Of a stretch of 39,625 bases of DNA, positions 1 through 39,625 are shown piece by piece. The stretch lies in assembly GCA_030531795.1 (NCBI GenBank), contig JAUNMN010000011.1, positions 1 through 39,625 on the forward strand, read 5' to 3'. This stretch comes from Neisseria sp. (GTDB taxonomy: Bacteria; Pseudomonadota; Gammaproteobacteria; Burkholderiales; Neisseriaceae). The position numbers were made by a program, and so were the translations under genes. Under the pieces are notes generated by a model. That model made no database searches, had not been told where the DNA came from, and saw only the letters and a program-made list of their open reading frames with translations. Each line of letters opens with the position of its first letter. Position 1 is the stretch's first letter.

Positions 1-17
1 TGTTTGTTAAAGAGCAA
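1..17 (-). promoter_or_regulatory. boxA-like antitermination element of an rRNA leader
   Basis: On the minus strand this reads TTGCTCTTTAACAAACA, which matches the NusB/S10-binding boxA core TGCTCTTTAACA found in bacterial rRNA leaders. It follows the P2-type promoter at 26-53. The inference is that a 16S rRNA gene transcribed leftwards starts just outside the window. The rRNA itself is not visible here. Confidence 0.65.
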
Positions 18-25
18 AGACGATT

Positions 26-53
26 ATTTTAGCACGTCATTTTAAACTGTCAA
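26..53 (-). promoter_or_regulatory. Strong sigma70 promoter (rRNA P2-type), leftward
   Basis: Read on the minus strand, a perfect TTGACA (48-53) is followed after 16 bp by TAAAAT (26-31). AT-rich DNA lies upstream (54-80), as expected for an UP element. The boxA-like sequence begins within about 10 bases of the predicted start. Confidence 0.65.
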
Positions 54-138
54 GCGTTTTTTTGAAACTTACTTCAAAAACTCAAAAACACTCAATCAAC
101 CGCTAAAAATAATTCGCTGCAAATCAGCGAAGAACCGA

Positions 139-167
139 ACTATACGCGCTTCTCACTAACTGCGCAA
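139..167 (-). promoter_or_regulatory. Upstream tandem promoter (rRNA P1-type), leftward
   Basis: Minus strand TTGCGC (162-167), 17-bp spacer, TATAGT (139-144). Together with the promoter at 26-53 it makes a tandem pair in the same direction, the arrangement usual for rRNA operons. The match is weaker than for the downstream promoter. Confidence 0.45.
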
Positions 168-714
168 GTGCTAAATCGGGATTTTTTGGAAGTTCCACCA
201 GAAAACGGGCAAATGCGGCTGTTTTATTTGGGGATTTTATTTTAGATTTTTTGACTTGGCTTCGGGAATTTTTGAAAAGTTTGCTTGGAAAATTTGAGAT
301 TTGGAAATACTTTGGAATTTGGGGTCTGATGCGATGATACCGTCTGCGGTTTTTTCATCAATAGAAATAAAACGCAGACGGCATGATTACACCAGCTCGT
401 TAGTTCATGAGTTCTCACTGAAAGGTTCACACTGCAAAACAAAAATAAAGACACTAAATTCAATTTAATTTAGCGTCCACTTAATTATAGCGAACATATT
501 TTGCACTCAAATCGCTTACCCAACTTCGCCGTGCGAAAACACAAAAAGCAAATTGTGAAATCAATGAAAATCTGACGAACGAGTGTTTATCTTGCAAATA
601 CACAATAATCTGGCAAATATTATCTTAAAAATATATTTTATAGAAATTTTCCACTTAAATTTATCTAAAAATTGAAATTTTATGCTTTTATTTAAATTAA
701 AGCGTTTTTTATTC
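168..714. other. AT-rich intergenic region without a convincing gene
   Basis: The stretch contains an imperfect inverted DUS pair near 341-383 (CCGTCTGCG against CGCAGACGG) that could form a hairpin. A strongly AT-rich segment follows from about 590 to 714. Short open frames on the minus strand run through the DUS arms and have no clear ribosome-binding site, so I do not call a protein. Confidence 0.5.
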
Positions 715-743
715 TTGTCATTTGTTTACAAATCCATTACATT
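715..743 (+). promoter_or_regulatory. Putative promoter of a small transcript
   Basis: TTGTCA (715-720), 17-bp spacer, TACATT (738-743), preceded by an AT-rich tract. It points towards the hairpin terminator at 834-862 with no obvious gene between. Confidence 0.4.
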
Positions 744-749
744 TCTCAA

Positions 750-870
750 CACAAAAAGAGCAAATGCTCGAATGCCAAGTTAAACAAAGGCACATAAAAA
801 TAGAGGACAGCAGTTGTATGCAGTATGTAAGAAAAACAGGCTACCGATGCGGTAGCCTGTTTCTATTTAT
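750..870 (+). ncRNA. Candidate small RNA of about 120 nt
   Basis: The interval between the promoter at 715-743 and the terminator at 834-862 has the size and layout of a free-standing bacterial small RNA. It includes a small hairpin (GAGCAAATGCTC) near its 5' end. A ribosome-binding-site-like AGAGGA (802-807) precedes an ATG at 818, so a short peptide reading through the terminator stem is the alternative. I do not recognise the sequence as 6S, 4.5S, tmRNA or RNase P RNA. The call rests on layout alone. Confidence 0.3.
834..862. terminator. Bidirectional rho-independent terminator
   Basis: A 13-bp perfect stem (AAACAGGCTACCG with its complement) closes a 3-nt loop. T-rich runs follow on both strands: TTCTATTTAT on plus and TTCTT on minus. 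On the minus strand it ends the membrane protein gene at 950-1753; on the plus strand it would end the candidate small RNA. Confidence 0.8.
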
Positions 871-949
871 ATTATTCTTATTCCGTGTTGTTCTTACGTT
901 TTATCAGCATTCGTTCGTCAATAGAAATGAAAAGATGCCGCCTGCAGTG

Positions 950-1753
950 TTACTTCAAAATCACTTCGCTCACAAATTTGCTGCCAACATAGCCAAACAT
1001 CATGAAGGCGAAGGCGATGATGCTCCAGATGGCGGCGGATTTGCCGCGCCACGAAGTCATGCTGCGTTTGAGCAGTAAAACGGCGTAAATCAGCCATGCG
1101 ATGCCTGTGAGCAAGGTTTTGTGGGTGAAAATGGCGGGGCGACCAAATACGATTTCGGCGAAGAATGTGCCGCTCACCAGTGCAACGGTTAAGACGACAA
1201 AACCCAGCCACATGCTTTGGAACATGAATTTTTCTAGGCTTAACAAAGGCGGTAAAAAGCCTAATCCGTGGCGAAATTGATGTTTGTGTAAGGCGCGACG
1301 CAGCCACAAAATCAGAACGGCAATCAAGCAGGTTATGCCAAATAAGCTGTATGAGAGCAATGATGTGGCGATGTGAAGCAAAAATGGGGCATTTTCTAGC
1401 TTGTAGGCAAGGTATTCGCCAGGGAAAATCATGCCAAATAATAGGAATACGGCGGCGAGCGGGAATAATAGGAGTTGCAAACCGCGTAAACGGTAGAAAA
1501 AACTGCCTGCAAAATAGAGTGCAAGCATGAGCCATGTGATGACGGCAACGGCGTAACCCAAGCCCATAATCACCAGTCGGTCGCTTAAAATCGGCATGGC
1601 GATGCTGATGCCGTGTGCCAGCAAAGTGGGCGCGAGCAGGATTTGTTCTAGCCTTGCTGGGTAGTCTTGCGGATTGCGTTTTTGTTGCCAAAACCATGCC
1701 AGCGCGGCGAGTGCCATGTAAATCAGCAATACGATACTCAAAATAATCGGCAT
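950..1753 (-). CDS. ypjD: Cytochrome c assembly-like inner membrane protein (YpjD/CcsA family)
   Basis: 267-residue polytopic membrane protein with about eight hydrophobic segments. The central block FLLHIATSLLSYSLFG, then FTHKTLLTGIAWLIYAVLL and the C-terminal FGYVGSKFVSEVIL match the YpjD branch of the cytochrome c assembly (CcsA/HemX) family. I do not see the haem-handling tryptophan-rich WWD motif of true CcsA/CcmC proteins, so haem export is not supported. The role of this branch is not established to my knowledge. The start has a good ribosome-binding site (AAGGAAG). The divergent neighbour is ffh, as in E. coli, where ypjD also abuts ffh. Transcription probably ends at the hairpin at 834-862. 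Confidence 0.85.
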   Translation of the reverse strand: MPIILSIVLLIYMALAALAWFWQQKRNPQDYPARLEQILLAPTLLAHGISIAMPILSDRLVIMGLGYAVAVITWLMLALYFAGSFFYRLRGLQLLLFPLAAVFLLFGMIFPGEYLAYKLENAPFLLHIATSLLSYSLFGITCLIAVLILWLRRALHKHQFRHGLGFLPPLLSLEKFMFQSMWLGFVVLTVALVSGTFFAEIVFGRPAIFTHKTLLTGIAWLIYAVLLLKRSMTSWRGKSAAIWSIIAFAFMMFGYVGSKFVSEVILK

Positions 1754-1807
1754 AATCTTCCTTGTTTACGCGTATTCAGTGGCGTGTGCTTGGTGTAGAA
1801 TGTGGCG

Positions 1808-1816
1808 ATTTTAGCA
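1808..1816 (-). promoter_or_regulatory. Extended -10 element for the ypjD-like gene
   Basis: Minus-strand TGCTAAAAT combines a TGn extension with a TAAAAT box, about 55 bp upstream of the ypjD-like start. No good -35 is visible, which is tolerable for extended -10 promoters. Confidence 0.35.
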
Positions 1817-1872
1817 AACTAATATTGATTTAGCTTGTCTTTTGCATTGAAAAAGACAATATCGGTTTTTCT

Positions 1873-1890
1873 TGCCGTCTGCAGACGGCA
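1873..1890. repeat. Palindromic DUS (two DUSs sharing TGCA)
   Basis: GCCGTCTGCA and its reverse complement overlap by four bases, giving an 18-bp perfect palindrome centred on CTGCAG. It lies in the ffh 5' leader, 20 bp before the start codon. It also contains a TTG that would extend ffh by 13 residues; I reject that start. Confidence 0.85.
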
Positions 1891-1910
1891 TCTTTCAACG
1901 AGATTTGAGT

Positions 1911-3275
1911 ATGTTAGACAATTTAACCAGCCGATTCAGTTCGGTGTTCAAAAATATTCGTGGCGTGGCGGTGTTGAATGAAGAAAACATCAAACCTGCT
2001 TTGCGTGAAGTGCGTTTGGCTTTGTTGGAAGCAGACGTTGCCTTGCCTGTGGTGCGCGATTTTGTTGCTTCTGTCAAAGAAAAAGCACTCGGTCGCGAAA
2101 TCACCGAAAACTTAACCGCCGAACAAGCCTTTATTACTGTTGTTAATCAAGCACTTGTGGAATTGATGGGCAAGGAAAACAGTGCGCTGAATTTGGCAAG
2201 TGCACCGCCTGCAGTGGTGTTGATGGCAGGTTTGCAAGGTGCGGGCAAAACCACAACCGTCGGCAAACTGGCGCGTTTACTGAAAAGCCAAGACAAGAAA
2301 AAGAAAATTTTGTTGGTGTCGGCAGACGTTTACCGCCCTGCCGCGATTGAGCAATTGCGTTTGCTTGCCGAGCAAGTTGAAGTGGACTTTTTCCCAGCCG
2401 ACACCAGCCAACAGCCCGTGGCGATTGCCCAAGCCGCTTTGGAACACGCCAAACGCAACTTCTATGATGTGTTGATGGTCGATACCGCAGGTCGTTTGGC
2501 GATAGACGAAGAAATGATGGCGGAAATCAAAGCCTTGCACGCGGCGGTGAACCCAGTAGAAACCCTGTTTGTGGTGGACGCGATGCTCGGTCAAGATGCC
2601 GTGAATACCGCCCAAGCCTTTAACGAAGCCTTGCCATTAACGGGCGTGATTCTCACCAAAATGGACGGCGATTCGCGCGGCGGTGCGGCGTTGTCGGTGC
2701 GACAAGTTACAGGCAAACCGATTAAATTCATCGGCGTGGGCGAGAAAACCGATGGTTTGGAAGCGTTTCACCCCGACCGCATCGCCAGCCGCATTTTGGG
2801 CATGGGCGACGTATTGTCTTTAGTGGAAGACGTACAAAAAGGCATAGATGAAGAAGTTGCCGCCGAAATGGCGAAAAAACTGCGCAAAGGCAAAGGCTTT
2901 GATTTAAACGACTTCAAAGCCCAAATCCAACAAATGCGCAATATGGGCGGTTTGGAAAAAATGATGTCCAAAATGCCAGGAGAGTTGGGGCAACTTTCCA
3001 AACAAATTCCCGAAGGCACAGCCGAAAAAGCGATGGGACGCGTGGAAGCCATCATCAATTCGATGACCCCAAAAGAACGCGCCAACCCTGCCCTACTCAA
3101 AGCCAGCCGCAAGCAACGCATTGCCAAAGGTGCAGGCACAACTGTGCAAGAAGTGAACAAAATGCTCAAACAGTTTGAGCAATCGCAGCAAATGATGAAA
3201 ATGTTTAGCGGCGCAAACATGAAAAAACTGATGAGCATGGCAAAAGGCATGAAAGGCATGTTTCCGAAGTTTTAA
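1911..3275 (+). CDS. ffh: Signal recognition particle protein Ffh (SRP54 GTPase)
   Basis: Ffh binds 4.5S RNA and signal sequences of nascent inner-membrane proteins and docks them to FtsY in a GTP-dependent way. The 454-residue product has the order NG domain then M domain. The P-loop is GLQGAGKTTTVGKLA, followed by DTAGR, TKMDGDSRGGAAL and GVGEKTDGLEAF. The methionine-rich M domain carries the RNA-binding helix-turn-helix and ends in MMKMFSGANMKKLMSMAKG. I start it at MLDNLTSRFSSVF, the conserved N-terminus, rather than at an in-frame TTG inside the upstream palindromic DUS. The gene is monocistronic and ends in a DUS-pair terminator. Confidence 0.97.
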   Translation: MLDNLTSRFSSVFKNIRGVAVLNEENIKPALREVRLALLEADVALPVVRDFVASVKEKALGREITENLTAEQAFITVVNQALVELMGKENSALNLASAPPAVVLMAGLQGAGKTTTVGKLARLLKSQDKKKKILLVSADVYRPAAIEQLRLLAEQVEVDFFPADTSQQPVAIAQAALEHAKRNFYDVLMVDTAGRLAIDEEMMAEIKALHAAVNPVETLFVVDAMLGQDAVNTAQAFNEALPLTGVILTKMDGDSRGGAALSVRQVTGKPIKFIGVGEKTDGLEAFHPDRIASRILGMGDVLSLVEDVQKGIDEEVAAEMAKKLRKGKGFDLNDFKAQIQQMRNMGGLEKMMSKMPGELGQLSKQIPEGTAEKAMGRVEAIINSMTPKERANPALLKASRKQRIAKGAGTTVQEVNKMLKQFEQSQQMMKMFSGANMKKLMSMAKGMKGMFPKF

Positions 3276-3281
3276 ATAACG

Positions 3282-3325
3282 ATGCCGTCTGCGGATTTCA
3301 GTTTTACCCAAACCGCAGACGGCAT
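3282..3325 (+). terminator. DUS-pair hairpin terminator after ffh
   Basis: Inverted 13-bp arms (ATGCCGTCTGCGG and its complement) with an 18-nt loop, followed by TTCCTT. The arms carry the near-DUS form ending in GCG. Confidence 0.7.
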
Positions 3326-3374
3326 TTCCTTATCTCACATTCTCTCACTCATTCTACTTTCTGGAGACGTAAAA

Positions 3375-5274
3375 ATGGCGAACCGAACCGAACCGAACCG
3401 AAATTATACACCAAAACCCAAATAATCTCAAACAAAACAACATCTTAAAACTCAAACAAATCTTCCCCGAAATCTTTTGCGAAGACAAAATTGACTGGGA
3501 AAAATTCAAACTCGTTTTGGGCGAAGACGTGCCGTCTGCAGGTTCAGAACGCTATCAACTCAACTGGGCGGGCAAATCCGATGCCTATCGCAGCCTACAA
3601 GCCCCAACCGAATACACTCTTGCCCCGTGCCAAGCCGAGAGCGTGGATTTTGATGCCACGCAAAACGTGTTTATTGAAGCCGAAAATTTAGAAGCCCTGA
3701 AAATCCTGCAAAAATCTTATGCGGGCGCAGTGAAAATGATATACATCGACCCGCCCTACAACACAGGCAACGACAGCTTCATCTATCCCGACAAATTTGC
3801 CGAAAGCCGTGCCGAATATGCCAAACGCGTGGGCGACACCGACGCAGACGGCATCTTGCAACACGACGGCGTGTTTCAAGGCGCATTTCGCAAAAACAGC
3901 AAAGACAACGGCAATTACCACAGCAACTGGCTTTCCATGATGTTGCCGCGCCTGCATTTGGCGAAAACCTTATTACGCGATGACGGCGTGATTTTCATCT
4001 CGATTGACGACAACGAACAAGCGCAATTGAAATTGCTATGCGATGAAGTGTTTGGGGCAGAGAATTTTGAATCTCTGATTTGGAAGAAAAAAGGCGGCGC
4101 TGGCAATACCGAAAAAATTCTAGGTTGTTTAACCGAATATGTTCTTTGTTATTTCAAACGAAAAGAAGCTGGCATTTTTAACTACCGTGAAATTGACCGC
4201 GTTTACAAATTCAAAGATGAAATCGGCGAATACAATTTAGAAGGCATTGAAAAAAGTAATTCAGGTGCATATGCACGACCGACGATGCTATTTGGTATTG
4301 AAAACCCTAAAACAAAAGAAGTATTTTTTCCTACCAAAGGAATGCGTTGGACAATCGGTAAAGACAAAATTTTTGGACAAAATGAAACCGATGGTTTGTT
4401 ATCTCAAAACAAACTGTATTTTGATGAAAAAAAGAAAAAAGTTTACTTAATCAAACGCCCTGAAGATTATTTGCAATCAGAAAATGTTTACTACAACTTA
4501 CTCACTGAATGCGGCAGTTTAGCTGTTGCAAAAGATGAAATCGCTAATCTCAATTTACCGCGTGAAGCATTTGATACCCCCAAACCAACAGCTTTATTAA
4601 ATTACTTATTGAATTTAGTTACAAATAAAAATTCAGACAGCATCGTTATGGATTTCTTCTCTGGCTCTGGCACAACCGCGCACGCCGTGATGCAACTCAA
4701 TGCGGAAGACGGCGGCAATCGCCGTTATATTTGCGTGCAATTGCCCGAAACCACAGACGAAAAATCCGAAGCGCGTAAAGCAGGTTTTGCCCACATCGCC
4801 GACATCGCCAAAGAACGCATTCGCCGTGCGGGCGTGCAAATCGCAAGCAATTTGTCCAGCGGACAAAACGTGGACACGGGTTTTAAGGTATTCAAACTTG
4901 CCGCCAGCAATTTCAAACAGTGGTGCAATCCCACTGCAGACGGCATCGCCGAACAATTGTCGCTGTTTCAAGATGTGGTTGAAGCGCACGCAACAGTGGA
5001 AAACATGGCATACGAAATCGCTTTGCGTTTGGGTTTTCAATTAACCGACCCGATTGAGTTTGCAGACGGCATGGTGTGGCTCAACAATGCGCAAGGCACG
5101 CGCCCAACCGTGCTGTTGTTGGAACGTTGCGACAACGCGCTGATGCACGCGGTGTTGGCTCGCGCGCCGAAAAAAGTGTTTGCACTGGACAAAGTCTTCG
5201 CTGGCAACGACGCACTCAAAGCCAACGCCGCCTTGCAATGCCAAGACGCTGGCGTGGATTTTGAAACGTTTTAA
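3375..5274 (+). CDS. mod: Type III R-M DNA methyltransferase Mod, phase-variable, OFF as written
   Basis: Adenine methyltransferase and sequence-recognition subunit of a type III restriction-modification system. The ATG at 3375 has a well-spaced GGAG. It opens into ACCGA repeats but meets a TAA at 3423. The long frame is open without interruption from just after 3370 to 5274 but has no ATG near its start. One added repeat would give a protein of about 634 residues starting MANRTEPNRTE and continuing with a typical Mod N-terminus (LKQIFPEIFCEDKIDW). Motif IV DPPYNTG (about residue 127) precedes motif I DFFSGSGTTAHAV (about 428), the beta-class order. The segment between, 4075-4640, is the target recognition region and is AT-rich. 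The stop is 11 bp before res. A TTG at 3517 could give a 585-residue truncated form, but it lacks the conserved N-terminus. Confidence 0.92.
3382..3401 (+). repeat. Phase-variation tract, four ACCGA pentanucleotide repeats
   Basis: Four uninterrupted copies of ACCGA begin 7 bases after the mod ATG at 3375. Because the unit is 5 bp, every gain or loss shifts the reading frame. ACCGA is, as I recall, the unit in modD of Neisseria meningitidis. With four copies the ATG frame reads 16 codons to a TAA at 3423. One copy more, or two fewer, would join it to the long mod frame. Confidence 0.85.
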
Positions 5275-5285
5275 GGGGCAACATC

Positions 5286-7880
5286 ATGCAACTGCAATTT
5301 GAACAACTGGATTTTCAAACGCAAGCGATTGCGGCGATTGTGGATTTATTTCGTGGCGAACAACATCATGGCAGCGAATTTGGTTTGCACAATCCGTTTT
5401 CGCCCGAAATCGCCAATCGTTTGCTGTTGAGCCATACCGAGATTGAACGCAATTTGCATGAAATTCAACAACAAAATGCGCTGGTGCAGACGGCAATCGG
5501 CGATTTTGGTTTGAATTTCAATGTGGAAATGGAAACGGGAACGGGCAAAACTTATGTTTATTTGCGCACGATTTTGGAATTAAACCGCGCTTATGGTTGG
5601 CGCAAATTTGTGATTGTCGTGCCGAGTGTCGCCATTCGCGAAGGCGTGAACCAAACTTTGCGTGCCACAAAAGCGCATTTTGATAATCTGTTTGATAAGC
5701 CGATTGTGCATCATCAAACTTATCGCAGCGACAAATTAAACGCTTTAAAACAATTCGCGCAAAGTTTGAATATTGAAATTTTGTTGATGAATATTGACGC
5801 GTTCAATAAAAAAGACAATTTGATTAACCGTGCCAACGAAAATGGCGAAGCACCGATTACGCATTTAGCAAGCACGCGTCCGATTGTGATTATTGATGAA
5901 CCGCAAAACATGGCAAGCGATTTGGCACAACAAGCGATTGATTCGCTGAATCCTTTGTTTGTGTTGCGTTATTCGGCAACGCACAAACAGCCATTTCACA
6001 AGGTGTTCAGCTTAAATCCGATTGCGGCATACAATCAAAAACTGGTGAAGCAAATTGAAGTGCATTCGGTGGTGGCGCGCCACGATGCCAACGGTGCGTA
6101 TGTTTTGCTCAAAGGTTTTGACCCGAAAAAAACCAAATTAACGGCAAATGTGGAATTGCATTGCGTGGACAAACTGGAAACCAAAAAGAAAGCGGTGAAA
6201 GTGAGTGCGGGCGATGATTTGTTTGTCAAATCGGGCGGCAATGAAATGTATCGGCAAGGTTTTGTGGTGAATGCCTTGAGTCGCGAACACGGCACGATGA
6301 CTTTATCCAACGGGCAAACCATCACGCTGGGCGAACAAGATGATGCGGTGCGCGATGAAATCATGAAAACGCAAATGCGTGAAACCATCAAAGAACATTT
6401 ACGCAAAGAGCGCAAACTCAATCCGCAAGGAATTAAGGTTTTGTCTTTGTTTTTCATTGATAAAGTGGCGAATTATCGCAACGATGGCAAGTTTGCGCGT
6501 TGGTTTAAAGAGATTTACGAACAGGAAACGGGCAAAAGTGCAGACGGCATTCACGATGGTTATTTCTCTGCCGACAAAGACACCAAAGGCAATAGCGAAG
6601 CAGACGAGAAAACCTATGATTTGATTATGAAAGACAAGGAAAAATTGTTGTCGCTGGATACGCCTTTGCGTTTTATTTTTTCGCATTCGGCGTTGAAAGA
6701 AGGCTGGGATAATCCTAACGTTTTTCAAATTTGCACTTTCAATGAAACGCAATCACCGATTAAAAAACGCCAAGAAATCGGACGCGGTTTGCGTTTGGCG
6801 GTGAACCAAAAAGGCGAACGTGTGCGCGATGAAGGCGTGAATATTTTGACCGTGATTCCGAATGAAAGCTATGAAGCGTTTGCCGCTAATTTGCAAAAGG
6901 AATACGAAGACGAATACAACATTCAATTTGCCAACGGCGGGGCGAAAAAGAAAGAACAACGCCAACAGCAAACTTATCGCAAAGGTTTCACACTAGACCC
7001 GAATTTTGTCGCCATTTGGCAGAAGTTGTGCCACAAAACGCGTTATTCAGTGCAATTTGAACGCGAAAAACTGATTGCCGAAGCAGTGAAACGGATTCAA
7101 CAAATGCCTGAAATTCCCAAAACGGGCATTGTGGTGCAAAAAGCGGATTTGGCACAAAGCATCACTTACGGCGTTGAAGCAAGCGAACGCGACAGCAAGC
7201 AACATCACATTCAGCTGGACTGGGCAATTCCCGATGTGTTGAGTGCGATTCAAAAGAAAACGCAATTAACCCGTCAAACGATTTTTGAGATTGTGCAACA
7301 ATCTGGACGCGTGAACGAAATTGCCCACAATCCGCAATATTTTATTGATTTGATGAGCGAAACCATCAAACAGGCATTGCACGCTTTGATGATTGACGGC
7401 ATTGAATATGCTCGTTTGCCCGACAATGACACACATTACACCCAAAGTTTAGCCAAATGGCAAAACTTGGAACAATTTGGCTCGGAGTTTTTCCGCAATC
7501 AGCATACTTTTTCGGTGCAAAATCCAAACAAAACCATTTTTGCGGATTACATTAACTTGGATTCCGACACTGAACACACGTTTGCTCAAAACTGCGAAAA
7601 TTATGACGATGTGTTGCTGTATTTCAAATTGCCCAACTGGTTCAAAATCCCCACGCCCATCGGCAATTACAACCCCGACTGGGCGATTGTGATGCGCAAT
7701 CGAGAACACGTTTATTTTGTTGCTGAAACCAAAAACACGGGTAAAAGCACACAAGATGGCGTGGTTTTGGCGAAATTAAGCGAAGCAGAACAGCAAAAAA
7801 TCGCCTGTGCCAAAAAGCATTTTTCTGTGTTTGATGGCGTGAAATATCAGGTGGTGGAAACGTTGAGCGAATTAAACTGA
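5286..7880 (+). CDS. res: Type III restriction endonuclease subunit Res
   Basis: 864-residue helicase-nuclease that works with Mod. Walker A is METGTGKT (82-89) and the Walker B variant is IIDEPQ (202-207). Motif III-like SAT lies at 230-232, and motifs V-VI run from about 466 to 505 (FSHSALKEGWDNPNVF to IGRGLRL). The C-terminal PD-(D/E)xK nuclease site is visible as PDW at 797-799 with ETK at 814-816. All key residues are present and the frame is intact. The gene starts 11 bp after mod and is probably co-transcribed. In type III systems Res needs Mod for recognition, so restriction should be silent while mod is OFF. Two exact DUS copies lie inside (5485, 6539). Confidence 0.95.
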   Translation: MQLQFEQLDFQTQAIAAIVDLFRGEQHHGSEFGLHNPFSPEIANRLLLSHTEIERNLHEIQQQNALVQTAIGDFGLNFNVEMETGTGKTYVYLRTILELNRAYGWRKFVIVVPSVAIREGVNQTLRATKAHFDNLFDKPIVHHQTYRSDKLNALKQFAQSLNIEILLMNIDAFNKKDNLINRANENGEAPITHLASTRPIVIIDEPQNMASDLAQQAIDSLNPLFVLRYSATHKQPFHKVFSLNPIAAYNQKLVKQIEVHSVVARHDANGAYVLLKGFDPKKTKLTANVELHCVDKLETKKKAVKVSAGDDLFVKSGGNEMYRQGFVVNALSREHGTMTLSNGQTITLGEQDDAVRDEIMKTQMRETIKEHLRKERKLNPQGIKVLSLFFIDKVANYRNDGKFARWFKEIYEQETGKSADGIHDGYFSADKDTKGNSEADEKTYDLIMKDKEKLLSLDTPLRFIFSHSALKEGWDNPNVFQICTFNETQSPIKKRQEIGRGLRLAVNQKGERVRDEGVNILTVIPNESYEAFAANLQKEYEDEYNIQFANGGAKKKEQRQQQTYRKGFTLDPNFVAIWQKLCHKTRYSVQFEREKLIAEAVKRIQQMPEIPKTGIVVQKADLAQSITYGVEASERDSKQHHIQLDWAIPDVLSAIQKKTQLTRQTIFEIVQQSGRVNEIAHNPQYFIDLMSETIKQALHALMIDGIEYARLPDNDTHYTQSLAKWQNLEQFGSEFFRNQHTFSVQNPNKTIFADYINLDSDTEHTFAQNCENYDDVLLYFKLPNWFKIPTPIGNYNPDWAIVMRNREHVYFVAETKNTGKSTQDGVVLAKLSEAEQQKIACAKKHFSVFDGVKYQVVETLSELN

Positions 7881-7890
7881 ATGATGTTTT

Positions 7891-7921
7891 TGCCGTCTGC
7901 AGTCAAAGCACGCAGACGGCA
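7891..7921 (+). terminator. DUS-pair hairpin after res
   Basis: Arms TGCCGTCTGC and GCAGACGGCA with an 11-nt loop, 10 bp after the res stop. No strong T run follows; the hairpin at 7941-7971 probably does most of the terminating. Confidence 0.5.
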
Positions 7922-7940
7922 TCGTTTTCAAACACGCAAT

Positions 7941-7971
7941 AAAAAAACTCGCTTTTGCAGCGAGTTTTTTT
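7941..7971. terminator. Bidirectional terminator between res and dxs
   Basis: A 13-bp stem (AAAAAAACTCGCT with its complement) around a TTTGC loop, flanked by A and T runs so that it works for res on plus and dxs on minus. Confidence 0.85.
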
Positions 7972-7996
7972 CAATTTGCAAATTCATTCGCAATGC

Positions 7997-9886
7997 TCAA
8001 ACCAGTTTTGCCAACCAGTTTTGAATTTGTTGGTTTAAGGCGGGTTCGCTTAAACCCAAGTCGTCTAACAAGCGGTTTGGGTCGCCGTGTTCGGTAACAA
8101 TGTCGGCAATGCCTGCCAGCAAAACGGGTTTATACACGCCTTTGGCTGCCAAGCATTCTAAAACTGCGCTGCCTGCACCGCCTGCTTGAGCGTTTTCTTC
8201 GGCACAAACCAAGTAATCGTGTTCGCTTGCCAGTTGCAAGATTAAATCGCTGTCTAATGGTTTGACAAAACGCATATCGGCAAGCGTGTAGTCGTGTTGT
8301 TCGGCGATGGCGGCGGCTGAGGCAACCATGCTGCCGAAGGCAATGATGGCAACTTTTTTGCCTTGGCGGCGGACAATGCCTTTACCCACGGGCACGGTTG
8401 CCAAATCGTTTGTTGGGTTTACACCTATTCCGCTGCCACGCGGATAACGCACCACGCTTGGGCAATCCAGCTGATAGCAAGTGGACAAGAGCAGACGGCA
8501 TTCGTTTTCATCGCTTGGGGCGGCAATCACCATATTCGGCACGCAACGCAAATAGCTTAAATCGTAAACACCAGCGTGGGTTGGGCCGTCTGCGCCGACA
8601 ATGCCTGCGCGGTCAACCGCAAACATCACGGGCAAATTTTGCAGGGCAACATCGTGCAGCAACTGGTCGTAGGCACGTTGTAAAAAAGTGGAATAAATCG
8701 CGACAACGGGTTTCGTGCCTTCACACGCCAAACCTGCGGCAAAGGTTACGGCGTGTTGCTCGGCAATGCCCACATCAAAATAACGCGTCGGGAACGCTTG
8801 TTCAAATTCAACCAAACCGCTGCCTTCGCGCATCGCTGGCGTAATCGCCACCAAACGTTCATCTGCCGCCGCTTGGTCAAGCAACCATTGCGAGAAAATT
8901 TCGGTGTAAGTCGGTTTTTTCGCTGGCGTGGCAAGGGTTTTGCCGTCTGCAGACGGCGTTTTGCCGATGGCGTGGTATTTCACAGGGTCGTTTTCGGCTA
9001 ATTTATAGCCCTGCCCTTTTTTGGTTACCACATGCAAAAGCTGCGGCCCTTTGCGATTGCGTAAATCTTTTAAAATATCAACCAGTTGCTCCACATTATG
9101 CCCATCAACTGGCCCTGTGTAGCTGAAACCAAAATTCTCAAACAAAGACAAAGATTGCTTCATGTGTTCGGCCTCGGAAGCCATACTTTTGATTTTGTTT
9201 TCTACTTTTTGGGCGATTTCCATTGCCCCTGGTAATTTGTCCAACACCTTGCTCGATTGTGCTTTGATGGTGCTGAGCAAACCGTGCATATCGCGCACCA
9301 CATTGCGTGCCAAATATTTGGGCAACGCGCCTACGTTTGGCGAAATCGACATTTCATTGTCGTTCAAAATCACCAACAAATTCACGTCCATATCGCCTGC
9401 GTTATTGAGTGCTTCAAACGCTTGTCCAGCGGTCATCGCACCATCGCCGATAATCGCCACGCTGCGATGTTCGCGTCCTGCCAGTTTGTCGGCAACCGCC
9501 ATGCCCAATGCCGCGCCGATGGAAGTAGACGAATGCCCCACGCCAAAATCATCGTATTCGCTTTCGCTGCGTTTGGGAAAACCCGCCAAACCACCGTATT
9601 GACGCATGGTGTGCATCTGATTTTTGCGCCCCGTTAAGATTTTGTGCGGATACGATTGATGCCCCACGTCCCACACCAAATGGTCGTTCGGCGTGTCGTA
9701 GACATAATGCAAAGCCACCGTCAATTCAACCGCGCCCAAATTGCTGGCAAAATGTCCGCCCGTTTGGCTCACGCTTTCCAACAAAAACGCACGCAATTCT
9801 GCCGACAATTGTGGCAACTGCGTAGGCGACAAACGGCGCAAATCTTGCGGCAAGTCTATGGTGTCTAACAAGGGCGTATGGCTCAT
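7997..9886 (-). CDS. dxs: 1-deoxy-D-xylulose-5-phosphate synthase
   Basis: Thiamine-diphosphate enzyme that condenses pyruvate with glyceraldehyde 3-phosphate, the first step of the MEP isoprenoid pathway. The 629-residue product has the transketolase order. The N-terminal part has H45 in GGHFASN and the cofactor site GDG (147-149) with NDN (175-177). The central part has [13 protein letters not shown] and [15 protein letters not shown], and a C-terminal transketolase fold follows. I start at MSHTPLLDT, preceded by GAGAGA, six codons inside the longest frame. A palindromic DUS (8942-8957) lies in frame and encodes TPSADG in the linker between the two catalytic halves, where insertions are tolerated. 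The gene is monocistronic with a structured leader. Confidence 0.97.
8942..8957. repeat. Palindromic DUS inside dxs
   Basis: A 16-bp perfect palindrome made of two overlapping DUSs, here within coding sequence. It is read in frame as Pro-Ser-Ala-Asp-Gly. Confidence 0.85.
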
Positions 9887-9953
9887 GGTGTTTTCTCTCA
9901 GCAAACGGGGTTTGCGGTATTTTTCTGATAACTCAAAACCTTATCTTTTTTCG

Positions 9954-9978
9954 GGGCAAGGCAAGCAACGCTTTGCCC
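9954..9978 (-). promoter_or_regulatory. Hairpin in the dxs 5' leader
   Basis: GGGCAA and TTGCCC can pair around a 13-nt internal segment in the roughly 105-nt leader between the predicted dxs start site and its ATG. No known riboswitch consensus is recognisable. Confidence 0.3.
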
Positions 9979-9997
9979 AACCAAAAAGCAAACGCGG

Positions 9998-10006
9998 ATT
10001 ATAACA
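9998..10006 (-). promoter_or_regulatory. Extended -10 promoter of dxs
   Basis: Minus-strand TGTTATAAT: a TGn extension with a consensus TATAAT, about 110 bp upstream of the dxs start. No good -35 box at the right distance. Confidence 0.5.
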
Positions 10007-10072
10007 AGAGATAATGCAAAATAGCGGATTTATTTGAAAAGTTCGGCGATTTTGTGTGCGTTTCAATAGGCG

Positions 10073-10145
10073 ATGCCGTCTGCAGTTAGCTGAAAATCGC
10101 TCCTACAACTTCACTCGTGGAACGCCTTTCAATCGCAGACGGCAT
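10073..10145 (-). repeat. DUS-bounded nested hairpin element, copy A (rlmH terminator)
   Basis: Outer arms ATGCCGTCTGC and GCAGACGGCAT flank a 51-bp core, which contains TGAAA/TTTCA and further partial inner pairing. The core is clearly related to the element at 11776-11846 (shared TTAGCTGAAAA, CCTACA, CTTC, CCTTTCA). On the plus strand it runs into TTTTTT; on the minus strand it lies downstream of rlmH. Confidence 0.65.
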
Positions 10146-10173
10146 TTTTTCTTTCAGCTGATTGAATGCAACC

Positions 10174-10644
10174 TTATTCACGATGATAAGGGTGATTATT
10201 CAAAATCGACACCGCCCGATACAGTTGTTCAGTCAGCAACACGCGCACCATGCCATGCGGCATTGTCAAACTGGACAAGCGCAACATCAAACGCGCCTTT
10301 TGTTTCAGCGCATCGGTCATGCCGTCTGCACCGCCAATCACAAAGCAAATATGTTCGCCGTTTTGTTGCCAAGTGCGCAGATATTCGGCTAACTCCACCG
10401 AAGTGGGCGCTTTGCCACGTTCGTCCAATACCACCAAAAACGCACCATCGGGAATAGCTTCCACAATCCGTTTTTCTTCCGCCGCCATGCCTTGCACCGC
10501 GTTCACGCCCGCACCGCGTTTTTCAGGTTTGATTTCTTTGAGTTGATAATGAATGTCGCGTCCAAAGCGTTTGGCATACTCGTTCACCGCTTCGTCCACC
10601 CAGCGCGGCATTTTCGTTCCCACCGCCAAAACCGTGATGTTCAT
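10174..10644 (-). CDS. rlmH: 23S rRNA (pseudouridine1915-N3)-methyltransferase RlmH
   Basis: SPOUT-class enzyme that uses S-adenosylmethionine to methylate pseudouridine 1915 in helix 69 of 23S rRNA. The 156-residue product matches the family's usual length. The N-terminus is MNITVLAVGTKMP. The knot region has FLVVLDERGK, then FVIGGADGMTDALKQKA, and the family's C-terminal signature LTMPHGMVRVLLTEQLYRA followed by NNHPYHRE. The frame extends much further upstream, but the conserved N-terminus fixes the start at 10644. An in-frame DUS encodes GADGM. xerC diverges 120 bp away. Confidence 0.96.
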   Translation of the reverse strand: MNITVLAVGTKMPRWVDEAVNEYAKRFGRDIHYQLKEIKPEKRGAGVNAVQGMAAEEKRIVEAIPDGAFLVVLDERGKAPTSVELAEYLRTWQQNGEHICFVIGGADGMTDALKQKARLMLRLSSLTMPHGMVRVLLTEQLYRAVSILNNHPYHRE

Positions 10645-10750
10645 GTTTGCTTTCGTTCTCGTTGATAAAAGTTGGCAAAACCGCATTATACAAGGGTTTG
10701 CCACCCTGCAGACGGCACGCGATTTTTCACAGTATCCACCGCAAATCGCG

Positions 10751-10756
10751 TACAAT
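10751..10756 (+). promoter_or_regulatory. -10 box immediately before xerC
   Basis: TACAAT ends 8 bp before the xerC ATG, so transcription should begin within a few bases of the start codon. No Shine-Dalgarno sequence is present. This suggests a leaderless or near-leaderless mRNA. Confidence 0.4.
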
Positions 10757-10764
10757 CTCGCCCC

Positions 10765-11658
10765 ATGAATACCGACACTTTCCCCAATTATCTCAACGAT
10801 TTTGTGCAAAAACTGCAACAAGAAGGCAAATCGGCACACACCATCGCCGCCTATCAACGCGATTTGCAGCAATTGTTTAGCCTGTTGCCGCCTGCAGCCG
10901 AATGCAAAAAAACCGTGTTCGCCAGCGTATTGCGCAAATTGTCGCAACAAAATCAAAGTCCACGTTCGCTCGCACGCAAAGTGTCGGCGTGGCGACAGTA
11001 TGGCGATTTTTTGGTACGCCAAAACCTGCTCGCCGCCAATCCCATCGCCTCACTCAAAACCCCAAAAATTCCGCCACTTTTGCCCAAAGCGATGAGTGCC
11101 GAACCACTCAATCATGTGTTCAACCACGCCCAAAGCACAGACGATGACGAACTGGCAACGCGTGATTTGGCGATGTTTGAACTGCTTTACGGTTGCGGTT
11201 TGCGTTTATCTGAATTGCAAAGTTTGGATTTAAAAGACATTTTATTAGACGAAGGTTGGGTCAGCGTGTTGGGCAAAGGCAAAAAAATGCGCCAAGTGCC
11301 AGTGGGCAAAAGTGCACTGAACGCCGTGCGCCAGTATTTAAGCGAACGCGTTGCCGCCAGCGATGAAACCGCCTTGTTCACCAATAAACACGGCAAACGC
11401 ATCAGCACCCGCCAAATTCAATATCGCCTGCGCGACTGGGCAATCAAACACCACAGCAGCGAACATTTGCACCCACACAAGCTGCGCCACAGCTACGCCA
11501 GCCACGTTTTGCAAGCGGCAGGCGACATTCGGGCGGTGCAAGAATTGCTTGGACACAGCAGCTTATCCACCACCCAAATTTACACCAAATTGGACTTCGA
11601 TCACCTCGCCAAAGTCTACGACCAAACCCACCCACGGGCGAAGAAGAAAAAAGATTAG
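10765..11658 (+). CDS. xerC: Tyrosine recombinase XerC
   Basis: Site-specific recombinase that with XerD resolves chromosome dimers at dif. The 297-residue product has an N-terminal core-binding domain (about 1-100) and a C-terminal catalytic domain. The catalytic set is visible: Arg in GCGLRLSEL, His-x-x-Arg in HPHKLRHSYASHVL, His in LGHSSLSTTQ and the nucleophile Tyr in IYTKLDF. The ending VYDQTHPRAKKKKD resembles the XerC C-terminus rather than XerD. I start at MNTDTFPNYL; the frame runs further upstream but through a DUS. There is no ribosome-binding site, and a -10 box sits just upstream. An 11-bp-period repeat array follows the stop. Confidence 0.93.
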   Translation: MNTDTFPNYLNDFVQKLQQEGKSAHTIAAYQRDLQQLFSLLPPAAECKKTVFASVLRKLSQQNQSPRSLARKVSAWRQYGDFLVRQNLLAANPIASLKTPKIPPLLPKAMSAEPLNHVFNHAQSTDDDELATRDLAMFELLYGCGLRLSELQSLDLKDILLDEGWVSVLGKGKKMRQVPVGKSALNAVRQYLSERVAASDETALFTNKHGKRISTRQIQYRLRDWAIKHHSSEHLHPHKLRHSYASHVLQAAGDIRAVQELLGHSSLSTTQIYTKLDFDHLAKVYDQTHPRAKKKKD

Positions 11659-11670
11659 CTTTGCAATGCT

Positions 11671-11710
11671 GTTTAAATACCGTTTAAATGTTGTTTAAAC
11701 ATCGTTTAAT
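11671..11710. repeat. Four-copy GTTTAAAT array with exact 11-bp period
   Basis: GTTTAAAT, GTTTAAAT, GTTTAAAC and GTTTAATG start at 11671, 11682, 11693 and 11704, each 11 bp apart, with unrelated 3-bp spacers. The block begins 12 bp after the xerC stop and is not coding. One copy per helical turn suggests a protein-binding array, but no known site fits. Confidence 0.7.
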
Positions 11711-11775
11711 GGCGAAACCAAATGAAGCATTTCGGTTTGAGCGAAAAGTGAAAAAAATGAAAATAAATGAACAAA

Positions 11776-11846
11776 TGCCGTCTGCGTTTAGCTGAAAACT
11801 GTCCCTACAGCTTCGCTTGTGGGACTCCTTTCAGTCGCAGACGGCA
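11776..11846 (-). repeat. DUS-bounded nested hairpin element, copy B (hemL terminator)
   Basis: Outer arms TGCCGTCTGCG and CGCAGACGGCA enclose CTGAAA/TTTCAG (11792-11797 with 11829-11834). These enclose GTCCC/GGGAC (11801-11805 with 11821-11825) and ACA/TGT around GCTTCGCT. It is the better-structured relative of the copy at 10073. It lies 24 bp downstream of hemL. Confidence 0.7.
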
Positions 11847-11869
11847 CATTTTTTTTACGCGAACAGCAT

Positions 11870-13150
11870 TTACGCCATTTCTTGCAACACTTTTTTCGCC
11901 ACGCTAATCGTTTGGTCTAACAATTCGGTTGTGTGGGCAGCGGACATAAAGCAGGCTTCGTAAGCCGATGGGCCAAAGGCAATGCCTTGATTGAGCATGC
12001 CGTGGAAGAAGGTTTTGAAGCCGTCGATATTTGAGGCAGTCATGTCGGCATAGCTTTGCGGCACGCGTTCGGCAAAATACAAACCAAACATTCCGCCCAC
12101 ATAATCAGCACAAAATGCCACGCCAGCTTCTTGGGCAGCAGCGTTCAAACCGTTCACCAAATAAGCTGAAGCGGCAGTTAGGTTTTCATAAAAACCTGCG
12201 CGCTGAATGATTTCCAAAGTTTTCAAACCAGCGGCGACCGACAAAGGATTGCCCGACAAAGTGCCTGCTTGGTACACGCCACCCAAAGGCGAAATGCACT
12301 CCATAATTTCGCGTTTGCCACCAAACGCCGCCAGCGGCATACCGCCACCAATCACTTTGCCCATGGTGGTTAAATCAGGGGTAACGCCGTGCAGCGATTG
12401 CACGCCGCCCAATGCCACCCGAAAACCCGTCATCACTTCGTCATAAATCAACACCGTGCCTGCTTGCTCGGTGATTTGACGCAAGGTTTGCACAAAATCT
12501 TGTCTCGGTTGCACCAAATTCATATTGCCCGCAATCGGTTCCCAAATCACGCAGGCGATTTGTTCGCCAAACTCGGCAAAACATTGTTGCAAAGCGGCAA
12601 TATCGTTATACGGCAACACAATGGTGTGTTGAGTTAAATCGGCTGGCACGCCTGCCGAACTTGGGTTGCCAAAAGTGAGCAAACCGCTGCCTGCTTTCAC
12701 CAACAAGCTATCGGAATGTCCGTGATAGCAACCTTCAAATTTAACGATTTTATCGCGTCCTGTGTAACCGCGTGCCAAACGAATGGCGGTCATCGTGGCT
12801 TCCGTACCTGAACTCACCAAACGCAACATTTCCACGCTGGGCAAAATTTTGGCGATTTCTTCCGCCAACACGATTTCGCCTTCAGTTGGCGCACCAAACG
12901 ACAAACCGCCCAAAGCGGCTTCACGCACCGCCTCCACCACTTCTGGGTGTGCGTGTCCGACAATCGCAGGCCCCCACGAACCCACATAATCAATATAACG
13001 CGTGTCGTTTTCGTCCCACACAAACGCGCCTTCCGCCTTTTTGATGAAACGTGGCACGCCGCCCACGCTGCCAAACGCACGCACAGGCGAATTCACGCCA
13101 CCTGGAATGATGTTTTTGGCACGGTTAAACAAAGTTTCATTGCGATTCAT
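11870..13150 (-). CDS. hemL: Glutamate-1-semialdehyde 2,1-aminomutase
   Basis: PLP enzyme that converts glutamate-1-semialdehyde to 5-aminolevulinate, the last step of the C5 route to haem. The 426-residue length and spacing match the family. SGTEATM (114-120) and YDEVMTGFR (236-244) bind cofactor, and the Schiff-base lysine is K265 in [13 protein letters not shown], the same number as in E. coli. The ATG is preceded by AAGGAT. The gene is monocistronic, with a palindromic DUS in its upstream region and a nested DUS hairpin as terminator. With hemJ at 15593 it is one of two haem-pathway genes in the window. Confidence 0.97.
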
Positions 13151-13174
13151 CTTGTTTTATCCTTTTGACATAAC

Positions 13175-13196
13175 GATGCCGTCTGCAGACGGCATC
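13175..13196. repeat. Palindromic DUS upstream of hemL
   Basis: A 22-bp perfect palindrome made of two DUSs overlapping by TGCA plus matching AT and outer bases. It lies between hemL and the transporter operon's terminator. Confidence 0.85.
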
Positions 13197-13232
13197 AAGA
13201 AAATTCTGCGCCATTTTACCATTTTGAATACG

Positions 13233-13260
13233 AAAAACCTGCCTAAATAGACAGGTTTTT
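13233..13260 (-). terminator. Terminator of the transporter operon
   Basis: AAAAACCTG and CAGGTTTTT pair around a 10-nt loop, with a T run on the minus strand. It lies 15 bp after the small subunit gene. Confidence 0.8.
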
Positions 13261-13274
13261 CCAAGAATGTGAGA

Positions 13275-13367
13275 TTATTCTTTAGGCAATTTCAATACCG
13301 AAACGATTAAGCCGCCCCAAATCACGACAATCGCAATAATCATCATAATAATCGCGCTGCTGCTCAT
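13275..13367 (-). CDS. metS: Small subunit of a methionine/alanine-type NSS transporter (MetS-like)
   Basis: A 30-residue single-pass membrane peptide: [19 protein letters not shown], then [11 protein letters not shown]. It has the short polar N-terminus, one hydrophobic helix with WGG and a charged tail, as in the MetS small subunits of MetPS-type importers known from Corynebacterium and since seen in many bacteria. Its ATG overlaps the transporter's TGA in ATGA, and AAGGAG lies 7 bp upstream, so translation is probably coupled. It is too short for routine gene callers. Confidence 0.85.
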
Positions 13368-14881
13368 TCTTCATCTCCTTCTTTAAACGCTTCTGTTTTC
13401 GCGTCCCATTTGATTTGCGACAAGACAACCGAAATCACAATCAAAGCAATCGTCATCGCCCAACCGAATGTGCCGACAAACCATGTTGGATAGCCTTCGT
13501 AGCCGTCTTTGATGATTTTCAGGATTTCCGCGCCCAGCATATAAGCCAAGACAATCGGTGTAATCACACCAGCAAACAATTTCCAAATGCCGCCCAATTT
13601 CAATGAAGAAACCGAATTAACGTGGTCGCGCAATTTGTCCATGTTTTTGGTCAAAACAATAGTCGCTACCGAAATGAAGCCCACACCAACAATGCCGAAG
13701 CTGTTCACAAATTTGTCTAACACGTCCAACACAGGCAAGCCAGTGGTTGTGCCGAACAAAATCGTTGATACCACCATCAAAGGAACGCAGACGGCAACGG
13801 TAGCCACTGTGCGCGGCAAACGCAATTTGTCTTGCACCGCTGCCACAATCACTTCCAAAATCGAGATTAAAGAAGTTAAACCAGCAAACACCAACGAGCC
13901 GAAGAACAACACGCCGATGACTGAACCAAACGGTGCTTTATCGATGATGGTTGGGAAAGCAATGAACGCCAAGCCGATACCAGAAGTTGCCACTTCGCTC
14001 ACTTCTTTGCCTGCCGCTTGTGCCATAAAGCCCAAAGCCGCAAACACACCGATACCTGCCAACAATTCAAAGCTGCTGTTCGCAAAGCCCACCACCATGC
14101 CTGTGCCCGTCAAATCCGTTTTCTTTTTCAGATATGACGCATAAGTAATCATGATGCCGAAGCAAATCGACAATGAGAAGAAAATTTGACCATAAGCCGC
14201 AATCCACACGCTCGGCTCGCTCAATTTAGACCAGTTTGGCGTGAACAAAGCGTCCAAACCTTTGCTTGCACCTGGCAAGAACAAAGCACTCACCACCAAC
14301 ACGCTGAACATCACAGTCAATAAAGGCATTAACAGCGTTGATGATTTACCCACGCCGTCTTGCACACCCAAAGCCATAATCAGCAAAGTAACCAACCACA
14401 CGCCCAACAATGGACCAACGATGGTGTCTACAAAGTCAAAACCCACGCCCACATCTTTAGACATTTGCAAGAAATCGCCAAAGAAGAAGCCCGCTGGGTC
14501 TGCACCCCACGCGCTATTGAACGCGTAATAAGTGTAGCTCGCTGCCCAACCGATAATTACCGCGTAATAAATCGCGATAATCACGTTAATCATCACTTGC
14601 CACCAACCAAAAGTTTCAAAACTTTTGTTCAAACGGCGATACGCCAAAGGCGCGCAACCGCGGTATTTATGACCGATGGCATAATCCAAAAACAGCAAAG
14701 GCAAGCCTGCGGTCAGCAAAGCCACCAAATAAGGAATCATAAACGCGCCACCGCCGTTGTCGTAAGTAACATAGGGGAAACGCCAAATATTGCCCAAACC
14801 CACAGCCGAGCCGATTGCGGCAAACATAAATGCACGGCGGCTGGCAAAGGTTTCGCGTTGTGTGTGTTGATTGTCAGACAC
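13364..14881 (-). CDS. Sodium-dependent amino acid transporter, NSS/SNF family (MetP-like)
   Basis: 505-residue transporter with about 12 membrane segments. The N-terminus has the family's sodium- and substrate-binding signature [17 protein letters not shown], followed by [13 protein letters not shown]6 shows [17 protein letters not shown]. The start is GTG with a good ribosome-binding site (AGAGGT). The overlapping small gene downstream marks it as the MetP/MetS type, for which methionine and alanine are the known substrates; the substrate here is an inference. An AT-rich upstream region of about 160 bp carries dyads that could be operators. Confidence 0.9.
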
Positions 14882-14970
14882 GATACACCTCTTGCTTTAA
14901 TTTAAATTGAATATCAATAAAGTCGCTGAATGATAATAATAAATGAAGTTTGCAAAAAAAAGCTAGTGTT

Positions 14971-15000
14971 TTGATAACTTTTCTTTGCAAATTTTATCAA
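14971..15000. promoter_or_regulatory. Dyad upstream of the transporter operon
   Basis: TTGATAA (14971-14977) and TTATCAA (14994-15000) form an inverted repeat. A self-complementary TTTGCAAA (14984-14991) lies between them and a second copy at 14949-14956. The placement upstream of the GTG fits an operator, but no regulator can be named. Confidence 0.3.
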
Positions 15001-15045
15001 TTTCTAAAAATTTTGGTGTTTTTTGACACATTTTAGGCAAATAAA

Positions 15046-15070
15046 AAGCAGAATGCGCCGCATTCTGCTT
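15046..15070 (-). terminator. Terminator of the CYTH gene
   Basis: An 11-bp stem (AAGCAGAATGC with its complement) and a 3-nt loop, followed on the minus strand by TTTATTTG; 24 bp after the stop. Confidence 0.85.
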
Positions 15071-15094
15071 CAAATCTTGTGTTGCCGTTTTCGC

Positions 15095-15568
15095 TTATTT
15101 CGCCCAAGTGGAATAGGCGTGTTTGCTCAAATAAGCGTTGGTAAAACGTCCATCGCTTGTGATTTCTTCGCCCAACCATTCGGGTTTGGCAAAAACCGTG
15201 TCTTCACTGGGCAACTCAATTTCCGCCACCATCAAAGGTGCGTTTTCTGCTAAATATTCGTCAATTTCAAACACAAAACCCTGATATTCCACTTGATAGC
15301 GGTATTTTTGCAAACAAAATGGACACATTGTCGCCATCATCTGCTGCGCATCGGCAACGGGAATCGGATATTCAAATTCGCTGCGGGTGATGTCGGAAAC
15401 ATAGCCTTTGAGCGTTAGCCATGCTTCATCGCCAACAATGCGCACGCGGATGGTACGTTCTTTTTCCACGCTCAAATAACCTTGGCTCAATAATTTCGGC
15501 GCGCTGGCGTGTGCTCGCCAACTGTCGTTTGCCAACAAAAAACGGCGTTCAATTTCCACATTACTCAT
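15095..15568 (-). CDS. CYTH-domain (triphosphate tunnel metalloenzyme) protein
   Basis: 157-residue protein of the CYTH superfamily, which includes inorganic triphosphatases, thiamine triphosphatase and class IV adenylate cyclases. The N-terminal signature is EIERRFLL. The family motif ExExK therefore reads E5-x-E7-x-R9, with Arg for Lys. Tunnel-strand residues follow: RTIRVRIVGDEAWLTLKG, RSEFEYPIP, YQVEYQGFVFEIDEY and AEIELPSE. Bacterial single-domain forms of this size are usually tripolyphosphatases, but the substrate cannot be read from sequence. A CPFC pair (about 82-85) is unusual. It has AGGA before its ATG and lies 24 bp downstream of hemJ, so both may share a transcript. Confidence 0.88.
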   Translation of the reverse strand: MSNVEIERRFLLANDSWRAHASAPKLLSQGYLSVEKERTIRVRIVGDEAWLTLKGYVSDITRSEFEYPIPVADAQQMMATMCPFCLQKYRYQVEYQGFVFEIDEYLAENAPLMVAEIELPSEDTVFAKPEWLGEEITSDGRFTNAYLSKHAYSTWAK

Positions 15569-15592
15569 CTTGTTTTCCTAGTGCAGACGGCA

Positions 15593-16015
15593 TCAGTTCA
15601 GTTTAAAAATCACCAAATACAAAGCGGCAAACATCAGCAACACGGGAATTTCATTGAACACGCGAAACCATTTGTGCGAACGCGTATTTTTGCCGTCTGC
15701 AAACGCTTTGAGCAGAAAAAAACACAGCCAGTGATAGGCAAAAAGCAGCAAACCTATCAATAATTTAATGTGTATCCAAGGTTCGCCCCACCACGATACC
15801 GAACTGGCGGTTAAGATGCCGAATAATAATGAGCCAATCGCCAAAGGTTGCATAAATCGCATCAATCGTTGCGACATTTCTAATAGCCGCTCGTATTCTC
15901 TGCCATCTTGCGGCGACAGTTGCGCCAAATTGACAAAAATACGCGGCAAGTAAAACAGCCCCGCAAACCACGAAATAATGAAAAAAATATGCAGTAATTT
16001 GAACCACAAAAACAT
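15593..16015 (-). CDS. hemJ: Protoporphyrinogen IX oxidase HemJ
   Basis: 140-residue membrane protein of the HemJ (UPF0093) family, which oxidises protoporphyrinogen IX to protoporphyrin IX and replaces HemG/HemY in many Gram-negatives. Four hydrophobic segments are visible. The N-terminal signature with His9, LLHIFFIISWFAGLFYLPRIF, is intact, as are IKLLIGLLLFAYH and FRVFNEIPVLLMF near the end. The length fits the family (about 140). The gene sits in a leftward run with the CYTH gene downstream and the DUF218 gene 84 bp upstream. An in-frame near-DUS encodes FADGK. Confidence 0.92.
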   Translation of the reverse strand: MFLWFKLLHIFFIISWFAGLFYLPRIFVNLAQLSPQDGREYERLLEMSQRLMRFMQPLAIGSLLFGILTASSVSWWGEPWIHIKLLIGLLLFAYHWLCFFLLKAFADGKNTRSHKWFRVFNEIPVLLMFAALYLVIFKLN

Positions 16016-16099
16016 AAATTCACACTCAAAATATGCTGTCTACAACGCAATCTCACACTGCAGACGGCACAATTATTCAAACAAAATAATCAGTTACAC

Positions 16100-16741
16100 T
16101 CAAAACACAAAGCGCACCAGTTTCCAGCCGTGATAAGCAAACAGCTGCACACTTTCTTGCAGCACGAATTGCCATTTTTTCCAACCTTGCTGATACAAAC
16201 TGGTTGGCGTACCTGAAAAGTCGGCATTTAAACCCAAATCTTTCGCCATCGCCGCGGTGCGCGCCAAATGGTAAGGGTCGCTGACAATCACAATTTTTTT
16301 CCAACCTTGTTCACGCAAAATCGGCTGAATATTCAATAGGTTTTCATAAGTGTTGCGCGACGTGTTTTCCAACACAATATCGGCACGACGCACGCCCTGC
16401 TTCAATGCGAAACGCTTGCCGACATCGGCTTCGCTCATGAAACCTGCTTTGGGCGTGCCGCCCGTAAACGCCAAATATTCCACTTTATCCGCTTGATACA
16501 AGGCAATCGCGTGATTCAGGCGTTCGCGAAATACGGGCGATGGTCGCACGTCCCACGCCGCCGCGCCCAAAACCACCGCCACATCAGCATGATAATCGGC
16601 GGGCAAAGTGCGTTCAGCGTAATGCCAAACCTGCCACAGGCAATACAGCCAAAACAACACAATCAGCAACACGCTGATTTTGATTCCGCGCCACAAATAC
16701 GCCCACAGGCTTTGATGTCGCGCAAACGGTTTTCTCATCAT
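16100..16741 (-). CDS. DUF218 (YdcF/SanA-like) membrane-anchored protein
   Basis: 213-residue protein with one N-terminal membrane anchor (about 19-39, ISVLLIVLFWLYCLWQVW) and a periplasmic DUF218 domain. Signatures are VAVVLGAAAW, AFTGGTPK, SEADVGKRFALKQGV, ENTSRNTYENL and IVIVSDPYHLARTAAMAKDLGL. SanA and ElyC relatives act in envelope integrity or envelope polysaccharide supply; the exact function is not known for this branch. The frame begins at a TTG, but ATG codons at 16741 and 16738 are better candidates; I use the first. The ribosome-binding site is weak, so the start is uncertain by a few codons. Confidence 0.85.
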   Translation of the reverse strand: MMRKPFARHQSLWAYLWRGIKISVLLIVLFWLYCLWQVWHYAERTLPADYHADVAVVLGAAAWDVRPSPVFRERLNHAIALYQADKVEYLAFTGGTPKAGFMSEADVGKRFALKQGVRRADIVLENTSRNTYENLLNIQPILREQGWKKIVIVSDPYHLARTAAMAKDLGLNADFSGTPTSLYQQGWKKWQFVLQESVQLFAYHGWKLVRFVF

Positions 16742-16786
16742 CAATCTTGATTTCTTTGCCTACTCAATAGCTGAATATTCAATCAC

Positions 16787-17140
16787 TTAACGATTCAGCA
16801 AAGCGATAATATTGTCTAAAGGTCGTCCGATTGCCGCCGCGTTTGCTGTCTCCAAAATCGGACGTTCCAACAAAGCCGAATGCTCGGCAATCGCTTGCAA
16901 TAATTCGTCTTCACTTGCCGTCTGCAGACCCAAATCGCGATACAAATCGTCTTTCACCCGCATCATCAAACGCGGATTGTCCAGCTGCAATTTGCGGTAT
17001 AAAGCACGCACTTCGTCCAAGCTCAAAGGCTGTTGCAAATACAAAACCACTTCATGCGCCACGCCGTTTTCCTGCAAATACGCCAAAGCCTCACGCGATT
17101 TAGAACAACGCGGATTGTGGTATAACTTTGTTTCACTCAT
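16787..17140 (-). CDS. arsC: ArsC-family (glutaredoxin-dependent arsenate reductase-like) protein
   Basis: 117-residue thioredoxin-fold protein. The catalytic cysteine is C12 in YHNPRCSKSREAL, the hallmark of the ArsC/YffB/Spx superfamily. RPILETANAAAIGRPLDNI matches the C-terminal RPI...IGRP signature, and the length fits E. coli-type plasmid ArsC and YfgD. No arsB, arsR or acr3 neighbour is present, so arsenic resistance is only one possibility; YfgD-like housekeeping use is equally open. GGAA lies upstream of the ATG. An in-frame DUS encodes LQTA. Confidence 0.88.
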   Translation of the reverse strand: MSETKLYHNPRCSKSREALAYLQENGVAHEVVLYLQQPLSLDEVRALYRKLQLDNPRLMMRVKDDLYRDLGLQTASEDELLQAIAEHSALLERPILETANAAAIGRPLDNIIALLNR

Positions 17141-17252
17141 TTTTCATATTCCATGCCGATTGCAGACGGCATTGTAAACCAATGCCCCAACAAAAAACTG
17201 TTTTAGGTTAAAAAAATTTGCAGCCAAACCGCTAAATCCGCAGCAAAAGGAT

Positions 17253-17258
17253 TATAAT
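17253..17258 (+). promoter_or_regulatory. Consensus -10 box before the TlpA-like gene
   Basis: TATAAT about 65 bp upstream of the ATG; no convincing -35 at 16-18 bp. Confidence 0.35.
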
Positions 17259-17322
17259 TCTTTCGTTTTTCCGAACATTTTACAAAAATCCATCTTTTGA
17301 CATTTCTTTCAGAGAGCGCATC

Positions 17323-17811
17323 ATGATGAGCAAGTTTTTTTCGCGTTTTATCGTATTTTCTGCACTTTTAGCCAGCAGTTCGCTGACGTTTGCCAACGAT
17401 TTAAGCGTTTTTCCCAACGGCAAAACCGCCAGTCTAAACGAATGGAAAACGCCGATTCGCATCGTGAATATTTGGGCGACTTGGTGCAAACCGTGTCGCA
17501 AAGAAATGCCTGAAATGTCGGCTTGGTATCAAAAACAAAACAAAAAACAAGTGGAACTCATCGGCATCGCGATAGACCGCGAAGAAAACATCAGCAAGTT
17601 CCTCAAAGAATCGCCCGTGCGTTACCCGATTTGGCGTTACACAGGCAAAGACAGTCGCGCGTTTTTAAACGCTTTAGGCAACAAAATCGGGGCATATCCC
17701 TACACTTTAGTGGAAAAACGCGGCTGTTCGTTCAAACACACGATTACAGGCGAAGTGAACGGCAAGAAATTAGATGAAGCGGTGCAACTGGTTCAAAAAC
17801 AATGTAAATAA
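17323..17811 (+). CDS. Periplasmic TlpA/ResA-like thioredoxin
   Basis: 162-residue exported thiol-disulfide oxidoreductase. Residues 1-24 form a Sec signal peptide (hydrophobic core FIVFSALLASSSLTFA), with a likely cut after TFA. The redox motif is WCKPC (C55, C58) within NIWATWCKPCRKEMPEM, and the cis-proline loop is GAYPYTLV. TlpA/ResA proteins keep periplasmic cysteines reduced, often for cytochrome c maturation; the client here is unknown. Two extra cysteines near the C-terminus (in KRGCSFKH and QKQCK) are unusual for the family. ATG codons at 17323 and 17326 are both possible, with AGAGAG upstream. Confidence 0.88.
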   Translation: MMSKFFSRFIVFSALLASSSLTFANDLSVFPNGKTASLNEWKTPIRIVNIWATWCKPCRKEMPEMSAWYQKQNKKQVELIGIAIDREENISKFLKESPVRYPIWRYTGKDSRAFLNALGNKIGAYPYTLVEKRGCSFKHTITGEVNGKKLDEAVQLVQKQCK

Positions 17812-17921
17812 ATTTGTGCCGTCTGCAGTTTGCAAACGCGTGCGCAACACAAGTGCAGACGACAAAATCCTTCTTTCATCACGCTTTTTTTCAATATTCT
17901 CAAGGAAAATAAGGAAACATC

Positions 17922-19100
17922 ATGGCTTTTTTGAAATTGACTGAACAAAATGTGGCAAACAAAACGGTTTTGATTCGTGCCGACATGAATGTGCCGTTTA
18001 AAGACGGCAAAATCAGCGATGACACGCGCATTCGTGCGTCTTTGGCATCGATTCAATATTGCTTGGAACAAGGCGCGAGCGTGATTGTGATGACGCATTT
18101 GGGTCGCCCAACCGAAGGCGAATTTCAGCCTGAAAACGATATTGCACCTGTGGCGGCACATTTGGGTGCGTTGCTGGGCAAAGACGTTCGCGTGCTCAAC
18201 GATTGGCGTGAAAACAAACCTGCGTTGCAAGCAGGCGAAGTGGCGATGTTGCAAAACGTGCGCATCAACAAGGGCGAAAAGAAAAACGATGCTGAACTGG
18301 GCAAGGCATACGCCGCTTTGTGTGATGTGTTTGTGAACGATGCATTCGGCACGGCACACCGCGCTCAGGCCTCAACTGAAGCGGTTGCCGCCGCTGCACC
18401 TTTGTCTTGCGCTGGCATCTTGATGGCAGCCGAATTAGACGCGTTGGGCAAGGCATTGAAAGAACCCGCACGTCCTCTGGTGGCAATTGTGGCAGGCAGC
18501 AAAGTGTCGACCAAACTGACGATTTTGGAAAGTTTAGCCGACAAAGTTGACCAGTTAATCGTGGGCGGTGGCATCGCCAACACTTTCTTGCTTGCAGACG
18601 GCAACAACATCGGCAAATCGCTTGCCGAAGCAGATTTGGTGGACGAAGCCAAAAAAATCATGGCAAAACTGGCAGCCAAAGGCGGCAGCGTGCCTTTGCC
18701 TAGCGATGTGGTAACCGCCAAAGAGTTCGCAGAAGACGCCGCAGCCGAACACAAAACCGTGGCAGACGTTGCTGCAGACGACATGATTTTGGACATCGGA
18801 CAACATTCCGCGCAAGCACTCGCCACGATTTTGCAAAACGCAGGCACGATTGTGTGGAACGGCCCTGTTGGCGTGTTTGAGTTTGACGCATTCGCAGGCG
18901 GCACGGAAACGCTGGCGCGCGCGATTGCCGACAGTTCAGCATTTTCCATTGCTGGCGGCGGCGACACTTTAGCCGCCATCAGCAAATTCGGCATCAGCGA
19001 CCAAATCAGCTACATTTCCACTGGTGGCGGCGCGTTCTTGGAATTTTTGGAAGGCAAAGAATTGCCAGCGGTTGCCGCTCTGGAAAAATTCGCGCAATAA
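17922..19100 (+). CDS. pgk: Phosphoglycerate kinase
   Basis: Glycolytic enzyme that transfers phosphate between 1,3-bisphosphoglycerate and ADP. The 392-residue product has the N-terminal substrate motif [21 protein letters not shown] and a basic-patch segment. The C-terminal nucleotide domain has [26 protein letters not shown] and GGGDTLAAI, ending in [13 protein letters not shown]. The length is normal. AAGGAAA-type Shine-Dalgarno sequences precede the ATG. It is followed by its own terminator and then fba, so the two glycolytic genes are neighbours but separate units. An in-frame DUS (18593-18602) encodes LADG. Confidence 0.97.
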
Positions 19101-19150
19101 AATCTCATTTATAAAATGCGTTCAAACCGTTTGCATCAACAGCAAACATC

Positions 19151-19188
19151 ACACCGCTCGGCGATACGTTTGAGCGGTGTTTTTTTTT
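19151..19188 (+). terminator. Terminator of pgk
   Basis: ACACCGCTC and GAGCGGTGT pair around a 12-nt loop and are followed by eight T residues. Confidence 0.9.
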
Positions 19189-19292
19189 CGGTTTACCAAA
19201 GCGGTTTTGCACAAGTTCAACGCTGCAGACGGCATAAATTTCGCAAGCAAATCAAACCAAGCAAAATGACTGCAAATTTCCACGTCCAGCAC

Positions 19293-19321
19293 ATGACGCT
19301 TGCCCTATCCACTGCTATAAT
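19293..19321 (+). promoter_or_regulatory. Promoter of fba
   Basis: ATGACG (19293-19298), 17-bp spacer, TATAAT (19316-19321), 40 bp before the fba ATG. Confidence 0.6.
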
Positions 19322-19361
19322 GCAGGCGATTACACAACACTACAAAATAGGAGTTTTTCTC

Positions 19362-20426
19362 ATGGCACTCGTTTCTATGCGCCAACTTTTGGACCACGCC
19401 GCAGAAAACAGCTACGGCTTGCCTGCTTTCAATGTCAATAATCTGGAACAAATGCGTGCCATCATGGAAGCCGCCAACCAAGTCAATGCGCCCGTGATTG
19501 TGCAAGCGTCGGCTGGTGCGCGCAAATACGCAGGCGCGCCGTTTTTGCGTCATTTGATTTTGGCGGCGATTGAAGAATTTCCGCACATTCCAGTCGTGAT
19601 GCACCAAGACCACGGCGCATCGCCTGATGTGTGCCAACGCTCGATTCAGCTGGGTTTCAGCTCGGTGATGATGGACGGTTCTTTGTTGGAAGACGGCAAA
19701 ACGCCTTCAACTTATGAATACAATGTGGAAGCCACGCGCAAAGTCGTTGAATTCTCACACGCTTGTGGCGTGTCGGTGGAAGGCGAAATTGGCGTATTGG
19801 GCAATTTAGAAACGGGTGAAGCAGGCGAAGAAGACGGCGTGGGCGCAGTCGGCAAATTGTCGCACGACCAGATGCTTACCAGCGTGGAAGATGCAACCCG
19901 TTTTGTCAAAGACACAGGCGTAGACGCGTTGGCGATTGCGATTGGCACATCGCACGGCGCGTACAAATTCAGCCGTCCGCCCACAGGCGAAGTGTTGCGC
20001 ATCGACCGCATCAAAGAAATTCACGCTGCCTTGCCGAATACCCACATCGTGATGCACGGTTCTAGCTCTGTACCACAAGAATGGCTGAAAGTGATTAACG
20101 AACACGGCGGCGCGATTGGCGAAACCTATGGCGTGCCAGTGGAAGAAATCGTGGAAGGCATCAAACACGGCGTGCGCAAAGTCAATATCGACACCGATTT
20201 GCGTTTGGCATCAACAGGTGCAATCCGCAAATTCATGGCAGAAAATCCAGCCGAATTTGACCCACGCAAATACTTGGCAAAAACCGTGGAAGCGATGAAA
20301 CAAATTTGTATAGCCCGCTACTTGGCATTTGGCTGCGAAGGTCAAGCCAGCAAAATCAAACCGATTTCGCTGGATGTAATGGCAAACAAATACGCCAAAG
20401 GCGAATTAACGCAAATCGTGCGTTAA
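19362..20426 (+). CDS. fba: Class II fructose-bisphosphate aldolase
   Basis: Zinc-dependent aldolase that interconverts fructose 1,6-bisphosphate with dihydroxyacetone phosphate and glyceraldehyde 3-phosphate. The 354-residue protein begins [19 protein letters not shown], with GGAG upstream. Class II marks are the metal-site [37 protein letters not shown] and the C-terminal [13 protein letters not shown]. The frame extends 82 codons upstream through the pgk terminator and the fba promoter, which rules out that longer start. It ends in a DUS-pair terminator. Confidence 0.97.
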
Positions 20427-20453
20427 GGGTTTGAAAGCGATTGAGTAAAAAAG

Positions 20454-20489
20454 ATGCCGTCTGCAAAAAATACAATCTGCAGACGGCAT
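20454..20489 (+). terminator. DUS-pair terminator of fba
   Basis: Two exact DUSs in inverted orientation give 12-bp arms (ATGCCGTCTGCA and its complement) around a 12-nt loop, followed by TTTG. Confidence 0.75.
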
Positions 20490-20547
20490 TTTGTTGGATA
20501 CGCAAACACATCATTTACCTTACGCTGGTCAAAATGATTGCACAAAC

Positions 20548-20581
20548 AAAAACCGTTTGAGCCAACACTCAAACGGTTTTT
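20548..20581. terminator. Bidirectional terminator between fba and the purine permease
   Basis: A 14-bp stem (AAAAACCGTTTGAG with its complement) and a CCAACA loop, with A and T runs on either side. It ends the permease gene on minus and backs up the fba terminator on plus. Confidence 0.85.
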
Positions 20582-20593
20582 TAATTTCAGAAC

Positions 20594-21907
20594 TTACGCA
20601 CCCAAATACCAGAATTTCGCTGCCCACAACACGGCGATAATCCACACCATCACAGGCACTTCTTTGGCTCGTCCGCACAACAACTTCAACACGGCGTAGC
20701 TGATGAAACCCATGGCGATGCCGTCTGCGATTGAGTAAGAAAACGGCATGAACACGATGGTTAAGAACGCAGGCGCGGCTTCGGTTAAGTCGTCCCAGTC
20801 AATTTCCACCGCGCTTTTCATCATATGCACGCCAACAAATAATAAAGCTGGTGCAGTGGCAAACGCTGGCACGCTTTTTGCCAGAGGCGAAAACCACAAG
20901 GCTGCCAACATCAAAATGCCCACCACTACGGCGGTTAAACCTGTTCTGCCGCCTGCAGCCACGCCCGAGGCGCTTTCCACATAAGGCGTGGTAGACGATG
21001 TGCCCAAAGCTGCGCCCGCCACAATCGCGGTTGAGTCGGCGAACAAGGCTTTTTTCAAGCGTGGCAATTTACCGTCCACCAACAAACCTGCGCGGTGCGA
21101 CACGCCAACCAGCGTGCCTGTGCTGTCAAACAAATCCACCAAGAAAAACACGAAAATCACGCTAATCATGCTGGCGGTGAACAAACCGTTGAAATCCATT
21201 TGCAAGAAAGTTGGTGCAACGCTTGGCACAGCCGACACAATGCCTTCAAACTGGGTCAAGCCCAAAGCTGCAGCGATGGCGGTAATCGCCAAAATGCTGA
21301 TGATGATTGCGCCGCGTACACGGAAATGGTCTAACACCACAATCAAAGCAAAACCCAACATTGCCAGTAAAACCGCAGGTTCGCGTACATCACCCATGCC
21401 GACCATAGTCGCTTCTTTTGCCACAATCACGCCTGCACCTTTGAGTGCAATCAGTGCCAAAAACAAGCCGATGCCCGATGCAATCGCCATTTTCAAGCTC
21501 ATTGGCAAGGCGTTCACCACCAACTCGCGCACTTTGAAAAAGCTGAACAAAATGAAGATGATGCCCGACATGAACACCGCACCTAAAGCCACTTGCCAAG
21601 GCACGCCCATGCCTTTCACCACGGCAAACGTGAAATAGGCGTTCAAACCCATACCTGGGGCAAGCGCAATCGGGTAATTCGCCAACAAGCCCATAATCAA
21701 ACAGCCGATTGCCGCGGAAATACAGGTCGCCACAAACACCGCGCCAAAATCCATGCCCGTAATCGACAAAATCGACGGGTTCACAATCACGATGTAACAC
21801 ATGCTGAGAAAAGTCGTTACCCCAGCCAAAATTTCGGTACGCACATTCGTACCATGCTCGCGCAGTTTGAACAAACGTTCCAACACGCTTTGAGATTGAG
21901 TTGCCAT
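20594..21907 (-). CDS. Purine (adenine/guanine/hypoxanthine) permease, AzgA-like NCS2 family
   Basis: 437-residue membrane transporter with about 13 hydrophobic segments. The signatures ALAPGMGLNAYFTFAVV, FFLVDLFDSTGTLVGV and GTSSTTPYVESASGVAAGGRTGLTAVVV place it in the AzgA/GhxP/PbuG branch of the NCS2 nucleobase:cation symporters, which take up adenine, guanine or hypoxanthine rather than uracil or xanthine. The precise substrate is an inference. The ATG lacks a Shine-Dalgarno sequence. A minus-strand TATAAT (21945-21950) lies 37 bp upstream. An in-frame near-DUS encodes IADGI. Confidence 0.9.
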   Translation of the reverse strand: MATQSQSVLERLFKLREHGTNVRTEILAGVTTFLSMCYIVIVNPSILSITGMDFGAVFVATCISAAIGCLIMGLLANYPIALAPGMGLNAYFTFAVVKGMGVPWQVALGAVFMSGIIFILFSFFKVRELVVNALPMSLKMAIASGIGLFLALIALKGAGVIVAKEATMVGMGDVREPAVLLAMLGFALIVVLDHFRVRGAIIISILAITAIAAALGLTQFEGIVSAVPSVAPTFLQMDFNGLFTASMISVIFVFFLVDLFDSTGTLVGVSHRAGLLVDGKLPRLKKALFADSTAIVAGAALGTSSTTPYVESASGVAAGGRTGLTAVVVGILMLAALWFSPLAKSVPAFATAPALLFVGVHMMKSAVEIDWDDLTEAAPAFLTIVFMPFSYSIADGIAMGFISYAVLKLLCGRAKEVPVMVWIIAVLWAAKFWYLGA

Positions 21908-21983
21908 AATAATTACAAAAATTCACAAAAAATAAAGGAGCGGTATTATATATCTTTAGCCGTTTTTTGACAGAAATTTTCAA

Positions 21984-22054
21984 AAAAGATGCCGTCTGCA
22001 GTTAAAGTGAACTTCGCTAAAAGAGAGTTCACTGTACTGCAGACGGCATCTTTT
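21984..22054 (-). terminator. Long nested DUS hairpin ending miaB
   Basis: A 19-bp perfect outer stem (21984-22002 with 22036-22054) carries an exact DUS in each arm. An inner 8-bp stem, AGTGAACT/AGTTCACT (22006-22013 with 22026-22033), sits inside. The minus strand continues into a T run. The architecture matches the elements at 10073 and 11776, but the core sequence differs. Confidence 0.75.
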
Positions 22055-22067
22055 GGCGTTCAATCGC

Positions 22068-23390
22068 TTATGCCACTAACTCGCCACGCAAGCTGAAGGT
22101 AAACGTTTCAGTGATTTCCAGCTCGACCATTTGGTTAATCAAATCTGGCGTGCCATAGAAGTTCACCACGCGATTGTTGGCGGTGCGCGCTTGCAACTGG
22201 TCGGGGTCTTTTTTCGACACGCCTTCCACCAAGCAACGCTGAATCGTACCCAACATGGTTTGATTGATGCGCGCGGTTTCCGCTTCAATCACTTCGTTCA
22301 ACGCTTCCAAACGACGCACTTTTTCTTCGTGTGGCGTTTCGTCTGGCAAGTTGGCTGCTGGCGTACCTGGACGCGGGCTATAAATAAAGACAAAACTCAA
22401 GTCAAAAGCAATGTCTTTCACCAACTTCAAAGTTTGTTCAAATTCACGTTCGGTTTCACCTGGGAAGCCGACAATAAAATCAGAACTCAAACACAAATCG
22501 GGACGAATCGCACGCAATTTGCGAATGATGGATTTGTATTCCAACGCTGTGTAGCCGCGTTTCATCGCACTCAACACTCGGTCTGAACCACTTTGAATCG
22601 GCAAATGCAAATGCGACACCAATTTCGGCAAATCGCGATAACATTCAATAATTGCATCAGAAAATTCACGCGGATGGCTGGTCGTAAAACGCATACGTTC
22701 AATACCAGGGATTTCATGCACAATGCGTAATAAAGTCGCAAAATCGCAAATTTCACCATCGTCCATCGCGCCGCGATAAGCGTTCACATTCTGCCCCAAG
22801 AGATTGATTTCTTTAACACCTTGTTGTGCCAAGTTGGCAATTTCGGTCAAAACATCATTCAAAGGACGCGAAAACTCTTCGCCACGCGTATACGGTACTA
22901 CACAGAAGCTGCAATATTTAGAACAGCCTTCCATAATCGACACAAACGCCGAACCTCCTTCCACTCGTGCAGGCGGCAAGTGGTCAAATTTTTCAATTTC
23001 AGGAAAAGAAATGTCCACTTGCGATAAGCCTGTGGTTTCTTTGTCCATAATCATTTTGGGCAAGCGATGCAAAGTTTGCGGGCCAAACACCACATCCACA
23101 TAAGGCGCACGCTTCACAATGGTTTCGCCCTCTTGCGAAGCCACGCAGCCGCCCACACCAATAATCAAATTCGGATTTTTTTCTTTCAAACCTTTGACGC
23201 GTCCCAAGTCAGAAAACACTTTTTCTTGTGCCTTTTCTCGCACCGAACAGGTGTTAAACAAAATAATATCAGCTTGTTCTGGCTCGGAAACTTGTTCTAA
23301 ATCATCGCCTTCGGCTAAAACCGACAACATTTTTTCGCTGTCGTATTCGTTCATTTGACAACCGAAGGTACGAATAAATACTTTTTTCAT
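22068..23390 (-). CDS. miaB: tRNA-2-methylthio-N6-dimethylallyladenosine synthase MiaB
   Basis: Radical-SAM methylthiotransferase that converts i6A37 to ms2i6A37 in tRNAs reading UNN codons. In the 440-residue product the N-terminal UPF0004 domain has C11, C48 and C82 for the auxiliary iron-sulfur cluster. The radical-SAM motif CSKYCSFC (C156, C160, C163) lies in [22 protein letters not shown]-terminal TRAM domain begins at about 375. The conserved [23 protein letters not shown] block is intact. The promoter region contains a perfect 9-bp dyad. Confidence 0.97.
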
Positions 23391-23432
23391 GGTTTGGATA
23401 CTTTCTTCAGGTTCCCGTAATTGCGGGGCTGA

Positions 23433-23462
23433 TTATTATTAAAACAAAGCAATTGATGGCAA
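23433..23462 (-). promoter_or_regulatory. Putative miaB promoter
   Basis: Minus-strand TTGCCA (23457-23462), 18-bp spacer, TAATAA (23433-23438), about 45 bp upstream of the miaB start. Confidence 0.45.
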
Positions 23463-23475
23463 ACTTCATCAATTG
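23450..23475. promoter_or_regulatory. Perfect 9-bp inverted repeat over the miaB -35 region
   Basis: CAATTGATG (23450-23458) and CATCAATTG (23467-23475) are exact inverted copies separated by 8 bp. The dyad covers the predicted -35 box. There is no T run, so it looks more like an operator than a terminator; the regulator is unknown. Confidence 0.45.
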
Positions 23476-23503
23476 AGTAGAAAATCATTTATCAAAAAGA
23501 CTG

Positions 23504-23523
23504 ATGCCGTCTGCAGACGGCAT
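23504..23523. repeat. Palindromic DUS after the ribosomal cluster
   Basis: A 20-bp perfect palindrome of two DUSs overlapping by TGCA, immediately beyond the rplQ terminator. Confidence 0.85.
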
Positions 23524-23528
23524 AAGAA

Positions 23529-23550
23529 AAACCGACCCGAAGGTCGGTTT
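23529..23550 (-). terminator. Terminator of the alpha operon
   Basis: On the minus strand AAACCGACC-TTCG-GGTCGGTTT followed by TTCTT: a 9-bp stem with a stable UUCG tetraloop, 11 bp after the rplQ stop. Confidence 0.85.
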
Positions 23551-23561
23551 CAGATACTGCA

Positions 23562-23930
23562 TTATTCCGCAGCGGCTTTGTCTACCAACTCAACTAAAGC
23601 CAAAGGCGCGTTGTCGCCTTTACGGAAACCGTATTTCAAAATACGAACATAACCACCATTGCGTGCTGCAAAACGTGGGCCCAAATCGCCAAACAATTTA
23701 ACCACAACATCGCGGTCGCGAGTGCGATTAAATGCCAAACGACGATTAGCCAACGAAGGTTTTTTACCCAATGTAATCAAGGGCTCAACCACACGACGCA
23801 ATTCTTTTGCTTTTGGCAAAGTAGTAACGATGGTTTCATGGGTCAACAAAGAGTTGGCCATGTTACGCAACATCGCAGCACGATGGCTACTAGTGCGATT
23901 TAATTTGCGATTACCATTACGATGACGCAT
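23562..23930 (-). CDS. rplQ: 50S ribosomal protein L17
   Basis: 122-residue large-subunit protein near the exit tunnel, last gene of the alpha operon. The N-terminus [20 protein letters not shown] and the block [29 protein letters not shown] are diagnostic. It starts 23 bp after rpoA and ends at a UUCG-loop terminator, so it closes the whole supercluster. Confidence 0.97.
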
Positions 23931-23953
23931 GTCATTATCCTTTTATTCAAACT

Positions 23954-24937
23954 TTAAGGCTTTTCCAAACCGGCAGGCGGCCAAGCTTCGAGTTTTGATC
24001 CCAACGTCAAACCTTTTGAAGCCAACACTTCTTTGATTTCATTCAAAGATTTGCGACCCAAATTAGGCGTTTTCAACAATTCTGTTTCAGTACGTTGAAT
24101 CAAATCACCAATATAGTAAATATCTTCAGCTTTCAGGCAGTTAGCCGAACGTACAGTCAATTCCAAATCATCAACAGGACGCAACAAAATCGGGTCAATA
24201 GGTGGCGCTTTTTCTTCTACCACTTCTACTGGAGTTCCCTCTAAGTTAGCGAAAATTGACATTTGGTCAATCAAAATACGCGCCGCACGACGAACAGCTT
24301 CCTCTGGATCCAAAGAACCATCGGTTTCAATATCCAAAACCAAACGGTCCAAATCGGTACGCTGTTCTACGCGAGCAGGCTCAACTTCAAAACTAACACG
24401 ACTGATGGGCGAAAAGCTCGCATCCAATTGAATGGCACCAATACGGTTTTCATCACGCACTGAACGGCGACCTGAAACCGTTTGATAACCACGGCCTTCT
24501 TCAACTTTGATTTCCATCTCGATGCTACCATTATTGGCCAAATGGCAAATCACATGATTCGGATTAACCACTTCAACATCGTGTGGCAATTCAATATCGC
24601 CAGCCAATACCGCACCTGCACCTGACTTTTTCAAAGTCAAACGTGCTTCGCTGCGACCGTGTAATTTAAATACCACACCTTTGATGTTCAACAAAATGTC
24701 TACAACATCTTCTTGAACACCGTCCAGTGTTGAGTATTCATGCAATACACCTGAAATCGCAACTTCAGTAGGTGCATAACCATTCATGGATGACAGTAAG
24801 ATACGGCGCAAAGCATTACCTAAGGTATGACCGAAACCACGTTCAAAAGGTTGCATAGACACTTTGGCACGATTGCCAGACAAAGTATCTACATCAATTT
24901 GACGAGGTTTTAAAAATTCGGAAGTGCTGTTTTGCAT
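23954..24937 (-). CDS. rpoA: RNA polymerase alpha subunit
   Basis: 327-residue assembly platform of RNA polymerase. The N-terminal domain (about 1-235) has [24 protein letters not shown] and dimerises. The C-terminal domain has [21 protein letters not shown] and [14 protein letters not shown], and binds UP elements and activators through its conserved Arg. The acidic linker is visible between them. The alpha operon position after rpsD is standard. Confidence 0.98.
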
Positions 24938-24963
24938 TTAACTGTCCCTCATTGAGCTAGTAA

Positions 24964-25584
24964 TTATTTAGAGTAGAACTCAACCACCAGCTGTTCATTA
25001 ATATCGCCAGACAACTCTGCGCGATCAGGCATATTCTTAAATACACCTTCCAATTTGCCTGCATCCACAGAAACCCAGCTTGGGATACCGATTTGGGTTG
25101 CCAAACCTAAAGCTTCTTGAATACGAACTTGTTTTTTGGCTTTTTCACGAATGGCAACAACATCACCTGCTTTCACTTGGAAAGAAGGAATGTTTACTAC
25201 TTGACCATTAACCGTAATTGCCTTGTGTGATACCAACTGACGTGCTTCTGCACGAGTTGAGCCAAAGCCCATACGGTATACCACGTTATCCAAGCGAGAT
25301 TCCAACAATTGCAGCAACAACTCACCAGTTGAACCTTTGCGGCGAGCAGCTTCAGCAAAATAACGACGGAATTGACGCTCTAATACGCCGTAAATACGAC
25401 GAATTTTTTGTTTTTCACGTAACTGCAAACCATAGTCAGACAAACGTGGTTTTTTCGCACCATGCTGACCAGGAGCAGAATCCATTTTACATTTAGATTC
25501 CAAAGAGCGACGTGCACTCTTCAAGAACAAATCAGTGCCTTCACGGCGAGCTAATTTACATTTAGGGCCGATATAACGTGCCAT
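24964..25584 (-). CDS. rpsD: 30S ribosomal protein S4
   Basis: 206-residue primary 16S rRNA-binding protein. It has the N-terminal [21 protein letters not shown] and an S4 RNA-binding fold at [31 protein letters not shown]. In E. coli, S4 represses the alpha operon through a pseudoknot at the rpsM start. I could not recognise that structure here. It lies 26 bp upstream of rpoA. Confidence 0.98.
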
Positions 25585-25601
25585 GTCTCAATCACTCCAA
25601 A

Positions 25602-25997
25602 TTAAATACGACGTTTTTTAGGCGGACGGCAACCATTGTGAGGCAATGGGGTAACGTCAGTAATGCTGGTAATTTTAAAACCAAGAGCGTTGAGCGCACG
25701 CACAGAAGATTCGCGACCTGGACCTGGACCTTTAATGCGAACTTCTAAGTTTTTAACGCCATACTCTTGGGCAACTTTACCAGCTGCTTCTGCTGCAACT
25801 TGAGCAGCAAATGGTGTACTTTTACGAGAACCTTTAAAACCAGCGCCGCCAGAGGTAGCCCAAGACAATGCATTGCCTTGACGGTCGGTGATAGTAATGA
25901 TGGTATTGTTAAAAGATGCATGAACATGCACGATACCTTCACTTACGGTTTTGCGTACTTTTTTACGTACACGCGAGGCTGTGTTTGCTTTAGCCAT
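25602..25997 (-). CDS. rpsK: 30S ribosomal protein S11
   Basis: 131-residue platform protein of the small subunit. [38 protein letters not shown] and the ending [10 protein letters not shown] are the family's landmarks. I use the ATG at 25997 ([13 protein letters not shown]); the preceding in-frame codon is TTG. Confidence 0.97.
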
Positions 25998-26015
25998 CAA
26001 TTTAATCCTTTAAAA

Positions 26016-26378
26016 TTATTTCTTACCGGCAATCGCTTTGCGTGGACCTTTACGAGTACGCGCATTGGTGCGAGTACGTTGACCACGACAAGGCAAACCA
26101 CGGCGATGACGGAAGCCACGATAGCAACCCATATCCATCAAACGCTTGATAGACATAGTTACTTCACGACGTAAATCGCCTTCTACTTCATATTTAGCAA
26201 CTTGCTCACGCAAAGTTTCTAATTGTGACTCGTCCAAATCTTTTACTTTAGTGCTAGGTACAATACCAGCAGCTTCGCAAATCAATTTAGCACGAGTAGC
26301 GCCAATACCATAAATGGCTTGTAAACCAATTACGATATGGGCGTTATTAGGGATATTCACCCCTGCAATACGAGCCAT
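26016..26378 (-). CDS. rpsM: 30S ribosomal protein S13
   Basis: 120-residue head protein that contacts the A- and P-site tRNAs and bridges to the 50[27 protein letters not shown] opens the protein and [22 protein letters not shown] closes it. AAAGGA precedes the ATG. A recognisable extended -10 promoter lies 30 bp upstream, so this is probably the first gene of an alpha operon that can be transcribed on its own. Confidence 0.97.
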
Positions 26379-26407
26379 ATTTTTTCCTTTAAGGGCAAAA
26401 GTTGGTC

Positions 26408-26436
26408 ACTATACCACAAAATCAAGACTAATGGAA
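26408..26436 (-). promoter_or_regulatory. Internal promoter of the alpha operon (before rpsM)
   Basis: Minus-strand TTCCAT (26431-26436), 17-bp spacer with a TGG extension, TATAGT (26408-26413). It begins immediately after the rpmJ stop codon and is placed as in other bacteria, where rpsM heads the alpha operon. Confidence 0.5.
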
Positions 26437-26550
26437 TTAGCCTTGACGTTGTTTGTGACGAGGATCTGTACAAATGACGCGAACCACGCGGTTACGACGA
26501 ATAACTTTGCAGTTGCGACAAATTTTCTTCACAGAAGGTTGTACACGCAC
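26437..26550 (-). CDS. rpmJ: 50S ribosomal protein L36 (zinc ribbon, GTG start)
   Basis: 37-residue protein: [19 protein letters not shown], then [18 protein letters not shown]. The zinc ligands C11, C14, C27 and H32 are all present, so this is the zinc-containing form. The start is GTG, with AAGGAAG 6 bp upstream; no ATG is available. It lies between infA and rpsM. It is short enough to be missed by length-filtered gene calling. Confidence 0.95.
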
Positions 26551-26570
26551 GATTTACTTCCTTTCGTAAG

Positions 26571-26789
26571 TTAACGAGCACGGAAAACGATTCGCGCTCG
26601 AGTCAGGTCATAAGGTGTCAGTTCAACTGTTACCTTATCTCCTGGTGAGATGCGAATGTAGTGCATACGCATCTTGCCAGAAATGTGTCCTAATACAACA
26701 TGATCGTTTTCTAATTTCACTTTAAATGTTGCGTTAGGGAGTGTTTCAAGGATTTCTCCTTGCATTTGAATGGTATCTTCTTTTGCCAT
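26571..26789 (-). CDS. infA: Translation initiation factor IF-1
   Basis: 72-residue OB-fold factor that occupies the 30S A site during initiation. [38 protein letters not shown] and [13 protein letters not shown] cover the whole family profile. Its place between secY and rpmJ is typical of betaproteobacteria and differs from E. coli, where infA lies elsewhere. It starts 5 bp after secY without a strong ribosome-binding site, so coupling to secY is likely. Confidence 0.97.
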
Positions 26790-26794
26790 AATAA

Positions 26795-28105
26795 TTATTT
26801 ACGTGATAAAGATTTCATATCTGAACGCTTCATGAGTTGCTCATATTGATGAGTCATACGGAACGAAGCAATCTGTGTACTGAAGTCCATAGTCACCACA
26901 ACTAAGATCAACAAAGAAGTACCGCCCAAATAAAATGGAACGTTCAAAGCCGAAGTTAAAAATTCAGGAATCAAACAAATGATTGTGATGTAAAGCGCAC
27001 CAAATAAGGTGAGTCGCACCACAACACCTTCTAAATACTGTGCCGTCTGCAACCCAGGACGTATACCTGGTACAAAAGCACCGCTTTTTTTCAGGTTGTC
27101 TGCCATTTCTTTAGGGCTAAATGTCAATGCCGTATAGAAATAACAGAAGAAAATAATGGAAGTGGCAAACAGTAAAATATACACTGGCTGACCATGTTGC
27201 AACCAAGCAGCAATTTTTCCTAACCAAGTATCGGTTCCTTGTGAAGAACCAAACCAACCCACTAAAGTTGATGGAAACAGAATGATACTTGACGCAAAAA
27301 TCGGTGGAATTACACCCGCCATATTTAGTTTGAATGGCATATGTGTATTCTGGCTATGCCCCGCACCAAATTGACGCTTGGCATAATGCACAGGGATTTT
27401 ACGTTGCGCAGCTTCAAAAAATACCACAATATAAACAAGCAGCAATGCGCCAACAACAATTGCGATGGCCATCAGCATACTCATTGAACCTTCCGAAGTT
27501 AAAGTCCATAACTGTGCAATGCCTGATGGAATGCCAGCCACAATACCCGCGGTAATGATTAAAGAAATACCATTACCCAAACCTCGTTCGGTATTTTGTT
27601 CGCCTAGCCACATCAGGAACATGGTTCCAGTCACCAAGCAAACTACAGTTGAAATATAAAACTCCAACTGTGATGCAACCACAATACCTTGTTGATAAAC
27701 AAAAGTTGCCACACCAAAACTTTGTAAAGTTGCCAACAATACTGTTCCCAAGCGAGTATATTTCATAATCACTTTACGACCAGCATCGCCTTCTTTTTTC
27801 AACTCCTTCAAAGAAGGAATGATTTCCGCAGCCAACTGCACCACAATCGATGCAGAAATATAGGGCATAATGCCAATAGCGAAAATACTAAAGCGCTCGA
27901 GCGACCCACCAGAAAACATGTTGAGCATGCCCAGTATGCCGCCACTTGCGCTTTCGTACAAATTGGCTAGGGCGGCTGCATCTACACCCGGCACTGGGAT
28001 ATGCGAACCGATTCGAAAAACAATCAGTGCGCCCAACAAAAACATTAACCGAGTTTTTAATTCACCAAATTTAGAAGAATTTGATGTCAATTTAAGATTA
28101 GCCAC
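26795..28105 (-). CDS. secY: Protein translocase subunit SecY
   Basis: 436-residue, ten-helix channel of the SecYEG translocon. It has the N-terminal [24 protein letters not shown], the plug and pore region [27 protein letters not shown], and the cytosolic loop [15 protein letters not shown] that binds SecA and ribosomes. One exact DUS lies inside (27042), read as LQTA. Confidence 0.98.
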
Positions 28106-28117
28106 CGTTATCTAGCC

Positions 28118-28552
28118 TTATTCTTCTACTGTGCCGCCTGCAGCTTCAATCGCTGCTTTTGCGCCTTTAGTAGCTTTAATACCTTTTAACACAACACGTT
28201 TAGCGATTTCACCAGATGCAATCACTTTAACAGTCAAAGCATTAGCAGCAACCAAACCTGCTTGTTTCAAAGCCAATACATCAATTTCTTCAACAGCCAA
28301 CAAGTTCAATTCGCTCAAGCGAACTTCTGCATTAGCAGCTGCAGTCATTGATTTAAAACCACGTTTTGGCAAGCGACGTTGCAAAGGCATTTGACCGCCT
28401 TCAAAACCTACTTTATGAAAACCACCTGAACGGCTTTTTTGACCTTTATGACCACGACCGCCAGTTTTACCCAAACCGCTACCAATGCCGCGACCAACAC
28501 GACGTGCAGCGTGAGTAGCACCTTCAGCAGGCTGAATAGTATTCAAATACAT
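28118..28552 (-). CDS. rplO: 50S ribosomal protein L15
   Basis: 144-residue late-assembly protein. [41 protein letters not shown] is the characteristic glycine- and arginine-rich N-terminal extension. I start at MYLNTIQ (28552). GAGG lies inside the end of rpmD, whose stop is one base before this ATG. Confidence 0.97.
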
Positions 28553-28553
28553 C

Positions 28554-28739
28554 TTAAGCCTCAACTTTCAAAAGGTAGCTGATTTTATTAATCATGCCAC
28601 GATTTTCAGGAGTATCCAAAACCTCTACGGTATGCTCACGACGACGCAAGCCTAAACCACGTGCACATGCACGGTGAGATTCAATTGTACCAATCAAACT
28701 TTTCACCAAAGTGACTTTGATTTTCTTTTGCTCAGTCAT
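28554..28739 (-). CDS. rpmD: 50S ribosomal protein L30
   Basis: 61-residue protein with [35 protein letters not shown], the standard L30 fold. Its ATG shares the A of the rpsE stop (TAATG), so it is translationally coupled. Confidence 0.97.
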
Positions 28740-29251
28740 TATTCACCTCCCAAAATTTCTTCAACGCTCAAACCGCGTTTAGCAGCGATTTCAGCAGGTG
28801 TATAAAGTTTAGACAAGCCATCTAAAGTTGCACGCACAATATTGTACGGATTGGTTGAACCATGAACTTTAGCAGAGATGTTATGAACACCCATAGCATC
28901 AAATACCAAACGCATAGGACCACCCGCTTTTACACCGCTACCTTCTTTTGCAGGTTGCATGAATACACGAGTTGCACCATGTTTACCAATAACTTCGTGA
29001 TGAATTGTGCCATTTTTCAATGGAACTTTAATCATCGAACGGCGAGCTTGATCCATTGCTTTTTGTACAGCAACAGGCACTTCTTTTGATTTGCCTTTGC
29101 CCATACCAATGCGACCATCGCCATCACCAACAACAGTCAAAGCAGAGAACGCCATGATGCGACCGCCTTTAACCACTTTGGTTACGCGATTGACTGCAAC
29201 CATTTTCTCGATTAAGCCGTCGCCGCGTTCTTCTGTTTCATGTTTTGCCAT
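28739..29251 (-). CDS. rpsE: 30S ribosomal protein S5
   Basis: 170-residue protein with a double-stranded-RNA-binding N-terminal half ([43 protein letters not shown]) and a C-terminal half ending [11 protein letters not shown]. It lines the mRNA entry channel and affects fidelity. KVVKGGR is the loop where spectinomycin-resistance changes occur in other species; it looks wild type. Confidence 0.97.
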
Positions 29252-29271
29252 GTCAGATCTCCAAATCTTTT

Positions 29272-29625
29272 TTAGAAGCTCAAGCCATTTTCACGAGCCG
29301 CTTCAGCCAAGGCTTTAACACGACCATGATATTGGAAGCCAGAACGATCAAAAGCAACTTTCTCAATGCCAGCAGCTTTTGCTTTCTCGGCAATGCGCTT
29401 ACCGATGAAAGCAGCAGCTTCAACATTGCCGCCTGATTTCAAAGCACCGCGTACTTCAGCTTCCAAAGTAGAAGCAGAAGCCAATACTTTATCACCTTCA
29501 GCACTGATTACTTGAGCATAAATGTGGCTGTTTGTGCGGAACACACATAATCTCACCACTTTCAAGTCTGCGATACGAGCACGAGTTTTACGTGCGCGGC
29601 GCAGTCTAATTGCATGTTTATCCAT
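29272..29625 (-). CDS. rplR: 50S ribosomal protein L18
   Basis: 117-residue 5S rRNA-binding protein: [33 protein letters not shown] and [26 protein letters not shown] are the family landmarks. It follows rplF by 13 bp in the usual spc order. Confidence 0.97.
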
Positions 29626-29638
29626 AGTGAGACCTCAA

Positions 29639-30172
29639 TTATTTCTTCTTAGCTTCTTTCATTACAACAACTTCGCCAACATAGCGAACACCTTTACCTT
29701 TGTAAGGCTCTGGTGAACGGAATGCACGAATCTCTGCTGCAACCTGACCAACTGCTTGTTTATCTGCACCACTCAAAACGATTTCAGTTTGAGAAGGAGT
29801 TTGAACCGAAACACCTTTTGGCATTTCATAAACAACAGGATGAGAGAAACCAAGTGATAAGTTGAGGGTTGTACCTTGAGCTTGCGCACGGTAACCCACA
29901 CCAATCAGTTGTAATTTTTTCTCAAAGCCTTCGCTCACGCCTTTAACCATGTTTGCCACCAAAGCACGCACAGTACCAGACATCGCATTAGCTTGTTTTG
30001 AAGCATTGGCAGCAACAAAAGTCAATTGGTTTTCTGCCAACTCGATATTCACATCACCAGTCAAAGGCAAATTCAACTCGCCATTTTTACCGCTGATGGT
30101 CAATACGTTTGTTCCAAATTTTACTTCAACGCCAGCAGGAACAGTTACTGGATTTTTCGCTACGCGAGACAT
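29639..30172 (-). CDS. rplF: 50S ribosomal protein L6
   Basis: 177-residue protein near the factor-binding site, made of two repeated L6 folds. [20 protein letters not shown] opens it and [25 protein letters not shown] closes it. I start at MSRVAKNP; the longer frame reads into rpsH. Confidence 0.97.
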
Positions 30173-30189
30173 CTTTCCACTCTCCCTAT

Positions 30190-30582
30190 TTAAGCAACTA
30201 CGCACAACAATTCGCCACCAATGCCCGCAGCACGAGCTTTGCGATCTGTCATCACGCCTTTTGAAGTACTTACAATTGCAACACCCAAGCCGTTCATCAC
30301 GCTAGGAATCTCGTCGCTACCTTTGTATACACGCAAACCTGGGCGAGATACTCGCTTAATTTGCTCGATAACAGGGCGACCAGCATAATATTTCAATTGA
30401 ATTTCCAATACTGGTTTCGCATCAGCCGATACCGCAAAGTCGTCAATGTAACCTTCTTCTTTCAAAACGGTTGCAATCGCACATTTCAATTTTGAAGATG
30501 GCATTGATACTGCTTTTTTGCTTGCACGTTGTGCATTGCGGATACGCGTCAACATATCGGAAATAGGATCATGCATACTCAT
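30190..30582 (-). CDS. rpsH: 30S ribosomal protein S8
   Basis: 130-residue central-domain protein: [20 protein letters not shown], and the C-terminal [33 protein letters not shown]. In E. coli, S8 represses the spc operon by binding an RNA mimic near rplE. No such site is confidently visible here. Confidence 0.97.
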
Positions 30583-30596
30583 TTAATTCTCTCCTA

Positions 30597-30902
30597 TTAC
30601 CAGCTTGCTTTAATAACGCCCGGAATTTCGCCACGCATAGCGATTTCACGGATTTTAATACGACCCAAGCCGAATTTACGGAATACACCGCGTGGACGAC
30701 CAGTAATAGCACAACGACGACGTTGACGAACTGGTGCAGCATTACGCGGAATAGCTTGCAGCTTCAAACGAGCTTCGAAGCGTTCTTCATCTGTAGCATT
30801 AGCATCATTGATGACTGCAAAAATAGCCGCACGTTTCGCAGCATATTTTTTAGCCAAAGCAACGCGTTTTGCTTCGCGATTAATCAGTGCTTTCTTAGCC
30901 AT
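30597..30902 (-). CDS. rpsN: 30S ribosomal protein S14 (zinc-independent form)
   Basis: 101-residue long form with only one cysteine, so it is the zinc-free type found in most proteobacteria, not the short CxxC form. The C-terminal [26 protein letters not shown] block is standard. It starts 15 bp before rpsH and 4 bp after rplE. Confidence 0.97.
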
Positions 30903-30905
30903 GAA

Positions 30906-31445
30906 TTATCCTTTAAATGGAAACTTAAAGAGTGATAACAAAGCCTTAGCTTCTTCATCCGTCTTAGCAGTAGTTGTGATGGTAATATTCAAACCACGCA
31001 AAGCATCAATTTTATCGTACTCAATTTCCGGGAAAATGATTTGCTCACGCACGCCCATATTGTAGTTACCACGACCATCAAATGATTTACCATTCACACC
31101 GCGGAAGTCGCGCACACGTGGCAAAGCGATGGTTACTAAGCGGTCCAAAAATTCAAACATTTGTTCGCGGCGCAAAGTTACTTTGCAACCTACTGGGTAG
31201 TTATCACGGATTTTGAAACCTGCGATAGATTTACGTGCTACAGTTACCACTGGTTTTTGACCAGCGATTTTTTCCAAATCAGAAACTGCATGTTCCATAA
31301 CTTTTTTATCTGCAACTGCTTCGCCCACACCCATATTTAAGGTGATTTTTTCGATGCGAGGCACTTCCATTACAGACTTATAGCCAAATTGCTTAATCAA
31401 TTCAGGAACAACAGTAGTGTTATAAAAATCTTTTAAACGAGCCAT
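30906..31445 (-). CDS. rplE: 50S ribosomal protein L5
   Basis: 179-residue 5S rRNA-binding protein of the central protuberance. [43 protein letters not shown] and [29 protein letters not shown] are diagnostic. It lies 13 bp after rplX. Confidence 0.98.
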
Positions 31446-31458
31446 TTGTCATTCACCT

Positions 31459-31782
31459 TTAAGCACCAACTGTTGCGCCGTTTGATTTGAAAATACGAAC
31501 ACGTTTTACTTTGCCTTCGCTTTCAACCAATTTAATGGCTACACGGTCTGCTTTTTTTGTTTCAGGATTAAAGATAGCAACATTAGAAATTGCGATAGGC
31601 ATGGTCTTCGCAATAATGCCACCTTCAACACCACGCATAGGATTTGGTTTTTGATGACGTTTTACAACGTTCACACCTTCAACAACGACTTTATCACCCA
31701 ATACACGAGTAACTTGCCCTTGCTTGCCTTTATCCTTGCCAGTAATAACGATAACTTGATCGCCTTTAATAATTTTGTTCAT
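31459..31782 (-). CDS. rplX: 50S ribosomal protein L24
   Basis: 107-residue assembly initiator with a KOW motif ([27 protein letters not shown]). I choose the ATG at 31782 (MNKIIKGD) over a TTG two codons earlier, because AAAGG is correctly spaced only for the ATG. Confidence 0.96.
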
Positions 31783-31794
31783 TGTCAACCTTTC

Positions 31795-32163
31795 TTACAA
31801 TACTTCAGGAGCTAATGAAACAATTTTCATGAAGCGCTCAGTACGCAATTCACGAGTTACCGGGCCGAAAATACGTGTACCCATTGGCTCAAGTTTGTTA
31901 TTCAACAATACTGCCGCATTGTTATCAAACTTAATCAATGCACCATCAGGACGACGAACACCTTTTGCAGTACGAACCACAACGGCATTATATACATCAC
32001 CCTTTTTTACACGGCCACGAGGCGCAGCATCTTTAACTGCCACCTTGATGATGTCGCCAACGCTAGCGTAGCGACGCTTAGATCCACCCAATACTTTGAT
32101 ACACATCACGCGACGCGCACCAGAGTTATCAGCCACATCTAAGATGGTCTGCATTTGAATCAT
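31795..32163 (-). CDS. rplN: 50S ribosomal protein L14
   Basis: 122-residue protein, first gene of the spc block: [46 protein letters not shown] lies upstream of the ATG. The 221-bp gap before it holds hairpins and a DUS and separates it from rpsQ, so it probably has its own promoter, as in E. coli. Confidence 0.97.
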
Positions 32164-32384
32164 GTTTATACCTTTAAAAAATCCAACTTAATTTACCACT
32201 TTTAAACAACCAACTTGCCGTCTGCAACAGCAAGCAGATATTTAAAACCTTTTGGTTCCAGTAAACCAGTCTTGGCCCCGAAGGGAGAAACTTCCAAGAG
32301 TTTGAAAGCAAGAAACGAAGTTTACAGATTTTTTTCATTTACTGCAAGCTTCGTTTCCCTAAAAAACGCAATAAGTTGTAAAAA
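32164..32384 (-). promoter_or_regulatory. Gap between rpsQ and rplN: hairpins, a DUS and the presumed spc promoter
   Basis: In minus-strand order it holds a 9-bp inverted repeat GAAACGAAG/CTTCGTTTC (32312-32320 with 32349-32357) that could end the S10 block. Next comes a hairpin CTTGG...CCC-TTCG-GGG-CCAAG (32271-32298) with a UUCG tetraloop. A lone exact DUS follows (32217-32226). No promoter fits well; the best pair is TTTACT (32260-32265) and AATATC (32237-32242) with 17 bp between. Confidence 0.45.
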
Positions 32385-32648
32385 TTAAACAGTACGCGCT
32401 TTTTCTACCAACTCTTTAACAACCCAAGACTTAGTTTTTGACAATGGACGGCTTTCTTCGATTACCACCACATCACCAATCGCATATTGGTTTTGTTCAT
32501 CATGAGCGTGTACTTTGGTTGAACGGCGAATCACTTTGCCATACAAAGGGTGTTTCACTTTGCGTTCAATCAAAACGGTAACCGTTTTGTCCATTTTGTC
32601 GCTCACTACTTTGCCTTGCAAAGTACGTACATTTTTAACTTCGCTCAT
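32385..32648 (-). CDS. rpsQ: 30S ribosomal protein S17
   Basis: 87-residue OB-fold 16S rRNA-binding protein, last gene of the S10-type block. [45 protein letters not shown] covers the conserved part. Its ATG shares a base with the rpmC stop (TAATG). Confidence 0.97.
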
Positions 32649-32839
32649 TATTTCGCACCTTTTTCAGTTAAAACGGTTTTAATACGAGCAATGTCGCGAC
32701 GTACTTTTTGCAATTCACTGGTTTTACCCAATTGGCCAGTAGCGTGTTGCATGCGCAGACCGAATTGAGCTTTCAGCAAATCAACCAAGTCAGCATTTAA
32801 TTGCTCAACTGATTTTTCTTTCAATTCATTGGCTTTCAT
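32648..32839 (-). CDS. rpmC: 50S ribosomal protein L29
   Basis: 63-residue helical-hairpin protein at the tunnel exit, a docking site for SRP and trigger factor. [37 protein letters not shown] is typical. Both ends overlap neighbouring genes by one base (TAATG), showing tight coupling. Confidence 0.97.
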
Positions 32840-33255
32840 TATTTACCTACCTGTCTTGCTACAAACACGGTTGGGATAGGCAATTTAGCAGCCGCCAAAG
32901 CAAATGCTTCGCGTGCTAATGATTCTGCCACACCATCCATTTCATACAACACTTTACCTGGTTTGATTTCGGCAACGTAGTATTCCACAGAACCTTTACC
33001 GCCACCCATACGAACTTGAATCGGTTTAGCAGTGATTGGTTTGTCAGGGAACACACGAATCCAAATGCGACCACCACGTTTAATGTGGCGTGTCATGGCA
33101 CGACGAGCAGCTTCAATTTGACGTGCAGTCAAACGACCACGACCCACTGCTTTCAAGCCAAAATCGCCAAAGCTCACGGCATTACCACGAGTTGCAATAC
33201 CTGTATTGCGACCTTTGTGCTGTTTACGGTATTTCAGTCTAGTTGGCTGCAGCAT
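32839..33255 (-). CDS. rplP: 50S ribosomal protein L16
   Basis: 138-residue protein beside the A-site tRNA elbow. [25 protein letters not shown] and [28 protein letters not shown] are diagnostic. I start at MLQPTR (33255), with GGTGG upstream; this overlaps the end of rpsC by 17 bp. Confidence 0.97.
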
Positions 33256-33934
33256 TTCGACCACCCTTTCTGCGTTTAGTTTCTTGCTCAGGTTTGGCAG
33301 CAGCGTCTTGCTTGCCTTCGCCAGTGTAAACCCAAACTTTCAAACCAATCACACCGTAAGTTGTATTGGCTTCGCTGGTTGCATAATCTACGTTTGCACG
33401 CAAAGTGTGCAAAGGCACTCGACCTTCGCGATACCATTCGCTACGCGCAATGTCCGCACCGTTCAAACGACCTGAAGTCATGATTTTGATGCCTTTTGCA
33501 CCTACGCGCATGGCGTTTTGCATCGCACGTTTCATCGCACGGCGGAATTGAACACGTTTTTCCAATTGTTGTGCGATGCCGTCTGCAATGATTTGTGCAT
33601 CTAATTCAGGTTTACGAATTTCTTCGATGTTCACATGAACAGGCACACCCATCAAGTTTTGCAAATCGCGTTTCAATACTTCAATGTCTTCGCCTTTGCG
33701 ACCAATCACCACACCTGGACGTGCTGAATGAATCGTAATGCGAGCAGACTTAGCAGGACGCTCAATCACAACGCGACCCACAGAAGCATTTGCTAAACGT
33801 TCACGCAAGTAATCACGAACTGCGATGTCTTGTTTCAACACACCTGCAAATTCAGTGCTTTTTGCAAACCATTTAGATGACCAGTCTTTGTTTACCGCGA
33901 GGCGAAAGCCAGTCGGATGAATTTTTTGTCCCAT
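33239..33934 (-). CDS. rpsC: 30S ribosomal protein S3
   Basis: 231-residue protein at the mRNA entry, with a KH domain ([22 protein letters not shown]) and a C-terminal S3 domain ending in a lysine- and arginine-rich tail ([12 protein letters not shown]). Its last 17 bp overlap rplP. An in-frame exact DUS (33578-33587) encodes IADGI, one of only four exact copies in the ribosomal cluster. Confidence 0.98.
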
Positions 33935-33943
33935 AGCTTTTCC

Positions 33944-34273
33944 TTAGTTACCTACTGTCACATTGATATGACAAGTTTGTTTCTCAATGCGGTTACCACG
34001 ACCCTTAGCACGAGCTTGGAAGCGTTTCAATGATGCAGCTTTGTCTACATAAATTGTTACAACTTTCAATTCGTCGATGTCAGCACCGTTGTTATGCTCA
34101 GCATTTGCAATCGCAGATTCCAGTACTTTCTTAATCAATTCAGCACCTTTTTTAGGGCTGAATGCCAAGATGTTCAAGGCTTGGGCAACATTTTTACCAC
34201 GAATCAAATCTGCAACCAAGCGAGCTTTTTGTGCAGAAATGCGTGCATTTTTATGTGATGCAGATACTCTCAT
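33944..34273 (-). CDS. rplV: 50S ribosomal protein L22
   Basis: 109-residue protein whose extended loop lines the exit tunnel. [30 protein letters not shown] and the loop tip [20 protein letters not shown] are present. No loop insertion or deletion of the macrolide-resistance kind is seen. Confidence 0.97.
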
Positions 34274-34283
34274 TCCTTACCCC

Positions 34284-34562
34284 TTATTTTTTCTTAGCCT
34301 TTTTATCAGCCAAGTGGCCTTTAAAGGTACGAGTCAATGAGAACTCACCCAATTTATGACCCACCATATTGTCGCTGATGAATACAGGCACGTGTGTGCG
34401 ACCGTTATGTACAGCGATGGTTAAGCCGATAAAATCAGGCAAAATGGTTGAACGACGAGACCAAGTTTTGATTGGGCGTTTGTCGTTATTTGCACGAGCC
34501 GCATCTACTTTTTTCAATAAATGCAAGTCTACGTATGGGCCTTTTTTCAATGAACGAGCCAT
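34284..34562 (-). CDS. rpsS: 30S ribosomal protein S19
   Basis: 92-residue head protein: [19 protein letters not shown], then [44 protein letters not shown]. It starts 5 bp after rplB. Confidence 0.97.
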
Positions 34563-34567
34563 TTCAA

Positions 34568-35401
34568 TTAACCTTTATTTGAGTAACGACGGCGAACAAT
34601 CATATTGTCCGTGCGTTTGTTATTACGAGTACGGTAACCCTTAGCAGGTGTACCCCATGGGCTAACAGGTTCGCGAGCTTCGCCTGTACGACCTTCACCA
34701 CCACCGTGTGGGTGATCCACTGGGTTCATCACAACACCACGTACGGTTGGGCGAATACCACGCCAGCGGTTTGCACCCGCTTTACCGATTTTCTTCAGGC
34801 TTTGCTCTTCATTACCCACTTCACCGATGGTTGCACGGCAATCCACGTGGATTTTACGAACTTCGCCTGAACGCAAACGCACTTGTGCGTAAATGCCTTC
34901 TTTTGCCAACAACACTGCAGAAGCACCTGCTGAACGTGCGATTTGCGCACCTTTACCAGGCTTCATTTCGATGCAGTGAATGGTTGTACCCACAGGAATG
35001 TTGCGGATAGGCAAAGTATTGCCCACTTTAATCGCAGCCTCTGCACCTGATACCAAAACCGCACCAGCTTGTACGCCGCGAGGAGCGATGATGTAACGAC
35101 GTTCGCCGTCTGCATAGCACAACAAAGCGATGTGTGCAGTGCGGTTAGGGTCGTATTCAATGCGTTCTACTTTTGCAGGAATACCGTCTTTATTGCGTTT
35201 GAAATCCACCACGCGATAGTGATGTTTATGACCACCACCTTTATGGCGAGTCGTGATGTGACCATTATTGTTGCGACCTGCAGTTGAGTTTTTCTTCTCA
35301 ACCAAAGCAGCAAATGGTGCACCTTTATGCAAACCCTCTGTTACTACGCGAACCATGCCGCGGCGGCCAGCAGAGGTAGGCTTCATTTTAACAATAGCCA
35401 T
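34568..35401 (-). CDS. rplB: 50S ribosomal protein L2
   Basis: 277-residue protein essential for peptidyl-transferase centre assembly and subunit joining. It has [26 protein letters not shown] near the N-terminus. The conserved His is in [16 protein letters not shown] near the C-terminus. An in-frame DUS (35105-35114) encodes YADGE. Confidence 0.98.
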
Positions 35402-35406
35402 TCTAC

Positions 35407-35721
35407 TTACTCCTTATCAGCAGCTGCAGCAGCGGCTTCCAAGTCTAACTCTTGACCAGCAACCAAGCTTACATAAGCTTTTTTCACATCGCTGCGACGA
35501 CCCAAATTACGACCAAAGCGTTTTACTTTGCCTTTAGTGGTCGTGGTGCTCACAGAAGCAACCTTCACACCAAACAACAACTCAACAGCTGCTTTGATTT
35601 CTGGTTTAGTTGCATCAGTCAACACTTTGAACGTCATTTGATTACGTTTTTCAGCCAACAAGTTGCTCTTTTCAGACACAACGGGAGCCAAAATTACTTT
35701 TGTTAAGCGTTCTTGATTCAT
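35407..35721 (-). CDS. rplW: 50S ribosomal protein L23
   Basis: 104-residue tunnel-exit protein that docks SRP and trigger factor. [26 protein letters not shown] and the acidic ending [13 protein letters not shown] are neisserial in style. Two ATGs are possible. I choose 35721 because it overlaps the rplD TGA as ATGA and has GGAG at the right distance; 35727 would leave only two bases between them. Confidence 0.96.
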
Positions 35722-36338
35722 ACCCATTGCTCCTCTAATTGTGCAACCGCTTCTTTAGTGATGACCACTTTTTTGTAGCGCAACAAGCTGTAAGGATCAA
35801 TTTGTTGAGCTTCCAAAACCAATACGTTTGGCAAGTTGCGTGAAGACAAGTAAACGTTTTCGTCCAATTGTTTAGTAACGAACAACACTTGCTCTAAGCC
35901 CATATTTTTCACTTGTTCAGCGAATGCTTTGGTTTTAGGCGTTGCAGCAGACAATTCTTCTACCACAAACAAACGTTCGTCGCGTACCAATTGAGACAAA
36001 ATCGCCGCCATACCTGCACGATACATTTTGCGGTTTACTTTTTGAGTGAAGTTTTCATCAGGTTTATTTGGGAACGCACGACCACCGCTACGCCACAATG
36101 GTGATGAAGTCATACCTGAACGGGCACGACCAGTACCTTTTTGACGCCATGGTTTTTTGGTTGAGTGTTTCACTTCAGCGCGTGTCAATTGAGCACGATT
36201 GCCAGAGCGAGCATTCGCCAAAAACGCAGTTACCAATTGATGAACCAATGCTTCGTTGTACTCACGAGCAAACAAAGCATCTGAGGCAGACAAGCTACCT
36301 GAAACTTGACCTTGAGCGTTGATTACTTTTAATTCCAT
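35718..36338 (-). CDS. rplD: 50S ribosomal protein L4
   Basis: 206-residue protein with a tunnel-lining loop ([29 protein letters not shown]). In E. coli, L4 also represses the S10 operon by attenuation in its leader. The leader before rplC here has two hairpins, but whether L4 binds them is unknown. The start shares a base with the rplC stop. Confidence 0.97.
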
Positions 36339-36982
36339 TACGCACCTACTTTCACGCTAGGACGAACCACAACATCGCTGTTGATTGCACCAGGAACTGC
36401 GCCTTTTACCAACAACAAATTGCGTTCTGCGTCTACACGCACGATTTCCAAGTTTTGAACAGTGGCTTTAGTATTGCCATATTGACCAGCCATGCGCTGA
36501 CCTGGGAATACGCGACCTGGGTCTTGTGCCATACCAATCGAACCTGGAACACGGTGCGAACGAGAGTTACCGTGAGAAGTACGTTGCGAATCAAAGTTAT
36601 GACGCTTAATCGTACCAGAGAAACCTTTACCTTTAGAGGTGCCAGTTACATCTACCAATTGACCAGCTTCAAACATAGCAACAGTGATTGCGTCGCCAGC
36701 TTTCAATTCAGCCAATTTTTCTGCAGTCAAAGCAAACTCAACCAAGCCACGACCAGCTTCTACACCTGCTTTCGCAAAATGACCAGCTTCAGCTTGATTC
36801 ACACGATTCGCTTTTTTCTGACCGAAGGTAACTTGTACAGCGTTGTAGCCATCAGTATCTTCGGATTTTACTTGGGTAACGCGATTCGCTGACATTTCCA
36901 ACACGGTTACAGGAACTGATACACCTTGTTCCGTGAACACGCGAGTCATACCAACTTTGCGTCCAACCAGACCTAAAGTCAT
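36338..36982 (-). CDS. rplC: 50S ribosomal protein L3 (first gene of an rpsJ-less S10-type operon)
   Basis: 214-residue protein needed early in 50S assembly and reaching to the peptidyl-transferase centre. [60 protein letters not shown] and [20 protein letters not shown] are standard. AAAGGA precedes the ATG. In most proteobacteria rpsJ lies directly upstream. Here the upstream 300 bp contain a promoter, a hairpin leader and a terminator, and then a CoA-transferase gene. Confidence 0.98.
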
Positions 36983-37005
36983 GATTTTTTCCTTTTAAAG
37001 AAAGG

Positions 37006-37065
37006 GGTCAATTACGATTGATTGACCATTAACACAAATAAAAAGACTTAACTTAAAAAGTTAAG
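37006..37065 (-). promoter_or_regulatory. Two-hairpin leader of the rplC operon
   Basis: The first hairpin (37047-37065, CTTAACTT/AAGTTAAG) lies at the predicted 5' end of the transcript and is followed by a T-rich run like an attenuator. The second (GGTCAAT/ATTGACC, 37006-37012 with 37021-37027) ends about 15 bases before the ribosome-binding site. Function is not established. Confidence 0.4.
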
Positions 37066-37071
37066 CACGGC

Positions 37072-37101
37072 AATATAACACAAGCACCCATAAAATAGCA
37101 A
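37072..37101 (-). promoter_or_regulatory. Promoter of the rplC operon
   Basis: Minus-strand TTGCTA (37096-37101), 18-bp spacer, TATATT (37072-37077) with a TGT extension of the -10 box. The predicted start is near 37065, giving a leader of about 83 nt. Confidence 0.6.
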
Positions 37102-37166
37102 GATTTTTTCATGGTAAGCCTGTTATTTTGTTGCTTTTTTTGGCTACATCGCCAAGTAAGCAAAAT

Positions 37167-37193
37167 CCCAAACCGTCTCTGCGACAGTTTGGG
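37167..37193 (-). terminator. Terminator of the 3-hydroxybutyrate operon
   Basis: CCCAAAC-C-GTC and GAC-A-GTTTGGG pair around TCTGC, followed on the minus strand by ATTTTGC. It separates scoB from the rplC promoter. A wide DUS pair (about 37199-37268) lies between it and scoB. Confidence 0.6.
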
Positions 37194-37285
37194 TACAAGA
37201 TGCCGTCTGCAATTATTCACGCTGCACAATGACACACATGCGATGACACTCAATGAAATGCAGACGGCAGCTTTTCAATCGGCGT

Positions 37286-37915
37286 TTACTGCTTGATTTC
37301 TACGCCTGTTGCGGCTTGCAAGGTAGCAAAATCCACGCCGTCAGCCAGTTCCACAAGACGTATGCCGTCTGCAGTAACGTCCATCACCGCCAAATCGGTG
37401 ATGATGCGATGCACCACTTTTTTGCCTGTAAGCGGCAAATCGCATTGTGGTTTGATTTTGAACGCGCCACCTTTGGCAGTGTGTTCCATCAACACAATCA
37501 CGCGTTGCACGCCTGCCACCAAATCCATCGCGCCCCCCATGCCTTTGACCATTTTGCCTGGTATCATCCAGTTCGCCAAATCGCCCTGTTCCGACACTTC
37601 CATCGCACCCAAAATCGCCAAGTTGACTTTGCCGCCGCGTATCATCGCAAACGATTGTGAGCTGGCAAAAAAGCTCGCCCCTGCTTGGGTGGTAACGGTT
37701 TGCTTGCCTGCGTTAATCAAATCCGCGTCTAATTCGGCTTCAGTGGGAAATGCGCCGATGCCGAGCAAACCGTTTTCCGATTGCAACATCACGTTCACGC
37801 CTTCGGGAATGTAGTTCGCCACTAAAGTGGGCAAACCGATGCCCAAGTTTACATAAAAACCATCTTGCAGTTCTTTTGCGGCACGTTGTGCCATTTGTTC
37901 GCGTGTCCAAGCCAT
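37286..37915 (-). CDS. scoB: Succinyl-CoA:3-ketoacid CoA-transferase subunit B
   Basis: 209-residue beta subunit that with ScoA moves CoA from succinyl-CoA to acetoacetate. [15 protein letters not shown] and the catalytic-glutamate motif [10 protein letters not shown] are present, with [16 protein letters not shown] and [12 protein letters not shown] following. I start at MAWTREQMA (37915), one base after the scoA stop and with GAGG inside the scoA end; the open frame extends 10 codons further. Two in-frame DUS-like words lie in it, one exact (37364-37373, TADGI). Confidence 0.95.
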
Positions 37916-37916
37916 G

Positions 37917-38615
37917 TTATGCCTCTCTGATGGTGCGTTGTTCAATGCGTTTTTCTGGGTTGGCGTTCAGCACAATGCGATGCACATAAATGCCCGATAA
38001 ATGGATTTGGTCGGGGTCGAGTTCGCCTGTTTCCACGATTTCTTCCACTTCCACCACCGTGATTTTGCCTGCAGTTGCCACATCGGGATTGAAGTTACGC
38101 GCGGTTTTGCGAAACACCAAATTGCCCGATTTGTCGGCTTTCCACGCTTTCACTAAAGCCACATCCGCAGTCAATGAACGCTCCATCACATATTCTTCGC
38201 CGTCAAATTCGCGCGTTTCTTTGCCGTCTGCGATTTGCGTACCCACGCCTGTTTTGGTGAAAAACGCAGGAATGCCCGCGCCGCCAGCACGCAATTTTTC
38301 GGCCAAAGTGCCTTGTGGTGTGAGTTCCACTTCCAACTCGCCCGACAAAAATTGACGCTCAAATTCTTTGTTTTCGCCCACATAAGACGCAATCATTTTT
38401 TTGATTTGACGCGTCTCCAACAACAAACCCAAACCGAAACCGTCCACGCCTGCGTTGTTGCTGATGCAGGTTAGGTTTTTCGCGCCGCTGTCGCGCAAAG
38501 CGGCAATCAGGGCTTCGGGTATGCCACATAAACCAAAACCGCCCACCGCCAAAGTGATGCCGTCTGCAGTGATGCCTTCCAAGGCAGCGGTGGCTGATGG
38601 ATAAACTTTATTCAT
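37917..38615 (-). CDS. scoA: Succinyl-CoA:3-ketoacid CoA-transferase subunit A
   Basis: 232-residue alpha subunit. The CoA-binding [13 protein letters not shown], then [31 protein letters not shown] and [24 protein letters not shown], are the family's signatures. I start at MNKVYPSA (38615), which has AAGGAG 5 bp upstream; the longer frame is not supported. It follows bdhA by 44 bp. DUS words encode TADGIT and IADGKE. Confidence 0.95.
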
Positions 38616-38659
38616 CTCAACTCCTTTTGTATTGATGTTCAATCGATTTACTGTTCACG

Positions 38660-39445
38660 CTATTTCATGTGCCAGCCATGACTGGCGATAAACGATTGTC
38701 CTGTAAAGACATTATTTGGGAACGCCGCCAAAAACAATGCCAGCTCGGCGATGTCGGCAGTTGTAGTGAATTCGCCGTCCACCGTGTTGCCCAACATGAT
38801 TTTTTTCACCACTTCTTCTTCGCTGATGCCTTTTTCTGCCGCTTGTTCGGGAATTTGTTTTTCCACCAAAGGCGTGCGCACAAAGCCTGGGCAAATCACA
38901 TGGCTGCGAACATTGTATTGTCCACCTTCTTTTGCCAGCGTTCTACACAAACCGAGCAAGCCGTGTTTGGCGGTAACGTAAGGGGCTTTCAACACCGAGG
39001 CTTCGTGCGAATGCACCGAACCCATGTAAATCACGGTGCCGCTTTTTTGCTGATACATGTGTGGCAACACGGCTTTAGTGCATAAAAACGCGCCGTCCAA
39101 GTGAATCGCCAACATTTTTTTCCAGTCGCTGAACTCCAGTTTTTCAATCGGACTGATGATTTGAATGCCTGCGTTAGACACCAACACGTCCACGCCGCCA
39201 AAGCGTTCAATAAACGCATCAACCATTTGATTCACGGCGTTTTCATCGCTGATGTCGCCAACTAAAGCCATCGCTTTGCCGTCTGCAGCTTGAATTTCAG
39301 CCGCCACTTGCTCCGCCGCTGCTTGATTCACGTCCGCCACGCCAACCGTCGCCCCTGCTTGGGCAAAACGCAAAGCGATTTCGCGACCGATGCCGCCGCC
39401 TGCGCCTGTGATTAAGGCGGTTTTATTGTGTAAATTCAAATCCAT
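38660..39445 (-). CDS. bdhA: D-3-hydroxybutyrate dehydrogenase (SDR family)
   Basis: 261-residue NAD-dependent short-chain dehydrogenase that oxidises D-3-hydroxybutyrate to acetoacetate. The cofactor site is [10 protein letters not shown] (14-23), and NAG lies near residue 90. The catalytic Ser, Tyr and Lys are in [22 protein letters not shown]. The substrate-loop sequence [25 protein letters not shown] is characteristic of this enzyme rather than of FabG. AAAGGA precedes the ATG. The sequence ends ASHGWHMK. Its place between a GntP-type permease and the CoA-transferase genes supports the assignment. Confidence 0.93.
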
Positions 39446-39487
39446 TTTTTATCCTTTGCTGGTTTTCGTCTCATTTCAAAAGACTGT

Positions 39488-39625
39488 TTAGAACGAACCA
39501 AAGATGCTGCCCAACACAATCACGCTAATCGTGGCAATCACTGGCACGGCAATCGTTACCACCGCCACATTCGCATACGATTGTTTGTGGTTCAAATGAC
39601 AAATCGACAACAGCGTAATCACCGC
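39488..39625 (-). CDS. GntP-family permease, C-terminal end (partial)
   Basis: Only the last 45 residues are in the window: ICHLNHKQSYANVAVVTIAVPV, then IATISVIVLGSIFGSF. The SHLNHKQSY-like turn and hydrophobic last helix resemble the C-terminus of GntP-family transporters. Next to bdhA the likely substrate is D-3-hydroxybutyrate; this is inferred from context. The gene continues past the right edge. Confidence 0.7.
   Translation of the reverse strand, partial: AVITLLSICHLNHKQSYANVAVVTIAVPVIATISVIVLGSIFGSF

Follow-up and report, generated by a model that had tools for sequence, protein, structure and literature searches.

We analysed a window of 39,625 nucleotides from a Neisseria genome and found a complete pair of type III restriction-modification genes, mod and res, which is very probably a ModD-kind system. 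Judging from the sequence, its mod gene would be phase-variable through slippage of an ACCGA repeat tract and is seen here out of frame. There is good support for interpreting the gene as a ModD-like switch. The host genome is a draft (68 contigs, 86% complete), its best ffh match among the species compared is 82% identical at the DNA level, and it is the only genome of its species in the comparison.

Architecture of the mod-res pair and its start region

All features of the pair lie on the + strand. A GGAG motif at 3363-3366, which reads as a likely ribosome-binding site, stands 8 bases 5' of an ATG at 3375. Translation from this ATG yields MANRTEPNRNYTPKPK and ends after 16 codons at a TAA at 3423-3425, which gives a short frame spanning 3375-3425. 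Within this frame lies an ACCGA repeat tract (3379-3402) of 4.8 copies in all, with four perfect units at 3382-3401 as located by a pattern search; Tandem Repeats Finder calls the same stretch as CGAAC, also with 4.8 copies at 3379-3402. A chance repeat is ruled out, because none of 100 dinucleotide shuffles of the window reproduced the four-unit array, the (ACCGA)3 pattern has the mod start as its sole locus across the 1.67 Mb genome, and the repeat is placed at mod across the genus. A promoter scan of 3200-3600 returned no site on the coding strand and one site on the other strand, and a terminator scan of the same interval, which considered short loops only, reported none. Directly 3' of ffh, at 3284-3323, two uptake-like cores lie in opposite orientation, and they could act as an ffh terminator.

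The open frame of Mod extends from 3373 to 5274 (633 codons and a stop) in a different register from the ATG at 3375, and it has no ATG 5' of the repeats. Its earliest start codon of any kind is a TTG at 3517, located 114 bases 3' of the repeats, and its earliest ATG lies 333 bases 3' of them. The encoded protein is a type III methyltransferase, with matches to Pfam N6_N4_Mtase (PF01555, 3.2e-35) and PADLOC MTase_III (1.8e-177) and alignments to the solved Mods 6k0w (9.3e-79) and 4zcf (1.7e-60). In an alignment of 16 sequences, the DPPY catalytic motif (3748-3759) is invariant, as are residues F429, G431 and G433 of FSGSG, the FxGxG cofactor-binding motif (4657-4671). After an 11-base gap from the mod stop, an intact res gene (5286-7880) encodes a restriction subunit of 864 aa that matches Pfam ResIII and RE_endonuc and PADLOC REase_III (1.3e-285). 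Five motifs were checked in Res, and its Walker A, DEPQ, QEIGRGLR region and PD...ExK are present in 16 of 16 aligned copies. The pair accordingly comprises what a type III restriction-modification system consists of, namely a Mod with DPPY and FxGxG and, next to it, a Res bearing helicase motifs and a PD-ExK nuclease.

These results confirm the original observation and support its interpretation in part. The order of GGAG, ATG, four ACCGA units and a stop at 3423 holds at base level, the full Mod frame is open in another phase without an ATG of its own, and the calculation that one more unit or two fewer would produce an intact Mod matches the codon phases observed. Pfam, PADLOC, translation and the motif alignment all bear out a type III mod beside an intact res. 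The open frame was also described correctly, and only its length of about 634 residues needs amendment, as that figure counts the stop.

In the current register, translation from the ATG would end after 16 codons, and no full Mod would be made. The Res of type III enzymes depends on Mod, and by this reasoning both activities should be silent. Slippage would alter the number of units and therefore the register, and one register of three would permit a full Mod that methylates its own target and arms Res. The anatomy, the register and the differing tract lengths of orthologues are observed, whereas switching of the window copy, a target of its own and any consequences for other genes are inferred. 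The phasevarion suggested originally, in which ON and OFF cells would differ in methylome and in the expression of many genes, would be an extension beyond this model.

Repeat tracts and reading registers among relatives

The comparison comprised 17 mod loci with their flanks from 16 genomes, which together with the window gave 18 tabulated rows; lower-scoring homologues in G036 and G008 (both GCCAA, in frame) and in G052 (AGCC, in frame, cut by a contig end) stand outside this table. Mod matches occurred in 59 of 120 relatives, many of which are distant methylases. The (ACCGA)3 pattern, at one locus per genome, was detected in nine of the 46 genomes of the genus and in nine of the 83 of the family, and the arrays in the genus are always at the start of the orthologous mod, where they contain 3 to 21 complete units. 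With partial units included, the ACCGA tracts number 4.8 copies in the window, 8.0 in G024, 8.4 in G045, 21.4 in G001, 3.4 in G040, 12.8 in G017, 10.2 at locus C54 of G033, 15.8 in G022 and 5.4 in G003. Other units also occupy the mod start: a GCAACCA-type heptamer in G005 (9.0 copies), G023 (11.1), G018 (6.6) and G019 (3.1), GCACA in G039 (11.6) and at locus C6 of G033 (5.6), GCCAA in G049 from another genus (4.0), and poly-G in G015 (L131, 9) and G032 (L129, 11). The three-unit heptamer pattern was found in 3 of 46 genus genomes, at the orthologous mod only. G033 holds two pairs of the family, of which C6 (L136) carries GCACA in frame and C54 (L130) carries ACCGA out of frame, and the poly-G pair of G032 is decayed in both genes. 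The mods of G024, G015 and G005 have a recognition domain in common (89-100% identity) and bear tracts of ACCGA, poly-G and the heptamer, respectively, which indicates that the repeat unit is not tied to the recognition domain.

Copies of the gene from different species have tracts of different length, as is characteristic of phase-variable genes. G039 and locus C6 of G033 encode a near-same Mod (pN 0.001, pS 0.000, 653 codons), and the DNA immediately upstream is also the same; their GCACA tracts are six units apart with both in frame, which indicates that tracts of this mod gene slip. The heptamer tracts of G005 and G023 (pN 0.003) are two units apart, with upstream DNA that differs, and the ACCGA tracts of G003 and G040, which have neighbouring genes in common, are likewise two units apart.

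All nine ACCGA copies, and 15 of the 18 tabulated rows, are out of frame with their own ATG; the in-frame rows are G018, G039 and locus C6 of G033. If one register of three is open, the chance of nine out of nine is 0.026 and that of at least 15 out of 18 is 0.10. However, this bias was spotted after the fact among related genomes, G032 is broken otherwise, and the three untabulated homologues are in frame, which makes the bias toward OFF a lead only. The accessible portion of PMC13248682 describes ModD1 cultures as approximately 90% ON, which speaks against a general OFF rule.

The same observations bear on whether the window allele is instead locked OFF, with a tract too short to slip often and a pair that has long been silent and may be heading to loss. 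The four units of the window fall below the five-unit threshold for pentanucleotides given in the portion of PMC5953494 consulted, each of the nine ACCGA copies is out of frame, and the G032 pair provides an example of decay in both genes. However, the text available from PMC4751487 reports meningococcal modD tracts of 2-15 units and shows that Tan et al. treat at least three units as switchable, citing tetranucleotide data, and the tract of G040 is even shorter (3.4 copies) while G003 has 5.4 copies at the same site. Furthermore, the 633 codons of Mod and the 864 codons of Res are open with their motifs kept, and dN/dS is well below 1: it ranged from 0.24 to 0.35 in 14 of 16 comparisons of the window Mod with other Mods, with 2 of 16 saturated at synonymous sites, although such values are averages across the two lineages compared and fall short of proving that Mod is in use now. 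We therefore consider a locked allele unlikely. A decayed pseudogene is also not favoured, as both frames are open, dN/dS is well below 1 and the Res motifs are kept.

An assembly error in the number of units, which would mean that the gene is simply in frame, is very improbable: draft genomes can miscount short repeats, but this tract of 24 bases is below ordinary read length, and four of the eight other ACCGA copies come from genomes assembled into one or two contigs and are likewise out of frame. Even less credible is that the TTG at 3517, which opens a frame of 585 residues, makes Mod regardless of the tract and leaves the repeats without control; we rejected this bypass because its product would lack 48 residues that include K28, F31, P32, E33, F35, E37, I40, D41 and K44, all of which are invariant across the 16 aligned sequences, and furthermore the region aligned to the solved Mods starts at residue 21 or 26, ahead of that product, and the TTG is not conserved as a start, with the first start codons past the tract located elsewhere in most relatives.

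Recognition domain, insertion site and uptake-sequence dialect

A drop in identity relative to the 17 related Mods marks the variable recognition domain of the window Mod, whose approximate limits are 4069-4575. Identity to these Mods is 17-27% within the domain, 66-82% in the N part (66% belongs to the broken G032, and the others span 73-82%) and 55-72% in the C part, which is the arrangement of a variable recognition domain between conserved flanks that is found in ModD. Searching 83 family genomes with the domain gave matches in 19, with a best foreign identity of 37% in a different Mod of G045, and searching 398 phylum genomes gave matches in 18 including its own, with 28% for the best-scoring foreign match and 34% as the top identity listed. 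By these comparisons, the recognition domain is new, with at most 37% identity to any match in the genomes searched. In a tree built without the recognition domains, the branch joining the window Mod to its eight nearest rows is supported, and the order inside it is open.

The pair is inserted between ffh (1872-3275), which adjoins it on the mod side, and a dxs-like gene (7997-9904, Pfam DXP synthase), which adjoins it on the res side. None of the 17 other copies has ffh as an immediate neighbour; in G001, ffh is approximately 7 kb upstream of mod and separated from it by other genes. The ffh-dxs insertion site is new for a ModD-like pair. In G019, the gap between ffh and dxs is filled by a 361-aa frame, which by eye resembles an alcohol dehydrogenase, and in G021 ffh is followed by a frame with a similar start. 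Because flanking genes differ among copies, the mod-res pair appears to move between sites, presumably by transformation and recombination. An integrase gene of the tyrosine-recombinase type (10672-11658; Pfam Phage_integrase and a SAM-like domain) is located approximately 2.8 kb past res and encodes either a chromosomal XerC/XerD or a mobile-element integrase.

Of 17 Neisseria copies of Res, 16 are unbroken and that of G032 is split. Tan et al. noted, in the part of PMC4751487 available, inactivating mutations in some cognate restriction enzymes, and they suggested regulation as the reason that mod is kept. The copies compared here suggest that restriction may be kept too, besides mod. Across the genus the pair occupies many chromosomal sites, and with all but one Neisseria Res intact, switchable restriction, beyond gene regulation, becomes a serious candidate for the selected trait. 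We offer tentatively the broader idea, which we regard as possible rather than probable, that the switch of this Mod family is an exchangeable module, given that orthologues alike in their Mod and Res flanks bear different repeat units at the mod start. Selection would then act on the switchability of an intact restriction system, and the OFF state would prevail in sequenced genomes (15 of 18 rows).

The window also carries the DNA-uptake-sequence dialect that had been described as different. In positions 1-39625, C directly follows the core in 51 of 51 GCCGTCTG cores, and TGCCGTCTGCA occurs 1919 times in the host genome (G000), 766 times in G019, and 600 times in G039, while none of the remaining 43 genomes of the genus has more than 26 copies; the dialect is therefore real, and it has no bearing on the switch. 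The literature searched did not contain ATGCCGTCTGCA, nor did GCCGTCTGC occur in the main text of PMC3630211, a paper on uptake-sequence dialects, with the proviso that hyphenated spellings would be missed. Seven possible new dialects are mentioned, without listing, in the portion of PMC11316581 that was available. The uptake repeat with C after the core may represent an uncatalogued dialect. The mod-res pair (3370-7885) contains six uptake-like cores, and all six are in the host dialect, which suggests either long residence of the pair or a donor of the same dialect.

Comparison with ModD and other type III systems

The original identification of ACCGA as the ModD unit finds support in the available portions of two papers, in which an ACCGA tract is the switch of ModD1, whose target is CCAGC (PMC13248682), and ACCGA is the repeat unit of modD NEIS2364 (PMC7371114). 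A phasome survey counted 127 modD genes, 70 of them with tracts, and its table gives modD as NMB1261 with CCAATG (PMC5953494, in part), which is at odds with the other papers. The excerpted text of PMC4751487 also assigns modD alleles to N. lactamica (modD3), N. cinerea (modD4) and N. mucosa (modD5). The expectation of a ModD-like gene outside the pathogens is thus correct as to its presence, but these alleles remove its novelty. The reference rule for modD alleles in the same source requires flanks more than 90% identical; between the window Mod and the other eight ACCGA Mods, flank identity is 77-82% in the N part and 55-72% in the C part, both below 90%, although some of these Mods may themselves not count as modD.

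Like ModD1 of N. meningitidis and modD3-modD5, the window gene is a type III mod whose start holds an ACCGA tract, and its product has DPPY and FxGxG motifs and conserved flanks around a variable recognition domain. Unlike them, it has a recognition domain without a close match in the genomes searched and a site between ffh and dxs. We conclude that the window gene is very probably another switch of the ModD kind. It brings a new allele of the recognition domain from a Neisseria for which sampling is sparse, and what is generally understood of phase-variable type III systems stays as it was.

ModA and ModB of Neisseria have the switch principle and enzyme class in common with the window Mod, and modB and modA, too, are known to vary in their repeat units (PMC4751487, in part). 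In contrast to the ACCGA of the window, the units are GCCA/AGCC for ModA and CCCAA or GCCAA for ModB in the portions of the literature available. The Mods of two GCCAA congeners, which are ModB-like by unit only, had an N part 42% identical and a C part 36% identical to those of the window Mod. Finally, the window pair has the Mod and Res architecture of the EcoP15I type (4zcf), from which it differs in that its mod bears a repeat tract at the start and is out of frame.
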